Assembly: GCF_002117105.1 (NCBI RefSeq)
Contig: NZ_CP019343.1
Span: 1,240,001-1,304,000 of the forward strand
DNA: 64,000 nucleotides
From: Oceanicoccus sagamiensis
GTDB taxonomy: Bacteria > Pseudomonadota > Gammaproteobacteria > Pseudomonadales > Dasaniaceae
Reading direction: 5' to 3'
The notes under the pieces are model-generated. The model ran no database searches. It saw only the letters and a program-made list of their open reading frames with translations, and was not told the origin of the DNA. How positions within the stretch are numbered: position 1 is the stretch's first letter; the number at the start of each line of letters is the position of its first letter. Below are positions 1-64,000 of this stretch, piece after piece. The position numbers and the translations under genes are program-made.

Positions 1-624
1 GTAGTGGAAAAAGTTGTCAGCCTTAATGACCGCAGTATTGCCAGCACCATTGGCGACAGCCGTTTTTTAAAAGCCTTAAACCCCGCCGACTTTACGGACG
101 AACAATTTGGCCTCCCCACCGTTACCGATATTTTAGGCGAACTGGATAAACCGGGCCGCGACCCGCGCCCGGAATTTAAAACCGCAGAATTTAAAGACGG
201 TGTGGAAAAACTCTCTGACCTGATCCCTGATATGATTCTGGAAGGCACAGTGACCAATGTGACTAACTTCGGAGCCTTTGTGGATATTGGTGTACATCAA
301 GATGGGCTGGTGCATATCTCAGCCTTATCCGACACCTTTGTAAAAGACCCGAGAACCGTGGTTAAGGCCGGCGATATCGTCAAAGTTAAAGTGCTGGAAG
401 TCGATATTCCCCGCAAGCGTATCGCCCTAACCCGACGCCTGACCGATAAAGCCGAACCCCAGCAAAAAGCCGACAGGGATAATCGCTCCCGCGGCAAAGC
501 CAATAAAGCGCAGCACAATAATCAGCACAACACCCAGCGCAAAGATAAAAGTGGCAGCGGCAAGCAACAAGGTACCTTTGCCCAACTGTTTGCCGATGCG
601 GGTAAAATAAAAACCAAAAGCTAA
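1..624 (+). CDS. tex: Tex transcription accessory protein, C-terminal part (5' end outside window)
   Basis: This is the end of Tex, a cytoplasmic S1-domain nucleic-acid-binding protein linked to transcription and RNA turnover. The frame is open from the first base, so the start lies upstream. About 207 residues are visible. The first 60 or so match the region after the helix-hairpin-helix part ([26 protein letters not shown]). An S1 domain follows at about residues 80-147 ([26 protein letters not shown]). A basic, Gln/Asn/Lys-rich low-complexity tail ends the protein. The gene is convergent with the methyltransferase downstream, and the two 3' ends overlap by 4 bases once that gene's frameshift is corrected. 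Confidence 0.93.
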
Positions 625-1270
625 GCCTTGGTAAAAATAATCACATCCTGCCCAATATATTCTAATTGAGCCCCCACTGCCCGGCCAACCACTCAAAGGT
701 TGGCTGGGAGAAAAAACCAATATGGGTAGGGTCATTTTTATAATGCCATTGAGCAAAGGCCTGCTGATCAATCACCATTTTTGTCATCAACGCTAAAATA
801 CCACCATGCTCCAACAGCGACCATAACTGCGACAAGACCTCACCGGGCGCAAACAAATGCTCGACCACCTCGGTGGCCGTAATAAAATCATAGCGGCGAT
901 CAAGCACTGTTTTATCCTGGTAATAAAAAATATCATAGACCGACACACTATACCCCTGTTCAGCCATCATGACGGATAAGGCCGGACCCGGACCACAACC
1001 AAAATCCAGACCATGGGCAGCCGGTTTAATACGCGCTTGCACTGGCAGTTGTACGCGGGATAAAAACTGCCTATAGCCAGCATCATCCACATCATTGTTA
1101 TGCAGGTCATACTCGGCCTTCTCATCCTGAGCATTCAGGCGCTGAGCGGGATCAACAAATACCAGGTGGCAGTGTCCACATTGATAAAAATCCCGGCTTA
1201 GCTTTTTTGACCGCTGTTGGTAATACAGCTCTGTGCTATCACCAGAACATAATGGACATAGTAAGTTCAC
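621..1270 (-). CDS. Class I SAM-dependent methyltransferase with N-terminal zinc ribbon (frameshifted as read)
   Basis: This is a methyltransferase of unknown substrate. Near the N-terminus are two CxxC pairs (CPLC and CGHC), which suggest a small zinc ribbon. The SAM-binding motif I is GLDFGCGPG and a later motif is [13 protein letters not shown] chose the GTG start at 1270 because GAGAGAAG lies just upstream. As read, the frame stops at 662 after QWGLN. Adding one base to the C run at 671-675 continues the protein as [17 protein letters not shown] to a stop at 621, which is a normal ending for such methyltransferases. I therefore treat it as one gene with a one-base deletion, most likely a sequence error. 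Confidence 0.8.
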
Positions 1271-1425
1271 GTCTTCTCTCTTGTTATCAGCTAGCCATAA
1301 ATAATACCCTTGCAAAGACTAGGGAGACAATAATAAAAGCTTATCTCTGTGTCTTTGCTATCGATTCTGCTAAGATCTGCCGTCTGAATTTTACCACTCC
1401 ATCCTCACTCTTTAGGAGAATAACA

Positions 1426-1902
1426 ATGACTGTACAAGTAGGCGACAAGCTTCCAGCAGGCAGCTTAAAAGTAATGGGCGCAGAAGGCCCTCAAGAAGTA
1501 ACTACCAGCGAATTATTCGATGGCAAAAAAGTCGTTATGTTTGCGGTGCCAGGTGCTTTCACCCCAGGCTGCTCAATGACTCACCTGCCAGGCTTTGTGG
1601 TTAACGCCGACAAAATCAAAGCCAATGGTGTTGATAGCATTATTTGCCTGTCAGTTAACGATGCCTTTGTTATGGGCGCCTGGGGCAAAGCCCAGAATGC
1701 TGAAGAATTAATTATGGCTGCCGACGGCAGTGGCGACTATACCAAGGCATTAGGCCTGGAATTAGATGCCAGCGCTTTTGGTATGGGCCAGCGCAGCCAG
1801 CGTTATGCCATGATTGTTGATAATGGTGAAATCACCTATTTAGGGGTTGATGCCAAGGCGATCGAAGCCAGTGCAGCGGATGCTGTTTTAGCGGCTCTTT
1901 AA
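1426..1902 (+). CDS. Peroxiredoxin, Prx5-like
   Basis: This is a thiol peroxidase of 158 residues that reduces hydrogen peroxide or organic peroxides in the cytoplasm. The catalytic region reads PGAFTPGCSMTHLPGF with the peroxidatic cysteine at about residue 49. The Prx5-type motif GMGQRSQRYAMIVDNG follows near residue 125. The start at 1426 is chosen over an upstream in-frame extension because TAGGAGAATAAC precedes it and MTVQVGDKLP is a typical Prx5 N-terminus. There is no glutaredoxin domain fused at the C-terminus, so the reductant (Grx or Trx) must be encoded elsewhere. Confidence 0.93.
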   Translation: MTVQVGDKLPAGSLKVMGAEGPQEVTTSELFDGKKVVMFAVPGAFTPGCSMTHLPGFVVNADKIKANGVDSIICLSVNDAFVMGAWGKAQNAEELIMAADGSGDYTKALGLELDASAFGMGQRSQRYAMIVDNGEITYLGVDAKAIEASAADAVLAAL

Positions 1903-1952
1903 ACAATGATCAGCGGGGAGGTCTTTACTTCCCTGCTGTTCTACCCACCGCC

Positions 1953-3691
1953 TTACAGCAAAAAGTATAAACTCAGCAATTGAGTCAGCAATAAAGTACC
2001 CGCCACCACCTTCCAAAATAATAACGGATCCCTGTCAGCCAAGGGCCGAAAACCCACTTCCAGATATTTCTCGTTCGGATGTTGTAACTCATAGACCAAT
2101 TCAGAGATATCCTGATGGCGACGCTCCGGACTATAGCGCAATGATTTTTTCAGTGCGCCATCAATCCACACCGGCACCAAGGGATTTAATTGGTAGCTGG
2201 GGTATAACGGGTATTCAGAAAATCCTGCTGGCTACGGCATTGCTCAAACTTTTCACCAAAGGGTAATTTACCCGTTAACATCTCATAGCTAATCACCGCC
2301 AAGGAAAAAATATCTGACTGATAGCTTAAAGGCTTATGCAAAGTATGCTCTGGTGCAGAATAGCTGGCCGTACCCAGAGCAATATCTTTTTCTATCGGGC
2401 TATTAATTTCAGCAATGCCCGCCACCCAACAAGAACCAAAATCTATAATTTTTACCACCCCATCCCGGTCGATAATAATATTGTCGGGCTTAATATCCTG
2501 GTGCAAAGTTTCACGCCGATGAAAGGCTCGCAAACCTTTGCCAATTTGATCCACCAGATAAACCACTTCCTGTACTGCGGGTTTGGGGTTTTCTTTAATC
2601 CATTGGCTTAGGGTTAAGCCATCAATATATTCGGTTAGATAATACAAGCAGCTTTTTGTGCGCTGATGCTCTACCACCTTAACCACATGACTATTATTAA
2701 CCCGGCTACCGATCCAGCTTTCCATCACAAAGCGCTCAATATAGGCGGGGTCATCGGAAAAATTAACCGAGGGAGTTTTCATGCAATACTGCTGGCCGCT
2801 TTGCTGGTCCTTGACTAAATATAACTGGCTACGGGTGCTGGCATAAATTTCCCGCACAACTTCGTAGCCGTCAATCACCATGGCTGAGCTTAAAAAAGGC
2901 GGAAAAGGCAATGCGGTTAATTTTGATACGACATCATCAACCTGCTGGTCGGGTAATTTATCAATACGAAGAATCTGGCAGCTTAAGTTATCGTCACTGC
3001 CATTGGCCAAAGCGCTATCAATAATTTTCTGGCTGGCCTGCTCATAGTCACCCGCACAATCTATAATAAGTTGGATAATGGTTTTTTTGCCAATAAAATC
3101 ATGCACACCATCCGTGGTCAAAATAAAGATATCACCCACTTCCAACTCCGCCTGCTGATAATCAACATCCAGATTAATATCCAGCCCCATGGCGCGAGTC
3201 AGATAAGATTGATGCTCTGAAATAGCGACGGCATGATCGCGGCTTAATTGTTCTAAGTCATCAGCACGCAAACGATAAACACGACTATCGCCCACATGAA
3301 AAATATGTGCGCCATGGGATTTAAAAATGACTGCACTTAAGGTGGTCAAATAGCCTTTGCGCTCATCGGCAAAACGCTGGCTCTGGCCATATAGCCAACG
3401 ATTTAATGCTGTTAATACTTTTTGTGAAGAATTTTTTACCGTCCAGGAATCTGGTGTGGAATAGTAATCCGAGAGAAAATTTTGAATACAGGTCTCACTG
3501 GCTTCCCTGCCCGCCTCAGCCGCACTAACACCATCAGCAATTAATGCCACTGCCCCTTTAGTCGTCATCACCTCACTATCGGGAATACGAATACCAATAG
3601 AATCTTCGTTAACGGCCTTAATACCGGCACTGGTTGCCTGCCCCACACTGAGCTGAAGCAGGCTGTTTAAATGTAAGGCGGGCTGCTTCAT
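1953..3691 (-). CDS. Bifunctional PP2C-type phosphatase / Ser-Thr protein kinase, membrane anchored (frameshifted as read)
   Basis: An N-terminal PP2C phosphatase (about residues 1-250: NEDSIGI, ALIADGVS, HVGDSRVYRL, TTDGVHD, SDDNLS) is joined to a Ser/Thr kinase (about 270-530). The kinase has the ATP-binding Lys in YCMKTPS, the catalytic loop HQDIKPDN, the metal-binding DFG and SAPE. The usual glycine-rich loop is not evident (REIYASTRSQLYLV). As read, the frame ends at 2186 after RYTPATN. One added base near 2192 joins it to LNPLVPVWIDGALKKSLRYSPERR and a C-terminal membrane helix (FWKVVAGTLLLTQLLSLYFLL) ending at 1953, giving about 579 residues, normal for this family. The start overlaps the stop of the VOC gene (ATGA), so the two are probably translationally coupled. 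The signal it responds to is unknown. Confidence 0.88.
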
Positions 3692-4116
3692 TCAGGCTGG
3701 GCAGTGGCACGACTGATGGGCGGGTGGAAAATCATTTGTACTACGTTGCCATCTGGGTCCAGACAATAAAAACTGCGGGCACCATCGCGGTGGGTCTTGG
3801 GCGAACTTTTAATCCGCACACCATGCGCTTTTAGAAAATCATGCCACACATCGACCTGATCCATATCATCAATAATAAAACCGATATGATCGAGGCGCTG
3901 CACCGCAGGCGGTCGCTCGGCACCGGTAAAACGATGCAGCGCTAAATTATCATTACCTGAGGTGAGGTAGACATTATCAATATCCGGCTCCCACTCAATA
4001 CGCATACCTAACAGCTTGGTATAAAAAATCACCGTCTCTTCAAAGCTTTCAACAAATAGCGCCACATGACGCAGACCTGCTGTGGGCTGGGGGCGATTAC
4101 TTTCATCAACTGTCAT
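3688..4116 (-). CDS. VOC (glyoxalase/dioxygenase-fold) family protein
   Basis: This 142-residue protein has the vicinal-oxygen-chelate fold. It contains paired beta-alpha-beta units with a metal-ligand pattern: LRHVALFVESFEETVIFYTKLLGM near the start, RLDHIGFIIDD in the middle and FYCLDPDGNVVQMIFH near the end. The substrate cannot be told from sequence; lactoylglutathione lyase-like, resistance-type and dioxygenase-like functions are all possible. Its stop overlaps the start of the phosphatase/kinase gene by 4 bases, so it is the first gene of a two-gene unit. ATATCCTT on the + strand, AAGGATAT on the coding strand, gives a ribosome-binding site. Confidence 0.85.
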   Translation of the reverse strand: MTVDESNRPQPTAGLRHVALFVESFEETVIFYTKLLGMRIEWEPDIDNVYLTSGNDNLALHRFTGAERPPAVQRLDHIGFIIDDMDQVDVWHDFLKAHGVRIKSSPKTHRDGARSFYCLDPDGNVVQMIFHPPISRATAQPE

Positions 4117-4159
4117 AGAAATATCCTTATGCTAACGATTTAATGCGATGGGAGCAGAG

Positions 4160-4585
4160 TTACTCGGCCAGTTCAACCAACTCATAGCTGTGGCTGACTT
4201 CCACACCCGCAGCTTCCATCATAATAGAAGCCGAACAGTATTTCTCAGCGGATAAACTAACTGCACGTTTTACATGGGCTTCTTTTAGCTTGCGGCCACT
4301 AACAATAAACTTCAGGTGTATTTTGGTAAAGACCGCAGGCACCGCATCGGCGCGCTCAGCATCCAACTCGGCCACACAGCTTTCAACATCCTGACGGGAT
4401 TTTTTCAACATGCTCAGCACATCGAAAGAGGCACAGCCTCCCATACCCATTAATAACATTTCCATTGGGCGAGGCCCCAAATCACGGCCTCCCAAATCCG
4501 GCGGCCCATCCATGACCACACGATGACCGGTCTCTGATTGCGCGGCAAAACTCACGCCGTCCACCCATTCAACTGTTGCTTTCAT
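4160..4585 (-). CDS. OsmC family protein (YhfA-like)
   Basis: This 141-residue OsmC/Ohr-superfamily protein reads PPDLGGRDLGPRPMEMLLMGMGGCASFDVLSMLKKSRQ, with the first conserved Cys in GGCASFDV and a second Cys in EKYCSASIMM, the pair that carries peroxide chemistry in this superfamily. It resembles E. coli YhfA, which lies beside crp, and here too it is divergent from crp. That synteny supports the YhfA assignment rather than OsmC or Ohr proper. It probably reduces a small thiol or organic peroxide, but the physiological substrate of YhfA-type proteins is not established. Confidence 0.87.
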   Translation of the reverse strand: MKATVEWVDGVSFAAQSETGHRVVMDGPPDLGGRDLGPRPMEMLLMGMGGCASFDVLSMLKKSRQDVESCVAELDAERADAVPAVFTKIHLKFIVSGRKLKEAHVKRAVSLSAEKYCSASIMMEAAGVEVSHSYELVELAE

Positions 4586-4672
4586 TCACTGATTCACTTC
4601 TTAAGGTCTGAGGTACCACCGCGGTACCGATAAGGGCAGCAAGCTTAGCACATCCCCGGTTAGTGCCAAATA

Positions 4673-4688
4673 TGTAAACAGGCTCACA
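4673..4688. promoter_or_regulatory. Probable Crp/Vfr binding site in the osmC-like/crp divergent gap
   Basis: The bases TGTAAACAGGCTCACA match the Crp consensus TGTGA-N6-TCACA with one mismatch and exact spacing. The site lies about 110 bases upstream of the crp start and about 90 bases from the divergent OsmC-like start. crp autoregulation is known in other gammaproteobacteria, so this is a reasonable operator for either gene. It is a motif match only. Confidence 0.6.
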
Positions 4689-4797
4689 AATTCGCCCAGA
4701 ACCTAGCGAAACTGAGCATTTGCGCCATAATGAATAGTCAGAAAACCGCTCTTTATAGATCGGCCAAACAATAACTGTTGAATATGAGGAAAGACCG

Positions 4798-5433
4798 TTG
4801 GTTAGCCTAGCTTTAAGCCCGCACATCGAGAATGTAGACGAATTTTTAAATCATTGTCATCGCCGCCGTTTTCCGGCCAAAAGTACCCTTATTTATGCCG
4901 GTGATACCAGTGATTCCCTGTATTACATTATTGAGGGCTCAGTCACCGTTATGATCGAGGACGATGATGGCAAGGAGATCATTGTTGCTTATTTAAACAA
5001 AGGCGATTTCTTCGGTGAAATGGGCCTGTTTGACGACCAACAGGAACGCAGTGCCTGGGTAAAAGCCAAAACCGCCTGCGAAGTGGCCGAGATCAGCTAC
5101 GCCAAATTTCTTGAAGTGAGCAAAACCAACCCAGAATTTCTGTTTGCCGTCGGCACCCAGATGGCAAAAAGCCTGCGCGCAACCACCCGCAAAGTAGGCG
5201 ATTTGGCCTTTTTGGATGTGACCGGCCGTGTTGCTCGCACCCTGTTAGACCTCTGTAAGCAGCCGGATGCCATGACCCACCCGGACGGTATGCAGATCAA
5301 GATCACTCGTCAGGAAATTGGTCGCATCGTCGGCTGTTCCCGGGAGATGGTAGGTCGAGTACTAAAAACTCTGGAAGAGCAGGGTTTGGTGGAAGCCAAG
5401 GGTAAAACCATGGTGGTCTTCGGTACCCGCTAG
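4798..5433 (+). CDS. crp: cAMP-activated global regulator Crp/Vfr
   Basis: This 211-residue Crp/Vfr protein binds cAMP and controls catabolic, pilus and virulence-type genes. The cyclic-nucleotide domain covers about residues 15-130 ([31 protein letters not shown]). The C-terminal helix-turn-helix ([24 protein letters not shown]) is nearly identical to Vfr/Crp and carries the R-E-x3-R recognition residues. The start is a TTG at 4798 preceded by GAGGAAAGACCG; no better ATG is available, and the length fits Vfr. A Crp-like site lies upstream, consistent with autoregulation. Confidence 0.95.
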
Positions 5434-5442
5434 CCCTTATTG

Positions 5443-5469
5443 GCGGTGCCAGCGCCCTGCGGGCACCGC
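5443..5469. terminator. Hairpin between convergent crp and DUF4870 genes
   Basis: GCGGTGCC at 5443-5450 pairs with GGCACCGC at 5462-5469 around an 11-base loop. It sits between two convergent stop codons, where a shared terminator is expected. There is no strong T run, so its strength is uncertain. Confidence 0.5.
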
Positions 5470-5475
5470 TCTATA

Positions 5476-5850
5476 CTACTCATTATCCAATTTATCCGAC
5501 GGATCAAAATCGTCGTCACTGCCTTTGTCCAATAGCTGATCAGCAAAATTAGCAATAATAGGCAGCCTTGGCGCATTACCCGCCAGCGACATAGCCATTA
5601 AAACCAACCACAGAATCAGCGATATCGGCGCCAGCACTACCATAATCAGTGGGCCCAGAGCGGGGATAATCGGTAAAAAGATATTTAATACGGTCAATGA
5701 GCCAAATAACACAATGGATTGTGCGCCATGGAAGCGGACCGCTGGGTCCTGCTTTTCAATAAAGAAGATCGCCAGGCCTGAAATCCAACCAAAAACATAG
5801 GCGAGGCATTTGGCGATATTATCCGGCAATCCCGTATAAGAATCGTTCAT
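5476..5850 (-). CDS. DUF4870/Tic20-like small membrane protein
   Basis: This 124-residue inner-membrane protein has about three hydrophobic segments: IAKCLAYVFGWISGLAIFFI, SIVLFGSLTVLNIFLPIIPAL and LIMVVLAPISLILWLVLMAMSL. The motif DPAVRFHGAQS is the hallmark of the DUF4870/YtpI/Tic20-like group. The tail is acidic (DKGSDDDFDPSDKLDNE). I chose the ATG at 5850 because AAAAAGGAACAGCT precedes it; the upstream extension of the frame looks non-coding. Function unknown. Confidence 0.85.
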   Translation of the reverse strand: MNDSYTGLPDNIAKCLAYVFGWISGLAIFFIEKQDPAVRFHGAQSIVLFGSLTVLNIFLPIIPALGPLIMVVLAPISLILWLVLMAMSLAGNAPRLPIIANFADQLLDKGSDDDFDPSDKLDNE

Positions 5851-6085
5851 AGCTGTTCCTTTTTGCTGCTTGATAGCCTTGGGAGGCCATAGTTTACACT
5901 GCAAAACCGCCACCACTCCAGCCACAGAGGCCAACAAGGCCACAATCCCCCTCTAAGTCGGACTTTTTCCTCCCAAAGCGAGCTATTATCGCGGCAAAGT
6001 TTGGTACTTTCCCGATTTCTAAGGATAATAGTGGGCTAGCCGAAATAACGGCTGCCAAGCAATGACTACTGCTAAGGATGACACC

Positions 6086-7237
6086 ATGAGCACAGATTAC
6101 GACCAAAGCGAAGTTGAATTATTCCGTGAAAACGTGCAACGCTTTATTAATGAAGAAATACTGCCCCACTACGAAGGCTGGGAACAAGACAGCAAAATCC
6201 CCCGCGAGTTGTGGAACAAAATTGGGGAGGCAGGTTTTCTCTGTGTAGATGTCCCTGAAGAATACGGCGGTTTTGGCGCCCACTTTATTTTCTCTGCCAC
6301 TATTGTCGAAGAATTTTCCCGCGCCGGCTGCGCCGCACTGGCCAGCAATATCAGCGTACACTCGGATATTGTTGCCCCCTATATTGCCAATGCGGGCACC
6401 GAGGCGCAAAAAGAAAAGTACCTACCCAAAATGGTTAGCGGCGAATGCATTGGCGCTATTGCCATGACTGAGCCCGGTGCCGGTTCTGACCTGCAAGGCA
6501 TTCGCACCAGCGCCAAAGCCGATGGTGACGACTATATTATCAACGGTTCTAAAACCTTTATTACCAATGGCCAGCACTGCGATGTGGTTATCACTGTCGC
6601 CAGAACCAATATGGAAGTTTCCGGCTCCAGAGGGACCTCACTGTTTGCCGTAGACACCAGCAGCGAAGGCTTTAGCCGCGGCCGCAATCTTGAAAAAATT
6701 GGCCAGCATGCCGCCGATACCTCGGAATTATTTTTTGAAGATGTCAGAGTACCTGCCTCAGCCATTGTGGGCGGTCTCGATGCCGGCTTTAAAGTATTAA
6801 TGACTGAACTGCCCCGTGAACGTTTAATTCTTGCGGTGGGCGCTATTGCCGCCTGTGAAGGTATGTTGGACTGGACGATTGAGTATACGCAGGACCGTAA
6901 AGCGTTTAAGCAGCCGATTAGCAGCTTCCAAAATACCCGTTTTAAAGTCGCGGAAATGAAAACCGATACCCGTGCCAATCGTGCCTTTACCAATGAATGT
7001 ATTGAACTATTTGTTAACGGCAAGCTGGATGCAGAAACGGTCAGCATGTTGAAATTATCGACCACCGAACTGCAAGGCCGTGTTGCCGATGGCTGCTTAC
7101 AATTATTTGGTGGCTATGGCTATATGACCGAGTACCCGATTGCCCGAGCGTTTGTTGATGCACGTATTCAACGCATCTACGGCGGCACGTCGGAAATTAT
7201 GAAAGAAATTATCGGCCGCGCAATATTTGGCCGCTAG
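6086..7237 (+). CDS. Acyl-CoA dehydrogenase (long-chain type)
   Basis: This FAD enzyme of 383 residues catalyses the first step of fatty-acid beta-oxidation. The N-terminal helical domain is followed by the FAD/substrate loop MTEPGAGSDLQGIRT (about 130-145), the segment TFITNGQHCDVVITVART, and the C-terminal helical domain ending GGYGYMTEYPIARAF and RIYGGTSEIMKEIIGR. AIAACEGMLDWT is where the long-chain family places its catalytic Glu. The start at 6086 is preferred to the ATG at 6062 because AAGGATGACACC stands before it. The gene stands alone, convergent with the DASS transporter, and I cannot assign a chain-length preference firmly. Confidence 0.92.
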   Translation: MSTDYDQSEVELFRENVQRFINEEILPHYEGWEQDSKIPRELWNKIGEAGFLCVDVPEEYGGFGAHFIFSATIVEEFSRAGCAALASNISVHSDIVAPYIANAGTEAQKEKYLPKMVSGECIGAIAMTEPGAGSDLQGIRTSAKADGDDYIINGSKTFITNGQHCDVVITVARTNMEVSGSRGTSLFAVDTSSEGFSRGRNLEKIGQHAADTSELFFEDVRVPASAIVGGLDAGFKVLMTELPRERLILAVGAIAACEGMLDWTIEYTQDRKAFKQPISSFQNTRFKVAEMKTDTRANRAFTNECIELFVNGKLDAETVSMLKLSTTELQGRVADGCLQLFGGYGYMTEYPIARAFVDARIQRIYGGTSEIMKEIIGRAIFGR

Positions 7238-7249
7238 CCATTCACCATC

Positions 7250-7269
7250 ATTCCCGCGAAAGCGGGAAT
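7250..7269. repeat. Short perfect hairpin next to the REP-like pair
   Basis: ATTCCCGC-GAAA-GCGGGAAT forms an 8-bp stem with a GNRA-type loop just after the acyl-CoA dehydrogenase stop. It could act as a terminator or mRNA 3' stabiliser, and it resembles the ATTCCCGC part of the second repeat family seen near 57200. Confidence 0.6.
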
Positions 7270-7274
7270 ACCCC

Positions 7275-7346
7275 GTAGGGTGGATTATAATCCACCAAGC
7301 CCTGCCATAAGCTATGCCTATACCGGTGGATTATAATCCACCCTAC
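7275..7346. repeat. REPIN-like inverted pair of an 18-bp palindrome
   Basis: Two copies of the perfect palindrome GGTGGATTATAATCCACC (7279-7296 and 7325-7342) are flanked outside by GTAG and CTAC, so the whole unit can fold into one long stem. The pair lies between two convergent genes. The same element occurs near 36738, 38663, 57278 and 63684. This is the arrangement of REPIN elements mobilised by RAYT-type transposases, but no such gene is in the window. Confidence 0.85.
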
Positions 7347-7467
7347 TCCAGCTGTTAGTAGAGTCTTGAAAACTCTTAATGGCTTAGAACACCGACGCTA
7401 TAATAGGCTGGGGCCCATATAAGGCATTTTTCCCGGACGGTATGCGCCATCGCGAAAACAGCCCCTA

Positions 7468-8838
7468 TCAAAGCAGCAAATAACATACCATAGCAACAAC
7501 ACCAGCACCCATCAGATTCAACGCAAAACCCTCCCGCGCCATCCTTTGGGTTGTTACAAAACCACTACCATAAACAATACTGTTAGGCGCCGTCGCCACC
7601 GGCAACATAAACGCACAACTGGCACTAATCGCAGCCGGTACCATTAATAAGCGCGGATCAATATCCGCCGCCAAGGCCGCGGCCGCCAACACCGGCATCA
7701 ATAACACCGTGCTTGCAGTATTGCTGGTGGTTTCTGTCAGAAAAGTCACGCATAAACACAGTACCAACATCATGGTGATCACTGGCCAATAAGACAACAC
7801 ACTTAATGCCTGACCAATAACATCACTTAAGCCGGAGACAACAAAACCTTTTGCCAAACAAATGCCTCCACTAAATAACAACAAGACGCCCCAGGGGATG
7901 GTGGCAGCGGCCTCCCAATCCATTAACTTACCACCGCGACCATTGGGCATCATAAACATAATAATGACGGCTGTTAGGGCAACCGATGCATCGTTGGCAT
8001 TGATCCCGAATAACTCTGACCAGCCACCAAAAGGTTCACGGCGAGTAATCCAGGCCAATGCGGTTAAACCAAATATAATCAACACCCTGCGCTCTTCTAC
8101 CCGCCACTGCCCCACCACGGGCAAATGAAAACCGCCGCGATAACTGAGTGAACGCGTTAGCCATAAGCCGGCTAGCGGCACCATAATAGCCACCACGGGT
8201 ACCGCCCAGCTCATCCACTCGGTAAAGCCAACGGTTTTACCCACCTGCTCCTCATAGACTTGCATAAAGACCAGATTAGGGGGCGTGCCGATCGGCGTAC
8301 CCATACCACCAATACTGGCAGCATAAGCAACCCCCAGCATTAAAGGCGCGGCCAGAGCTTTATCCTCGGCCTTTTCCAGCACAGCCATGGCTACCGGTAA
8401 TAGCATCAAGGTGGTGGCAGCATTGGAGATCCACATACTGAGCACGGCGGCAGTGGCCATAAAGCCAAACACCAGTTGTCGGCTACTGCTGCCACCAAAT
8501 ATATTAATCATACCCAGCGCAATACGGCGGTGTGCCCCGCTTCGCTCCATGGCTTTGGATAAAATAAAACCGCCCAGCAATAGTAAAATCAACGGGCTGC
8601 CGTAGGCTTGAGCAATTTCGTTTTTATCCAGTACCCCGGTCAGTTGCAGCAGGGCAAAGGGAATCATTGATGTCACGGGAATAGGAATAGGCTCAAAGAC
8701 CCACCAGAGAATACACAGCAGCGTGATACCCGCGGTAATAGAAGCATCTGTAGATAGGCCTTGGCCTTGCAGAATAAACGTCACGACCAGAGCCAATAAA
8801 GGGCCTGCGATAAGCAGTCCATTTCTAAAGGTTGCCAA
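7468..8838 (-). CDS. DASS/SLC13 family anion:sodium symporter
   Basis: This 456-residue inner-membrane transporter is of the divalent anion:Na+ symporter family, which takes up dicarboxylates, citrate or sulfate. There are about eleven to twelve hydrophobic segments. The two family signature regions are visible: SNAATTLMLLPVAMAV with GGMGTPIGTPPNLVF in the first half, and TETTSNTASTVLLMPVLAAA with FMLPVATAPNSIVYGSG in the second half. The SNA/SNT motifs are the Na+- and substrate-binding loops. Substrate specificity cannot be read from sequence. It is divergent from moaA, with a REP-like pair downstream. Confidence 0.9.
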   Translation of the reverse strand: MATFRNGLLIAGPLLALVVTFILQGQGLSTDASITAGITLLCILWWVFEPIPIPVTSMIPFALLQLTGVLDKNEIAQAYGSPLILLLLGGFILSKAMERSGAHRRIALGMINIFGGSSSRQLVFGFMATAAVLSMWISNAATTLMLLPVAMAVLEKAEDKALAAPLMLGVAYAASIGGMGTPIGTPPNLVFMQVYEEQVGKTVGFTEWMSWAVPVVAIMVPLAGLWLTRSLSYRGGFHLPVVGQWRVEERRVLIIFGLTALAWITRREPFGGWSELFGINANDASVALTAVIIMFMMPNGRGGKLMDWEAAATIPWGVLLLFSGGICLAKGFVVSGLSDVIGQALSVLSYWPVITMMLVLCLCVTFLTETTSNTASTVLLMPVLAAAALAADIDPRLLMVPAAISASCAFMLPVATAPNSIVYGSGFVTTQRMAREGFALNLMGAGVVAMVCYLLL

Positions 8839-8937
8839 AGGGGCTTCTCCAAAATTATTATTAGCCGATATTTTGCCACGGCGGGAAACGAATAGAAAAT
8901 AAAGCTTTTAGCCCCATACCGGTGTAATATCTCCCCC

Positions 8938-9942
8938 ATGAATAATGCTGTAAAACCCACACTGATTGACCGGTTTAACCGCCAAGTTGACTATGTTCGA
9001 CTGTCGGTGACTGACCGCTGTGACTTTCGCTGTGTTTACTGCATGGCGGAGGATATGACCTTTGCGCCCAGAGCCGAAATCCTGACGCTGGAAGAATTGG
9101 GCCTAATTGCCCAGGCCTTTGTTGAGCTGGGGGTAAAAAAAATTCGCCTAACGGGTGGTGAGCCTTTGGTCCGGCAGAATGTCATGTCACTGGTAGACCA
9201 TATCGGCCAACTCGATGACCTGAATGAGTTGACCCTGACCACCAACGGATCACAACTAAGCAAGCAGTCTAAGGCACTCTATAATGGTGGCGTTAAACGG
9301 ATCAATATCAGCATTGATAGTTTAAAACCGGAGCGGTTTAAGACCATCACCCGTACGGGCGATCTTGAAACCGTGTTACAAGGTATCGATGCCGCTATTG
9401 CCACTGGTTTTAAACGGATAAAACTGAATGCTGTTATTTTAAAAGGCCGCAATGAGGACGAAATTATTGACCTGGTGAATTTTGCCCGGGATAAAAACGT
9501 CGATATTTCTTTTATTGAAGAAATGCCTCTGGGCTTAATCGACGAGCATAACCGCGCTTTAAGTTTTTGTTCCAGCGATGAAATTCGTGAGACCGTTTCC
9601 GCCCATTATCCTCTCACCTCCAGCGATGAAACAACCGGCGGCCCTTCCCACTACTACACCATGGCCGATAGCGACTCGAGAATTGGTTTTATCTCGCCCC
9701 ATAGCCATAACTTCTGCCATCTGTGTAACCGGGTTCGGGTTACCGTGGAAGGCCGCTTGCTACTCTGCCTTGGCAATGAACATTCTGCGGACTTAAGGGC
9801 GGTATTAAGAGCCAACCCTGGTGCGATAGAACCTCTCAAAGATGCAATTATCGCAGCCATGGACCTTAAACCTGAAAAACACCATTTTAACCTGGACGAA
9901 GAGCCGGATATTGTTCGCTTTATGAATATGACCGGAGGCTAA
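8938..9942 (+). CDS. moaA: GTP 3',8-cyclase MoaA
   Basis: MoaA is the radical SAM enzyme that rearranges GTP in the first step of molybdenum cofactor synthesis. The 334-residue protein has the N-terminal cluster motif CDFRCVYC, the SAM-binding GGEPLV, the C-terminal cluster cysteines (HLCNRVRVT and LLLCLG) and the essential C-terminal Gly-Gly. No other moa gene is adjacent, so the rest of the pathway must lie elsewhere. A short membrane-protein gene and a cupin gene follow closely on the same strand. Confidence 0.96.
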
Positions 9943-9960
9943 TTTTGCGGAGCATTGTTG

Positions 9961-10305
9961 ATGAGCAGCCCTACTAAAGCGGTTTTACTCTCTGGTTTGA
10001 TTTTCCCCGGCGCAGGCCACCTCTACCTGAAGTCTTACCCCAAGGCGATTTCACTAGTACTGCTTGTTGTTATTTGCCTGGGCTTTTATATCGCAGAAGC
10101 GATCAAACAGTCGCAAACGGTTATCTCGCAGATCGATGCTTCAAACACACCGTTAAGCGAAGAAGAAATCACCGCACTGATTTACAAATCCGTTGAAAAT
10201 ACTGATACCACCATGATCGCAGCGGTATCCTTTACCCTGATTGGCTGCTGGGTGTTTGGCGTCATTGATAGTTACCGACTGGGCAAAAAATCCAACCATG
10301 GATAA
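9961..10305 (+). CDS. Small membrane protein, unknown function
   Basis: This 114-residue protein has an N-terminal hydrophobic hairpin (KAVLLSGLIFPGAGHLYLKSY then AISLVLLVVICLGFYIAEAI) and a second hydrophobic segment near the C-terminus (MIAAVSFTLIGCWVFGVIDSYRL). The LSGLIFPGAGHLYL motif resembles small TM2/DUF5683-like proteins, but I do not recognise a named family. The ATG at 9961 is used because GCGGAG lies upstream; two TTG codons precede it in frame. It overlaps the next gene by 8 bases, so the two are probably co-translated. Confidence 0.75.
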   Translation: MSSPTKAVLLSGLIFPGAGHLYLKSYPKAISLVLLVVICLGFYIAEAIKQSQTVISQIDASNTPLSEEEITALIYKSVENTDTTMIAAVSFTLIGCWVFGVIDSYRLGKKSNHG

Positions 10306-10789
10306 ACAACATCTTATCGCAGCGCTGCAACTGGAACCCCATACTGAGGGTGGCTACTACCGTAGGACCTATTGTTCCGAAAAAGCAGTAACGACTGCCA
10401 ACGGTTCAGAAAGAGCGCTGCTGTCTTCTATTTATTATATGCTGTGCAGTGATAGCCCTATCGGTTTTTTCCATCGCAATCAATCCGATATTATTCACTA
10501 CTGGCACAGTGGCTCAGCACTGACTTATTATCTGGTGGATCCTGAGGGCAATTTTTCCTCTCACCGATTAGGGCCAGATCTGGCCGCAGGTGACAGTTTT
10601 CAAATGACGGTGCCGGGGGGATACTGGAAAGCCACCTTGCTGGAAAACGGTGACTATGGATTATTATCGGAAGCGGTTGCACCGGGTTTTGATTATGCCG
10701 ATATGACGTTGGCCAAACTCGAAGAATTACAACGGGACTTCCCCAAGCTTGCCGAAAAAATTGATCTAAAGCGCTTCTGCAAATTCTGA
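10298..10789 (+). CDS. Cupin domain protein (DUF985 family)
   Basis: This 163-residue single-domain cupin has the family signature LEPHTEGGYYRRTY near the N-terminus, SSIYYMLCSDSPIGFFHR and DIIHYWHSGSALTYYLVDPEG in the middle, and FQMTVPGGYWKATLL towards the end. The His and Glu residues of the cupin motifs suggest a metal or sugar-nucleotide pocket; the family has been compared to epimerases and isomerases, but no reaction is settled. The ATG at 10298 overlaps the preceding gene's end, and upstream residues in frame are not part of the family. Confidence 0.85.
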   Translation: MDKQHLIAALQLEPHTEGGYYRRTYCSEKAVTTANGSERALLSSIYYMLCSDSPIGFFHRNQSDIIHYWHSGSALTYYLVDPEGNFSSHRLGPDLAAGDSFQMTVPGGYWKATLLENGDYGLLSEAVAPGFDYADMTLAKLEELQRDFPKLAEKIDLKRFCKF

Positions 10790-10847
10790 TGGGGCAGTGT
10801 CATGGTACACTGATAGCCACATCTCTAATCCATAACCGGGATGATCA

Positions 10848-11789
10848 ATGACCAAAGATTCTCCACTAATGATATCAGCCGACAATATTCGCAAGGGTTT
10901 TGATGCTCTGGGTTATATTGCCAGCACCGATATCGCTACGGCCATTTATCTGGCCTACCAATTGGAAAAGCCCATATTAATTGAGGGCCCGCCCGGCGTT
11001 GGCAAAACTGAACTGGCTAAAACAGCGGCGGAATATCTCAGTCTGCCACTGGTACGGCTACAGTGCTATGAAGGGCTGGATGAAGCCAAAGCCCTGTATG
11101 AATGGAAGTACGGCAAGCAATTACTGTATACACAGGTATTAAAAGAGCAGCTCGGGGATATTTTAAAAGGCGCCAAAGGTTTAGCCCAATCGGTTGAACG
11201 GCTGCATGATTTTGGTGATATTTTTTATTCAGAAGATTTTTTAGAGCCGCGACCGCTACTCAAAGCACTGCGAGAGAAACAGGGCTCGGTATTGCTCATT
11301 GACGAAATCGACAAAGCCGATTATGAATTTGAATCTATGTTACTGGAAATTTTATCGGATTACCAAGTCTCGGTACCGGAAATTGGCACTGTCAAAGCAC
11401 AATCAAAACCTCTGGTATTTTTAACCTCCAATAATACGCGGGATATCAGCGATGCCTTAAAGCGCCGCTGCCTGCACTTATATATCCCCTTCCCCAGCCA
11501 AGCCCTTGAAAGCCGCATTATCGAGAGCCGAGTACCTGAGGCACCGTTACAATTACGCGATCAGTTAGTCCAATTTATACAGCAGTTACGGCAATTAGAT
11601 TTAAAGAAATCCCCTGCGGTTAGCGAAACAATCGATTGGGCCAAAGCGCTGGTGCTGCTACATGCCGACAGCCTGAACAAAACGATTATTGAACAAACCC
11701 TAAACGTTGTATTGAAATTTGAGGAAGATATCGATACCACCAGGAATGAATTGGCCAACCTGCTACGCCAACTGGAAAAACTACCTTAG
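10848..11789 (+). CDS. MoxR-type AAA+ ATPase
   Basis: This 313-residue AAA+ ATPase belongs to the MoxR/CoxD group, a chaperone class that works with a von Willebrand factor A partner to insert metals or mature protein complexes. Walker A is EGPPGVGKTELAK (about residue 45), Walker B is SVLLIDEIDKAD, sensor 1 is FLTSNNTR, and an Arg-rich element ALKRRCLHLYIPFP follows. The VWA gene begins 5 bases after the stop, so the two form an operon. This matches the CoxD-CoxE pairing known beside CO dehydrogenase genes, but no such genes lie here. Confidence 0.9.
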   Translation: MTKDSPLMISADNIRKGFDALGYIASTDIATAIYLAYQLEKPILIEGPPGVGKTELAKTAAEYLSLPLVRLQCYEGLDEAKALYEWKYGKQLLYTQVLKEQLGDILKGAKGLAQSVERLHDFGDIFYSEDFLEPRPLLKALREKQGSVLLIDEIDKADYEFESMLLEILSDYQVSVPEIGTVKAQSKPLVFLTSNNTRDISDALKRRCLHLYIPFPSQALESRIIESRVPEAPLQLRDQLVQFIQQLRQLDLKKSPAVSETIDWAKALVLLHADSLNKTIIEQTLNVVLKFEEDIDTTRNELANLLRQLEKLP

Positions 11790-11794
11790 CCATT

Positions 11795-13177
11795 ATGCAA
11801 GCCAAGCTGCTGGACTTTATTACTTCTTTAAGAAGCCATGATATCAGGATCTCTACATCTGAAAGTCTGGATGCCATGCGAGTGTTGGCACTGATTGGAT
11901 ACCATGACCGCGCAGTGCTTAAATCTTCCCTCGGCATAACTCTGGCAAAAACCCACGAAGAAAAAATTATCTACGACCGTTGTTTTGAATTGTTTTATGG
12001 TGGAGACAGGCTGGATATTGCCACCACAAAGGAAACGCAAGAAAAAGAAAACCGAAAAATTAGCAGTGACATTAACTATGATATAGCTAACGACAGCACT
12101 ATTCAGGAAGCAATAAACTCTCCACTGGTACAACGCCTACTGGAAGATAGTCCCGTTAAACTTAGCGCAGCGATTGCACAGGCCAGTGCCGAGCTACCTA
12201 CTCAGGAGCTTCGCTATTTTACCCAAATAGGCCTTTATTCACGTAAGCTATTGGATGCCATCAATTTTTCAGAGATTGAAGATAGCATGACGAAACTACG
12301 CAGCATTGAAACTGACAATGCTGATTTTATGATCGATATCTTGCAAAACAAAAAGCAACAGCTTCGTGTGTTGGCCAAACAACAGATAGAGCAACAGTTT
12401 TTACTGACCGCAAATGCAGAAGGCAAAAAGCTCCGGGAAAACACTCTACGCAATGCGCGACTATCCAACCTTGAGCGACAACACTTTAGCCAACTACAAA
12501 CACTGATTAGAAAATTGGCCAAAAAATTGTCTGCCCGCCATTCGCAGCGTCTGTATATTGAAAAACGTGGCAAGCTTGATGTAGCAAAAACCTTGCGCAA
12601 AAATATTCATCACGATGGTATTCTTTTTGAAACCTACTGGAAGAAAAAACGCAAAGACCAACCTAAAGTGATTGCACTGTGCGACGTAAGCGGCTCAGTC
12701 TCCGCCTATGCCAAATTTTTATTATTATTTCTCTATAGTTTAAATGACGTGCTGCCAAAAATTCGCAGCTTTTGTTTTTCTAATCGCACCGGCGAAGTCA
12801 CTGACCTGTTTACTAACGAAGAGGCTGCTGCTGCCATTGAAGCGGCCTTTGAACAATGGGGACAGGGCTCCAGTGACTATGGGCAATCGCTGGTCGACTT
12901 TGCTGAACTATGCCTTGATGATATTGACCATAACACCACCCTGATTATTTTGGGGGATGCCCGCAATAATAATGGCGAGGCCCGGCTGGATATTTTGCAA
13001 AGCATTTACAACCGCGCCAAACATGTAATCTGGCTAAACCCTGAACGGAGAATTAATTGGGGCAGTGGTGATTCAGAAATGCGCCGCTATCAAACTGCCT
13101 GCCACTTTGCGACGGAATGCCAATCCCTGCAACAACTGGAACGGGTGGTTGACCAGTTACTAAAGCTGATTCGCTAA
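11795..13177 (+). CDS. VWA domain protein (CoxE-like), MoxR partner
   Basis: This 460-residue CoxE-like protein has a C-terminal von Willebrand factor A domain. The metal-ion-dependent adhesion site is visible as VIALCDVSGSVSAYAKF (DxSxS, about residue 295), with the later Asp in TTLIILGDARNNN. The N-terminal half is helical and charged, as is usual in the family. It probably acts as the substrate adaptor of the MoxR ATPase upstream. The client is unknown; the downstream neighbour is nsrR on the other strand. Confidence 0.88.
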   Translation: MQAKLLDFITSLRSHDIRISTSESLDAMRVLALIGYHDRAVLKSSLGITLAKTHEEKIIYDRCFELFYGGDRLDIATTKETQEKENRKISSDINYDIANDSTIQEAINSPLVQRLLEDSPVKLSAAIAQASAELPTQELRYFTQIGLYSRKLLDAINFSEIEDSMTKLRSIETDNADFMIDILQNKKQQLRVLAKQQIEQQFLLTANAEGKKLRENTLRNARLSNLERQHFSQLQTLIRKLAKKLSARHSQRLYIEKRGKLDVAKTLRKNIHHDGILFETYWKKKRKDQPKVIALCDVSGSVSAYAKFLLLFLYSLNDVLPKIRSFCFSNRTGEVTDLFTNEEAAAAIEAAFEQWGQGSSDYGQSLVDFAELCLDDIDHNTTLIILGDARNNNGEARLDILQSIYNRAKHVIWLNPERRINWGSGDSEMRRYQTACHFATECQSLQQLERVVDQLLKLIR

Positions 13178-13178
13178 A

Positions 13179-13607
13179 CTAACTGGCATCATGCCAGATA
13201 AGTTTTTGGGTCTCACTGTCCACCAGATCCGCCAGGGTATATTGATCAAACACGGCAATAAAAGCCTGGCTGGCTTCAGCTAATATCCCTTTAAATTGAC
13301 AGCCTGGCAGTAATATACAGCGCGGCGTAGTGCAATCCACCAGATCGTTTAGCGGCTCCATCAACCGAACCAGCTCCCCCACACCAATATCCTCTGCCGG
13401 CCGCCCCAGACTAATACCACCGCCCCGGCCACGCCGGGAAAGGATAAAGCCCTCATTGGCCAGTTTATTCACGATTTTTGACAGGTGGTTGGCTGACAAG
13501 CCAAATTGCTCGCAGATTTCACGCACGCTCACCAGCGCACCCGCTGGGCGCGAGGCCAGATAAATCATGGTTCGCAGGGCAAAATCGGTTTGACGGGTCA
13601 GGTGCAT
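13179..13607 (-). CDS. nsrR: Nitric-oxide-sensing Rrf2-family repressor NsrR
   Basis: This 142-residue Rrf2-family regulator has a winged helix at the N-terminus (MHLTRQTDFALRTMIYLA, GLSANHLSKIVNKL, RRGRGGGISLGRP). The iron-sulfur ligands are Cys92, Cys97 and Cys103, in the C-x4-C-x5-C spacing of NsrR and unlike the spacing of IscR. NsrR binds DNA when its cluster is intact and releases it when NO destroys the cluster. It is divergent from a truncated haemoglobin gene, with two matching operators between them, so the target is evident. It ends one base after the VWA gene's stop. Confidence 0.93.
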   Translation of the reverse strand: MHLTRQTDFALRTMIYLASRPAGALVSVREICEQFGLSANHLSKIVNKLANEGFILSRRGRGGGISLGRPAEDIGVGELVRLMEPLNDLVDCTTPRCILLPGCQFKGILAEASQAFIAVFDQYTLADLVDSETQKLIWHDAS

Positions 13608-13677
13608 AGATCTTAACTGTTAGGGTTATCAACAATAAAAACCAAGCATAAACTGAATTAAAGCTGGACACACTATA

Positions 13678-13700
13678 AATATGCATTTAATATGCACCTT
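13678..13700. promoter_or_regulatory. NsrR operator 1
   Basis: The half-sites ATGCATTT and ATATGCAC lie within an A/T-flanked 23-base inverted repeat. It agrees at 20 of 23 positions with the E. coli-type NsrR consensus AA-G-ATGCATTT-A-AAATGCAT-C-TT as I recall it. It is about 50 bases upstream of the haemoglobin start, where a repressor would block transcription. Confidence 0.8.
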
Positions 13701-13704
13701 ATTA

Positions 13705-13727
13705 AACATGCATATCAAATACATATT
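13705..13727. promoter_or_regulatory. NsrR operator 2
   Basis: A second, weaker copy of the inverted repeat (AACATGCATAT then AAATACATATT) starts 27 bases after the first, agreeing at about 18 of 23 positions with the consensus. The tandem spacing of under three helical turns suggests cooperative or independent binding over the haemoglobin promoter. Sequence match only. Confidence 0.65.
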
Positions 13728-13750
13728 TGACTGAGAAGGAAGATACAACG

Positions 13751-14107
13751 ATGAGCACACTTTACGAACGTTTAGGCGGTGAAGAAGCGGTTGATGCAGC
13801 GGTAGATATTTTCTATGACAAGGTTATCGCCGATGAGCGGATCAGCGACTATTTTATCAATCTGGATATGGTCGCCCAGGCCACCAAGCAGAAAAACTTC
13901 CTGACGATGGTGTTTGGCGGCCCCAGCAACTATGGCGGCAAGGATATGCGCTCAGGCCACGCCCACCTTGGCCTTAATGAAGAGCATTTTGATGCGGTGG
14001 TAGAGAATTTGGCGGCCACATTGCAGGAACTGAATGTGGCGGAATCTGATATTAATGATGTCGCAAATATTGCCAATAGCGTTAAGGATGATGTGCTTAA
14101 TCGGTGA
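13751..14107 (+). CDS. Truncated haemoglobin, group I
   Basis: This 118-residue globin (MSTLYERLGGEEAVDAAVDIFYDKV) has the proximal haem His in SGHAHLGLNEEHFDAV and the group I length. Truncated haemoglobins bind O2 and NO, and many dioxygenate NO to nitrate. Its place behind two NsrR-type operators and beside nsrR argues for a role in NO detoxification or sensing. The ATG at 13751 is used because the N-terminus matches the family and AAGGAAGA lies upstream; an in-frame upstream ATG at 13727 falls inside the second operator. Confidence 0.92.
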   Translation: MSTLYERLGGEEAVDAAVDIFYDKVIADERISDYFINLDMVAQATKQKNFLTMVFGGPSNYGGKDMRSGHAHLGLNEEHFDAVVENLAATLQELNVAESDINDVANIANSVKDDVLNR

Positions 14108-14470
14108 TTTTGGGGCCTTTTAGACTAGTAGAGAAGTGAGCAAGGGCTTGTGTTTCCGGAGCCGTCGGCAGGCAGATCTTTGCTCCTGCAATCTCTGCAT
14201 CACCGTCATCCCTGGCAGCGACAACAGCTGCCGAAGAGCGGCCAGAGATGGCAAAAAGCGTGCTCAGGAAACTCCTTCCTACCTCAGCCAGCTTCCACTC
14301 TTCTATCACAAAGCCACTAAAACACTTCAAAAACCACTTCCAAGCCAATGAATTAATTAAAAAAATCCTTGCCTTGCACCACAGGTCACTCTTATTATTG
14401 CCTTCCAAGTGATAGGCGGTTTTTTAACCGACCCTACCGATTCATCAGCCAATAATAAGCAGGCCCTGCG
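14108..14470. other. Gap without a recognisable gene
   Basis: About 360 bases follow the haemoglobin gene. Open frames on both strands here have no family-like sequence. A small hairpin GCGGTT-tttt-AACCG lies near 14417-14431. I see no clear promoter, RNA gene or repeat. Confidence 0.5.
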
Positions 14471-14923
14471 ATGACCACTTGGAATTACCGCGTCATAAGA
14501 AAAAACTGCGCGAACACCCGAGAAGTCACATACCAAATCCACGAAGTCTACTATCTGGCAGACGGCAGCATCGACTGCTGGAATCACACCCCCGTAGAAC
14601 CTCTGGGAGTGAGCGAGCCCGGCCTGCGCAATGATATTCAATCCTTTCTGGGCGCCTTTAGGCAGCCAGTGTTGGAAGAGCGCTATATCAATGGCAAAGC
14701 CCGGTTGGTTGCCGAAAGAATGAATGAGCCTGGCAAGGACTTGCAGGCGGACTATGTCAGCAAAACCACCAGAGCCTCGGGTTATATCAACCAGATTCTC
14801 GGCAACCACCTGCTGCTAAAACAAGAACCCAGCTTACGCCAGGCCTATGACAAAGTTGATCAGGCTCTGGCCGAGTTACACGATATTGTTAACAGCAAAC
14901 ACTATCGCTCTGAAACGGTTTAA
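14471..14923 (+). CDS. Hypothetical protein, 150 residues
   Basis: I do not recognise this protein. It is soluble, with no signal peptide or membrane segment. The N-terminal 45 residues (WNYRVIRKNCANTREVTYQIHEVYYLADGSIDCWN) look like a beta-rich small domain. The C-terminal part from about 90 to 150 is helical (LGNHLLLKQEPSLRQAYDKVDQALAELHDIVNSKHY). No Shine-Dalgarno is obvious before the ATG. It is convergent with the thioesterase gene, 4 bases from its end. It is most likely real because the frame is long and has normal composition. Confidence 0.65.
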   Translation: MTTWNYRVIRKNCANTREVTYQIHEVYYLADGSIDCWNHTPVEPLGVSEPGLRNDIQSFLGAFRQPVLEERYINGKARLVAERMNEPGKDLQADYVSKTTRASGYINQILGNHLLLKQEPSLRQAYDKVDQALAELHDIVNSKHYRSETV

Positions 14924-14927
14924 ACTC

Positions 14928-15389
14928 TTATTCATACCAGCTATTAGGCACCTTAACCGCAATAATCTCTGCCGTAGCACAGACTTCACCACCTGATAAT
15001 AGCTGGCAACTCACCTCAGTCTTTTTCTCCGCTGTGCTAACGATCTCCGCCGTTAATTCAACGGGCTGGTCAACCGGCACTGGCTTTTGATAGCTCACTG
15101 CCATATGGCCGGTGGCATACCACATCATCTCCCCCTCCCCCACATCACGGCCTGCGCGATAATAGGCATCACCCAGCGCCGCACAAATGCCGTGGCAGTC
15201 GAGGATCGTCGCCTGTATACCGCCATTCAAAAAATGTTTTGGTCCCGCATTATGGTGCGCCGCGGGAATAAAAGTCGCTACCGTAATACCATCTTCACGG
15301 CGGTAACTTTTAAGTTGTAAGCCCTGCTCATTCTCCGGGCCACAGCCATAACAATGGTTGTGTTGCATTTTGTCCTGAATCGCTTGCAT
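14928..15389 (-). CDS. Hotdog-fold thioesterase (PaaI-like)
   Basis: This 153-residue PaaI/YbgC-superfamily protein reads HNHCYGCGPENEQGLQLKSYRREDG, then FLNGGIQATILDCHGICAALGDAYYRAG, which contains the catalytic Asp region of the hotdog helix. TGHMAVSYQKPVPVDQPVEL and EVCATAEIIAVKVP finish the sheet. It probably hydrolyses an acyl-CoA; the substrate is unknown. AAAAGGAGCAAAGCG precedes the ATG at 15389. Confidence 0.85.
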   Translation of the reverse strand: MQAIQDKMQHNHCYGCGPENEQGLQLKSYRREDGITVATFIPAAHHNAGPKHFLNGGIQATILDCHGICAALGDAYYRAGRDVGEGEMMWYATGHMAVSYQKPVPVDQPVELTAEIVSTAEKKTEVSCQLLSGGEVCATAEIIAVKVPNSWYE

Positions 15390-15507
15390 CGCTTTGCTCC
15401 TTTTATAGGGAGCGGGTCCTTTTTATTCACCCGCGCATTGTCTACCCTAGCCAAGCTGTTATGCTCTGCTAGCACAGCCAATAAAGCAATAGACTATTGA
15501 GGCTACA

Positions 15508-16139
15508 ATGAACCGCATCAACACGTTTATCAAACAATCAATTATTGGTGGGCTACTGGTTATATCGCCCGTCGTGATTATCTTTTTTGCTATCCGCTGG
15601 GCTTTTTTTACCGTGGCGGAGTTCATTCAACCACTGGCGGCACCCATTGCCCGTAGCACCCAGGCCCCCGAAGCTGCCGTTGACCTATTAGTGATTATCT
15701 TAATTCTGGTGGGCTGCTTTATTGTCGGTAATATTGTCTCTACCAGTGCGGGTAAATGGCTGCACTCGCGCTTTGATAATACGCTGGCAAAGCTGGCCCC
15801 GGATACAATCTGGTCCGAGACATTATCCACCAATTTCTTGGTAACAATGCCAACTCTCCCTTTAGCCGGGGCGATGTGGCCAGAGCCAAACTGTTTGGTG
15901 CGGACGTGGCTACTGAGGCTACCGTAATTGTCACCAGCACCCATGACAATGGCTGGTATACCGTCTTTGTCCCCACTGGTCCCAACCCGACCTCTGGTAT
16001 GATCTACCACTTGCCCCCTGAACAAGTGGAACTTTTGCCAAATATTAAAGTCGATGAAGCACTGAGAACCATTATTGCCTGCGGCGCTGGCTCTGATGAA
16101 CTGTTCAAAAAGCAGACCCTTATTGATAAAACACTATGA
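15508..16139 (+). CDS. DUF502 family membrane protein (frameshifted as read)
   Basis: This inner-membrane protein of about 210 residues has two membrane segments: IGGLLVISPVVIIFFAIRWAFF and AVDLLVIILILVGCFIVGNI. As read, the frame breaks at about 15841 and ends at 15927. Adding one G to the GG at 15840-15841 restores FLGNNANSPFSRGDVARAKLFG and then DNGWYTVFVPTGPNPTSGMIYHLPPEQV and FRTIIACGAGS-type residues, the hallmark of DUF502. Function is unknown. Its stop overlaps the start of the glutaredoxin gene by 4 bases. Confidence 0.85.
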
Positions 16140-16495
16140 ACAAAAAAGCTAAAAACTTTATACCTTTAATTCTCTTTATTGCTGTATTTCTGCTCTTGCA
16201 AAACTGGTGGCGAGTCGATTTAGTACTCAATCCCATCAGCACAGAATCGATCAATGAGGAAGCGGTGGTTATGTACTCCACCAATTGGTGCCCCTACTGC
16301 CGTAAAGCGCGACTATTTTTTCGCCAAGCCAATATTCCCTATACGGAGTATGATGTTGAAAAATCAGCCCGCGCCTATGAGGAGTATCAACGTATCAGCG
16401 GCCGCGGCGTGCCAGTGATTGTTATTGGTGATAAAGTAGTACAAGGTTTTGACAAGCAGGCTATACGGCGCGCACTGGCAGATAACAACCCATAA
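16136..16495 (+). CDS. Membrane-anchored glutaredoxin
   Basis: This 119-residue protein has an N-terminal membrane anchor (about 7-25) and a glutaredoxin domain facing, by inference, the periplasm or the inner face of the membrane. The active site CPYC is at residues 52-55 (MYSTNWCPYCRKAR), followed by YTEYDVEKS and the cis-Pro motif RGVPVIVIGDKVVQGFD. It may reduce mixed disulfides or deliver electrons at the membrane. It is translationally coupled to the DUF502 gene. Confidence 0.9.
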   Translation: MNKKAKNFIPLILFIAVFLLLQNWWRVDLVLNPISTESINEEAVVMYSTNWCPYCRKARLFFRQANIPYTEYDVEKSARAYEEYQRISGRGVPVIVIGDKVVQGFDKQAIRRALADNNP

Positions 16496-16521
16496 GATAA
16501 ACCCACCAAGCAGGGACCATC

Positions 16522-16959
16522 ATGGACGTCACTCTATTTAATCAACACAGTATTCTTTTACCCGTTCTCGCGACACTGTTTCTCGGCTTTTTAATTTGGC
16601 TCACGCTCTTTGTCGCCCGCTTTAAAGTGATACTGGCCAAAGCTATTCCGGCCAGCGAGATGGCAACACCGGAATCTGTCCGCGAAAACATGCCCCCATC
16701 AGCCATGCAGCCAGTGAATAACTTCAATAATTTTTTTGAAGTGCCGATGATTTTTTTAGCCCTGTGTTTTTATTTATTTGTTACCGGCACAGCGGATAGC
16801 AACTACCTTAACCTGGCCTGGGTCTTTGTCGCCTTTCGCTATGTCCATACCCTTATCCATTGCAGTTACAATAATGCGATGCACCGCTTTATCAGCTACC
16901 TGATATCCTGTATTGCCCTGTGGACCATGCTCATTATGGCGATAATCAACGCGCTATAA
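16522..16959 (+). CDS. MAPEG family membrane protein
   Basis: This 145-residue protein has four predicted membrane helices and MAPEG features: ENMPPSAMQPVNNFNNFFEVPMIFLALCFYLF and VFVAFRYVHTLIHCSYNNAMHRFISY. Eukaryotic relatives are glutathione-dependent microsomal transferases; bacterial members have largely unknown substrates. The Arg and Asn residues of the RYVHTLIHCSYN loop are the family's usual glutathione-binding area. It lies 27 bases after the glutaredoxin gene and may share its transcript. Confidence 0.86.
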   Translation: MDVTLFNQHSILLPVLATLFLGFLIWLTLFVARFKVILAKAIPASEMATPESVRENMPPSAMQPVNNFNNFFEVPMIFLALCFYLFVTGTADSNYLNLAWVFVAFRYVHTLIHCSYNNAMHRFISYLISCIALWTMLIMAIINAL

Positions 16960-16982
16960 GAGCTCAGCGCCAAACATAGCCG

Positions 16983-17020
16983 ACAAAAGCCCTCGGCATT
17001 TGCCGGGACGGGGGTTTTGT
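16983..17020 (+). terminator. Terminator-like hairpin after the MAPEG gene
   Basis: ACAAAAGCCC pairs with GGGGTTTTGT (one G-T pair) around an inner CGGCA/TGCCG stem, ending in TTTTGTT. It suits the end of the DUF502-glutaredoxin-MAPEG unit. Confidence 0.55.
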
Positions 17021-17084
17021 TCTATGGTTTAGGGTGAACCTTTTTAGCCTCATCCAATAACTACGCAGTAAAACACGATAAGCC

Positions 17085-17288
17085 ATGGCCTACCGATGCA
17101 AAGATTGTAGCTACACACATAAGGGCTCGTTCAGCAGTGGTAAATGCCCAGCCTGTGGCTCTTTTAATATTTCCGGGGGCCCAAAAAAGCAGGGCCCGGA
17201 AGCCGATAGATACAAAAATCTTCGTCTGGTTTTATTGCTTGGATTATGGGGACTGCTGTTCTTTCTCTTATATGAAAAACTGCAATAA
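17085..17288 (+). CDS. Small zinc-ribbon protein with C-terminal membrane helix
   Basis: This 67-residue protein has two CxxC pairs in the first half (YRCKDCSY and KCPACGSFNI), the pattern of a rubredoxin-like or zinc-ribbon fold. A single C-terminal hydrophobic helix follows (RLVLLLGLWGLLFFLLYEKL). It probably is a tail-anchored inner-membrane protein that binds zinc or iron. No named family is obvious to me. It precedes the DUF1631 gene by 42 bases and may be cotranscribed. Confidence 0.75.
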   Translation: MAYRCKDCSYTHKGSFSSGKCPACGSFNISGGPKKQGPEADRYKNLRLVLLLGLWGLLFFLLYEKLQ

Positions 17289-17330
17289 ACCCACTGGCGC
17301 CAACTACCGGACCTGCTCAAAGAATTCTGA

Positions 17331-19130
17331 ATGACTAATACGCAAGCCATCCTGCTCGATATCAACTCCCTGCTTGCCGGGGAGTGGCCGCAATGTCTGG
17401 CACTGCTGACATACGCTTATCCGCTGTCTAACAATGACAATAAGCGTCCGATTGAGCATACGCATTTAATCGGTCTGCTTAAAAAAACGTCTGGCAGCAG
17501 CAATATTAGCAAAGCTATCGAAGCAGAACTTGAGCCCGTTGAAAGTCTGGATGGCGAGAGCTATGCCTGCTTAAAATTTATTGACCAATTATTCGACAAC
17601 TACCTTAAAAATAACAAACTGCATTCGGATATTCACCCCATGCTAAATCATTTTCGGGGTGAAAGTGCTATTGCCATGTTGCAACAAACCCTGCCCTGGC
17701 ATGAGAGTACGGGCTTAACTGCGCAGTTTAATAACCTCTACACCAATGCCATAGGCTGGCAGCCAGAACTGGGCCGTGCCGCTGAACGTTTTTACCATCA
17801 ACTACAAACCATCTTTAATGCATCTAGCGAAACCTCAGCAACCCCTGAGTCAACGCTGGATTCATTCAACGTTTTTTTCCAAAAAGAACAAGGGCGCATC
17901 CAAAAACTGGAAAAACGTTTGCACGATGCTGAGCTAGGTGCGCTGCATGCAAAACATGCCCAGCAATTAAGTGCCCGCACCTTAAATCAACACATGGCCG
18001 GGCAGCAGCTGCCTGCCTGCATCACTCAGTTTTTGCAAGGGCCATGGCGTGAATCTATGCGCCTGCTAATTATCAGCGATGGTAAAGACAGCCAAAACTG
18101 GCAAAAAATATTGCGCTTAACCGAAACTTTAATCTGGTCTTTTCAACCTATCAATGATGACATCGACAACCATCGGCAACATATTGTCAATTCAATTTCA
18201 GAACTCGCAGAGCAGTTGCACCAAACAACTATCGGCCTGCACCATAGCACGATGCTGGATGAAGAATTAGGTATCGTCGAGAAAGAGCACCTTAAAATAC
18301 TAAAAGGTGAAGCACTGGAATATCAAGCGTTTGAATTAATTGATAACACCGACCCACTGGTAAGCTCGCAAGTTTCTGTGAGTCAAAACCTGATTAAACA
18401 AGCTGCGGCCTATCATGAAGGTCAATGGTTTGAACTGCAAAACAGTGAAGGCACTACCCGGATTAAACTATCCCTAAAAATCACTCAGGCACAGCAACTA
18501 CTGTTTACCAACTTTCTTGGTATCAAAAAGGCTCAGCATAGCTTTGAGGAATTTGCCTATATGCTGTCTTCAAAAATCGCGATACCCATCAACTCCAGAG
18601 ACCCGTTTAAAGCCACTGGAGAAAAAATATTCAATTCATTACTGGAACGTTATACGCAGCAACAGCAGCAAGCCGCCAGCGATGCCGCCATTGAAGAAGA
18701 GATTCTCCGGCAGCAGGAAATCACCCGACAGGCGGCAAAAGACAAAGCCCTTAAAGAGGCCAAAGTTTTTGCTGAACAGCAAAAAGCCGCCAGAATTAAA
18801 GCCCAGCAGGAACAGCGAGCACAGGCTGAACGCCTGGCCACTGAACAACACAAGAAAGATGTCATCACACAATTAGCACAGCTACGAGTAGGCGCCGTCG
18901 TGATTTTTTATAATGACGCCAATCAAGGTGACCAATGTAAACTGGCCGCCATTATCCAGTCATCGAACGAGCATATTTTTGTCAATCGTGATGGCATCAA
19001 ACAGCACGCATTAAATAAACAGCAGCTCTCTGCACAGCTACTCAACGGAACCGCCAAAATAATTGACCCTGGCAGTGACTTTGAAAACACACTTGAGCAA
19101 GTGGTTAACAACCTAAGGACAAGGAAATAA
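17331..19130 (+). CDS. DUF1631 family protein
   Basis: This large 599-residue cytoplasmic protein is of the DUF1631 type. Recognisable segments are CITQFLQGPWRESMRLL with LTETLIWSFQPI (about 225-275), and the C-terminal VSQNLIKQAAAYHEGQWFEL, FTNFLGIKKAQHSFEEFAYML and VVIFYNDANQGDQCKLAAII, this last resembling a PilZ-like or SH3-like barrel. A Gln/Ala-rich coiled coil lies at about 440-515. It is shorter than the 700-800 residue relatives I know. The function is unproven. The PilZ gene starts 2 bases after the stop, which suggests a c-di-GMP link by operon. Confidence 0.85.
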   Translation: MTNTQAILLDINSLLAGEWPQCLALLTYAYPLSNNDNKRPIEHTHLIGLLKKTSGSSNISKAIEAELEPVESLDGESYACLKFIDQLFDNYLKNNKLHSDIHPMLNHFRGESAIAMLQQTLPWHESTGLTAQFNNLYTNAIGWQPELGRAAERFYHQLQTIFNASSETSATPESTLDSFNVFFQKEQGRIQKLEKRLHDAELGALHAKHAQQLSARTLNQHMAGQQLPACITQFLQGPWRESMRLLIISDGKDSQNWQKILRLTETLIWSFQPINDDIDNHRQHIVNSISELAEQLHQTTIGLHHSTMLDEELGIVEKEHLKILKGEALEYQAFELIDNTDPLVSSQVSVSQNLIKQAAAYHEGQWFELQNSEGTTRIKLSLKITQAQQLLFTNFLGIKKAQHSFEEFAYMLSSKIAIPINSRDPFKATGEKIFNSLLERYTQQQQQAASDAAIEEEILRQQEITRQAAKDKALKEAKVFAEQQKAARIKAQQEQRAQAERLATEQHKKDVITQLAQLRVGAVVIFYNDANQGDQCKLAAIIQSSNEHIFVNRDGIKQHALNKQQLSAQLLNGTAKIIDPGSDFENTLEQVVNNLRTRK

Positions 19131-19132
19131 TC

Positions 19133-19480
19133 ATGACCGATGAACGCCGCAGTGAAACGCGCATTGATGAAAAAACGACCATCTTTATCGAGGTCTGCTC
19201 ATCATCATTTGACAACACCTCACCCGCCAATATTATTATCTGCAATAGCATAGACCTCTCGGCCAATGGTATTCAGGTCGAAATCGATCAGGAAGTCGCT
19301 ATCGGGTCCATTCTAAGGTTATGTGCTGAGTTTAACGACAGTGAAACGCTTTATCTGGTTGGGGAAACCAAATGGGTTAAGCCCGCCGGCGACCACTTTA
19401 ATATTGGTTTTGAACTCTACGATGCTGAGAACACGGATATTGTTGGCTGGAAAAAGCTGGTTGCCAGTTTGTTAAATTAG
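19133..19480 (+). CDS. PilZ domain c-di-GMP-binding protein
   Basis: This 115-residue single-domain PilZ protein has the two ligand motifs: RRSETR at the N-terminus (RxxxR) and DLSANGIQVE (D/NxSxxG). PilZ proteins bind cyclic di-GMP and pass the signal to a partner. The partner may be the DUF1631 protein encoded immediately upstream, or the type IV pilus, since pilU follows convergently 37 bases away. Both are inferences from position. Confidence 0.9.
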   Translation: MTDERRSETRIDEKTTIFIEVCSSSFDNTSPANIIICNSIDLSANGIQVEIDQEVAIGSILRLCAEFNDSETLYLVGETKWVKPAGDHFNIGFELYDAENTDIVGWKKLVASLLN

Positions 19481-19516
19481 CCCCGAATACTCATGACGAC
19501 TATCGGGGCACCGTAT

Positions 19517-20698
19517 TTATTTTTTTAAAAACGGATTATCTGGAACCTCATCCTCCGCATCCTCTTCGATTTCCTCTAAACTCAGATTAAAACCACCACC
19601 CGAATCTGTCGCCGAACTCGCCGAAGAATCAACACCGCCTTCATCACTTAATTTTATTTTCAATCTTAAATTATTGGCGGAATCGGCATTTTTAATCGCC
19701 TCTTCCAACGTGATTCGCCCTTCCTTATAAAGCTTAAATAGGGCCGTATCGAACGTTTGCATGCCCAGGTTTTCCGACTTGGCCATAATCTCTTTAATAT
19801 CTTCCAGCTCGCCCCGTAGAATTTTTTCTTTGATGGTGGCCGTACCCAATAAAATCTCAACCGCCGCCACCCGCTTACCATCCACCGTTGGGATTAAGCG
19901 CTGCGAAACAAAGGCCTGTATATTGGAGGATAAATCCATTAATAATTGTGCGCGACGCTCTTCCGGGAAAAAATTAATAATTCTATCCAGAGCCTGATTA
20001 GCATTATTCGCATGCAAGGTTGAAATCGCTAAGTGGCCAGTTTCGGCAAACGCCAGGCAATGTTCCATGGTATCGCGGTCACGGACCTCACCAATCAAAA
20101 TAACATCCGGCGCCTGTCGCAAGGTATTTTTTAAGGCATTACTAAAATTACGTGTATCAACACCCACTTCGCGCTGATTGACCACGGATTTTTTATGGCG
20201 ATGAACAAATTCAACCGGGTCTTCAATCGTAATAATATGACCGGAACTGGTGCTATTGCGATGATCAATTAACGCGGCCAATGAGGTGGACTTACCCGAA
20301 CCTGTGCCACCAACAAACAAAACCAGACCGCGCTTGCGTACGATGACATCTTTTAAAATCTCTGGCAGCTTTAGATCATCAAAGTTGGGAATTTCGGTTT
20401 TGATATTGCGGGCCACAATAGAAATTTCATTGCGCTGCTTAAAAATATTGACCCGGAAGCGGCCGACACTGGGGATAGACGTCGCCAAATTCATTTCCAA
20501 CTCTTCTTCAAACTCTTCCTGCTGTCTTTTGTCCATTAACTCATAGGCAATATCCTTGATCCGCCCGGGCTGCATAGCGACCTTTTCCAGCGGTTTTAAC
20601 ACCCCCTCAAATTTGGCGCAGGGAGGTGCCCCGGTACTCAGGTATAAGTCGGAGCCATCTTTAGAAGCCAGTATTTTTAAGTAATCTGCAAATTCCAT
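19517..20698 (-). CDS. pilU: Type IV pilus retraction ATPase PilU
   Basis: This PilT/PilU-family ATPase of 393 residues is on the cytoplasmic side of the type IV pilus machine. Walker A is GGTGSGKST (about residue 132), the Asp box carries HIITIEDPVEFVH, the Walker B region is APDVILIGEVRDRDTM, and the His box reads HLAISTLHANNA. I call it PilU rather than PilT because of its length and the Ser/Asp/Glu-rich C-terminal tail after about residue 340. It is not beside pilT here, which is unusual for Pseudomonas-like genomes where pilT and pilU are adjacent. Confidence 0.88.
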   Translation of the reverse strand: MEFADYLKILASKDGSDLYLSTGAPPCAKFEGVLKPLEKVAMQPGRIKDIAYELMDKRQQEEFEEELEMNLATSIPSVGRFRVNIFKQRNEISIVARNIKTEIPNFDDLKLPEILKDVIVRKRGLVLFVGGTGSGKSTSLAALIDHRNSTSSGHIITIEDPVEFVHRHKKSVVNQREVGVDTRNFSNALKNTLRQAPDVILIGEVRDRDTMEHCLAFAETGHLAISTLHANNANQALDRIINFFPEERRAQLLMDLSSNIQAFVSQRLIPTVDGKRVAAVEILLGTATIKEKILRGELEDIKEIMAKSENLGMQTFDTALFKLYKEGRITLEEAIKNADSANNLRLKIKLSDEGGVDSSASSATDSGGGFNLSLEEIEEDAEDEVPDNPFLKK

Positions 20699-20789
20699 CA
20701 GTCATAAACCCATGTTAATTCGTTGCCAAGCCATCTACCCACCATAGCACTGTCACCATCAACATGCCTGCTGTACGTCATAGAATGAA

Positions 20790-21422
20790 CTATTGACCAA
20801 AACGTGCACCACCGCCACTAAGATAGGCCTGCTCTTGCGCGGTCGTGCCGCGGCCCAGCGCCTCATTGCGGTGTGGAAAGCGGCCAAACTGCGCAATAAT
20901 ATCCCGGTGCTTAAGTGCAAAGTCCAGGCTCGATTGTATTGTCGCCTTCCCTGCTGCTGGCACTTCGCCTAATAATTGCTCAAATAGGGCGACGCAAGTC
21001 TGCTGGTCAGCGATAGATTCTGAATGCTCCAGCGGCATATAGAAAAAACTGCGCTGCACGGCCGTCAACTGACTATCCAGCCCGGCCCTAAGCCCCTGCT
21101 TAACCAGTGTCTGCGCCAACGGGTCCCCGGCAAAGGCCTGAGCACTACCGCGGTAGATATTGCGGGTAAACTGGTCCAGCAGTATCACTAGCGCCAAAGT
21201 GCCCTGTGCGGTTGCCTGCCAGGCGGCCAACTCGCCTTCCAGCGCCTGCGCCACCCAGCCACCAAATTGCCGTTCAATCGCCTTATCGACAGCTGGACCA
21301 CCGGAATACCAGAGCTTATGCTGAGCAGTGACCTCGAAACCGGCACCAATATCGGCAAACCAATAGCGCAGAATATCATCAATGGCCTGCTGTTCTTTGT
21401 GGGGGACACCCTGTTCTGTCAT
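20790..21422 (-). CDS. DUF924 family protein
   Basis: This 210-residue helical protein is of the DUF924 (TPR-like) family: ILRYWFADIG near the start, LALVILLDQFTRNIYRGSAQAFAGDPLA in the middle and FFYMPLEHSESIADQQ later. Function is unproven in the literature I know. It stands alone between pilU and gshA. The start at 21422 agrees with the family's N-terminus. Confidence 0.86.
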   Translation of the reverse strand: MTEQGVPHKEQQAIDDILRYWFADIGAGFEVTAQHKLWYSGGPAVDKAIERQFGGWVAQALEGELAAWQATAQGTLALVILLDQFTRNIYRGSAQAFAGDPLAQTLVKQGLRAGLDSQLTAVQRSFFYMPLEHSESIADQQTCVALFEQLLGEVPAAGKATIQSSLDFALKHRDIIAQFGRFPHRNEALGRGTTAQEQAYLSGGGARFGQ

Positions 21423-21570
21423 GGTTATACCCTATTGCTATGCAACACTTCTTTACTGATGTTAACCACTATAGCCCTTGTACCCCATTCTCCCCACCAG
21501 TAAACTGCCGCCCTAGCGATATAATGTCGTTTATCCTTAAAAAGCCAGATGCCAGAGCGGAGTATATATT

Positions 21571-23154
21571 TTGCCGGATCAACTAACCGAACGGCTAGAA
21601 CTTATAGCCAGCAACGAACATTCACCTTTGCTGACTGGCCTGCAACGGGGTATTGAAAAAGAAAGCTTGCGTGTTTGCAGCAGCGGCAAGCTAGCGCAAA
21701 CACCCCACCCGCAGGCGCTGGGCTCGGCCCTGACACACCCCCATATCACTACCGATTTTTCTGAAGCCCTGCTTGAGTTTATTACCCCGGTATTTACCGA
21801 TATTGATCAAAGTCTGGAATGCCTCGATAACGTACATCGCTTTACTTACCCAAATCTCGACAATGAGCTGCTCTGGACTGCCAGTATGCCCTGCATTCTG
21901 GAAGGGGATAACAATATTCCTGTGGCGCAATATGGTAGCTCCAATGTTGCCACCATGAAAACCGCTTACCGCAAAGGTTTGGGTAATCGCTATGGTCGCC
22001 TGATGCAGACCATCTCCGGTATTCACTATAATTTTTCGCTACCGGATGGTTTATGGGAGTCTTTGCAACAACAGGATTATGACAAGCGCCCCTTGCAAGA
22101 TTATAAAACCGAATCCTATTTTAAGTTAATCCGTAACTTCCGCCGTTTTTCCTGGCTGCTTATCTATTTATACGGCGCATCGCCTGCTGTCTGCAAAAGC
22201 TTTCTACGGGGTAATGGCGATCATAATTTACAAACCTTAGATAACGGTACCGTGTATGCCCCCTATGGCACTGCATTGCGCATGGGTGATCTTGGCTACC
22301 AAAGTAGCGCACAGGAAAATTTAAAAATTTGTTATAACAGTATTGATAATTATATTGATACTTTGCGTCAGGCCATTACTAACACACACCCTGATTATGA
22401 AAAAATTGGCGTTAAAGAAGATGGCGACTACCGCCAACTCTCCACGGCGTTATTACAAATAGAAAATGAATTTTACAGTACTATTCGCCCCAAGCGTGTT
22501 ACCCAGTCTGGCGAAACACCGGTAGGCGCTTTAAAAGACCGCGGCGTTGAATATATCGAGGTGCGCTGTATTGATGTCAATCCCTATCTGCCTCTGGGTA
22601 TTGATGCGGACCAGATTCGTTTTATTGATTGCTTCTTATTGTACTGCTTATTTGAACGCAGCCCACTGTGCGATGATGATGACCGTGAACGGATTAATAA
22701 TAATTTAAAAGCCGTGGTTAACCGTGGGCGTGAACCTGGCTTGATGCTACAAACCCGCACCGGCGATCGCAGCCTGAACGATTGGGCGAATAAATTGCTG
22801 GACGGTATCGATAAAATTGCTGAGCAACTGGACGCTGCACATGGCGGCAATAATTACCAACGGGTCTGCCAGCAACAACGAGGCAAGATCGCCGATGCCT
22901 CATTAACACCCTCCGCCACTATTCTTGCGGATATGGATAAGCAGAAAAAGCCGTTTTTCCGCTTTGCTATGGATTTAGCCGAGCAGCATGGTAAAGATTT
23001 TCATAATCGCCCTTTAACGGGCGAAGACCTGGAATATTTTTTACAAAAAACAGCGCTTTCTAAGCAGCAGCAAGCCGAGATTGAAGCCGCCGACAGCATT
23101 AGTTTTGATCAGTATCTGGCAGATTATTATCAACAATACAGCAATATCAAATAG
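21571..23154 (+). CDS. gshA: Glutamate-cysteine ligase
   Basis: GshA joins glutamate and cysteine with ATP in the first and limiting step of glutathione synthesis, in the cytoplasm. The 527-residue protein is the proteobacterial type (E. coli 518). Family segments include GIEKESLRVCSSGKLA, the ATP/substrate core FSEALLEFITPVF, SGIHYNFSLPDGLW and VEYIEVRCIDVNPYLPLGID. The start is a TTG at 21571, preceded by GCGGAGTATATAT; no in-frame ATG fits. gshB is not adjacent. acpH follows 36 bases later on the same strand. Confidence 0.95.
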   Translation: MPDQLTERLELIASNEHSPLLTGLQRGIEKESLRVCSSGKLAQTPHPQALGSALTHPHITTDFSEALLEFITPVFTDIDQSLECLDNVHRFTYPNLDNELLWTASMPCILEGDNNIPVAQYGSSNVATMKTAYRKGLGNRYGRLMQTISGIHYNFSLPDGLWESLQQQDYDKRPLQDYKTESYFKLIRNFRRFSWLLIYLYGASPAVCKSFLRGNGDHNLQTLDNGTVYAPYGTALRMGDLGYQSSAQENLKICYNSIDNYIDTLRQAITNTHPDYEKIGVKEDGDYRQLSTALLQIENEFYSTIRPKRVTQSGETPVGALKDRGVEYIEVRCIDVNPYLPLGIDADQIRFIDCFLLYCLFERSPLCDDDDRERINNNLKAVVNRGREPGLMLQTRTGDRSLNDWANKLLDGIDKIAEQLDAAHGGNNYQRVCQQQRGKIADASLTPSATILADMDKQKKPFFRFAMDLAEQHGKDFHNRPLTGEDLEYFLQKTALSKQQQAEIEAADSISFDQYLADYYQQYSNIK

Positions 23155-23190
23155 CACCAAGCCTGCAAAGCCGATAGCACAGGACAATCT

Positions 23191-23775
23191 GTGAATTACC
23201 TTGCTCACTTTCATTTAAGTCACGGCAGCGATGATTTATTAATCGGTGCGCTGCTGGGTGATTTTATTAAGGGGCCGCTAAAAGGTGAGCGCAAACCATC
23301 GATCGAGCAGGGTATTTTTTTGCATCGGAAAATTGATGCTTATACCGACAGCCACCCGCTGCTAAAGCAAGCCCATCAATTATTTTCGCCGCACTATCGA
23401 CGCTATGCTGGCATTATGACCGACGTAGCTTTTGATCACTTTCTTAATCAACACTGGCAACAGTTTCACCCGGATTCACTCCGTCTGTTTAGCCAGCAAG
23501 TTTTTCAACTCATCACTAGCAGCGATCAGTTAACGCCCCCGGCTAAACGTCAGGCTGAGAACCTCGCACGCTATGATGTCTTTGAGCATTATCAGCATTG
23601 GGAAACGGTGGAAGCAGCGCTTGAACGGATTAGCCAGCGATTGCTACGGGACAACCCGCTGGCATCAGGGGCAAGGGAGATGCAGGGCCATTATTCAACA
23701 CTGGAAGATATTTTTCTCCAGTTTTATCCCGAATTGCAACAGCACACCAGAGAGCTGAGAAAAGCGTTCCGCTAG
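23191..23775 (+). CDS. acpH: Acyl carrier protein phosphodiesterase
   Basis: AcpH removes the phosphopantetheine arm from holo-ACP. The 194-residue protein (E. coli 193) has the family's HD-like residues: MNYLAHFHLSHGSDDLLIGALLGDFIKG, then IFLHRKIDAYTDSHP and YAGIMTDVAFDHFL. The start is a GTG at 23191 that follows the gshA gene, and the N-terminus MNYLAH is typical. It is convergent with the FliL-like gene, 4 bases from its end. Confidence 0.9.
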   Translation: MNYLAHFHLSHGSDDLLIGALLGDFIKGPLKGERKPSIEQGIFLHRKIDAYTDSHPLLKQAHQLFSPHYRRYAGIMTDVAFDHFLNQHWQQFHPDSLRLFSQQVFQLITSSDQLTPPAKRQAENLARYDVFEHYQHWETVEAALERISQRLLRDNPLASGAREMQGHYSTLEDIFLQFYPELQQHTRELRKAFR

Positions 23776-23779
23776 CCTG

Positions 23780-24219
23780 CTAGCGCTGGACAATAAATGA
23801 ATTAAACAACAGATCATCCACAAACTGCTGACCCTCTTCCCTAACCAGCATATTCCGTGTTTCTTCCAACACATCCTGGCGCAGCAGCTCCTTACCCTCC
23901 ATAGAAGATAGCTCTTCCTCAGTGGCGCGGCTCAGGCGCATCACAATAGTATGACGGATATAAGGCATATGGTGACGGATTTGGCTCTGGCCAGCGGGGC
24001 CACCGGCTAAACGCAAAGCAATATCGGTTTTTAAATAACGCAGCCTGCCTGCCCCCCCATAATTCACCACAAAGGCGGGTTTTAGGTCCAGATAGCTGGC
24101 CGAACCCCGGCGGTGGCAGCCCCTTCACCCTCAGCTTCTGCCTGCTCATCCTGAGCATAGGCAAGGCCAGGCAATAACAAACTAAGGGACAACAACAAGC
24201 TAAGCAGGGGGAAACGCAT
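23780..24219 (-). CDS. FliL-like exported protein (frameshifted as read)
   Basis: The protein begins MRFPLLSLLLSLSLLLPGLAYA, a signal peptide, then an acidic linker. As read, the frame shifts near 24098. One added base in the GGCC run restores SYLDLKPAFVVNYGG, followed by the FliL-type domain IRHTIVMRLSRATEEELSSMEGKELLRQDVLEETRNML and VDDLLFNSFIVQ, about 146 residues in all. FliL is a flagellar basal-body protein, but this paralogue is outside a flagellar cluster and has a cleavable signal instead of a membrane anchor. The start at 24219 has GGAG upstream. Confidence 0.8.
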
Positions 24220-24355
24220 TCTATAAACTCCAATATTTAACAACTTCATGGCTAATTTTAGCTGTTCCTGTGCAGTTTGCCGCTTGAGTCGGGCACAGCT
24301 TTGTCCTAATGTAGCCGCCTAAGCCAAATACAGACGCCATTCAGGACCCATAACC

Positions 24356-24838
24356 ATGATATTACCCACCATCAGGCAAACCAATTCTCTTATGGTACTC
24401 GGGGTTATCGGCATGATGGCCTATGCACTTTATACCGAATACTATCTTTTTCTAGAGCCCTGCCCCCTGTGTATGACCCAGCGGTTCTTTTATGTACTGA
24501 TCGCACTGTTTGCACTGATAGCGGTTTTTCATCAGGCAAAATATAAGCTCTATGGTGCTTTGGCTCTGGTCAGTGCCATTGGCGGTATGGCCACCGCCAG
24601 CCGACAAGTCTGGTTACAACATCTGCCACCGGAGCAAGTCCCCGCCTGTGGCCCCAGCCTGGAATATATGCTGGAAACCTTTCCCCTCGGCGAAACCCTG
24701 ATGACCATGATCCGTGGCGACGGTAACTGCGCTGAGGTGGTATGGACTTTTGTTGGCTTTAGCATGGGTGAGTGGTCACTGATTTGCTTTACCGGTTATG
24801 CCGCGGTCTTTATCTGGCAACTGCTTCGCCGCAGCTAA
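24356..24838 (+). CDS. dsbB: Disulfide bond formation protein DsbB
   Basis: DsbB reoxidises periplasmic DsbA and passes electrons to quinone. The 160-residue inner-membrane protein has four helices. The first Cys pair is Cys36/Cys39 in EPCPLCMTQR, and the second periplasmic pair is the Cys of PACGPSLEY and GNCAEV. LrgAB genes follow, starting 2 bases after the stop. In Pseudomonas the corresponding gene lies near algQ and algP, as here. Confidence 0.93.
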   Translation: MILPTIRQTNSLMVLGVIGMMAYALYTEYYLFLEPCPLCMTQRFFYVLIALFALIAVFHQAKYKLYGALALVSAIGGMATASRQVWLQHLPPEQVPACGPSLEYMLETFPLGETLMTMIRGDGNCAEVVWTFVGFSMGEWSLICFTGYAAVFIWQLLRRS

Positions 24839-24840
24839 CG

Positions 24841-25197
24841 ATGTCACTGATTAACGGCGTACTAATCCTGCTGCTTTGCCAGTGCGCAGGTGAAGCCATT
24901 AAAAGCTATTTCGGCCTTAGCCTGCCGGGGCCTGTGCTCGGTATGTTTATCCTGTTTATTGGCCTGCTGATTTACCAGGATGTGCCTGAGGCTGTCGCCA
25001 AGTCCAGCCGCAGCTTAATCCCAATGCTGGGCTTGATGTTCCTACCCGCCGCTACCGGCTTATTTTTTCTGGGCTCGCAGTACAGCGATCAATGGCCGGC
25101 GATTATCGCGGCCGTGCTTATCGGTTCGCTACTATCGTTGATCTTTAACGGTCTGCTAATGACGTTTTTAGCGCGTAAGCGCCGTGGTAAATCCTGA
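24841..25197 (+). CDS. lrgA: CidA/LrgA holin-like protein
   Basis: This 118-residue membrane protein of the CidA/LrgA family has four hydrophobic segments. Family residues are LSLPGPVLGMFILFIGLL and SRSLIPMLGLMFLPAATGLFF. In Firmicutes it works with LrgB to modulate murein hydrolase activity and cell lysis; in proteobacteria pyruvate or glycolate export has been proposed. It starts 2 bases after dsbB and shares TGATG with lrgB. Confidence 0.87.
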   Translation: MSLINGVLILLLCQCAGEAIKSYFGLSLPGPVLGMFILFIGLLIYQDVPEAVAKSSRSLIPMLGLMFLPAATGLFFLGSQYSDQWPAIIAAVLIGSLLSLIFNGLLMTFLARKRRGKS

Positions 25198-25889
25198 TGG
25201 AATTACTGAGCAGCCCTTTATTTGCCATTACCTTAAGCCTTGCTGCCTTTCAGCTGGGCAATCTGCTCTATCGCCGACTGAATGAATTCCCGCTGCTGCA
25301 CCCAACGGTAACCGGTGCCTCGCTCGTCGCACTATTACTGCCCTGGCTGGATATTGACTATCAGGTCTATCTTCAGGGCAACCAGCTATTAATGTTTTGG
25401 CTGGGCCCCGCCACTGTTGCCCTGGCAGTACCGCTCTACCAGCAGTTACATTTAATTCGGAAAATGGCGCTGCCGATTTTATTAACCTGCGCTTTTGGTG
25501 CCGCCTTTGCGGCGGGTTCCGCGGTGGCTATTGCCTACTGGTTAGGTGGTAGCGAAACCACGATGTTATCCCTTGCCCCCAAATCAGTCACCACCCCGAT
25601 TGCTATTGAGCTAGCCAATGAGATTGGCGGTCTGGCTACTCTGGCCGCGGGCTGTGTAGCGCTAACCGCCGCCACGGCCATGTGTCTGGCACCGATTGTG
25701 TTTCGTGTGCTAAACATTGAAGACCCGCAAATCTGGGGCTTTTGTTTAGGCATTACCGCCCATGGTATGGGTACCGCCAGAGCCTTTGAAATGAACCCTA
25801 CCGCCGGTGCTTTTTCCAGCCTGGCTATGTGCCTGACCGGCGCTTTTAGCGCCGCATTAATCCCGCTGGTGGTTAAACTTTTGTCATAA
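25197..25889 (+). CDS. lrgB: LrgB family membrane protein
   Basis: LrgB is a multi-spanning membrane protein that pairs with LrgA. The 230-residue protein shows LHPTVTGASLVALLLPW, FWLGPATVALAVPLYQQ, SLAPKSVTTPIAIELANEIGG and GITAHGMGTARAFEMNPT, the family's conserved stretches. It overlaps lrgA by one base, so they are translationally coupled. The pair may transport a small organic acid; this is inferred from the family. Confidence 0.9.
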   Translation: MELLSSPLFAITLSLAAFQLGNLLYRRLNEFPLLHPTVTGASLVALLLPWLDIDYQVYLQGNQLLMFWLGPATVALAVPLYQQLHLIRKMALPILLTCAFGAAFAAGSAVAIAYWLGGSETTMLSLAPKSVTTPIAIELANEIGGLATLAAGCVALTAATAMCLAPIVFRVLNIEDPQIWGFCLGITAHGMGTARAFEMNPTAGAFSSLAMCLTGAFSAALIPLVVKLLS

Positions 25890-26090
25890 TCCATTCAAGG
25901 CATGACTAAAAAAGTGATTAAGTCATTTTTAAAAAAGTAATTTTTCTAACAATTTCATTCATTTAAAGCTTGTTCTTAAAGCAAACCTCACTTATATTTA
26001 ATCCATGGCTTAAGTTGGCTAGTCAAAAAACAACCAATTTAAGAATGTTCGCATCATTCAAGAATTAGATAATAAAACAGGGCTAACATC

Positions 26091-26555
26091 ATGCTGGACA
26101 ATTGCACTATCGAAGAACGCTGGGCCGGAGTTAATGAACTGGTGGCACGCTGGTTACAAGAGCGCCAATCGATTATCGTACAATTTTGCGCACTTAGTGG
26201 GGTCCATGAACTGAAGGCTGATGCTGACCCCTCCAATAATCGCTTACAGCAATTTTGCCAGCAGATGGTCGACTATATGTCTGCCGGTCACTTTGAAGTC
26301 TATTATGAGCTAATCCGCGAAGCCGAAGCCTTTGCCGATGGCAGTGCGGATATCGCCAATGACCTAATGCCCCAACTAACGCTGACCACTGATATTGCCA
26401 TGGATTTTAATGATCGCTACGCCAATGCTGAAGGCAATTTGATGACCCTGCCTAAAAGCCTGTCAAAATTGGGGGAAACTCTGGCTTCCCGTTTTGAAAT
26501 GGAAGACAGCCTGATCGACACGATGCACGAATCTCACCGCGAAGCTGTCGCCTAA
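26091..26555 (+). CDS. rsd: Rsd/AlgQ anti-sigma-70 regulator
   Basis: This 154-residue Rsd/AlgQ protein binds the housekeeping sigma factor RpoD and shifts RNA polymerase towards alternative sigma factors. Family residues are MLDNCTIEERWAGVNELVARWLQERQSIIVQFCAL, VDYMSAGHFEVYYELIREAEAF and LTTDIAMDFNDRY. In Pseudomonas algQ sits between the dsbB-like gene and the FKBP gene, followed by algP, and the order here is very similar. A 200-base gap with an A/T-rich stretch lies upstream, likely holding its promoter. Confidence 0.93.
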   Translation: MLDNCTIEERWAGVNELVARWLQERQSIIVQFCALSGVHELKADADPSNNRLQQFCQQMVDYMSAGHFEVYYELIREAEAFADGSADIANDLMPQLTLTTDIAMDFNDRYANAEGNLMTLPKSLSKLGETLASRFEMEDSLIDTMHESHREAVA

Positions 26556-26570
26556 GACCTGCCTCTTCCC

Positions 26571-26600
26571 ATGCAATAAACCCTACGCGGTTTATTGCAT
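26571..26600. terminator. 12-bp stem terminator-like hairpin after rsd
   Basis: ATGCAATAAACC pairs perfectly with GGTTTATTGCAT around the loop CTACGC. There is no strong T run after it, so it may be an mRNA-stabilising or Rho-assisted end. It follows the rsd stop by 15 bases. Confidence 0.6.
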
Positions 26601-26734
26601 GCCCCATCAAGTTTCTCCCCTTCTGCCCGATAAAGATTACATAGATATTGAAAGATATTGGGGTTTTTCCTCCTGTGAACTATAACAGTGAGTAGGCCCA
26701 AGCGATTTTCCCAATTGCCATTAGGATAAAGACT

Positions 26735-27715
26735 ATCAGCACCATCAAATACAGCCTCTTTTTCGTACTACTGTCGCTACTAAGCGCCTGTGATAGCGGC
26801 AATGGCCCGGCAAAAAGCTGGGAGAACGCCGTTAAGGGCAGCTATAGCGCGACCCTCTCTGAAGATGGCAAGCTCAGCGTGATTGGCTCCATTACCCACG
26901 GCGGCAGCCTGTGGACGACAACTAAACATGAGCGGAAGTTCGACTGGAATCATAAACAGGGCGAGTACAGCAATATTATCGCTAGTGGCTTTTCTCCCGA
27001 GGGGCTGTTTGCCCTGACCGCGGACCATCAAACCATGGTGCTCTGGGATACCAGCACCGGCAAAGCCCTGACTTTTTGGACCGCCCCCAACGAGGTGATG
27101 GATTTGGACCTCACCCCCAACGGTAACTATGCCCTGCTTGGGCTGGAAGATTACAGTGCGGTGCTGTTTGATGTTAAACGCGGCGGCATCCAGCGCTCTT
27201 TCTACCATCAAGACCGGGTTCGCAGTGTTGAGCTAAGTAATAATGGCGAGTTAGCCATTACCGGCTCTGAAGACCAAACCGCCAAGTTATGGAATATAAC
27301 TAGCGGCGAAGAACTATTTAGCTGGCAGCATACGGATGAGGTGGTCACCGTGGCTATTTCCCCGGATGGCAGCCGAGCATTTAGCGTTGCCAAATATGAT
27401 AAAGCGGTTATCTGGGATACCGCTACCGGCAAAGCCATTGGCCAGTTACCACTGCGAGCCACAGCAATAAAACGCGGCCAGGCATTTACCAGCGCCCGGT
27501 TTTCCAATGACGGCAAACAATTACTGACCGGCAACTCTGATCGGCTGGTGCAACTGTGGGATGCCAAAGCCTTGAAGGAATTAAAACGATGGACTGTACC
27601 CAAACGCGACCCATGGAAGCCTACTAGTGCGGCGGTTACGGCGGTGAGTTTTAGTGGCAAGAAGGGGCAGTATTATGCGGTGGCTTCTAATGGGTTTCTG
27701 CATTTACTGCAGTAA
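26735..27715 (+). CDS. WD40-repeat lipoprotein
   Basis: The protein has a lipoprotein signal (KYSLFFVLLSLLSACDSG, with Cys in LSAC) and then beta-propeller WD-like repeats (ALTADHQTMVLWDTSTGKAL, AITGSEDQTAKLWNITSGEE, AFSVAKYDKAVIWDTATGKA, LLTGNSDRLVQLWDAKAL). It probably sits on the inner leaflet or outer membrane and binds partners. No ATG, GTG or TTG stands before the signal peptide in this frame. The codon ATC at 26735 has AGGA eight bases upstream and ATA at 26726 is nearer, so either an unusual start or a base error is likely. The GTG at 26879 would cut off the lipobox. Confidence 0.78.
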   Translation: MSTIKYSLFFVLLSLLSACDSGNGPAKSWENAVKGSYSATLSEDGKLSVIGSITHGGSLWTTTKHERKFDWNHKQGEYSNIIASGFSPEGLFALTADHQTMVLWDTSTGKALTFWTAPNEVMDLDLTPNGNYALLGLEDYSAVLFDVKRGGIQRSFYHQDRVRSVELSNNGELAITGSEDQTAKLWNITSGEELFSWQHTDEVVTVAISPDGSRAFSVAKYDKAVIWDTATGKAIGQLPLRATAIKRGQAFTSARFSNDGKQLLTGNSDRLVQLWDAKALKELKRWTVPKRDPWKPTSAAVTAVSFSGKKGQYYAVASNGFLHLLQ

Positions 27716-27759
27716 TGCAGAAACAAAAAAGCCGCACTAAAAAGCACGGCCTTCTTAAG

Positions 27760-27823
27760 GGTTAAACTACAAAACGGTTAAACTACAAAACGGTCAAACT
27801 ACAAAACGGTCAAACTACAACAA
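27760..27823. repeat. 16-bp tandem repeat, four copies
   Basis: The unit GGTTAAACTACAAAAC occurs twice, then GGTCAAACTACAAAAC and a last copy GGTCAAACTACAACAAC. It fills the gap between the convergent WD40 and FKBP genes. A weak hairpin (AAAAAGCCG / CGGCCTT) lies just before it at 27727-27754. No function is evident; copy number may vary between strains. Confidence 0.85.
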
Positions 27824-27824
27824 C

Positions 27825-28562
27825 TTAACCTTCCGCAGCAGCATCCTTAATCGCCACCAACTCCACTTCAAAAATCAACGTCGCATTAGGGCCGATCGGT
27901 CCACCACCGGTGCCGCCAGGGCCATAAGCAAGATTAGAAGGGATTACAAAGCGATACTTGGAACCGACAGGCATTAACTGCAAACCTTCCGTCCAACCGG
28001 GAATCACGCCATTAAGTGGGAAGCTAACTGTTTGGCCGCGCTTATAAGAGCTATCAAACTCAGTACCGTCTAATAAGGTACCGGCATAATGTACTTCAAC
28101 GGTATCAGCGGCAGTAGGCTTGGCACCTTCACCGGCGCTAATCACTTCATATTGCAAACCACTCTCTGTTGTCGTTACACCTTCTTTGGCACCGTTCTCC
28201 GCCAAATAGGCTTCACCAGCTACCTTATTGTCTTCACCCAGTTTATTGGCCGCTTCCTGTTGGGCCGCCATTTGCTGCTGCTGGAAGGCCTGCATTTCGG
28301 CCATAATTTCTTCCTGGGTCATCAACTGCTCGCCGCCGTTGACCGCATCTTTAACACCCTGGGCAAAGGTATCCACATCAATGGTAAAGGTTTCTTGTTT
28401 AAGGCGCTGGCCCAGGCCAATACCCATGCCATAGCTGATACGCTTTTCAGCGGTATCAAGCGCAGCTGCAGGTGCAGCCTCAGCCGCAGGTTCAGCAGCT
28501 TGTTGGTTACAACCGATCAGAGCCGTGCTGATGGCAGCGGCGAGTAATAATTGTCGTTTCAT
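27825..28562 (-). CDS. FKBP-type peptidyl-prolyl isomerase, FkpA/Mip-like lipoprotein
   Basis: This 245-residue exported isomerase has a lipobox (STALIGCNQQ), an Ala/Glu-rich linker, an N-terminal helical dimerisation region (about 35-115) and a C-terminal FKBP domain (about 130-240). The domain shows VEVHYAGTLLDGTEFDSSY, GVIPGWTEGLQLMPVGSK and IPSNLAYGPGGTGG. It assists folding of outer-membrane or periplasmic proteins. Pseudomonas has an FKBP gene in the same place between algQ and algP. Confidence 0.92.
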   Translation of the reverse strand: MKRQLLLAAAISTALIGCNQQAAEPAAEAAPAAALDTAEKRISYGMGIGLGQRLKQETFTIDVDTFAQGVKDAVNGGEQLMTQEEIMAEMQAFQQQQMAAQQEAANKLGEDNKVAGEAYLAENGAKEGVTTTESGLQYEVISAGEGAKPTAADTVEVHYAGTLLDGTEFDSSYKRGQTVSFPLNGVIPGWTEGLQLMPVGSKYRFVIPSNLAYGPGGTGGGPIGPNATLIFEVELVAIKDAAAEG

Positions 28563-28625
28563 TATGATTCCTGTTCCTGGGTTATTTTCCTGGTTAATAA
28601 AAGTGATTTATGTGGCCGCTTAACG

Positions 28626-29090
28626 TCAAAAGCCAAGGCCGCCGGGTAGGCGTATACTACTACTGTTATCCCCCTTATTAACAGGGGCTTCCATCACGTT
28701 TTCTACCTCTGGCAAGGCCTCCATACTGACCTGGGTACTGGTCACCGGCTTTTGATTGGAAAAATGCCAGCGGCCTTTTTCATCCTGCCACTTATACAGA
28801 GTGCCAGCGCTGCTCGAAACAGGGGTTGGCGCAGCTTGCACCAATGCTGCGCTATTGTCGGTCTGCGCAGCGGTCTGATCCCCCCTATCAGACTGTGCTG
28901 GAGGACTGGCCTGCTGTAGCTGATCAACAACGCCGCTAATCGCTGCCTGATCAATGGGCAAGCTATCTAAATTGGGCACCCAATCACTCAAGGTCATTAA
29001 GGGCCGGCCATCGGGCCCCTTCATCACCATTGGCATACCCAGCGCCAACAGGACAAATAACAGCAGTGTAAACTTTGCCTTAAAACTCAT
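28626..29090 (-). CDS. DUF4124 domain protein
   Basis: This 154-residue protein has an N-terminal hydrophobic segment (KFTLLLFVLLALGMPMV), a Gln/Ala/Ser-rich linker, and a DUF4124-type motif LYKWQDEKGRWHFSNQKP. It is probably anchored in the inner membrane or exported. The ATG at 29090 is chosen over 29099 because AAGGA lies at good distance from it. Function unknown; it is in the FKBP-algP interval. Confidence 0.75.
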   Translation of the reverse strand: MSFKAKFTLLLFVLLALGMPMVMKGPDGRPLMTLSDWVPNLDSLPIDQAAISGVVDQLQQASPPAQSDRGDQTAAQTDNSAALVQAAPTPVSSSAGTLYKWQDEKGRWHFSNQKPVTSTQVSMEALPEVENVMEAPVNKGDNSSSIRLPGGLGF

Positions 29091-29390
29091 TTCTAGCATC
29101 CTTATGCTAATAGTTAAGCCACCTAACGACTACGAATGGTTAAAAAACAGCCATTTGTACCTCCCTTATCCGGCCGGCCTTAAGCCTTAAAGGTAGAGAT
29201 ATAGTCGACCATAACGTTGAACCTGTCTAGCTTGTGCACTATCTAATCAGAGCAAAACCACATTTTGGCAAAAACGCGACTATAATGTCCCTTAATACTT
29301 CGATATGAGCTATACAAAAGGCCTATCTAGACGAGTAGGTTATATCGTCTATACTGAATAAATATGAGGGAATACAAAGGGTTATGACCT
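29091..29390. other. Divergent promoter region of algP and the DUF4124 gene
   Basis: This 300-base gap separates two divergent genes. A perfect TATAAT hexamer stands at 29281-29286, about 110 bases before algP, but the -35 region at ideal spacing is weak. I see no repeat or RNA gene. Confidence 0.4.
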
Positions 29391-30242
29391 ATGGCGACTA
29401 AAAATAAGAAAGCCCCGGCCAAAAAAGCAGCAGCCAGGAAGAAAACTCCAGTCAAAGCCGCTGGCAAGTCGAAAGCCGTGAGCAAGAAGGCTCCTGCCAA
29501 GAAAGCACCTGCCAAGAAGACCGCGGCGAAGAAAACAGCGGCCAAAAAAGTAGCCGCCAAGAAAAAGGCCGCGCCCAAAAAGGCCGTCACCAAAAAAGCG
29601 GCACCTAAAAAGGCAGCGCCTAAGAAAGCCGCTGCCAAGAAAAAAGTAGCCACCAAAAAAGCCGCTACCAAGAAAGCTGTGCCGAAGAAAAAAGCCGCCG
29701 CTAAAAAGGTAGTCGCCAAGAAAGCCGCGCCTAAAAAAGCCGCTGCCAAGAAAAAAGCAGCCCCCAAAAAGGCCGCCGCCAAAAAAGCTGTGCCGAAGAA
29801 AAAAGCCACGCCTAAAAAGGCAGCTCCCAAGCAAGCAGCTGCCAAGGCCAAGTCGCCCGTCAAAGCCAAAGTGGCAGCTACAAAAGTGACCGCCAAAAAA
29901 GCCGCGGCCAAAAAAGCACCAGCAAAAAAAGCCGTTAGCAAAAAGGCAGCGGCAAAACCAGTGACTAAGGCGAAAGCAGCCCCCAAAAAGACCAAGGCAG
30001 CCGCTAAACCAACACCAAAGCAGCCCAAAGAGGCCACGACTCTGGAACAGGTTAAAGCTGAGTTACAGGTGGAAACCCCCATTGAAAAGCCCGTAGCCAA
30101 AGCACCACCGGTGAAAAAGGTGATTCACCGGGTCGAGCAAAGTCTGGCCGAAGACCCCATGGAGAAGCTTGAGGAAGAAGTCAGAAAAGAAAACGCCAAA
30201 GACGGTGGCGCTCCGGTGATTCGTAGCCTGTTTGATTTCTAG
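29391..30242 (+). CDS. algP: AlgP-like histone H1-like protein
   Basis: This 283-residue protein is made almost wholly of Lys/Ala/Pro KAAPKK/KKAAAKK-type repeats over about residues 5-210, then an acidic-basic C-terminal segment (about 215-283) ending GGAPVIRSLFDF. It resembles the Pseudomonas AlgP (AlgR3) protein, a DNA-binding H1-like regulator of alginate genes, and lies in the matching position relative to rsd and FKBP. It probably compacts or bridges DNA. The repeats make length differences between strains likely, so the exact length should be read with care. Confidence 0.88.
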   Translation: MATKNKKAPAKKAAARKKTPVKAAGKSKAVSKKAPAKKAPAKKTAAKKTAAKKVAAKKKAAPKKAVTKKAAPKKAAPKKAAAKKKVATKKAATKKAVPKKKAAAKKVVAKKAAPKKAAAKKKAAPKKAAAKKAVPKKKATPKKAAPKQAAAKAKSPVKAKVAATKVTAKKAAAKKAPAKKAVSKKAAAKPVTKAKAAPKKTKAAAKPTPKQPKEATTLEQVKAELQVETPIEKPVAKAPPVKKVIHRVEQSLAEDPMEKLEEEVRKENAKDGGAPVIRSLFDF

Positions 30243-30256
30243 CGGGATATCCGTCC

Positions 30257-30293
30257 AAAAACCTGTTCAGGCCAGGCGTGAACAGGTTTTTTT
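30257..30293. terminator. Strong bidirectional terminator between algP and the TIGR02444 gene
   Basis: AAAAACCTGTTCA pairs with TGAACAGGTTTTT, a 13-bp stem, then TTTA; the other strand also has a T run. It fits as a shared intrinsic terminator for two convergent genes. Confidence 0.88.
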
Positions 30294-30300
30294 ATGCCTG

Positions 30301-30774
30301 CTATTTAATCAGTTCTGCTAATTGGCTAAGGCTGGGGGATAATGAACCCTGACTGGCCGGGCTTAATAGCGAGCCATATAGGTCCAGATTATCGCTCAGC
30401 GCTACCTCAGGATCAGCCGAAGATACGCTAAGCGACTGCAACTGCTGGGCAATCAAGACTTGCTGACGCCGCTCTGCCTCAACTTCTATAGCCTTAATCT
30501 GCTCACGAAATGCGTGGTCATCTTCCCTGCCCTTGAGATAACGCCGAACTGACCGCAATGGCTGCACACATTGCTGCTGCCATGGCAGGGCGAGATCAAG
30601 CAAAGACTGCAAGCCTTCAGGGCTTATTCGCTGCCCCTGACTACCCAACCAAGCACAACAAAGCAGTATATTCACATCGGCTTGATAGCGGTCCTGCAAC
30701 ATAATTAATAACGGCTCTACCCCGGGCCGACTATAGACCGTCAGGGAGTATTGCCAAAAGGGGCTGTCTTGCAT
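30301..30774 (-). CDS. TIGR02444 family protein
   Basis: This 157-residue protein is of the TIGR02444 type, typically MQDSPFWQYSLTVYSRPGVEPLLIMLQDRYQADVNILL. The N-terminal motif SPFW..SL.LYSRPGV is diagnostic. I use the ATG at 30774 because GGAA precedes it and the family starts there; 30786 is possible. Function is unknown. It is divergent from the ABC-F gene, and pseudomonads keep this gene between algP and the ABC-F gene, which supports the synteny. Confidence 0.83.
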   Translation of the reverse strand: MQDSPFWQYSLTVYSRPGVEPLLIMLQDRYQADVNILLCCAWLGSQGQRISPEGLQSLLDLALPWQQQCVQPLRSVRRYLKGREDDHAFREQIKAIEVEAERRQQVLIAQQLQSLSVSSADPEVALSDNLDLYGSLLSPASQGSLSPSLSQLAELIK

Positions 30775-30831
30775 AGTAAATTCCATGTTTTACATACTGT
30801 CAGTTCATCATTTCCAGTACAATGCTGCGCC

Positions 30832-32745
30832 ATGATTACACTGGAACAGATAAGCTTACAACGGGGCAGCAAGTTTCTGCTAGAGCAGGCAAGTGCTGTT
30901 TTTCACCCCGGCCAGAAAATAGCACTCATTGGAGCCAATGGCACCGGTAAATCCAGCCTGTTTCAATTGCTGCTGGGGAAACTGAGTGCCGATGACGGTA
31001 CGGCGTCTATCCCCCAGCATTGGCGAATAGCTCATATGGCTCAGGAAGTCGCCACCAGTGAACGTAACGCACTGGACTATATCATCGATGGCGACCAACA
31101 ACTGCGTGCTATTGAAGCTGATATTCAACAGGCCGAGCAAAAAGAAAACCACAACAAGCTAGCCGAACTGCACGAACAACTGGATACCATTGACGGCTAT
31201 AACGCTAAAGTGCGGGCCGAGCAACTAATGTTGGGGCTGGGGTTCAAACTTAGCGATATTGATAAGTCCGCCAATAGTTTTTCCGGTGGCTGGCGCATTC
31301 GTTTAAATCTGGCGCAGGCCTTAATGAGCCCTTCTGATTTATTGCTGCTCGATGAACCGACCAACCACCTTGATCTCGACGCCGAACTTTGGCTAGAGCA
31401 ATGGCTGCAACGCTATCAAGGCAGCCTGTTATTAATTTCTCACGACCGGGATTTTATCGACAGTGTTTGCGAAGGTATTGTGCATATTGAGCACAAGCGT
31501 TTAAACGCCTATAAGGGTAACTACTCCGCCTTTGAGCGCCAACGCGCTGAACGGCTGGCACAACAACAAGCCAACTATGAAAAGCAACAAGTGCGCAAAG
31601 CAGAAATTAACGACTTTGTTCGTCGCTTTCGCGCCAAGGCCACCAAAGCCAAACAGGCGCAAAGTCGCTTAAAAGAATTAGCGCGGATGGAAGATATTGC
31701 ACCTGCCCATATCGATTCGCCGTTTGATTTTAGTTTCCCGGAACCCGGCAAGTTTTCTGACCCCTTATTAAATTTAAGCCATGCTAATTTAGGTTATGGC
31801 GAAACTACGGTTGTTAACGCCGTAAATCTTAGCATTCACCCCGGCAGTCGTATTGGATTATTAGGGGCCAATGGTGCGGGTAAATCCACGATGATTAAAT
31901 CCCTGGCCAGTGAGATTGCTTTGCTGTCTGGGGATTTTACCGAGGGTGAGAATTTACAATTAGGTTACTTTAGCCAACATCAGCTGGAAGCCCTGGATTT
32001 AGATGCCAGCCCTGCCCTGCATTTACAACGACTAAGCCCAAAAGCTCGCGAACAGGAAATACGCAACTTTCTCGGTGGTTTTAATTTTCACGGTGATATG
32101 GCGGTAGAGCCAATACGCTATTTCTCCGGCGGTGAAAAAGCTCGGCTAGCGCTGGCCATTGTCGTTTGGCAAAAACCGAATCTCTTATTGCTGGATGAAC
32201 CCACCAACCATCTTGATCTTGAAATGTGCCATGCATTAACCGTAGCATTGCAAGCCTTTGAAGGTGCGGTTATCGTGGTCTCGCACGACAGGCATTTATT
32301 ACGCAATACCGTCGATCAATTTTTGCTAGTCGCCAATGGCAAGGCGGACCTGTTTGAAGGTGACCTTGATGACTATAGCCGCTGGCTAATTGCACAAAGA
32401 AAGGTGGATAGCAAAAGCACCGATAAGCATTCCAGTAGCGACGGCAAAGTGGATAAAAAAGTGCAGCGCCAACAGGCTGCAGCGATCAGGAAAAAACTTA
32501 ACCCTATCAACAATGCCATTAAGAAAGTTGAAACGCAGATAGCAAAAACAGACGAGCAGCTTAGCAGCGTAGAAACATCACTGGGGGATAACAGCCTCTA
32601 CGAAGCGGAGAACAAGGATAAACTGCAACAACTGCTACAAGAACAAGCCACGCTCACCCAGCAAAAAGACCAGCAAGAAGAAAAATGGCTAACGTTGAAC
32701 GATGAACTGGAAAGCCTGCAACAATCACTGTCAATCCAAGAGTAA
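30832..32745 (+). CDS. yheS: ABC-F ATPase, YheS-like
   Basis: This 637-residue ABC-F protein, soluble and without membrane domains, probably acts on the ribosome. Two nucleotide-binding domains are visible: Walker A GANGTGKSSL and GANGAGKSTM, signature SFSGGWRIRLNLAQAL and YFSGGEKARLALAI, and Walker B LLLLDEPTNHLDL in both. A linker of about 80 residues with an Arg-rich stretch (RFRAKATKAKQAQSRLKEL) separates them and contacts the tRNA P-site in relatives. The C-terminal extension is a coiled coil. A start at 30832 fits MITLEQISLQRG. Confidence 0.92.
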   Translation: MITLEQISLQRGSKFLLEQASAVFHPGQKIALIGANGTGKSSLFQLLLGKLSADDGTASIPQHWRIAHMAQEVATSERNALDYIIDGDQQLRAIEADIQQAEQKENHNKLAELHEQLDTIDGYNAKVRAEQLMLGLGFKLSDIDKSANSFSGGWRIRLNLAQALMSPSDLLLLDEPTNHLDLDAELWLEQWLQRYQGSLLLISHDRDFIDSVCEGIVHIEHKRLNAYKGNYSAFERQRAERLAQQQANYEKQQVRKAEINDFVRRFRAKATKAKQAQSRLKELARMEDIAPAHIDSPFDFSFPEPGKFSDPLLNLSHANLGYGETTVVNAVNLSIHPGSRIGLLGANGAGKSTMIKSLASEIALLSGDFTEGENLQLGYFSQHQLEALDLDASPALHLQRLSPKAREQEIRNFLGGFNFHGDMAVEPIRYFSGGEKARLALAIVVWQKPNLLLLDEPTNHLDLEMCHALTVALQAFEGAVIVVSHDRHLLRNTVDQFLLVANGKADLFEGDLDDYSRWLIAQRKVDSKSTDKHSSSDGKVDKKVQRQQAAAIRKKLNPINNAIKKVETQIAKTDEQLSSVETSLGDNSLYEAENKDKLQQLLQEQATLTQQKDQQEEKWLTLNDELESLQQSLSIQE

Positions 32746-32750
32746 CCGCC

Positions 32751-33314
32751 ATGATAAAAATACTAAGCGTTCTATTACTTTTTTTATTAACATCTTGTAG
32801 CACCCAGACTATTGATATCAGCCAAGTTTATACGGTTGATAAATTAGCCTATAACCAGAAAAGCAAAACACCCTACTCCGGCGATGTCAGCAGTATTTAT
32901 GATAATGGCAGCAAAAAAACGCAGGGACATTACCAACAGGGCTTGCGCCACGGCACCTGGTCAGCCTGGTATCCTTCAGGGCAACAGCAATATGCCCGCA
33001 ATTACCAGCTAGGCAAAAAACACGGTGCGCAAACGGAGTGGTATGAAAACGGCCAGCAAAAAGTTGCCTCCAACTATATAGACGGCAAAGAAGATGGCAC
33101 CAGTTTTAGCTACTACGACAACGGCCAAAAGAAACATCAATGGTCAATGACTGCAGGACAACCCTCGGGCACATGGATTCGCTGGTATAAAAACGGTGTA
33201 AAAAAGGAAGAACTCCACTACGTTAATGGCAAAAAGCATGGCTTATTAATTAAATGGAATGAGCAAGGGGATATTAACAAGAAAAAAGAATATCATCATG
33301 GCAAATTACGGTGA
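32751..33314 (+). CDS. MORN-variant repeat lipoprotein (YwqK-like)
   Basis: This 187-residue lipoprotein has a signal with lipobox LLTSC at about residue 16 and then tandem W/Y-x3-G-x2 repeats: GTWSAWYPSGQQQYARNY, GAQTEWYENGQQKVASNY, GTSFSYYDNGQKKHQW, GTWIRWYKNGVKKEELHY. These are MORN-variant repeats, related to the YwqK family often annotated as a toxin-antitoxin antitoxin, though here no toxin gene is beside it. It follows the ABC-F gene by 5 bases. Confidence 0.82.
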   Translation: MIKILSVLLLFLLTSCSTQTIDISQVYTVDKLAYNQKSKTPYSGDVSSIYDNGSKKTQGHYQQGLRHGTWSAWYPSGQQQYARNYQLGKKHGAQTEWYENGQQKVASNYIDGKEDGTSFSYYDNGQKKHQWSMTAGQPSGTWIRWYKNGVKKEELHYVNGKKHGLLIKWNEQGDINKKKEYHHGKLR

Positions 33315-33518
33315 GCGACCCCCGCCCTCTAAATCGCAGCCCCTTGCTTGGCTATCCCTTTTTGTCTCAAATCAAATATTATTGCAGACAACCATCCTCA
33401 GGCCATCAACGCTTGACAGGTTAATTGTCAAGTGCTGCCCCATCAACTATGGTTTAAAGATAAGTAATAAAAAGAAATTTATATAGATCCCCCTTTTAGC
33501 CTGTTAAGGATACCAGCA

Positions 33519-35279
33519 ATGGAAATAGATGACGGCGTTTTTTATATGGCTTTGGAGATGTACCTTATCCTCATTGTCCTGCTTGGGATATTACTTTTTG
33601 TGCTCAAGAAAAAAATTGACCAAATAAAAGACCTGGAGCTTAAAATCGCCGGGGTTAATAACACACACACCCAAGTTGCAGATTTCCTTAAACGTGAAAT
33701 TTCCTTATCAGAACCGCGCCAGCACAGCGGCAAAGCCTGTGATAAGCCAATCTTATCTCTTCGTCAAAAAATTCTCAGTGCCGAGTTAGAAGCCCTACAA
33801 CAGGCTGGTGAAAACCCTTCAGAGCTGTCTATTGTCAAAGCATCTTTAAAAAACGCCTTAGCTGTATCTCCCCCTTCAAAATCAGCCCTGACATTAAGTG
33901 GTGACCACGCAGTTGAACTGGTTGACGCCAAGCAACAGCAGGCCATCAGGGACAAACTGCAAACCTTGCAAGAAAACCTGATAAAGCGTAACAAATTGGT
34001 TATCGAACTGACAGAGAAGCTTAGGAAAGCTGAGGCAGGCAATGTCGACCAGGCTGCTGCCGACTCGCTGATCAAAGACATTGAGGATGAATCAAACCTT
34101 ATTAAACAGCTCAAAGATGAATTAGCCAAGGCCGAAGCTATGTGCCAACAGGCGCAGGAAAAAATCCGGCAACTGGAAAAAAACAAAAACGCGCATACCA
34201 TTCTGACACTGGAAAAAAACCAGCAACCCACCGGCAACAATACCCAGGATGAAGTTGAAAGACTCAGGGATGTACTGGAGGATTTACTGGGTAAATATAA
34301 CGGCGCCAAACGCCAACTGGAAAAGCTTCGCCTTAGCAACAGTGAAAAACGTAGCATTATCTTAAGACTGGAGAGTGAGCAGGAGAAAATGAGCACTGAG
34401 TCCAGCGAGGAAATTAGCGGTATTATAGAAAAGCTAAAAACTGAACTTCGCGACTCTCAAATGTGCACCGCAGTACTGGAATCAGAAACCGACAATCTGC
34501 GGGAAAAAGTTCACGAGCTAAAAGAAGAAATCAATGTTATCCATCAAACAGGGGCTGAAGTAGCCGTACCTGAGGTCAAAAAAGACAGCAAACTTGGTGA
34601 ATTTGGACGAATGCTACTGGATGCCCTAATCGCTATTACCGGGCTGAATGAACCGGAAGATGTGTCTACCCAACTTATCCGCTTAGCCAAAGGTATTGAT
34701 ATCGACATCTGTTTTTTGCTAAGAAATAATTTAATGACTTTCTGGGGCGGAACCAGAGAGCATACTGATGAAAGGATTCAAAAATTATTACTGGGCATCG
34801 ATTCCAGCGGCGATGAACGCTGGGTTGAAACGGCTGACGGCGCCATTTTATCGCTGGACTATTGCCGGGTTATTGTTTTAGGTGTAAGTGTCGACAACCC
34901 GCCCGTCGACCTGCAACGTTTAGCAAAAGCCTTCTCTATTGCCAATGCCGCCACCAAGCGGATTGAGTTACAAATAAAAGTCTCTCAACAAAAGAACCGG
35001 CTGGATAACATTGTTAAAAAAACCAAAGGCTCATTAAGCGCCATGGAAAGCCGGCATAAATTGATTATTGACCAGGCTAAAGAGGCCGTGGATATTTTTA
35101 ATTCAGAGTTCGATCAGTTTTCGAAAAGCGTTGAATTTTCGCAATTACAGACCGAGTGCATTACCGACATTATCACCGACCTTAGCGAGAGGATGGATAT
35201 ACTATTTGCTACCGGTGTTTCAATCGACAAATCCTATATTGAGCTTATGGCCCTATTGGAAGTCGATGATGCTGCCTAG
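33519..35279 (+). CDS. Membrane-anchored coiled-coil protein, unknown C-terminal domain
   Basis: I do not recognise this protein. It has 586 residues. A single N-terminal membrane helix (MALEMYLILIVLLGILLFVL) is followed by long coiled coils (about 115-345, KLQTLQENLIKRNKLVIELTEKL and similar). A globular domain covers about 355-490 (FGRMLLDALIAITGL, GIDIDICFLLRNNLMTFWGG), whose pattern could be GAF-like but is not a clear match. A final helical segment ends the protein. AAGGAT lies before the start. No operon partner is tightly linked: a 204-base gap precedes it and dbpA is convergent. Confidence 0.75.
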   Translation: MEIDDGVFYMALEMYLILIVLLGILLFVLKKKIDQIKDLELKIAGVNNTHTQVADFLKREISLSEPRQHSGKACDKPILSLRQKILSAELEALQQAGENPSELSIVKASLKNALAVSPPSKSALTLSGDHAVELVDAKQQQAIRDKLQTLQENLIKRNKLVIELTEKLRKAEAGNVDQAAADSLIKDIEDESNLIKQLKDELAKAEAMCQQAQEKIRQLEKNKNAHTILTLEKNQQPTGNNTQDEVERLRDVLEDLLGKYNGAKRQLEKLRLSNSEKRSIILRLESEQEKMSTESSEEISGIIEKLKTELRDSQMCTAVLESETDNLREKVHELKEEINVIHQTGAEVAVPEVKKDSKLGEFGRMLLDALIAITGLNEPEDVSTQLIRLAKGIDIDICFLLRNNLMTFWGGTREHTDERIQKLLLGIDSSGDERWVETADGAILSLDYCRVIVLGVSVDNPPVDLQRLAKAFSIANAATKRIELQIKVSQQKNRLDNIVKKTKGSLSAMESRHKLIIDQAKEAVDIFNSEFDQFSKSVEFSQLQTECITDIITDLSERMDILFATGVSIDKSYIELMALLEVDDAA

Positions 35280-35286
35280 GCAAGCT

Positions 35287-36669
35287 CTAACGTAAGCGCC
35301 GGACTTTAAACTTTCGCCCTTTGATCTTGCCTTGCTCCAACCGTTTTAGGGCCTGGCGCGCTACATCACGCTCAATAGCCACATAGGCCACATGGTCCAG
35401 CACGGTTATTTTACCCACTGCCTTACCCTGGATACCGGCATCACCAGTCAACGCCCCTAAAATATCTCCGGGCCGAACTTTTTCTTTGCGGCCGCCGCCA
35501 ATACATAAGCTCACCATCGGCGGCTCTGTGATCGCATCCTTATCGCTATTCAGAGTTTCAATAGCTTCAAAATCCAGCGGCATCGCCTGATACTCGGCAA
35601 TAGCATCAACTTTGTATTTCTCTGAATCAGAAAATACGGCCAGCGCTAAACCCTCTTTGCCCGCTCTGCCGGTGCGCCCTATGCGGTGAATATAAATTTC
35701 AGGGTCGCGGGGCAAATCAAAATTAATCACCGCCTCAAGGTCATCGATATCCAGACCTCTGGCTGCAACATCAGTAGCCACTAACAACGAGCAACTGCGA
35801 TGGGAAAACTGCACCAAGATCTGGTCACGGTCACGCTGTTCCAAATCACCGTGTAATGCTTTGGCACTAAAACCCTGCTGGCATAAATATTCACAGACTT
35901 CCTTAACTACTTTGATGGTATTGCAAAATATCACCGCGGACTGAACGTCATAGTTGGCCAGTATGCGCTCTAAGCCATAGAGCTTGTTGTCTTTGCTGGT
36001 GATATATAGGGCCTGTTTGATATGAGCATTGCTATGAATAGACTCTACCGTGACTTCTACTGGCTCGCGCTGAAAGGCCGCACTGAGTGATTTTATTTTT
36101 TTTGGATAGGTGGCGGAAAATAACAGCGTCTGGCGCTGCTCTGGTGTCTCCCCAATAATAATCTCCATATCCTCATAAAAACCCATATCCAGCATGCGGT
36201 CAGCTTCATCTAGCACCAGTGTATTAATACGGGCCAGAGATAAGGTTTTTTTGCGCAAATGATCTTTAATTCTACCTGGGGTTCCAACAATAATATGGGC
36301 ACCGTGTTCCAATGAACCAATCTGCGGACCGATAGACTGACCACCACATAAGACCACGACTTTAATATTTTGCTGATAACGGGCCAGCCTGCGAATCTCG
36401 GTAGCCACCTGGGTGCTAAGCTCCCGGGTTGGGCACAGTACCAGTGCCTGAGCACCAAAATCTCTGGGGTTAATGTTGGTCAGCATACCAATGGCAAAAG
36501 CGGCGGTTTTACCGCTACCGGTTTTGGCCTTGGCGATAAGGTCTTTACCTTCTAACACCAAAGGTAAGCTTTGCTGCTGGATGGAGGTCATTGCCTGATA
36601 ACCCAGCTGTTGCAGGTTATCCAACTGGGCAGCGGGCAGGTTCAGGGTTGAGAATGCATTATCGGTCAC
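35287..36669 (-). CDS. dbpA: ATP-dependent RNA helicase DbpA
   Basis: DbpA is a DEAD-box helicase that acts on 23S rRNA hairpin 92 during large-subunit assembly. The 460-residue protein has the Q motif (GYQAMTSIQQQSLP), AKTGSGKTAAF, VLDEADRMLDMG, LLFSATYP, and HRIGRTGRAG. The C-terminal RNA-binding domain (GGGRKEKVRPGDILGALTGDAGIQGKAVGKITV) is the feature that identifies DbpA among DEAD-box proteins. It is convergent with the coiled-coil gene, 7 bases apart, and 100 bases from the FetB-like gene. Confidence 0.95.
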   Translation of the reverse strand: MTDNAFSTLNLPAAQLDNLQQLGYQAMTSIQQQSLPLVLEGKDLIAKAKTGSGKTAAFAIGMLTNINPRDFGAQALVLCPTRELSTQVATEIRRLARYQQNIKVVVLCGGQSIGPQIGSLEHGAHIIVGTPGRIKDHLRKKTLSLARINTLVLDEADRMLDMGFYEDMEIIIGETPEQRQTLLFSATYPKKIKSLSAAFQREPVEVTVESIHSNAHIKQALYITSKDNKLYGLERILANYDVQSAVIFCNTIKVVKEVCEYLCQQGFSAKALHGDLEQRDRDQILVQFSHRSCSLLVATDVAARGLDIDDLEAVINFDLPRDPEIYIHRIGRTGRAGKEGLALAVFSDSEKYKVDAIAEYQAMPLDFEAIETLNSDKDAITEPPMVSLCIGGGRKEKVRPGDILGALTGDAGIQGKAVGKITVLDHVAYVAIERDVARQALKRLEQGKIKGRKFKVRRLR

Positions 36670-36737
36670 AGGGGGCCTATTGGGGTACTTGGGCAGGTAT
36701 CTGCCGAGAATTATAACAGGTTCCCCCCGATCATTCT

Positions 36738-36763
36738 GTAGCGCGGATTATAATCCACCCTAC
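36738..36763. repeat. Single REP-like palindrome
   Basis: GTAGCGCGGATTATAATCCACC followed by CTAC is one copy of the element seen near 7275, with a degenerate first half. No inverted partner is near, so it is a solo copy, in the gap between the FetB-like and dbpA genes. Confidence 0.75.
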
Positions 36764-36768
36764 GAAGT

Positions 36769-37499
36769 TTAGCAGGGGTTTGTTGTAAACAGTTTTTGAT
36801 AGGCCGACTTTAAAAAGTACAGAAATAATGCCGAGGAGATTCCCGAAGCAGCAAAGATCATACACATCACCATAATCTGGTAACGGGCAGCTATCAGCGG
36901 CGAAACGCCTGATAGGATTTGCCCGGTCATCATACCCGGCAGCGAAACCAAACCGACCGCAAATAATGAGTTAACCACGGGAATAAGCGATGCATTAAAG
37001 GCCACAGCCCTCGCCTGCTGAAAATCATCGCCATGCTGGATTTCGGATGAAAAGCGCTCCGCCGACAAACTCACGCTGGTCATGGCATTGGCGAAAACCA
37101 TCCCCCCAAAGGAATCATATACTGTGGCGCATACCAGGGCTCTATCTTTAATACCGCCTGGCTGATAATCAACAGTGTGACACCACCACCGATGGCAATG
37201 GCCAAACAGGCTTTTAGTAATAATGCGCGGCGATACTCCAGTACCGTGTTCAAGGCTATCCAACTGGATACCACAATCATTAGTAGCAGCACTGCCAACA
37301 CCACAATGGGTAGATCGGTAGAGAGCAGGTAGGCAAGACAGTAACCTACCGTGAGTAATTGCACCAGCATACGGGCCACTGCATAAGTGGCATTGCCGTA
37401 GTTGAGGGACCAGCGATAATAAACTAGCAACACGGCTATGACGGGAATAAATGCCAGAGCTAAATGAGCCAGTTCAACCGTTTTAATGGATGCCTCCAT
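36769..37499 (-). CDS. fetB: FetB-like ABC permease (UPF0014; frameshifted as read)
   Basis: This 243-residue polytopic membrane protein is of the FetB/YbbM family, the permease of an iron exporter. As read, the frame stops after YMIPLGGWFSPMP. Adding one base to the six-C run at 37102-37107 restores YMIPLGGMVFANAMTSVSLSAERFSSEI, the family's central motif, and then FNASLIPVVNSLFAVGLVSLPGMMTGQILSG. No fetA-like ATPase is nearby. It begins 7 bases after the ArsM-like stop, so they form an operon. Confidence 0.86.
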
Positions 37500-37505
37500 G
37501 ACAAT

Positions 37506-38624
37506 CTAGCAACAGGCTTCGCTGGTACCTGTACCCACCTGAAGCCCACCTTTGGTTTCTGCCACCGGGCGAAGTGTGCCCGCCGGTTTCGAGAAGCAGC
37601 CCAGGTTGGCTTCTTGTGCTGGCGACATACAAACAAAATCTTTGGCATAAGGGCCGTCTTTAATTAAGTCAAAGGTGCGACGGGAAACAGCGATACGCTC
37701 ACCTCTGGGATAACGGTTGCCTAAATCATCAAACACTTCGCTATAAGGGCCGCGATATAAAACCGCCTCACCGGCATCGTATAGATTGTCTTTAGCGGGC
37801 TTAGTCGCTAACAGTGTTACTGAGCGGAACTCTATATTCTCAACCACCTGCCAGGGCTGATCATCCCATTTGTCATAGCCTACTGCCACAAAGCCAGCAT
37901 CCAAAAATGCCTGCAGGAATTCTTTTTCTTCAAAGGCGCCAGAAATACAACCGCTCCAAAGCGTTTCATCATTTTGCAAACTTTCAGGCACATGTTCGTC
38001 AGAAATAATATCGGAGATAGCTACACGACCACCGGGTTTTAGTACACGAAAAATTTCGCCAATCATTTGCTGACGGTCGGCCTTATCGACCAGATTTAAA
38101 ACACAATTAGAAATAACCAGACTCACCGAATTATCGGCCACCATAGGATTGTTCTGGCGCTGCTGCTTTTTCCATGACTCCAGTAAGTTCAATTGCTCGG
38201 CACCCGCTACGGGCTCAGCTGCCAACTTTGCTTCCAAGTCCTCAACTCGAAGCCCAAGGTCTTGAATATAGCCCTTATTAAAAGTCACTCTATCGCCCCC
38301 CAGCTTTTCTGCCATGGCCTGTTGATGACTGCGGGCCAGAGCCAACATATCATCGGTCATATCGACGCCAATCACATGGCCTTTTTCACCCACCAGCTGT
38401 GCGGCCATATAACAAATTTTCCCTCCGCCGGAGCCTAAATCTAAAACCACATCGCCCTCTTGCACATAGCGAGAAGGGTCGCCGCAACCATAATCTCTTT
38501 CAATAATTTCTTGCGGCAACATTTTTAGCAGCGTGGTATCGTAATCTACTGGGCAGCAAAGTGCCGCCTGACGCTCATTGGCACCTTCGGCATAACGCTC
38601 ACTGACACTGGCTTCAACTGACAT
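37506..38624 (-). CDS. arsM: ArsM-like arsenite methyltransferase family protein
   Basis: This 372-residue class I methyltransferase resembles ArsM, which methylates As(III). Motif I is VLDLGSGGGKICYMAAQ, and ISNCVLNLV and WSGCISGAF carry the later conserved Cys. The four Cys expected of ArsM-type enzymes are visible as ALCCPVDYD (Cys24), YGCGDPS (Cys47), SNCVLN and SGCISG. A C-terminal domain (about 280-372) with YRGPYSEVFDDLGNRYPRGERIAV follows, and the protein ends EACC. Arsenic is the best guess; selenium or tellurium is possible. Confidence 0.82.
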   Translation of the reverse strand: MSVEASVSERYAEGANERQAALCCPVDYDTTLLKMLPQEIIERDYGCGDPSRYVQEGDVVLDLGSGGGKICYMAAQLVGEKGHVIGVDMTDDMLALARSHQQAMAEKLGGDRVTFNKGYIQDLGLRVEDLEAKLAAEPVAGAEQLNLLESWKKQQRQNNPMVADNSVSLVISNCVLNLVDKADRQQMIGEIFRVLKPGGRVAISDIISDEHVPESLQNDETLWSGCISGAFEEKEFLQAFLDAGFVAVGYDKWDDQPWQVVENIEFRSVTLLATKPAKDNLYDAGEAVLYRGPYSEVFDDLGNRYPRGERIAVSRRTFDLIKDGPYAKDFVCMSPAQEANLGCFSKPAGTLRPVAETKGGLQVGTGTSEACC

Positions 38625-38662
38625 ACTTTGCTTCCTTTAGTTTTCATAATTAACGGCTAAAC

Positions 38663-38726
38663 GTCGGGTGGATTATAATCTACCACCCTACTACGGATTT
38701 TTTTGGTGGATTATAATCCACCCTAC
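38663..38726. repeat. REPIN-like pair
   Basis: A slightly degenerate GGTGGATTATAATCTACC at the left and a perfect GGTGGATTATAATCCACC with CTAC at the right lie in the gap between the flavoprotein fusion and the ArsM-like gene, both transcribed leftwards. The pair could form a long hairpin in the transcript that attenuates read-through. Confidence 0.8.
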
Positions 38727-38731
38727 GATAG

Positions 38732-40872
38732 CTATCGGCGCCAGGTGTGGAGTTTTTCCACCCACTGCAATAAGCCTTCAGGCTTATGGGCTTTTTTCCA
38801 TTCTCCGGCGGCGTATTTGTTCGCTTCACTTAAGGTGGGGTAGATATGAATCGTCCCCATCACTTTATTTAAACCCAAGCCATGGCGCATCGCTAAAATA
38901 TATTCGGCAATTAACTCACTCGCATGGTAGCCAACAATAGTGACGCCAAGGATCTTATCTTTACCCGGCACGGTCAATACTTTTACAAAACCATGGGCTT
39001 CGCTATCGGCAATGGCTCTATCCAAATCATCAATACCGTATTTCGTTACTTCATAGGCAATCGCGTTTGCCTTGGCTTCTTTTTCGCTGAGGCCCACTCG
39101 GGCAACTTCGGGATCAGAAAATGTAACCCAGGGGATAACGGAGTAATCCACTTTAAAGGTTTTAAAGCTACCAAATAAGGCATTAACCGCGGCATACCAT
39201 GCCTGATGCGAGGCAACATGGGTAAATTGGTAGGGGCCAGCCACATCACCACAAGCAAAAATAGTCGGACAGCTTGTACGTAAATGTTCGTCGACAGTAA
39301 CGGTGCCATTCTCATTACAGGCAACACCTACATTCTCAAGACCAATATGCTCGGTATTCGCCTGACGACCAATGGCCAATAAAATTTGGTCACACTCAAT
39401 ACGGATCTCGTCACTATTATTAATAGACACCACTGCGGTTTTAATCCCGGCATTCTGTTGTAATTCAACAATCCTGCTCTGTTCTAACACTCTTATACCA
39501 TCTTGCTGAAACTGCGCGATTACCTGCTCAGCGACATCTTCATCTTCCTTGGGTATCAATTGACTGCGCACAATCATCGTAACGTCGCTACCCAGCCGCA
39601 CAAAGGCCTGGGCCAGCTCGCAACCAATAGGGCCACCACCGACGACTACCAGGTGTTTTGGCAATTCACGAATAGTCCAAATCGTATCCGAGCTTAGATA
39701 ATCCACGCTTTCAATACCGGGGATATCCGGCACCGCTGGCCGACCACCGGTAGCAACAATAATATTGCGAGCACTAAGGGTTTCACCATTGACCTCAACC
39801 TCCCAGGGAGAAACAATGGTCGCCTCACCCTGCACACAGTTCACCCCTAAATCGGTATAACGCTCCACAGAATCATGGGGCTCAATGGTGGCTATAATTT
39901 TTTCAACCCTCGCCATCACTGCGGGAAAGTCCACCTCACCGGAGACATTTTTTAAGCCGTATTCGGTGGCACGTTGTAAATAATGATTGATACGACTGGA
40001 GCGAATAATGGCCTTGCTGGGTACACAACCGGTATTTAAACAATCGCCCCCCATTTTATGCTTTTCAATTAAGGTCACTTTGGCTTTAACTGTGGCGGCA
40101 ATATAAGAAGACACCAAACCACCCGCACCGGCACCGATCACCAACAAGTTATTATCAAACTGTTTGGGCTTTTTGAAACCGGCTTTTTTATAATCGGACC
40201 AGACTTTGCGCTTTTTAACCACCGCCACAATCAGTTTGGCAATCCAGGGAAATAGACCCAACAGCACAAAGGACCCGAGCAGGGCCGGCGAAAGAATACC
40301 GCTTAAGCCATCCAGCTGGGCTAATTGAGTCCCCGCATTTACATAAACTGCGGTACCGGCCAACATACCAATTTGGCTTACCCAGTAGAATGGCCATAAG
40401 CGAATTGGGGTTAAAGCCATCGCCAAATTAATCACAAAGAAAGGAAACACCGGGACTAATCGCAGGGTAAACAGGTAAAACCCACCCTCTTTTTCAACCC
40501 CTTCATTGATTGCGGTTAGATGACTGGCGAAGCGCTCCTGCACCCAGTCACGCAATAGACCTCTAGCAATCAAAAAGGCCAAACTGGCACCTATGCTTGA
40601 AGCAAAGGACACTAATAACAACCCCCAGCCCAAACCAAACAAGGCGCCCCTACCAGAGTCATCACCGCCGCCCCCGGCAGTGAAAATGCCGTGACCACCA
40701 CATAGATCACAAAATACAGCAGGGCCACCAATAATGGCTGCTGTTGTTGATATTGGCTAATCGCCTGCTTTTGGCTATTAAAAAAATCCAGGCTTAGGTA
40801 CTGCCCGGCATCAAAGTAGAAAAAGCCGCCCGCGGCCAATAAGACGATAATAAGTAGGATTTTTCGTTGCAT
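38732..40872 (-). CDS. TVP38/TMEM64 - FAD pyridine nucleotide-disulfide oxidoreductase fusion (frameshifted as read)
   Basis: After adding one base to the C run at 40647-40650, this is a 713-residue fusion. The N-terminal part (about 1-230) is a TVP38/TMEM64 (DedA-like) membrane domain: YVVVTAFSLPGAAVMTLVGGALFG, then FASSIGASLAFLIARGLLRD and RLVPVFPFFVINLAMALTPI. The C-terminal part (about 245-700) is a MerA/dihydrolipoamide dehydrogenase-type flavoprotein: VIGAGAGGLVSSYIAA, active-site disulfide GGDCLNTGCVPSKA, VVVGGGPIGCELAQAF, FACGDVAGP and IHIYPTLSEANKY. No mercury HMA domain or C-terminal Cys pair is visible. The substrate is unknown. Confidence 0.88.
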
Positions 40873-41225
40873 AGGTTATCCGCGCCTGAATATGCTATTG
40901 CGAGTGGACTTCACCGCCACCCATTAGGTTCCCCTGCCAAGGATTGATACTACCCCCAAGTCGGGACTTTAGCAGCACTCTTTTGCTAAATCCGGGATAA
41001 GCTAAGTACATATTGATCTAGCAGACTTAGCCCCAGCACCTTGAAATAGCCTTTCGCGACCCTATTATTTGGCCTGCTGCTGCTCAAGCCTTGTTAGTTA
41101 AGCATTGAATGGTATGATGTCGCACCCAATACGACATGACGATTTCATGTGGTTGCTAATAAGAATGCTCAATGCAGCAAATATCACAACAGGCCCCAGT
41201 GCCTCATAGTTTTGGAGAAAGAATC
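40873..41225. other. 353-base gap upstream of trxA
   Basis: The gap lies between the divergent flavoprotein fusion and trxA. It has no convincing gene; short frames here lack family features. It holds a plausible sigma-70 promoter for trxA (listed separately). Confidence 0.5.
41091..41118 (+). promoter_or_regulatory. Probable sigma-70 promoter of trxA
   Basis: TTGTTA at 41091-41096 and TATGAT at 41113-41118 are separated by 16 bases. This is a reasonable -35/-10 pair about 105 bases before the trxA start. It is a motif match only. Confidence 0.45.
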
Positions 41226-41552
41226 ATGAGCGACAATATCGTTCACGTCACAGACGCAAGTTTTGAAGCCGATGTATTAGGTGCCGATGTACCTGTATTA
41301 GTAGACTTTTGGGCCGAATGGTGCGGCCCTTGTAAGATGATTGCACCAGTAATCGCCGAAATTGCCACACAATATGAAGGCAAGCTAAAGGTCTGCAAAA
41401 TGGACGTTGACGCCAATACCGAAACAGCCCCCAAGTTTGGTATCCGCGGCATCCCAACGTTAATGATCTTCAAAAACGGTAACGCTGAAGCCACTAAAGT
41501 TGGCGCTCTTTCCAAGACTCAGCTTAGCGAATTTATTGAAGGCGCTCTATAA
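41226..41552 (+). CDS. trxA: Thioredoxin 1
   Basis: TrxA reduces cytoplasmic protein disulfides with electrons from thioredoxin reductase. The 108-residue protein carries the active site WCGPCK at Cys33/Cys36 and the cis-Pro region [23 protein letters not shown] precedes the ATG. It is followed by rho on the same strand, the usual proteobacterial order. Confidence 0.97.
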
Positions 41553-41562
41553 GCCCCCTATT

Positions 41563-41599
41563 CCAGCCCTGATTGAAAAAAAGTGTCATTCAGGGCTGG
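41563..41599 (+). terminator. Hairpin between trxA and rho
   Basis: CCAGCCCTGA pairs with TCAGGGCTGG over a 17-base loop containing A7. It lies 10 bases after the trxA stop. It may terminate trxA or belong to the rho leader. Confidence 0.6.
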
Positions 41600-41670
41600 A
41601 CGCATTGCCTTTTCAGTGTTAAATTGCAACTCGACTGCATGTTCTGCGTCACCCCAATACCCTTATTCCA

Positions 41671-41701
41671 TAATCCAGACATAATGTAATCCAGACATAA
41701 T
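41671..41701. repeat. Direct repeat in the rho leader
   Basis: TAATCCAGACATAAT occurs twice at 41671-41685 and 41687-41701, with one base between. It lies about 100 bases before the rho start, in the region that in other proteobacteria carries the autogenous rho control leader. Confidence 0.65.
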
Positions 41702-41800
41702 ATAGTCGCCTAAAAACTATCCCTAAACATACCCGAAAATCTACACGCGTCCGCGTACTCCATTTGTAGTTTTCATAACTTGAAAAATTCCAATAATCTT

Positions 41801-43059
41801 ATGAATCTAACCGACTTAAAAACCAAGCCAACCCAAGAACTCCTTGATATCGCCAAAGAGATTGGCCTCGATAATATCGCTCGCCAGCGCAAACAGGACA
41901 TTATCTTCTCGATCCTGAAGCGACACGCCAAAAGCGGCGAAGATATCTCCGGTGATGGCGTATTAGAGATACTACAAGATGGCTTTGGCTTCCTTAGAAG
42001 CGCCGACTGTTCTTATTTGGCAGGCCCAGACGATATTTACGTCTCCCCTAGCCAGATTCGCCGCTTTAACCTGCGTACCGGCGATACCATTTCTGGCAAG
42101 ATTCGCCCCCCGAAAGACGGCGAACGCTATTTTGCCCTGCTGAAAGTCAGCGAAGTTAATTACACCCAACCCGAACAATCCAAAAATAAAGTCCTGTTTG
42201 AAAACCTTACCCCCTATTTCCCGATGAGCGCTGTGTGCTGGAAGTGGGCAATGGCTCAACCGAGGATTTAACCGGTCGTATCATTGACCTGACATCACCA
42301 ATTGGCAAAGGCGCCCGGGGCTTAATTGTCGCACCGCCCAAAGCCGGTAAAACCTTAATGTTGCAGCATATTGCCCAGAGCATGGTGCGCAACAACCCTG
42401 AGTGCTACATGATCGTATTACTGATCGATGAGCGCCCTGAGGAAGTGACAGAAATGCAGCGCTCAGTACGCGCAGAAGTGGTGGCATCGACCTTTGATGA
42501 ACCACCAGCCCGTCACGTTCAGGTAGCCGAAATGGTTATCGAAAAAGCCAAGCGTCTGGTTGAGCACAAAAAAGACGTGGTTATCCTGTTAGATTCGATT
42601 ACTCGCTTGGCCCGCGCCTACAACACCATTATCCCATCATCCGGCAAAGTACTGACCGGTGGTGTTGATGCCCACGCACTGGAGCGCCCCAAGCGTTTCT
42701 TTGGTGCTGCGCGTAATGTTGAAGAAGGCGGCAGCTTAACCATTATCGCGACTGCACTGATTGATACTGGTTCAAAAATGGACGAGGTTATCTACGAAGA
42801 ATTTAAAGGTACCGGCAATATGGAACTGCACCTTGATCGCAAGGTAGCAGAAAAACGCGTTTATCCGGCTATTAACATTCGCCGCTCCGGTACACGTCGC
42901 GAAGAACGTCTGACGGATGAGGAAGAGTTGCAAAGAATGTGGATACTGCGCAAATTATTGCACGGTATGGAAGACACGCCAGCCATCGAATTCTTGCTGG
43001 ATAAATTGAAAGACACTAAAACCAACGACGAATTCTTTTTGTCGATGAAGAGAAAATAA
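41801..43059 (+). CDS. rho: Transcription termination factor Rho (frameshifted as read)
   Basis: Rho is the hexameric RNA-dependent ATPase that ends transcription. With one base restored, the protein is 419 residues, the same as E. coli. The RNA-binding cold-shock-like domain includes [18 protein letters not shown]. The frame shifts in the CCC at 42220-42222; adding one C gives [23 protein letters not shown]. Later features are Walker [12 protein letters not shown], the Q-loop region [12 protein letters not shown] and the R-loop/tail [14 protein letters not shown]. Rho is normally essential, so this deletion is almost surely an error in the sequence. Confidence 0.93.
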
Positions 43060-43069
43060 GGACTGGAAC

Positions 43070-43094
43070 TGGGGCGAGCTATTAACTCGCCCCA
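43070..43094. terminator. Hairpin between rho and ubiD
   Basis: GGGGCGAG pairs with CTCGCCCC around a seven-base A/T-rich loop, extended by T-A. It has no T run, so it may be a weak terminator or processing hairpin in the rho-ubiD gap. Confidence 0.55.
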
Positions 43095-43109
43095 ACTGGT
43101 TTAGCCTCC

Positions 43110-44576
43110 ATGAAATATAAAGACCTTCGTGACTTTATAGCTTTTCTTGAACAGCGCGGTGAACTGATTCGCGTTACCGAGCCTGTTAACCCCAAATTGG
43201 AAATGACTGAAATTTGCGACCGTGTTTTACGCAACGGTGGCCCAGCCATACTATTTGAAAACCCCATCGGTTTTTCCACCCCTGTCCTGACTAATTTATT
43301 TGGTACGGAACAGCGTGTAGCTCTGGGTATGGGACAGGATGATATTATCAAGTTGCGGGAAGTGGGCGAATTACTGGCCTATTTACGCCAACCCGACCCA
43401 CCCAAAGGCTTGAAAGATGCCTGGGATAAAGCACCGATTTTAAAAAAGGTGCTAAAAATGGCACCCAAAATCATCAGCAAACCCGACTGCCAGAAACATA
43501 TTATCAGCGGCGATGATGTTGACCTTTACCAGCTACCCATCCAAACCTGCTGGCCCGATGATGCTGGTCCGTTAATTACCTGGCCACTGGTAGTCACCCG
43601 CGGACCCAATAAAGAACGCCAGAACCTCGGCATATATCGCATGCAATTAATCGGTAAAAACAAGCTGATTATGCGCTGGTTATCGCACCGCGGTGGCGCT
43701 TTAGACTTTCAGGAATTCCAACAACAAAATCCCGGCAAACCCTACCCCGTTTCCGTAGCACTGGGCGCAGACCCCGCCACTATTTTGGGGGCAGTAACAC
43801 CAGTACCCGATAACTTAAGTGAATTTGCTTTTGCTGGCCTATTGCGTGATAGCAAAACAGAATTAGCAAAATCCTTAAGTAACGATTTAAATATTCCCGC
43901 CACGGCGGAGTATATTTTAGAAGGTTATATTGCCGCCGGTGAGATGGCTGATGAAGGCCCCTTTGGCGATCATACCGGCTACTACAATGAAGTCGATCAA
44001 TTTCCCGTCATGACTGTTACCCATATTACACATCGCGACGACCCGATTTACCATAGTACCTATACCGGTAGACCACCGGATGAACCGGCTATTTTAGGCC
44101 TGGCACTGAACGAAGTCTTTGTGCCTATTTTGCAAAAACAGTTTCCTGAAATCAGTGATTTCTATTTGCCCCCTGAAGGCTGCTCTTATCGTATGGCCGT
44201 GGTCACGATGAAAAAACAATACGCCGGCCATGCCAAGCGAGTAATGATGGGCGTCTGGTCTTTTTTACGGCAATTTATGTATACCAAATTTATTATCGTT
44301 ACCGATGATGATGTTAACGCGCGGGATTGGAAGGATGTTATCTGGGCCATGACCACTCGCATGGACCCGCGACGGGACTGCGTCTTTATCGATAATTCAC
44401 CGATTGATTATTTGGATTTCGCTTCACCGGTATCCGGCCTGGGTTCTAAAATCGGTTTTGATGCGACGAATAAAATGGAAGGGGAAACTACCCGAGAGTG
44501 GGGACTGCCTATAGCCATGGATCAAGCCACCCAACAACGCGTTGATGATATGTGGTCTTCGTTAGGTTTGGATTAA
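43110..44576 (+). CDS. ubiD: 4-hydroxy-3-polyprenylbenzoate decarboxylase UbiD
   Basis: UbiD removes the carboxyl group from polyprenyl-hydroxybenzoate in ubiquinone synthesis and uses prenylated flavin from UbiX. The 488-residue protein shows [16 protein letters not shown] at the start, FGDHTGYYN (metal/prFMN area) and [18 protein letters not shown] in the middle, and the later [18 protein letters not shown]. It is on the same strand as rho and hemW. Confidence 0.96.
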
Positions 44577-44588
44577 CGGTTATCACCC

Positions 44589-45722
44589 GTGATCGAATTA
44601 CCTCCCCTCAGTTTATATATTCATATCCCCTGGTGTATTCGCAAATGCCCCTACTGTGATTTTAATTCTCACACCAGCGACGCCATACCGGAACTGGACT
44701 ATGCCAGGGCACTGATTGCAGACCTTGAGCAGGAACTCTCTCTGGTGCAAAACCGGCAACTGCATTCCATTTTTTTTGGCGGCGGTACGCCCAGTTTATT
44801 TTCGGCAACAACCATTGAGTACATTCTCAACGAGGTGGCAAAGCGCATTCCTTTTTCCGCCGATATTGAAATCACCCTGGAAGCAAACCCCGGCACAGTA
44901 GAGCAAGAAAAATTTTCTGGTTATGCAGCGGCAGGTGTGAATCGCTTATCCATTGGCGTACAAAGTTTTAATCCTGATCACCTGAAATCACTTGGCCGAA
45001 TTCATAATAATACTGAAGCGATTAAGGCCGCAGCTACTGCCAAGCAAGCTGGCATTGATAACGTCAATATTGATTTAATGCATGGACTGCCACAACAAAA
45101 TCAACAACAAGCCCTGGATGATATTCAGCAAGCTATTGATTTAGAGCCCAGCCATATCTCCTGGTACCAACTGACCATTGAGCCTAATACAGCTTTTTAT
45201 AATACCCCTCCCACACTACCCTCAGATGATAAACTTGCAGATATACAATACGCTGGTGAACAACACTTACAGCAGCATGCTTATTATCAATATGAAATTT
45301 CCGCCTACAGCCTTCAGGGGAAGCAATCACAGCATAATATTAACTACTGGTCTTTTGGTGATTATATTGGCATTGGCGCTGGTGCTCATGGCAAGCAAAC
45401 CGATATAGCACAACAGACTATTTTACGACGCTGGAAAACCAGGGCCCCAAAAGATTTCCTCAATGCTAAAAAAGCCTTTATGGCAGGAGAGCGGATTCTG
45501 GAACAACAGGAGATCCCACTGGAATTTATGATGAATAGCCTAAGGCTTAATCAGGGCTTTACACCACAGATGTTTGAGCACAGAACCGGGCTATCACTGG
45601 ACGTTATCACGGCACAGCTGAACGCACTGACTCAACGGGGGCTACTAGAAAAAACGGGGGATGATATTTACCCTACAGCGGTTGGAAGACGGTTTTTAAA
45701 TACCTTGCTAGAAGCCTTTTAA
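44589..45722 (+). CDS. hemW: Radical SAM protein HemW
   Basis: HemW is a haem-binding radical SAM protein, a homologue of HemN; it is thought to act as a haem chaperone rather than a coproporphyrinogen oxidase. The 377-residue protein has the cluster motif CIRKCPYC near the N-terminus, SIFFGGGTPSLFSA, NRLSIGVQSFNPDHLKSLGR, and a C-terminal winged-helix part. The start is a GTG at 44589. The gene follows ubiD by 12 bases. In other genera it lies beside a nucleoside pyrophosphatase (rdgB); here it does not. Confidence 0.92.
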   Translation: MIELPPLSLYIHIPWCIRKCPYCDFNSHTSDAIPELDYARALIADLEQELSLVQNRQLHSIFFGGGTPSLFSATTIEYILNEVAKRIPFSADIEITLEANPGTVEQEKFSGYAAAGVNRLSIGVQSFNPDHLKSLGRIHNNTEAIKAAATAKQAGIDNVNIDLMHGLPQQNQQQALDDIQQAIDLEPSHISWYQLTIEPNTAFYNTPPTLPSDDKLADIQYAGEQHLQQHAYYQYEISAYSLQGKQSQHNINYWSFGDYIGIGAGAHGKQTDIAQQTILRRWKTRAPKDFLNAKKAFMAGERILEQQEIPLEFMMNSLRLNQGFTPQMFEHRTGLSLDVITAQLNALTQRGLLEKTGDDIYPTAVGRRFLNTLLEAF

Positions 45723-45737
45723 TCTATACGTTACAGA

Positions 45738-45763
45738 TAAAAAAATAGCCGCAAAGCGGCTAT
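45738..45763 (-). terminator. Intrinsic terminator of the PEP-CTERM gene
   Basis: On the minus strand ATAGCCGC-ttt-GCGGCTAT is followed by a run of seven T. It lies just after the stop of the PEP-CTERM gene and near the end of hemW, so it could serve both in part. Confidence 0.85.
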
Positions 45764-45782
45764 GGTTAACGCCATGCAAAGC

Positions 45783-46610
45783 TTAAGCTTTACGACGCAA
45801 CATACCTAAACCAAAGACACCCAATGCCAGCAAAGCGATTGAAGAAGGCTCTGCCACGTTGGTTCTTGTCGTGATACCTTGCGCATAACCCATCAGGTTA
45901 TCATTACCGCAACCCATCGTATTATGGAAATAGGCGCTATCGATATCCTGATTATTGATAAACCAGCTTAGATCAAAATTATAAGCAACGTTATGGGTGC
46001 CCGTTGTAGCATTCGGGTCACCCACATAACCGGCTTCACTATCCTTCAGGTCCGCTACATAATCAAAGGTGCCGCTGGCCACGGACGTGGCAAGGTCGGG
46101 ACTATTATCTTCACCCACATAGCGCCAGGGACTAGAGCTATAATTCTGTGTATACCAGGCCTCAGAGGTTAATGATTGGTCCGTCAGTTCTCTGATTTCA
46201 TAGCTTTGGGCGGCCCAATCTATATCAAACACATAATCGTAACCGAAGGTAGTTTTCACTGGCGTATTACCCACAGAGCCATCAACCACGCGGCCACCAA
46301 GAGCAATATTATCGCCATCAATATCGACGAAGATATCACCGGCATCAAACTGGCCTTCACCTTCCTTAAAATCATAACCGCCAACAATGGCCAGATCACC
46401 ATTATCCTGCAACCAAAAGCCCTCTAAATCCCAAATCTGACCATGCTGCATACCTATCTCAACTTCCTGATCTTCATCGGCTCTGTGCCAGTCTTTATCT
46501 TGGCTGCTACCGTCAAAAATAGTGATCTCGGTACCCGTAAATGGCAGCGCTGCCAACGGCAGGGCATTAACCAATGCGAGGGCCGCCGCAGCTTGAACTA
46601 ACTTTCTCAT
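45783..46610 (-). CDS. PEP-CTERM sorting domain protein
   Basis: This 275-residue exported protein begins with a signal peptide (MRKLVQAAAALALVNALPLAALPF) and ends with a PEP-CTERM-type tail: the motif AEPSSIALLALGVFGLG then a hydrophobic helix and MLRRKA. Such tails direct processing by an exosortase and surface display or exopolysaccharide-linked release. The body has Asp/Gly-rich beta segments and no enzyme motif I recognise. The ATG at 46610 has AAGGTATGTA before it. No exosortase gene is in the window. Confidence 0.88.
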   Translation of the reverse strand: MRKLVQAAAALALVNALPLAALPFTGTEITIFDGSSQDKDWHRADEDQEVEIGMQHGQIWDLEGFWLQDNGDLAIVGGYDFKEGEGQFDAGDIFVDIDGDNIALGGRVVDGSVGNTPVKTTFGYDYVFDIDWAAQSYEIRELTDQSLTSEAWYTQNYSSSPWRYVGEDNSPDLATSVASGTFDYVADLKDSEAGYVGDPNATTGTHNVAYNFDLSWFINNQDIDSAYFHNTMGCGNDNLMGYAQGITTRTNVAEPSSIALLALGVFGLGMLRRKA

Positions 46611-47012
46611 TACATACCTTCCAATATTTAAATCAATCATCCCGTGTATTTAGCCCACTAAAATACTCAATCTTGAATAACACAGAACAAGTGATACACA
46701 ATCCATGCCAACAAGGAAAATTCTTTTAAAATCAAAGGCTTGAATAAAAAAACAGGCTTTAATAGGGATTAGTTGTAAATCATATCGACGCCAGCCGATC
46801 TCAGAGAGAAAATAAAAATTCTTTATTATCAAGTAGTTACAGAGGTTTACTAGCCTGCATACTCCTGAGCCACTGTTAAATAATGCGACACCTGTCTCGA
46901 AATAACAGCGCGTGCTGATACACCTATCTGTAACAGCCAAATTAACCCGCAGCGATTAACTCTATGCTATCCTTGCCGGCTATTAGAATTAGCCCGTTTT
47001 TAGAGGTTTACC
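46611..47012. other. 402-base gap between the PEP-CTERM gene and ilvD
   Basis: This divergent gap holds the promoters of both genes. A leftward open frame of 96 codons (46650-46940) does not look like a protein. No attenuator peptide rich in Ile/Val/Leu is visible upstream of ilvD, and I see no repeat. Confidence 0.45.
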
Positions 47013-48857
47013 ATGCCGCAATATCGCTCCAAAACATCCACCGCCGGCCGCAATATGGCTGGAGCCCGCGCCCTATGGCGAGCAACCGGAATGAAAGATG
47101 ACGACTTCCAAAAGCCAATTATTGCTGTCGCTAACTCTTTTACTCAATTTGTACCCGGTCATGTTCACCTAAAAGATATGGGGCAGCTGGTAGCTCGTGA
47201 GATTGAGAAAGCCGGCGGCGTGGCCAAAGAGTTCAATACGATTGCTGTCGATGACGGTATCGCTATGGGCCATGACGGCATGCTCTATAGCCTGCCCTCA
47301 AGGGACCTTATAGCCGATTCCGTGGAATATATGGTGAATGCCCACTGTGCCGATGCGATTGTCTGTATCTCCAACTGTGACAAGATCACACCGGGGATGC
47401 TGAATGCCTCCATGCGCTTAAATATTCCGGTGATTTTTGTCTCCGGCGGACCTATGGAAGCAGGTAAAACCAAACTGTCCGACCAGAAGCTCGACCTGGT
47501 TGATGCCATCGTCATTGCTACTGACGATAGCGCCAGTGATGAAAAAGTTGAGGAGTACGAGCGTTCTGCCTGCCCTACCTGTGGCTCCTGCTCAGGTATG
47601 TTTACCGCCAACTCAATGAACTGCCTGACCGAAGCCCTTGGCCTGTCACTGCCCGGTAATGGCTCGACACTGGCCACCCACGCAGACAGGGAGCACTTAT
47701 TTTTAGAAGCTGGCCGCAAGATTGTTGACATCACTCGCCGTCACTATGAGCAGGATGATGATTCACTGCTACCTCGCTCGATTGCCAACTTTAATGCTTT
47801 TGAAAATGCTATGAGTCTGGATATCGCTATGGGCGGTTCTACCAATACCATTCTGCACTTATTAGCCGCAGCTCAGGAAGGCGGTATCGATTTCACCATG
47901 AATGATATCGACCGCTTGTCACGCCGCGTTCCACAGCTATGTAAGGTCGCCCCTAATACGCCGCTCTACCATATGGAAGATGTGCACCGCGCCGGTGGTG
48001 TTATGGGTATTCTCGGTGAATTAAATCGTGCCGGCTTGCTACACGAAGACAGCCCAACCGTGCACAGCGCCAGTATGAAAGAAGCTCTCGCGCGCTGGGA
48101 TATTTGCCAGACCGACGACGACGCCGTAAAAACGTTTTTTATGGCTGGCCCCGCAGGTATCCCCACCCAAACCGCTTTCAGTCAAAGTACCCGCTGGCCA
48201 TCACTGGATGATGACCGCGCCAATGGCTGTATTCGCTCACTGGAAAATGCTTTTTCACTGGAAGGCGGCCTTGCCGTTTTATTTGGCAATATCGCTGAAG
48301 ATGGCTGTGTGGTTAAAACCTCTGGTGTTGATGAGAGTATCCATGTGTTTGAAGGCCCCGCGCATATCTGCGAGAGCCAGGACAGTGCGGTTGCTGATAT
48401 TCTCGAAGGCCGCGTTAAAGAGGGCGATGTGGTCATTATTCGCTACGAGGGCCCACAAGGGGGCCCCGGCATGCAAGAAATGCTGTATCCAACCAGTTAC
48501 TTAAAATCAAAAGGCTTGGGCCAGGCCTGTGCATTGCTGACCGATGGCCGCTTCTCCGGGGGCACCTCCGGTCTATCTATCGGCCATGCCTCACCTGAAG
48601 CCGCCGCCGGTGGTGCTATTGGCCTGGTGGAACAAGGCGATACCATTAAGATTGATATCCCCAACCGCAGTATTAATGTTGATCTATCCAACGAGGAATT
48701 AGACCAGCGTCGCACAGCAATGAACAACCGCGAAGATGGTGGCTGGAAGCCGCTGGAAGATCGACCACGGAAAGTGACAGCAGCCCTTAAAGCCTATGCC
48801 AAAATGGCCACCAGTGCCGATAAAGGCGCGGTTAGGGATGTTTCAATGCTGGACTAA
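47013..48857 (+). CDS. ilvD: Dihydroxy-acid dehydratase
   Basis: IlvD dehydrates dihydroxy-acids in valine, isoleucine and leucine synthesis; it uses an iron-sulfur cluster. The 614-residue protein has the cluster Cys in [13 protein letters not shown] and [23 protein letters not shown], and the later [19 protein letters not shown] and [14 protein letters not shown]. No other ilv gene is adjacent. TTTAGAGGTTTACC precedes the ATG. Confidence 0.96.
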
Positions 48858-48878
48858 TGCTGGACTGAGAGTAAAACC

Positions 48879-48899
48879 TGCCCCCGCCACCCGGGGGCA
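48879..48899. terminator. Hairpin after ilvD
   Basis: TGCCCCCG pairs with CGGGGGCA over a five-base loop, then TTGTC. It lies between the convergent ilvD and DUF1330 genes and probably ends ilvD transcription. Confidence 0.7.
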
Positions 48900-48910
48900 T
48901 TGTCTCACCG

Positions 48911-49234
48911 CTATACTATATCGCCTTCAGGCTCTTCAACAGCCACAATAAAATCAATATCGACAACGCCTTCCCGCAACTTTTTAGCCTCTTGATAAGC
49001 ATCCGAGTGCCAAAAATTTTCCAGCGCCGCTTTTGAGCTAAATCGTTCAATCGTTACCATACCATCGGTATAAGGCCACTCGCCTTCCAGTAATATCGGC
49101 TTGGAATGCCCAAGAAACTCAAGCCCAGCCGCTTGTGCCAAAGGGCCTGAAGCTTCGGCATAGGGAGCTATTTTTTCTGGCTGCAGGATCCGCCCGCTGA
49201 CAACAACATAAATAGGTTTGGCGGTATCACTCAT
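48911..49234 (-). CDS. DUF1330 family protein
   Basis: This 107-residue ferredoxin-like fold (DUF1330) protein reads AKPIYVVVSGRILQPEKIAPYAEAS, LLEGEWPYTDGMVTIERFSSKAALENFWHSDAYQEA. The RFxSxxAAxxFWxSxxYQ pattern is the family signature. Function is unproven. The gene is divergent from the next gene, a ketosteroid-isomerase-like protein, across about 115 bases. Confidence 0.85.
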   Translation of the reverse strand: MSDTAKPIYVVVSGRILQPEKIAPYAEASGPLAQAAGLEFLGHSKPILLEGEWPYTDGMVTIERFSSKAALENFWHSDAYQEAKKLREGVVDIDFIVAVEEPEGDIV

Positions 49235-49351
49235 GGCAAACTCCTTATTATATTAATATCCCGCCATTATAAGATGAATAGTCACAGGATAGTTTCCGAT
49301 TTACGCCTTTATGCCATAGAATGCGCAACAGATAATAATTAAAGGATGCTT

Positions 49352-49726
49352 ATGTATACCCCCGACGAAGTTCGCTCTCTGGTCACTCGCTATATCGACA
49401 TGATGTGTAATAACGATATTGACGGCATTATGGAACTCTATGCTGAAGGCGCCGTATCGGAAGACCCTGTTGGCGGCCCTGCCCACGAAGGCAAAGACGC
49501 TATCAGGGCCTTTTACGCCGCTGTTACCCCTGCGCTGCATGTCGAGCTAAAAGGACCTGTCTGCGTTGCGGCCAATAGCTGTGCATTTTTATTATTAGCC
49601 CGCCACAACTTTGAAGACCATAGCAGCTATCTGGATGCAACGGATGTGTTTACTTTTAATGACGAAGGTAAAATAACGCACATGCAAGCCTTTTGGAATA
49701 TGGCGGATGTCAGGGAACAGCCCTAG
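49352..49726 (+). CDS. SnoaL/ketosteroid-isomerase-like protein
   Basis: This 124-residue protein has the NTF2-like fold. It shows EVRSLVTRYIDMMCNNDIDGIMELYAEGAVSEDPVG, AHEGKDAIRAFYAAV, and C-terminal FNDEGKITHMQAFWN. The Asp/Tyr layout resembles steroid delta-isomerase, and the substrate may be a steroid or polyketide; this is open. The ATG at 49352 is chosen because AAGGA precedes it. Confidence 0.83.
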   Translation: MYTPDEVRSLVTRYIDMMCNNDIDGIMELYAEGAVSEDPVGGPAHEGKDAIRAFYAAVTPALHVELKGPVCVAANSCAFLLLARHNFEDHSSYLDATDVFTFNDEGKITHMQAFWNMADVREQP

Positions 49727-49751
49727 CCGTTAACGGCTTGCGCACAACGGA

Positions 49752-50576
49752 TTAATTCAGCGTAGTATCGCAATTACCCACCTCAGACCATAAATTTAAA
49801 TAGCGGGAGTGGATATGCTCTTCGTAACCGGTAGTACGCATTTGCGTTATTTTTTTATCGATCAAAGGGAAGTATTTTTCTTTTGCAGAACCGATAGGGA
49901 CGGCGATATACACCGCAGTCTGCAAGGCTTCCAGGGTTAAATAATTAAAGTTATCCTTAATGCCATGCTTGATGGCCGCCAACTTAATCGAGTAACGGTT
50001 GTCAATCACATAATCAACCTGTTGATTACTAAGCTGCTCCAGTGCTTTATCCAGACTGGTATAGACTTCAAGATCCAGTGCATAGGGCTTTAGTACCTTG
50101 GCAATGGAGCGCGGCATACTCTGTTTAGTGGTGCCAATCAGAATGCCCTTTTTATGGGAAAAATCGCTGAGGGAGTTGGCAACGCCAAGCTCAGCTGAAT
50201 AAATCAAACCTCGCTCAAAGATAACCGCCGGTACGCTATTAGCTGTCAGCCCCAGATAACTTAAGTCTCCGCCACCCACGCCATAAATAAAATCCAGCTT
50301 ACCCTGTTCCGCCGCTTTAACAATATCTTTGATAGAGTCCGGCCCAGTAATCGTTTTCGCTGCTACCCGTAAATTAATATTTAGATCAGAAAATATTTTT
50401 TTTAAAATATGTTGCGATGAACCGGTAATTTTTTGCTGGCAGGCATCAAACCATGAATAAGGTATGGACTCTTTATCTGACTGGGCAATCACCAGGGAGG
50501 GCTGTGTCTCAGAGAAACCGAGAGCAGGCACTAGCATTAAGGCTAAAGTTAAAATCCATGGTTTTATCGCGTTCAA
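49752..50576 (-). CDS. Solute-binding protein, SBP_bac_3-like
   Basis: This 274-residue exported protein begins with a signal peptide (NAIKPWILTLALMLVPALGFS). It has the bilobed amino-acid-type solute-binding pattern: SIPYSWFDACQQKITGSSQHILKKIFSDLNINL, KAAEQGKLDFIYGVGG, and QQVDYVIDNRYSIKLAA near the second lobe. No transporter genes are beside it, so it may be an orphan sensor-type or scavenging protein. The ligand is unknown. Confidence 0.8.
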   Translation of the reverse strand: MNAIKPWILTLALMLVPALGFSETQPSLVIAQSDKESIPYSWFDACQQKITGSSQHILKKIFSDLNINLRVAAKTITGPDSIKDIVKAAEQGKLDFIYGVGGGDLSYLGLTANSVPAVIFERGLIYSAELGVANSLSDFSHKKGILIGTTKQSMPRSIAKVLKPYALDLEVYTSLDKALEQLSNQQVDYVIDNRYSIKLAAIKHGIKDNFNYLTLEALQTAVYIAVPIGSAKEKYFPLIDKKITQMRTTGYEEHIHSRYLNLWSEVGNCDTTLN

Positions 50577-50619
50577 AACACAGCTTCTCCGTAAAGTGTG
50601 AAATTTTTTGCAGGGGTTG

Positions 50620-50991
50620 CTAGCCTAGCCAATCCCGCGCATCTTGCTCAGAGCTAAACATCTCGATATCCCAACCGGTAGACTCCGCCAATAACTGATA
50701 ATAGGCGGTAAACGCCTGACTCTCTTCATTAGCCCCTAAAACAATGGCATTTTTAATCTTCGGGTTAGTTTTTGCTTGAGCCTGAGCGACGGCAGAGACT
50801 TTAACCACATCACTCTCAACACATAGATTTTCCTTAACCTGAGAAACATCGAGGACAATACCGCGCAAATCTTCAAAGGGGTAATTATCCGTGATCGCAC
50901 TTTGCGACTCCAATACTTCCTGCCCGGTAATCGTACCGGTATAGCTTATATACAGCTGTTTTTTGTCTTCCCAATTAAATGAAACCGGCAT
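50620..50991 (-). CDS. SpoIIAA/STAS-like protein
   Basis: This 123-residue soluble protein has a SpoIIAA-like (STAS-type) pattern: NWEDKKQLYISYTGTITGQEVLESQ, LRGIVLDVSQV, and IKNAIVLGANEESQAFTAYYQLLAE, ending MFSSEQDARDWLG. The DARDWL ending is frequent in this group. The gene ends 43 bases upstream of the solute-binding gene, so they may share a transcript. Function unknown; regulation by protein-protein contact is a reasonable guess. Confidence 0.7.
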   Translation of the reverse strand: MPVSFNWEDKKQLYISYTGTITGQEVLESQSAITDNYPFEDLRGIVLDVSQVKENLCVESDVVKVSAVAQAQAKTNPKIKNAIVLGANEESQAFTAYYQLLAESTGWDIEMFSSEQDARDWLG

Positions 50992-51139
50992 GGTGTTTAT
51001 TCCTGACGCCTAAACTCAATAATGGCAACCCACTATAGATCAGGGTTTTATTGTATTTGTTCAATATAACAAATTGCCAACAACAAAACCTAGTTTTATT
51101 TTAACTCGGGGGGGTTTTTGCTATATAGCAGGCACAAAA

Positions 51140-51161
51140 AAAGGCGCTAATCAGCGCCTTT
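51140..51161 (-). terminator. Intrinsic terminator of the TonB operon
   Basis: On the minus strand AAAGGCGCT-GATT-AGCGCCTTT is followed by a run of T. It lies 20 bases after the stop of the TPR gene, the last gene of the operon. Confidence 0.88.
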
Positions 51162-51181
51162 CCAGTTCAGCTTAACGCTGC

Positions 51182-52534
51182 TTAAACCTGCTCTAAACTC
51201 TTCTGACGAGCTAGCTCACGCTCCATAAACTTAATCCATTGCTCAGCGTACTGCTTGCTGCGCTTGTCTTTAGCCGCCTTGGTAAAGGCAGAACGAGCTG
51301 ACTTATATTGCTTCAGGTTGAAGTGTGCCATACCTTTTACCAGGTAAGCCGTATCAGAGCGTTTTACGCCGCCCTTCTTCAGACCTTTGTCACAGGCATC
51401 AACAGCCTTTTTGAACTCATCGTTATCCAGGTAGATACTGCATAAACGAGCCCAGAGGTCGCCTTTGTCAGATTTACCGGCAGCTCTCGCCATTTCCGGA
51501 ATCGCCTTTTTAACTTCCTGCGCCTGACGCCATGAGTTACCTAGTAACTCAAGGTTTTTAGAGGTCGCTTCAATGGTCTTGTCTTTAATCCCTTTATCTA
51601 AAACTTTTGCCGCCTTATAAGGCACATCGTTTAGCAGGAATAAAGAGGCCATATTAACCAGCTCTTTTTCTTTATCCAGCATACCCTGGACATATGCGGT
51701 TTCCATAGCATGAAGCTGATTAGGCTCGTTTTTCAACTCAGAGTACATACCAGACAACTGCATCCAGTATTGCTTCTTCGGATAATGAACCAGCATTTCT
51801 TTAAGAATCTCTACGACTTGCTTGTAGTTTTCTTTCTCGTAATAAAGGAAACGCTGCAGACCGTACCAGTTTTCTTTAGGGACTTTGCCCTTCTCTTTAT
51901 ACATATTGATAGCAATTTCAACATTCTTTAAAGAGTTGTCATATTCTTTTAACTGGTAATAACCCTGAGACAACAGCATATAGGCGCTAGCGGTTGGTGC
52001 TTCTGTCACTTCAAACCATTCCAACAGGGCTTTAACACCGTTGGCATAGTCTTCAGTCACAAAGTATAGCTGTGCAACACTATAGCGAGCCTGAATTAAA
52101 GTACCTTCAGGGGCTTCGGGTAAGGTCAGAATTTTAGAATAAGCTCTTAATGCTCCGGGATAGTCTTCTTTACTGTAGTAAATAAAGGCATCCATATTCA
52201 GAACGTTGGCCATCTCAGCATCGTTTAATGGCTTTTTGCCGTTCTTCAAGTCATTAAGAATTTCCAAGGCGCCCGCAATATCTTTAGCTTCAACGGCTTC
52301 TTGAGCAGCCTGTAGCTTTTCATAGACCTTATTGTTCATGGCCTGGGTGCGTTTGGTTTTTTGCTTTTTCTCTTCTTTCTTTTCCTGTGCCTGAGCCACG
52401 CCCATCAACGCTTGATCGCTGTATGGCTGCAACAAGGCAGGAACCACCGCTTGCGCGGCTAACACGGGTACGCTGATTAAAAAAGCGCGACCCCAGTGTT
52501 TTAGTGGTGTAAGTGATAAAACATTCATAATCAT
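51182..52534 (-). CDS. TPR-repeat periplasmic protein of the TonB2-type operon
   Basis: This 450-residue protein has an N-terminal signal segment (FLISVPVLAAQAVVPALL) and many tetratricopeptide repeats across about 70-440, for example ALEILNDLKNGKKPLNDAEMAN and AYSKILTLPEAPEGTLIQARYSVAQLYF. It closes the ExbB/ExbD/TonB operon. In Vibrio and Shewanella systems a TPR protein of this kind accompanies TonB2-type energy transfer; its exact role is not settled. Gene spacing to tonB is 40 bases. Confidence 0.85.
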   Translation of the reverse strand: MIMNVLSLTPLKHWGRAFLISVPVLAAQAVVPALLQPYSDQALMGVAQAQEKKEEKKQKTKRTQAMNNKVYEKLQAAQEAVEAKDIAGALEILNDLKNGKKPLNDAEMANVLNMDAFIYYSKEDYPGALRAYSKILTLPEAPEGTLIQARYSVAQLYFVTEDYANGVKALLEWFEVTEAPTASAYMLLSQGYYQLKEYDNSLKNVEIAINMYKEKGKVPKENWYGLQRFLYYEKENYKQVVEILKEMLVHYPKKQYWMQLSGMYSELKNEPNQLHAMETAYVQGMLDKEKELVNMASLFLLNDVPYKAAKVLDKGIKDKTIEATSKNLELLGNSWRQAQEVKKAIPEMARAAGKSDKGDLWARLCSIYLDNDEFKKAVDACDKGLKKGGVKRSDTAYLVKGMAHFNLKQYKSARSAFTKAAKDKRSKQYAEQWIKFMERELARQKSLEQV

Positions 52535-52574
52535 TCAGCTAATTCCGAAGTTTTAAGCCTGAGCTTATGAGCCC

Positions 52575-53183
52575 TTATTTTTCGAGCTCATAAGTGAATC
52601 GGTTTTGTACGCCCAGTACATCGATAGCTTCGCCATCAATAACACGCGGCTTATATTTGAACTTAAGTGCTGCTTTAACCGAAGCACGTTCAAAGTAACC
52701 TTTTGGCTGACAGTCGACAGGGACAGGGTCTTTGATAGAACCTGACTTTGTCACGGTATATTCCACAGTACAGTAGCCTTCAATACCTCGGCTATTTGCA
52801 CGGCGAGGATACATTGGCGCGACCTTAACAATAGGAAGGTATTCACCGTCAGCACCACCAAGACCATTACCCAAACCAATATTGACATTGGTACTCATGT
52901 TTGGAGACATGTTTACCGCATCGGGATTCACATCCACATCGTCAATCTCTGGCTGATCCAGATCTGGCGGAGGCTCTTCTGGATCATCAGGCTTGTCGGG
53001 TTTGGCCTCTTTAAGATTGGCTTCAATTTCCCGATCAGGCATGGTGATGTCGGCAATTTTAGTTGCCGGCTTTTCATCCAGAGTCTTGTCCGCCATTTCA
53101 ATCAATAGCGGCATTAAATAAAACAGGCCGGTAGTGACTAAAGCCGCTAACCCGGCGCCTATTAATACGCGTAGGTAATTCAT
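52575..53183 (-). CDS. tonB: TonB protein
   Basis: TonB transmits proton-motive energy from ExbBD to outer-membrane receptors. The 202-residue protein has an N-terminal membrane anchor (LIGAGLAALVTTGLFYLMPLLI), a Pro/Asp/Glu-rich linker (PDDPEEPPPDLDQPEIDD) and a C-terminal TonB domain (VAPMYPRRANSRGIEGYCTVEYTVTKSG). The linker is short, as in TonB2-type proteins. It is in an operon with exbD, exbB and a TtpC-like gene. Confidence 0.9.
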   Translation of the reverse strand: MNYLRVLIGAGLAALVTTGLFYLMPLLIEMADKTLDEKPATKIADITMPDREIEANLKEAKPDKPDDPEEPPPDLDQPEIDDVDVNPDAVNMSPNMSTNVNIGLGNGLGGADGEYLPIVKVAPMYPRRANSRGIEGYCTVEYTVTKSGSIKDPVPVDCQPKGYFERASVKAALKFKYKPRVIDGEAIDVLGVQNRFTYELEK

Positions 53184-53189
53184 AAGGGC

Positions 53190-53600
53190 TTAATCGTTTT
53201 CCGTGGCCAATGAAACGTCAAAGACGCCTGCGGCACGTGCAGAGTCAATCACACTTGCAACAGTTTCAGTGTTGGATTCGTTATCTGCTTGCACAACCAC
53301 CGCACCCTTAGGGTTCTCAGCATGCATACGTTCAATAACAGAACGTACTGCGCGCTTATCGATACGACGCTTGTCAATCCAGATTTCGTTGGTCGCACTT
53401 ACTGCAACCAGAATATTAACGTTTTCTTTCTTGGTAGCCGTCGAAGCTTCAGGACGGTTTACCTCGATACCAGCTTCTTTAATAAACGAAGCGGTAACGA
53501 TAAAGAAGATAAGCATGATAAAGACAACGTCCAGCATGGGCGTTAAATCAATCTCGCCGCCTTCTTCTCCACCTGCATTTCTATTAGCATTTCTGCGCAT
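53190..53600 (-). CDS. exbD: Biopolymer transport protein ExbD
   Basis: ExbD is the periplasm-facing subunit of the TonB energy complex. The 136-residue protein has a single membrane helix with the proton-path Asp (GGEIDLTPMLDVVFIMLIFFIVTASFI; Asp near residue 25) and a periplasmic domain. It lies 6 bases from tonB and 10 from exbB. Confidence 0.92.
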   Translation of the reverse strand: MRRNANRNAGGEEGGEIDLTPMLDVVFIMLIFFIVTASFIKEAGIEVNRPEASTATKKENVNILVAVSATNEIWIDKRRIDKRAVRSVIERMHAENPKGAVVVQADNESNTETVASVIDSARAAGVFDVSLATEND

Positions 53601-53610
53601 GATATTTCTC

Positions 53611-54135
53611 TTAATGATCAGTTGTCAGATGGTCTTCAAGCAATACGCTTTCACGTTCTGCAATTTGCGTTACATAGGTATTAGCAAAAACGCCGGACAG
53701 TGCAGCAACCATACCAGCCATAGTTGGGATGGTCGCTTTCGACACACCACCAGCCATTGACTTGGCGTCACCACCACCTGTCACCGCCATGATATTAAAT
53801 ACTTCAATCATACCGGTTACCGTACCCATTAATCCGAACAGTGGTGCCAGAGCTACCAGCGTTTTGATCATGGGTAAGCCTGCATTAATTTTCAGGTTGG
53901 CCTGAGAAATTAACTGGCGACGGATTTGACGGGCGTTCCAGGACTTGCGTTCACGACGGGCTTCCCAAGTACTAATTGCGGAATCCAGATCCTGACGCAA
54001 GCTGGTGTTAAAATACCAAAAACGCTCGAAGACCAGTGTCCACAACGCGAAGGTAAGGGCAGCGATAAACCAGAGAACTGGGCCGCCCTGCTCCATGAAG
54101 CGAAAAATAAAGTCTAGTACGTCATTGAGATACAT
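53611..54135 (-). CDS. exbB: ExbB/MotA/TolQ family proton channel subunit
   Basis: This 174-residue ExbB-type protein has three membrane helices: PVLWFIAALTFALWTLVFERFWYF, GLMGTVTGMIEVFNIMAV and ATIPTMAGMVAALSGVFANTY. Together with ExbD it forms the proton-driven motor. The next gene upstream is a larger paralogue, so the operon has two ExbB-type proteins. The start is adjacent to the preceding stop. Confidence 0.9.
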   Translation of the reverse strand: MYLNDVLDFIFRFMEQGGPVLWFIAALTFALWTLVFERFWYFNTSLRQDLDSAISTWEARRERKSWNARQIRRQLISQANLKINAGLPMIKTLVALAPLFGLMGTVTGMIEVFNIMAVTGGGDAKSMAGGVSKATIPTMAGMVAALSGVFANTYVTQIAERESVLLEDHLTTDH

Positions 54136-55518
54136 TTATTTTCCCAGTTGGGCCTCAGTATGCTCAGCGATAATGCCAGTCGATTGCTCATCCAGCACGT
54201 GAATAACTTTCTTGGCTTGACCGTTGGTAACGGTGTGCAGCAATACTGTTGGGATAGCGACTAACAGACCCAGTACAGTAGTTACCAGTGCACCAGAGAT
54301 ACCACCCGCCATCGCTTTAGGATCACCAGCACCAAAGATAGTGATTGCCTGGAAGGTAATGATCATACCGGTTACCGTACCTAGCAGACCCATCAGCGGC
54401 GCAACGGCTGCGATGATTTTCAGCAGGTTAAGACCAAATTCGATCTTCGGTACTTCTTTCATAACGGCTTCAGAAAGCTTCAGTTCCAGAGTTTCAGTAT
54501 CCATCGTTGGATTCTGCTCATGAACCATCAATACACGACCCAGAGGGTTGTTAGTATTGGCTTTGTCGCTCTTCAACTGCGCACTTACTTTAGAAGACAT
54601 AGCTGCTAGAACAATCAGTCTCCAGATGGCTAGCAAGAAGGCCAATGCACCTACAGCGGTGATGGCATAACCTACGTTACCACCTTGATGCCAGCGCTCT
54701 TCGATAGTCGGAGAGTTGATCAGTGCAGCAAGGAATGAACCGCCGCTAGGGCCAGTAGGGTCAGCACCAAAAGGCACTTTACCGCTAGTGGAACCAGCAA
54801 GATCAGAAGCCCAACCGATATAGGCACCGCTTGGCTGACGAGCCAATTCCGCTAATGTGTTAGTTTCAGCAATGTACTGCAAGTAACGACCTTCGTCGCT
54901 GATCACGTTGAAAGTACCCACACGAACAACGGTGCGGCTTTCTTTCTCGCCACCAGGCTTGGCAACTTCAGCAGTAAAGCTAACCACTTTGCCCGACTCA
55001 GTCATTTCACGCTGGATTTCAAACCACAGACGCTCAATTTCTTCGATGCTAGGCAGCTGCTCAGCGCCAGACATTTTAGCAATCAACTCATCAAGGAACT
55101 CATCACGGCCAGGGTACTGGGCGCTGATTAAAGAGTTACCAAAGCTTGAACGTAAATCACCAGCGGTAGACGTCAGGTGACCGAATAGCTCAGTCAATGT
55201 ACCCAGACGCTCTTTTAACTGGCGCTGCTTCTCAGCAACTTTCAATTCGTTCTGCTCAAAGGTGTTTTCCAAACGCGCTGAACGATCTTCTTCGTTCTTA
55301 CGCATAACCTTGGCTTCAGCTAATAACTGCGCCTGACGGTTTTTGGCATTTTTAAAGCGCGCTTCACGAGCTTTGTTTTCTTTCGCTTCAGTCGCTTGAC
55401 CTTGCTTAACGAAATTCAACAACTGATCGAGAGAGCGTGCATCCTGTGCCATCACAGTGCTGGACGCAATGGCCAGAACAGAGGCAACAACTGCAGATTT
55501 AATTAATGACATTTTCAT
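54136..55518 (-). CDS. TtpC-like MotA/TolQ/ExbB protein with periplasmic coiled coil
   Basis: This 460-residue protein has an N-terminal signal (MKMSLIKSAVVASVLAIASSTVMA), a long periplasmic coiled coil (about 25-250; EARFKNAKNRQAQLLAEAKVMRKNE), and a C-terminal MotA/TolQ/ExbB channel domain (about 280-450; LMGLLGTVTGMIITFQAITI). It resembles TtpC of Vibrio TonB2 systems, which is needed there together with TonB2-ExbB2-ExbD2. It overlaps the DUF3450 gene by one base and directly precedes exbB. Confidence 0.88.
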   Translation of the reverse strand: MKMSLIKSAVVASVLAIASSTVMAQDARSLDQLLNFVKQGQATEAKENKAREARFKNAKNRQAQLLAEAKVMRKNEEDRSARLENTFEQNELKVAEKQRQLKERLGTLTELFGHLTSTAGDLRSSFGNSLISAQYPGRDEFLDELIAKMSGAEQLPSIEEIERLWFEIQREMTESGKVVSFTAEVAKPGGEKESRTVVRVGTFNVISDEGRYLQYIAETNTLAELARQPSGAYIGWASDLAGSTSGKVPFGADPTGPSGGSFLAALINSPTIEERWHQGGNVGYAITAVGALAFLLAIWRLIVLAAMSSKVSAQLKSDKANTNNPLGRVLMVHEQNPTMDTETLELKLSEAVMKEVPKIEFGLNLLKIIAAVAPLMGLLGTVTGMIITFQAITIFGAGDPKAMAGGISGALVTTVLGLLVAIPTVLLHTVTNGQAKKVIHVLDEQSTGIIAEHTEAQLGK

Positions 55519-56300
55519 TATTGTGCTGCCTCCGGAGCTGATACTGGAAGTTTTAAGATATCGATAGAGGCTTGCTTACGAGCGATACGTAGGCCTTTTA
55601 AGATAGCGTTACGGTATTCGCCTTTATCTAACTGAACGAAGTCACCGGCGTCTTTGTCCCAAGCACCTGAAATTTCAGTATCAGTCGTTTGGTACATAAG
55701 AGCTACACGACCAACCTGGAAAAAGTTAACGTCGCGTTCAACACCGTCGATAGATAATGAACCTTTATAGGCAGTGACTTTACGGCCAAATTCATTTTCA
55801 ATTTTGTAGGCTTCTAACACCTGACGAAATTTCTCAGCCACCGAAAGGTCGGAACGGTCAATGCTGCTGCGCAAGAAAGCGATACGCTCTTTACGCTCTT
55901 CCATCAGGAAAGGCACATCAAGGCTGATAAATTGTTCAAGACTGTCGATCATACGGATAACTAGCGGCGTTACCTGACGCTGGATAATCGTAACCTGATC
56001 AATAGAAGTCTCGATATCGTCTATGCGTTTTAGCTGATTGGCGATTTGCTTCTCCAAACGAGCGTTATAAACGCGTAAACCGTCGACTTGCTTCATAACG
56101 GTCTTATAGTCAGTTAACAGGTCGCCGGTTTCACCAGCTAGCTTATCAACCTTCTGTTGGGATTTTTGTGCAGCGGTCGTTTTTGTCTGACCAACTTTTA
56201 ATACAGCGTCAACTGTATTGGCTTGGGCTTGTAGGCCCACTAGCGCGCCAAATGACATAGTCATGGCAAACGCGATCGTTTTGAATCGATGCATATTCAT
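55518..56300 (-). CDS. DUF3450 family periplasmic protein
   Basis: This 260-residue exported coiled-coil protein starts the TonB operon. It has a signal segment (TIAFAMTMSFGALVGLQAQA), then KSQQKVDKLAGETGDLLTDYKTVMKQVDGLRVYNARLEKQIANQ and FISLDVPFLMEERKERIAFLR, matching DUF3450. A role with the ExbB-like protein in the TonB2-type complex is inferred from this conserved gene order. Confidence 0.9.
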   Translation of the reverse strand: MNMHRFKTIAFAMTMSFGALVGLQAQANTVDAVLKVGQTKTTAAQKSQQKVDKLAGETGDLLTDYKTVMKQVDGLRVYNARLEKQIANQLKRIDDIETSIDQVTIIQRQVTPLVIRMIDSLEQFISLDVPFLMEERKERIAFLRSSIDRSDLSVAEKFRQVLEAYKIENEFGRKVTAYKGSLSIDGVERDVNFFQVGRVALMYQTTDTEISGAWDKDAGDFVQLDKGEYRNAILKGLRIARKQASIDILKLPVSAPEAAQ

Positions 56301-56645
56301 GGGGATTGCATTTCCTTCAGGGATGTTTGAAAAAGCAGATTTAATAAAAACCCGACCTTTATATTACGAAATAGCCCGTGTGGCTCAGTAATAGCGACGC
56401 ATTTTAATATTAAGCTTTCTAAAGAAGCAACGCTCTTTAGACACTTTATTTATAGAAATATTTAAAAGCTAAAGCTGGGTAGTGTGGTGACAAAAATACG
56501 AGTAAATCGGTATCAAAGGGGTATTTTGCGGTAACACTAAACCAAGTTGTGAAATATTACCACTTCACAGGAAGACCCTATAACCCTGAATCATAATGCT
56601 TTTTTAAAGCCCGGGTGTTCAAGGAATGAGCAAGGTGTCTCTTTT
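56301..56645. other. Promoter region of the TonB operon and folA downstream gap
   Basis: About 345 bases lie between the DUF3450 start and the folA stop. I see no gene. No convincing Fur box (GATAATGATTATCATTATC-like) is present, so regulation by iron is not supported here. TGTGA and TCACA occur near 56551-56572, but the spacing is wrong for Crp. Confidence 0.5.
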
Positions 56646-57169
56646 TTAAACATTGCGACCATAAACCTCGAAACTATAGTCATAGGGATTAGGCCCTTCA
56701 GCGGCAAAATCCTCATGACTTAGCCGCTCCCAACGGGACAAATCCAGCTCTGGAAACAGGGCATCACCCTCAACATCAGCATGTACCCGGGTTAAATAGA
56801 GCCGCTGCACTCGCTCCAGCATCTCACTATAGAGCTGAGCCCCCCGATAATCATGACCTCATCGGCACCATCGACTATAGCCACACTACGCGCCAGTGAT
56901 AGCGCCTCTGCGACGCTATGGGCGACTTTTACGCCTTCAGCGGTAAATTCCGGACGGGTACTCACCACAATATTGGCGCGGCCAGGCAGGGGCTTACCGA
57001 TGGACTCATAGGTTTTGCGCCCCATCACGATAGGCTTGCCCATGGTAACCGCTTTAAAATACTTAAGATCGTTCGGCAAATACCAGGGCAGCTGGTTATT
57101 ACGGCCAATGACCCGGTTTTCGGCCATAGCCACTATCATGGCTATACGCACATCAAAATCTTCACTCAT
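56646..57169 (-). CDS. folA: Dihydrofolate reductase (frameshifted as read)
   Basis: FolA reduces dihydrofolate for thymidylate and one-carbon metabolism. With one base restored the protein has 174 residues. It starts MSEDFDVRIAMIVAMAENRVIGRNNQLPWYLPNDLKYF and has GKPIVMGRKTYESIGKPLPGR. The frame shifts in the C6 run at 56840-56845; adding one base gives IIGGAQLYSEMLERVQRLYLTRVHADVEGDA and an end SFEVYGRNV. It is next to thyA, the usual arrangement. FolA is normally essential unless thyA is lost, so the deletion is likely a sequence error. Confidence 0.92.
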
Positions 57170-57198
57170 TGCTAAATTCTCTTATTTGCAAAAAACCA

Positions 57199-57398
57199 TC
57201 GTCATTCCCGCGCAGACACATCACTGTCCGCCTTAAGTCAACGCGAGGTTTCGAAAATCATATAACGGCTGGACATTGTAGGGTGGATTATAATCCACCA
57301 CCTATCCACCAAGGCCCAGCCCGGAGCCGCCATAAGCGGTGGATTATAATCCACCCTACGGGGTCCCGGACAGCTATGCGCCTGCACAGGAATGACGA
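57199..57398. repeat. Outer 17-bp inverted repeat enclosing the REPIN
   Basis: TCGTCATTCCCGCGCAG at 57199-57215 and CTGCACAGGAATGACGA at 57382-57398 are inverted copies matching at 15 of 17 positions, with a REP-like pair between them. The left copy resembles a common GTCATTCCCGCG-type repeat family, so two repeat families are nested. Confidence 0.7.
57278..57359. repeat. REPIN-like pair in the folA-thyA gap
   Basis: GTAGGGTGGATTATAATCCACC and, in inverted form, GGTGGATTATAATCCACCCTAC, lie about 40 bases apart and are both perfect copies. They sit between thyA and folA, both leftward, and may form a stable hairpin in a joint transcript. Confidence 0.88.
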
Positions 57399-57403
57399 GC
57401 ACT

Positions 57404-58243
57404 CTATACTGCAATAGGCGCTTTAATTAAGGGGTGAGGGTCATAACCTTCAAAGGCAAAATCGTCAAAATCATAATCAAAGATGGAATCAGGCTTGCGC
57501 TTGATCACCAACTGCGGCAAAGCACGCGGCTCACGCTGTAACTGTTCAAACGCAATCTCATCCGTTAGGTGGTTGCTATAGAGATGACAATCACCAAAGG
57601 TATGTACAAAGTCACCCACTTCAAGATCACACTGCTGGGCCACCATATGCGTTAGCAAGGCGTAGCTGGCGATATTGAAAGGCACCCCCAAAAACAAGTC
57701 AGCACTGCGCTGGTACAGCTGGCAGGAGAGCTTGCCGTCGAGCACATAAAACTGGAACAAGGTATGACAGGGTGGCAGTGCCGCACGGCCTTGCTCAGCG
57801 TTTTCCTGCGGACCAATCGATTCATCCGGCAAATCCGCAGGGTTCCAGCCACTAACAATCAGGCGACGGGAGTCCGGCTTGGTTTTAATCATCTGGATTA
57901 AGTCGCTAATCTGGTCAATGGTAGAGCCGTCCGGGCACTCCCAGCTACGCCACTGCTTGCCATAAATCGGGCCGAGATCACCATCGGGGAGAGCCCACTC
58001 ATCCCAAATCGAGACGCCGCGCTCTTTCAGCCAGTTATTATCGGTACTGCCATTTAAGAACCAGATCAGCTCATAAATAATACTTTTCAGGTGAATTTTC
58101 TTGGTCGTTACCAGCGGAAAGCCTGCACTTAAATCAAAGCGCAGTTGGCGACCAAATACCGAGCGCGTACCTACACCGGTTCTATCACCTTTATCGGTGC
58201 CGTTATCAATAACGTCCTGGATTAATTCGAGATATTGTTTCAT
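57404..58243 (-). CDS. thyA: Thymidylate synthase
   Basis: ThyA methylates dUMP to dTMP using methylenetetrahydrofolate. The 279-residue protein has the catalytic Cys in [13 protein letters not shown], the [15 protein letters not shown] phosphate-binding motif, and [19 protein letters not shown]. It has an insert of about 15 residues ([15 protein letters not shown]) compared with the 264-residue E. coli protein, as in many gammaproteobacteria. lgt lies 20 bases upstream, so they are probably cotranscribed. Confidence 0.96.
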
Positions 58244-58263
58244 GCCTTACTGAGCCTCGTGCG

Positions 58264-59130
58264 CTATTTTTTGCGCTTGTTCTTTTTAGGTTTTTTTGTT
58301 TTTGCTGTCGGTGTCGCTGTAGCCACCGGAGGCGGGTTTGAAGCCTGCCGGTAAGCATAAATAATTAACAGTATGCCAGCGATAATCATCGGCAGCGATA
58401 ATAGCTGCCCCCGCGTTAACCAGCCAAAGGCATCGAAACCAATATGACCATCGGGCTGGCGGAAAAACTCTACAATAAAGCGGAAGCACCCATAACCCAC
58501 CATAAACACACCGGAAACCGACCAAACCGGGCGGGATTTGCTGGAAAAACCATAGACCAGCAAAAACAACAACAACCCTTCCAGCCCCGCCTGGTATAAC
58601 TGTGACGGATGGCGCGCCAAACCACTTGGGTCCGCCGGAAAAATCATCGCCCAGGGCACTGCGGACGGATCGGCCTGCCGACCCCATAGCTCCTGACCAA
58701 TAAAATTACCAACACGGCCAAAGCCCAAACCCAGCGGCACAATGGGCACTACAAAATCTAACATCTGGCCGGGGCTTAACTGCAATCGGCGGGCATAAAT
58801 AATCATCGCCACCATGACACCTAAAAAACCGCCGTGAAAAGACATGCCGCCTTCCCAGACTTTAAATAACCATAAAGGGTTATCCAAGAATTTACCGAAG
58901 TTATAAAAAAACACATAACCAAAACGCCCACCTAACACAACACCCAGAGCACCATAGAAAATCAGGTCATCCACCTGTTTGCGATTGACCGGGGTATAGT
59001 CAAAACCGGCACGGCGCGTCGCCAAAAACCAGGCAGAGGCAAAGGCCAGCAAATACATCAACCCATACCAGTGGATGGAGATGGGGCCCAGTGAAACCGC
59101 CACCGGGTCGAAATTGGGATGTGTGAGCAT
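58264..59130 (-). CDS. lgt: Prolipoprotein diacylglyceryl transferase
   Basis: Lgt transfers diacylglycerol to the Cys of prolipoproteins, the first step of lipoprotein maturation in the inner membrane. The 288-residue polytopic protein has GGMSFHGGFLGVMVAMIIYARR, the Lgt signature GFGRVGNFIGQELWG and FRFIVEFFRQPDGHIG. A Lys-rich tail ends it. Several lipoproteins in this window (WD40, FKBP and MORN proteins) would be its substrates. Confidence 0.94.
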   Translation of the reverse strand: MLTHPNFDPVAVSLGPISIHWYGLMYLLAFASAWFLATRRAGFDYTPVNRKQVDDLIFYGALGVVLGGRFGYVFFYNFGKFLDNPLWLFKVWEGGMSFHGGFLGVMVAMIIYARRLQLSPGQMLDFVVPIVPLGLGFGRVGNFIGQELWGRQADPSAVPWAMIFPADPSGLARHPSQLYQAGLEGLLLFLLVYGFSSKSRPVWSVSGVFMVGYGCFRFIVEFFRQPDGHIGFDAFGWLTRGQLLSLPMIIAGILLIIYAYRQASNPPPVATATPTAKTKKPKKNKRKK

Positions 59131-59220
59131 AGAGTATTTTCTATATCGCAGGTTTAAGGGCGCCTATTATGCCGCAAGCCAAGCCCACACCCAACAGCCA
59201 GCCCATGATAAACTGCCGCA

Positions 59221-59972
59221 ATGTGCTTAATTTTATTCGCCTACCAGTATCACCCCGACTTTCCTTTGATTGTGGCCGCCAATCGTGACGAGTTTTACCA
59301 GCGCCCAACCCAGCCCGGGCACTTTTGGCCTGAGTCGCCCTCACTCTTTGCCGGCCGGGACCTGCAAGCAGGAGGCACCTGGATGGGGATCAATAAGCAG
59401 GGGCGCTTTGCCGCTGTGACCAATTACCGGGACAACACCCCACACCGACCAACGCTATTAGCCGTGGCAACTTGTGCAGCGATTTTTTACAAAGCGACAC
59501 CCCTGTTGAAAACTACCTCGAAACGATCAACCAACAAAACCGGCAATACGCAGGTTTTAACTTATTGGCCGGTAGCATCGATCAACTCTATTACTATTCA
59601 AACCGCCAAAGTGAGATTAAGCCGTTGACTGCGGGCGTGTATGGCCTAAGTAATAGCCTGCTAAATACCCGCTGGCCAAAAGTGGATACCGGCAAGAATG
59701 CCCTGGAACAAATTATCTCTGTAAGCACTGACCCGAAGAAAATATTCACGCTGTTATTGGACCAGCAGCAGGCAGCTGACGCCAAACTCCCCAGCACTGG
59801 GGTAGATATTGACATGGAGAGGATGCTGTCGAGTCGATTTATTCAATCCGAACATTACGGCACAAGAAGCTCAACGGTATTATGTATTGATCGAAACGGC
59901 GGAGTCACCTGGCTGGAACAAAGCTTTGATCAGCACGGGGCAAGTAGCGACAGGGTGTTACACCGTTTTTAA
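59221..59972 (+). CDS. NRDE/TANGO2-family protein (frameshifted as read)
   Basis: This protein of about 250 residues belongs to the NRDE/TANGO2 (T10) family, named for the N-terminal motif LIVAANRDEFYQRPT. Other features are WPESPSLFAGRDLQAGGTWMGINKQGRFAAVTNYRD. The frame breaks at about 59460; one added base (TTA to TTAA) restores RPTLLSRGNLCSDFLQSDTP, then NLLAGSIDQLYYYSNRQSEIKPLTAGVYGLSNSLLNT and an end with RSSTVLCIDRNGGVTWLEQSF. Function is unproven; a haem or lipid role has been suggested for relatives. It is convergent with ptsP and overlaps its end by 4 bases. Confidence 0.87.
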
Positions 59973-62266
59973 AGGACTGGCTCCGCCATCATCGCCTTCA
60001 CCAAACGCTGAGAACTGGACTCTTCAATCGACTGATTAATATATTCACGAACTTCTGCGGCATTTTCCATGGTCATCACATGGGCCAATATTTCCTTTGC
60101 CCTTTTCATACTGATATTGCGAATCACCGATTTAACTTTGGGTAAGGTGGTGGCGTTCATCGACAATACATCGTAGCCCATGGCCATTAATAACACCGCC
60201 GCACCGGGCTCACCAGCCAACTCGCCACAGATACCCACTTTGCGACCTTCCGCATGCCCATCCCTAACCACATGCTGTAACGCTTGCAAGACAGCAGGAT
60301 GGAAAGCCTGATAAATATCCGCAACCCGCGCATTATTTCGATCTACCGCTAATAAATACTGCGTTAAATCGTTAGAGCCCACAGACAGAAAACCAACACG
60401 TTTGGCAAATTGTCTGGCCTGATAAACCGCAGCAGGCACCTCAACCATCACACCAATTAAAGGCAGCTCCAATTCAAAACCCAGCTCTTCGACTAATTCA
60501 TCATGGGCCCGATAAATTAACTCTAAAGCTTCTTCCAATTCCGGTACGCTACTGATCATGGGCAGCATCATGCGCAAATTACCCAAGCCGGCATTGGCCT
60601 TCATCATCGCACGCACTTGCACCAGAAAAATTTCCGGGTGATCCAGAGTAACGCGAATACCACGCCACCCCAAAAACGGATTATCTTCTTCAATCGGAAA
60701 ATAGGGCAAGGATTTATCACCGCCGACATCCAGCGTTCGCATAGTGACAGGCATTGGCGCAAAGGCCTCTAACTGCTCACGATAAATTTTGCGCTGCTCT
60801 TCCTCACTGGGAAAACGTTCACGCAATAGAAAGGGGACTTCAGTGCGAAACAGCCCTACACCTTCTGCACCGCGATCCAGTGAACGAGCGATATCCGCCT
60901 GCAACCCCGTATTCACCCAGAGCGGCAAACGGTAGTCATCGGTGGTAACACAGGGTTCATCCTTTAGCGCCTCTAACTCTTTAGAAAACTGCAGTTCTTC
61001 TTCATAGATCGACTGGAAGCGATGCAATAATTCGGCTGAAGGATTGAAATAAACATGGCCATTATAACCATCGAGAATAATTTCACTGCCTTCAATTTGG
61101 GTAAACGGTAAATCCACCGCACCCATGACGGTGGGGATACCCATGGACCGCGCAAGGATGGCAACATGGGAGTTACTGGAACCACGCACCGAAATCAGGC
61201 CCACCAAGTTTTCCGGTGGCACTTCACCCAACATAGATGCGGTTAACTCTTCACCCACTAACACTGTGCGCTCAGGATAATCAACCGGCCCGTTATTAGC
61301 CGCCTGTAAATACGCCAATACTCGGCGACCCAAATCTTTTACATCGGTAGCGCGCTCTTTAAGATAAGCGTCTTCCATCATCTCAAAAGTGCGCACGTGT
61401 TTTAAAATAACTTTACTTAAAGCACCCTGCGCCCATTCACCATCACGAATACGCTCATCGACTTCGGCGGCTAATGCATTATCCGCCAACATACTTAGAT
61501 AGACATCAAATAGTGCCTGCTCTTCTTTGGCTAAACGGCTTGCCAGTTTACGCCCCAGCGCTTTGATATCTTCCCGCACGGCTTCCAGACATTCATGAAA
61601 GAATTCTAATTCTTCTTCAATATCCTTGCTGCGACGCATCGGTACAGAATTCAGGTCGGCGGTTGGCGCCACCACCACGGCATGACCAATAGCAATGCCC
61701 GGCGCACCGGCAACACCTCGAAACTTTGCACTGCCCTGACGCTCGCCGCGATCATCTAACGCAACCAATAAGCCGGTAGCTTGAGCATGGGCAATAACGC
61801 CCGCTAACTGAGCGGATATGGTAACCAGAAAGGCTTCATCATCTTCATCAAAGCGACGACGGGTTTGCTGCTGGATAACCAGTACACCCAGCACTTTACG
61901 CTGGTGAATAATCGGCACACCAAGAAACGCACTAAAGCGCTCTTCACCAATACCGGGCATAAACAAAAATTTGGGATGGGCTTCGGCATTGTCGAGATTA
62001 AGCGGTTCTTCCCTGGCCGCCACTTGACCCACCAGGCCCTCAGTAGGTGCCATAGATATCTTGCCGACAAAGTTTTTATTCAGCCCTTCAGTGGCACTAA
62101 AGACATAGCGGCCGAGGGTGGACTCACGGAGGTAGATTGAGCAAACTTCGGTGCCCATCGCATCCTTCACTCGCGCCACGGTAATATCTAACACCGATTG
62201 CAAGTGGTCGGCAGTATTTACTTCCTGAACAATACTGCGTAGCGAGTCGAGCATATTTTTTCGCAT
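59969..62266 (-). CDS. ptsP: Phosphoenolpyruvate-protein phosphotransferase PtsP (EI-Ntr)
   Basis: PtsP is enzyme I of the nitrogen PTS, passing phosphate from PEP to NPr. The 765-residue protein has an N-terminal GAF domain (about 1-170; SIYLRESTLGRYVFSA), a swivel domain with the phospho-His in RGSSNSHVAILARSMGIPTV (about 335-365) and a C-terminal PEP-binding barrel (VGLFRTEVPFLLRERFPSEEEQ, GRKVGICGELAGEP). It lies just upstream of the NRDE gene's end, and rppH precedes it by 11 bases in the same operon. This is the conserved rppH-ptsP pair. Confidence 0.96.
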   Translation of the reverse strand: MRKNMLDSLRSIVQEVNTADHLQSVLDITVARVKDAMGTEVCSIYLRESTLGRYVFSATEGLNKNFVGKISMAPTEGLVGQVAAREEPLNLDNAEAHPKFLFMPGIGEERFSAFLGVPIIHQRKVLGVLVIQQQTRRRFDEDDEAFLVTISAQLAGVIAHAQATGLLVALDDRGERQGSAKFRGVAGAPGIAIGHAVVVAPTADLNSVPMRRSKDIEEELEFFHECLEAVREDIKALGRKLASRLAKEEQALFDVYLSMLADNALAAEVDERIRDGEWAQGALSKVILKHVRTFEMMEDAYLKERATDVKDLGRRVLAYLQAANNGPVDYPERTVLVGEELTASMLGEVPPENLVGLISVRGSSNSHVAILARSMGIPTVMGAVDLPFTQIEGSEIILDGYNGHVYFNPSAELLHRFQSIYEEELQFSKELEALKDEPCVTTDDYRLPLWVNTGLQADIARSLDRGAEGVGLFRTEVPFLLRERFPSEEEQRKIYREQLEAFAPMPVTMRTLDVGGDKSLPYFPIEEDNPFLGWRGIRVTLDHPEIFLVQVRAMMKANAGLGNLRMMLPMISSVPELEEALELIYRAHDELVEELGFELELPLIGVMVEVPAAVYQARQFAKRVGFLSVGSNDLTQYLLAVDRNNARVADIYQAFHPAVLQALQHVVRDGHAEGRKVGICGELAGEPGAAVLLMAMGYDVLSMNATTLPKVKSVIRNISMKRAKEILAHVMTMENAAEVREYINQSIEESSSQRLVKAMMAEPVL

Positions 62267-62277
62267 CTAGTTAACTC

Positions 62278-62793
62278 TTAATCACTCTGTGCTGCCCTAT
62301 CGCGGAGATGATCATCCACCATGCGGCTATGTCTGGGCGATAACTCTTTCAGTGCGCGGCGATAGACTTCACGCTTAAAAGGGATAACCTGCCCCAAAGG
62401 GTACCAATAGCTAACCCACTGCCAGCTATCGAACTCCGGTTTCTCATCATTATCAAAGCGAACGGCATCATCCTCAGCCAACATTCGCAATAGAAACCAT
62501 TTTTGTTTTTGACCAATGCACAGAGGCTTGCTATCCCGGCGTAACAAGCGCTGCGGCAAACGATAACGCAACCACCCCCGGGTACAGGCCACTACTTCGA
62601 CATCTTTTTCGGTTAAACCGACTTCTTCTTTTAACTCACGGAACAGCGCCTGCTTGGCGCTCTCCCCCTCTTGAATACCACCTTGCGGAAACTGCCAGGC
62701 ATCTTGCCCTACTCGCCTGGCCCAAAGGACTTCACCTTTGGCGTTGGCTATCATGATGCCAACATTGGCACGAAAACCCTCTGAATCAATCAA
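62278..62793 (-). CDS. rppH: RNA pyrophosphohydrolase RppH
   Basis: RppH removes pyrophosphate from the 5' end of mRNA and so starts decay. The 171-residue Nudix protein reads [45 protein letters not shown], with the Nudix box [23 protein letters not shown]. The length fits the family. It is followed by ptsP, 11 bases downstream, as in other gammaproteobacteria. Confidence 0.95.
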
Positions 62794-63026
62794 TGGCTAC
62801 TCCAAATACTCTCGCAGTGACTGTCTTGCCGGTTTTATATGTGGACGGCAAGTTAGGCTGCAAGGCCATATTAGAAAGCATCTATTGTTCCATAAATCAG
62901 TGATTTAGAGAAATCGGATAATTTTTCCCACTACTGCGGGGGTTTCAGGGATGCAAAAGGCCAGCGTCACCAGTATGCTATGCGCCCATTACGATCTGAT
63001 GAACAGCAGCCTGTGGAGCAACCCTA

Positions 63027-63683
63027 GTGACTCTTGCCATTTTTGACCTTGATAACACCTTATTAGCAGGCGATAGCGACCATGCCTGGGGACAGTTTTT
63101 GGTAGATAACGGCATAGTCGATGCAGATGCCTACGAGAAGGCGAATGATCACTTCTTAAAACAGTACCAGCAAGGGGGGCTGGATGTGCATGAGTTTCTG
63201 GCTTTTGCCCTAAAGCCGCTGGCTGACAACACCAAACCACAACTAGACCAATGGCATCAGCAATTTATGCAGCAGTCGGTAGCCCCGATGCGTCTTGCCA
63301 AAGCGGACGCCCTGTTGAAAAAACACCGGGACCAGGGAGATTTTCTGCTTATCATTACAGCGACCAACCGCTTTGTGACTGGCCCTATTGCCGAAAGTCT
63401 GGGTGTTGACCATATTCTGGCAACAGAACCGGAATTTATCGATGGGGCTTATACCGGCAAGGTGGCAGGCACACCCTGCTTTCAGGATGGTAAGGTTGTT
63501 CGATTAAACGAATGGCTGGCGGAAACCGGCCACTCGCTGGCAGGTAGCCACTTTTATAGCGACTCACATAATGATTTGCCATTGCTGGAGATTGTGGATT
63601 ATCCGGTGGCGGTGGATGCGGATGAGATTCTAAGCAAGCACGCTACGGATCAGGGTTGGCCACATATCAGCTTAAGAGACTAA
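63027..63683 (+). CDS. HAD-IB family phosphatase
   Basis: This 218-residue HAD-superfamily hydrolase is of the SerB/HAD-IB type. Motif I is FDLDNTLLAGDSDHAWG, motif II is LLIITATNR, and motif IV is YSDSHNDLPLLEIVDYPVAVD. The likely substrate is a small phosphomonoester such as phosphoserine, but it lies beside rppH rather than in serine synthesis. The start is a GTG at 63027; the family motif begins seven residues later, so it cannot start further in. It is convergent with rlmI across a REPIN. Confidence 0.88.
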   Translation: MTLAIFDLDNTLLAGDSDHAWGQFLVDNGIVDADAYEKANDHFLKQYQQGGLDVHEFLAFALKPLADNTKPQLDQWHQQFMQQSVAPMRLAKADALLKKHRDQGDFLLIITATNRFVTGPIAESLGVDHILATEPEFIDGAYTGKVAGTPCFQDGKVVRLNEWLAETGHSLAGSHFYSDSHNDLPLLEIVDYPVAVDADEILSKHATDQGWPHISLRD

Positions 63684-63747
63684 GTAGGGTGGATTACAAT
63701 CCACCAAAAGCTGCCACTGTATTATGGTGGATTATAATCCACCCTAC
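63684..63747. repeat. REPIN-like pair between the HAD gene and rlmI
   Basis: GTAGGGTGGATTACAATCCACC (one change in the core) and an inverted GGTGGATTATAATCCACCCTAC lie 20 bases apart, between two convergent stop codons. Confidence 0.87.
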
Positions 63748-63750
63748 GAG

Positions 63751-64000
63751 TTAGCTGGCGGTTAGCACTCTGGCAAAGACTGCTTTTAAATATTCCGTCT
63801 CAGCAATTGCCGGATGCACCGGGTGATCAAAGCTCTGCCCGCCCTGCTCCAGAATTTGAATATCGCGATCAAGATGACGTGCCGAGGCTCTTAAAATATC
63901 CGTTAAACGATCTCGCCCCAAATGCATCGAGCAAGACCCTGACACCAGGATCCCACCTTTATTAATTAACCGAATCGCCAATTCGTTTGCGCGACGATAA
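63751..64000 (-). CDS. rlmI: 23S rRNA m5C1962 methyltransferase RlmI, C-terminal end (5' end outside window)
   Basis: Only the last 82 or so residues are visible, continuing to the window edge. They read YRRANELAIRLINKGGILVSGSCSMHLGRDRLTD, then ILRASARHLDRDIQILEQGGQSFDHPVHPAIAETEYLKAVFARVL. This is the usual ending of RlmI (YccW), which methylates 23S rRNA; SGSCSMH and HPVHPAI are diagnostic. Other RlmI-like SAM methyltransferases (RlmK-type) are less likely. Confidence 0.85.
   Translation of the reverse strand, partial: YRRANELAIRLINKGGILVSGSCSMHLGRDRLTDILRASARHLDRDIQILEQGGQSFDHPVHPAIAETEYLKAVFARVLTAS

Follow-up and report, generated by a model that had tools for sequence, protein, structure and literature searches.

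The window analysed here, a stretch of 64,000 nucleotides from Oceanicoccus sagamiensis, holds two divergent genes, one for an NsrR-type repressor (nsrR, minus strand) and one for a truncated haemoglobin (trHb, plus strand), parted by a 143-bp gap (13608-13750) that is AT-rich by eye. Such a divergent pair had been proposed from the letters alone, and both the open reading frames (ORFs) and the gap are as the original prediction gave them. The features of the locus are collected in Table 1. Beyond the trHb gene, the next gene-like ORF on the plus strand (14471-14923, 150 aa) has no Pfam match, and no relative of a reductase was found in the part of the window around the trHb gene (9501-18000). 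Elsewhere in the window, two overlapping ORFs in different frames (15508-16139; 139 and 87 aa) look like one frame-interrupted membrane-protein gene, by eye presumably of the DUF502 type, and neither half has a Pfam match at E 1e-5; at 2186-3691, a single 501-aa ORF carries PP2C phosphatase and protein kinase domains.

Table 1. Genes, predicted operators and promoter-like sites of the nsrR-trHb locus (window coordinates)
Feature	Position	Strand	Description
nsrR	13179..13607	minus	NsrR-type Rrf2-family repressor, 142 aa; putative ligands D8, C92, C97, C103
Sigma-70-like promoter towards trHb	13665..13693	plus	TGGACA-17-TAATAT; consensus scan only
NsrR operator 1	13678..13700	no strand	AATATGCATTTAATATGCACCTT; 2 mismatches to consensus; predicted
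Weak sigma-70-like promoter towards nsrR	13689..13718	minus	TTGATA-18-CATATT, across both operators; consensus scan only
NsrR operator 2	13705..13727	no strand	AACATGCATATCAAATACATATT; 2 mismatches to consensus; predicted
Group I truncated haemoglobin (trHb; trHbN/GlbN type)	13751..14107	plus	118 aa

The regulator is a member of the Rrf2 family, scoring 113.9 bits against the Pfam model (cut-off 30). Its identification as NsrR, made originally from the spacing of Cys92, Cys97 and Cys103, is upheld: D8 and the three cysteines are kept, and NsrR is the top model among the nine NCBIfam models listed for this protein (144.2 bits, with 90.6 bits for RirA and 53.8 bits for IscR). The best PDB match is 5n07, which we take to be Streptomyces NsrR; D8, C92, C97 and C103 align with this solved structure (the cysteines of the window protein being at positions 32, 92, 97 and 103), and Asp8 is presumably a cluster ligand in NsrR. 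The score stays under the NCBIfam cut-off of 182 bits, and the protein is for this reason called ‘NsrR-type’ rather than a certified NsrR. This cut-off looks too strict for the order, because four NsrRs linked to the flavohaemoglobin gene hmp in the same order fail it too (134-164 bits), whereas NsrR of Escherichia coli passes it with 292.8 bits. In NsrR trees the window protein is a long unplaced branch, and its identity with the NsrR of a congener (genome G001, locus L064) is only 45%, against 80% for the trHbs, which suggests that it either evolves fast or is of different origin. At the search threshold the only other Rrf2 protein of the whole genome is IscR; a second NsrR is thus rejected.

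The closest solved relatives of the trHb are the group 1 trHb 3aq5 (E 2.9e-34) and the cyanoglobins 2ksc and 1mwb, and it scores 70.4 bits against Pfam Bac_globin. Group I chains match it at E values that range from 2.9e-34 to 1.6e-15, the latter reflecting a modest similarity to mycobacterial HbN. Matches to other groups are weaker (E 4.5e-5 for the group II HbO and 5.6e-9 for Geobacillus 2bkm, which we take to be a group II trHb), and the protein is thus closer to group I than to groups II or III and carries the proximal His and Tyr B10. Its residues at the haem would be Y22(B10), Q43(E7), K46(E10), Q47(E11) and H70(F8), the helix labels following the customary globin numbering. Proximal His and Tyr B10 are kept in all eight NsrR-linked trHbs described below. 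Y-B10, Q-E7 and Q-E11 align with cyanoglobin 2ksc; the E10 distal His of 2ksc is replaced by Lys in 8/8 NsrR-linked trHbs (Lys 46 in the window). The C-terminal stretch of 2ksc with a further His, presumably the site of covalent haem attachment, falls partly in a gap of the alignment. Because of the Lys in place of the distal His and of this partial gap, the haem is likely pentacoordinate and non-covalent. The genome encodes four truncated globins: the group I trHb of the window, two that are group II-like (their best solved relatives being, we assume, of group II type) and one whose sole match is a group III globin; these three others could share the NO work.

The operators were searched with a 23-bp inverted-repeat consensus for NsrR, AANATGCATTTNAAATGCATNTT. 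The two sites of the gap lie 27 bp apart, start to start, and together form a larger dyad with arms at 13677-13696 and 13709-13728 that are 90% complementary. That two inverted repeats here fit the NsrR consensus, as first proposed, is borne out far above chance: at ≤3 mismatches 0.01 operators are expected in the window and two are seen, none of 100 window shuffles contained two, and 3 of 2000 gap shuffles contained at least one at ≤4 mismatches. The search of the rest of the genome that had been advised (4,472,079 bases, one contig) gave no further operator at ≤3 mismatches, and a control with the reversed pattern gave none at this threshold. The same search over 145 genomes of the order gave matches in 53, the reversed control in 14, so that roughly one genome in ten has a lone scattered match by chance alone. 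The designation of the trHb gene as ‘only target’ holds at ≤3 mismatches, because relatives carry sites with 4.

A consensus scan of 1001 bases gave 4 sigma-70-like sites, against 1.4 in shuffles. The -10-like hexamer of the promoter predicted for trHb falls within operator 1, and the same layout of promoter and operator is seen in genome G026. Among the eight NsrR-linked trHb loci, the predicted trHb -10 lies inside an operator in the window and in G026 and at the operator edge in G133; no such overlap was found in the other five. Autoregulation of nsrR is plausible, because the weak promoter match of nsrR extends over both operators; by the same rule, no promoter directed at nsrR was found on that strand in six of the other seven linked loci.

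The absence of hmp and norV, claimed originally for the DNA at hand, extends to the whole genome. No Hmp was found, the E. coli Hmp query giving no match at E up to 1e-30. A hidden Hmp was also considered and rejected: the only PF00042 globin of the genome is the N-terminus of a long ORF (open frame 1049 codons, at least 630 aa) with PAS-like repeats by eye, beside two CheW-like ORFs, likewise by eye. This globin domain (genome positions 2848481-2848792 and upstream, locus L005) may head a globin-coupled chemoreceptor. The search for NorV returned matches of rubredoxin-domain size only, while full NorV was detected in G121. A profile search found no NorB in the genome, the same model giving 182-196 bits for the NorB of relatives; a hidden NorB is rejected, since the two COX1 proteins of the genome, judged by eye on sequence and neighbouring genes, are subunits of aa3 and cbb3 type. 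RIC (dnrN) was not found in the genome, and control genomes gave matches. For NnrS neither this genome nor the control genomes gave a match; the same Pfam model does recognise the NnrS beside NsrR in G114. The case that the original prediction had named as speaking against it, an hmp gene elsewhere as the sole target, is not borne out: neither an Hmp nor, at ≤3 mismatches, another operator was found. The original interpretation is supported, in that the identities of regulator and operators and the absence of hmp and norV held up against the whole genome and the 145 genomes compared.

The comparison set consists of 145 genomes drawn from the genus, family and order to which the window belongs, its own genome (G000) included. 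An NsrR-like match occurs in 48 of these (51 matches), an Hmp match in 42, and a trHb match with E ≤1e-8 in 51, of which 27 reach E ≤1e-20. In eight genomes (G000, G001, G013, G020, G026, G072, G130 and G133), nsrR adjoins this trHb. An operator at ≤4 mismatches stands in the relevant gap of all eight linked loci, that of the window among them; such a site arose in 1-4 of 2000 shuffles. Of the 67 trHb match rows, 30 loci were fetched and two further rows were read (G026 contig 22 and G133 contig 33); the rows examined include 29 of the 33 that reach E ≤1e-20. In this list the operator is found in 6/6 linked loci and in 0/29 trHb loci without an adjacent nsrR (21 close, 3 distant and 5 from named contigs, with flanks of 1.5 or 3 kb), many of which belong to genomes without an NsrR match, and two of which, G127 and contig CALMIC010000070.1, encode the same trHb protein sequence. 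In another five distant trHb loci (L051-L055) no operator was found at ≤5 mismatches. A Fer2-FAD-NAD reductase gene follows the trHb gene directly in G013 and about 400 bp on in G133. The pair of trHb and reductase is found in both G013 and G091, which are of one genus, nsrR and the operator only in G013. In a Methylococcaceae locus (L047, 2992-4354), trHb is followed directly by a 2Fe-2S reductase-like gene and adjoined by a different, HTH-like regulator, both by eye; no NsrR operator was found there at ≤5 mismatches.

Elsewhere in the order, the genes next to NsrR operators are those of Hmp, quinol-type NorB, NnrS, RIC or Hcp. In nine loci nsrR adjoins hmp, among them that of congener G004, where NsrR-Hmp has the same layout as the window divergon, and G093, which has only part of hmp. 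In G034 it adjoins RIC, and in G100 and the second NsrR locus of G026 it adjoins hcp; the latter (L180, 1402-3601) has a 4-mismatch site between the NsrR-like gene and hcp, and no operator was found in the G100 neighbourhood (L181). In G114 an operator beside nsrR lies upstream of NnrS, from which a 94-aa ORF separates it; downstream of such an operator stands a quinol-type NorB in G060 and, after a 207-aa ORF, also in G024. In G031 the operator lies between hmp and a DUF454 gene. Overall, G054 set aside, a known NO gene or this trHb adjoins the site in every one of the 20 loci with a site at ≤4 mismatches. About half of the NsrR-like loci have no such site, and some of these may encode other Rrf2 proteins; for nine loci, which account for ten of the 51 matches, the flanks inspected reached no further than about 1.5 kb, and contig ends truncate others.

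A second operator (≤6 mismatches) lies at 26-28 bp in 9 of these 20 loci, which were themselves selected for a site at ≤4 mismatches. When spacings of 18-39 bp were scanned, a second operator appeared at 26-28 bp only, and flank shuffles gave a mean of 0.018 such pairs and a maximum of 1. The paired loci are those of hmp in G004, G016, G062 and G079, of trHb in G000, G001 and G026 (thus only 3/8 of the trHb-linked loci), of NnrS in G114 and of NorB in G060, and since they span four kinds of target, the spacing belongs to the NsrR promoter rather than to the target. Tandem NsrR sites are predicted for B. subtilis hmp (PMC1274295); no statement of a fixed operator spacing was found in the available parts of the literature on tandem NsrR operators.

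The distribution of trHb was compared with that of Hmp. Full-length Hmp (39 of the 42 matches, the reductase-half-only matches of G020, G093 and G125 being excluded) is found in 0/11 NsrR genomes with a close trHb and in 19 of the other 37 (Fisher p 0.0017, kinship ignored); the 0/11 depends on excluding the reductase-half match, because G020 is a trHb genome. An Hmp-like phmmer match near NsrR in G101, where the Hmp search gave none, was not counted. When all 145 genomes are taken, G015, G058 and G075 have both trHb and full-length Hmp (p 0.053, kinship ignored), and trHb is not enriched in NsrR genomes (11/48 versus 16/97, p 0.37). In the NsrR tree, G001, G026, G072 and G130 group together with support 98/87 (87/79 in a smaller tree), and the AU test rejects neither a placement of the window NsrR with these four nor one with just G001 (p 0.264 and 0.198, respectively); the NsrR frame of G100, a fused ORF, is misplaced in the larger tree. 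On the trHb tree, linkage to NsrR requires seven changes, two of them forced by well-supported branches, and 249 of 500 sets of shuffled labels are as low, so that gain and loss of this linkage are indistinguishable.

NsrR studied elsewhere binds an 11-1-11 operator in its [4Fe-4S] form, and NO abolishes this binding, as far as the available text of the source goes (PMC4432287). We hold with fair confidence that the locus is a self-contained, single-target NO switch, in which NsrR controls a group I trHb that acts as NO dioxygenase. Holo-NsrR, with its iron-sulfur cluster on D8, C92, C97 and C103, would sit as two dimers on the adjacent operators and block the trHb promoter, whose -10 lies within operator 1, and probably also its own promoter. 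Upon nitrosylation of the cluster by NO, NsrR would leave the DNA and the trHb would be made; with bound O2, it would oxidise NO to nitrate until NsrR rebinds. The trHb, the sole NsrR target seen at ≤3 mismatches, would thereby take the place that Hmp, quinol-type NorB, NnrS, RIC or Hcp holds in relatives. NO sensing, repression by paired dimers and NO dioxygenation we infer from the protein families concerned, and the electron donor of the trHb is likewise assumed. For hexacoordinate globins, the available part of one study concludes that haem re-reduction limits NO scavenging in vivo and that each of them would be able to scavenge NO if its haem could be re-reduced (PMC2323109). Reduction is the weak step of the scheme, since NO scavenging by globins is limited in this way and no reductase gene adjoins the window trHb.

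It is on this step that the most serious rival bears. NsrR control may be read correctly while the trHb scavenges NO stoichiometrically, scavenges peroxynitrite or is an O2 handler merely induced by NO, turnover of NO being left to another enzyme. The reduction limit just cited would favour such a role, as would the three other trHbs of the genome and the want of a reductase gene at 9501-18000, whereas G013 and G133 have one downstream. However, the window trHb fills the NsrR slot that Hmp or NO reductases hold in relatives, neither Hmp nor NorV nor NorB was found in the genome, and the cyanoglobin-like residues at B10, E7 and E11, with the Lys at E10 common to all linked trHbs, also argue for catalysis; we consider a non-catalytic trHb unlikely, though it deserves to be kept in mind.

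More improbable still is that the regulator has switched to another signal (iron, redox or some other Rrf2 function) and that the operators are an inherited motif, so that the pair is no NO response. The sub-threshold NCBIfam score, the long branch and the 45% identity with the congener's NsrR would all fit a changed signal, but the Hmp-linked NsrRs of the order fall under the same cut-off, D8 and the three cluster cysteines are kept, the RirA and IscR models score much lower, and the operators fit the NsrR consensus. As for two NsrR-like palindromes arising by accident in AT-rich intergenic DNA beside an unrelated Rrf2 gene, the visible AT-richness of the gap and the lone matches at ≤3 mismatches of the reversed control in 14/145 genomes lend this some colour. 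It is nevertheless rejected, and its probability is negligible, given the shuffles of window and gap, the genome-wide uniqueness of the two sites at ≤3 mismatches and the presence of operators in 8/8 linked loci.

The reading of the pair as an NO switch has a close precedent. In Legionella pneumophila, glbN-lpg2536 was named the sole NsrR target and NO oxidation was proposed (Rodionov et al. 2005, PMC1274295); a review repeats this and treats the reductase as the likely electron donor of GlbN (PMC3820574), both as far as the available parts of these articles go. The likeness is that a globin gene is the only gene with an NsrR site, in the window at ≤3 mismatches. Of the four genes that the Legionella-type regulon lacks (hmp, hcp, dnrN and nnrS), hmp and dnrN were not found in the window genome in searches whose controls gave matches, and nnrS was not found in one whose controls were silent. 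The difference is that the Legionella globin forms an operon with a ferredoxin-reductase-like gene, whereas the window trHb has none, is divergent from nsrR and is served by two tandem operators; the Legionella-like form with reductase is present in relatives G013 and G133. The same logic has thus already been predicted in Legionella, and the locus described here is a modest variant: divergent, reductase-free and with two operators.

NsrR-hmp units of proteobacteria, bacilli and Streptomyces share with the window, in the available parts of the sources, a repressor gene beside the globin it controls and an 11-1-11 bp inverted-repeat operator (PMC1274295, PMC4432287), and the S. coelicolor regulon is as small as hmpA1, hmpA2 and nsrR (PMC4432287); the window target differs in being a single-domain 2-on-2 trHb without a reductase domain. 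Mycobacterial trHbN is of group I like the window trHb, and its loss in an M. bovis mutant abolishes the oxidation of NO to nitrate, but NsrR control is not reported for trHbN in the available text (PMC9686644). No experimental test of an NsrR-trHb pair was found in the accessible parts of the literature on NsrR with truncated haemoglobins or globins.

A broader reading can be offered tentatively, our leaning being slightly against it. The NsrR target slot would be interchangeable across the order, and group I trHb would have repeatedly replaced Hmp in the role of sole NO dioxygenase under NsrR control, with trHb and Hmp mutually exclusive in NsrR genomes; the divergon form would have shed its dedicated reductase in favour of a housekeeping electron donor, and the NsrR promoters of the order would share a dual-operator switch with a fixed spacing of 26-28 bp. 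Within this reading, repeated Hmp replacement and reductase loss may have occurred; the trees do not decide the matter.

For the bacterium itself, the NsrR-trHb pair is probably a simple NO defence, and its main one. As a minimal unit of regulator, operator and target, the divergon is a clean test case for whether a stand-alone trHb can be the main NO dioxygenase of a cell, and for what reduces it. Natural comparisons are at hand in the NsrR-Hmp pair of G004, in G013 and G133, which have a reductase gene near the trHb, and in G091, whose trHb-reductase pair comes without nsrR or operator. The recurrent spacing of the operators, in turn, yields a concrete prediction on paired NsrR dimers.
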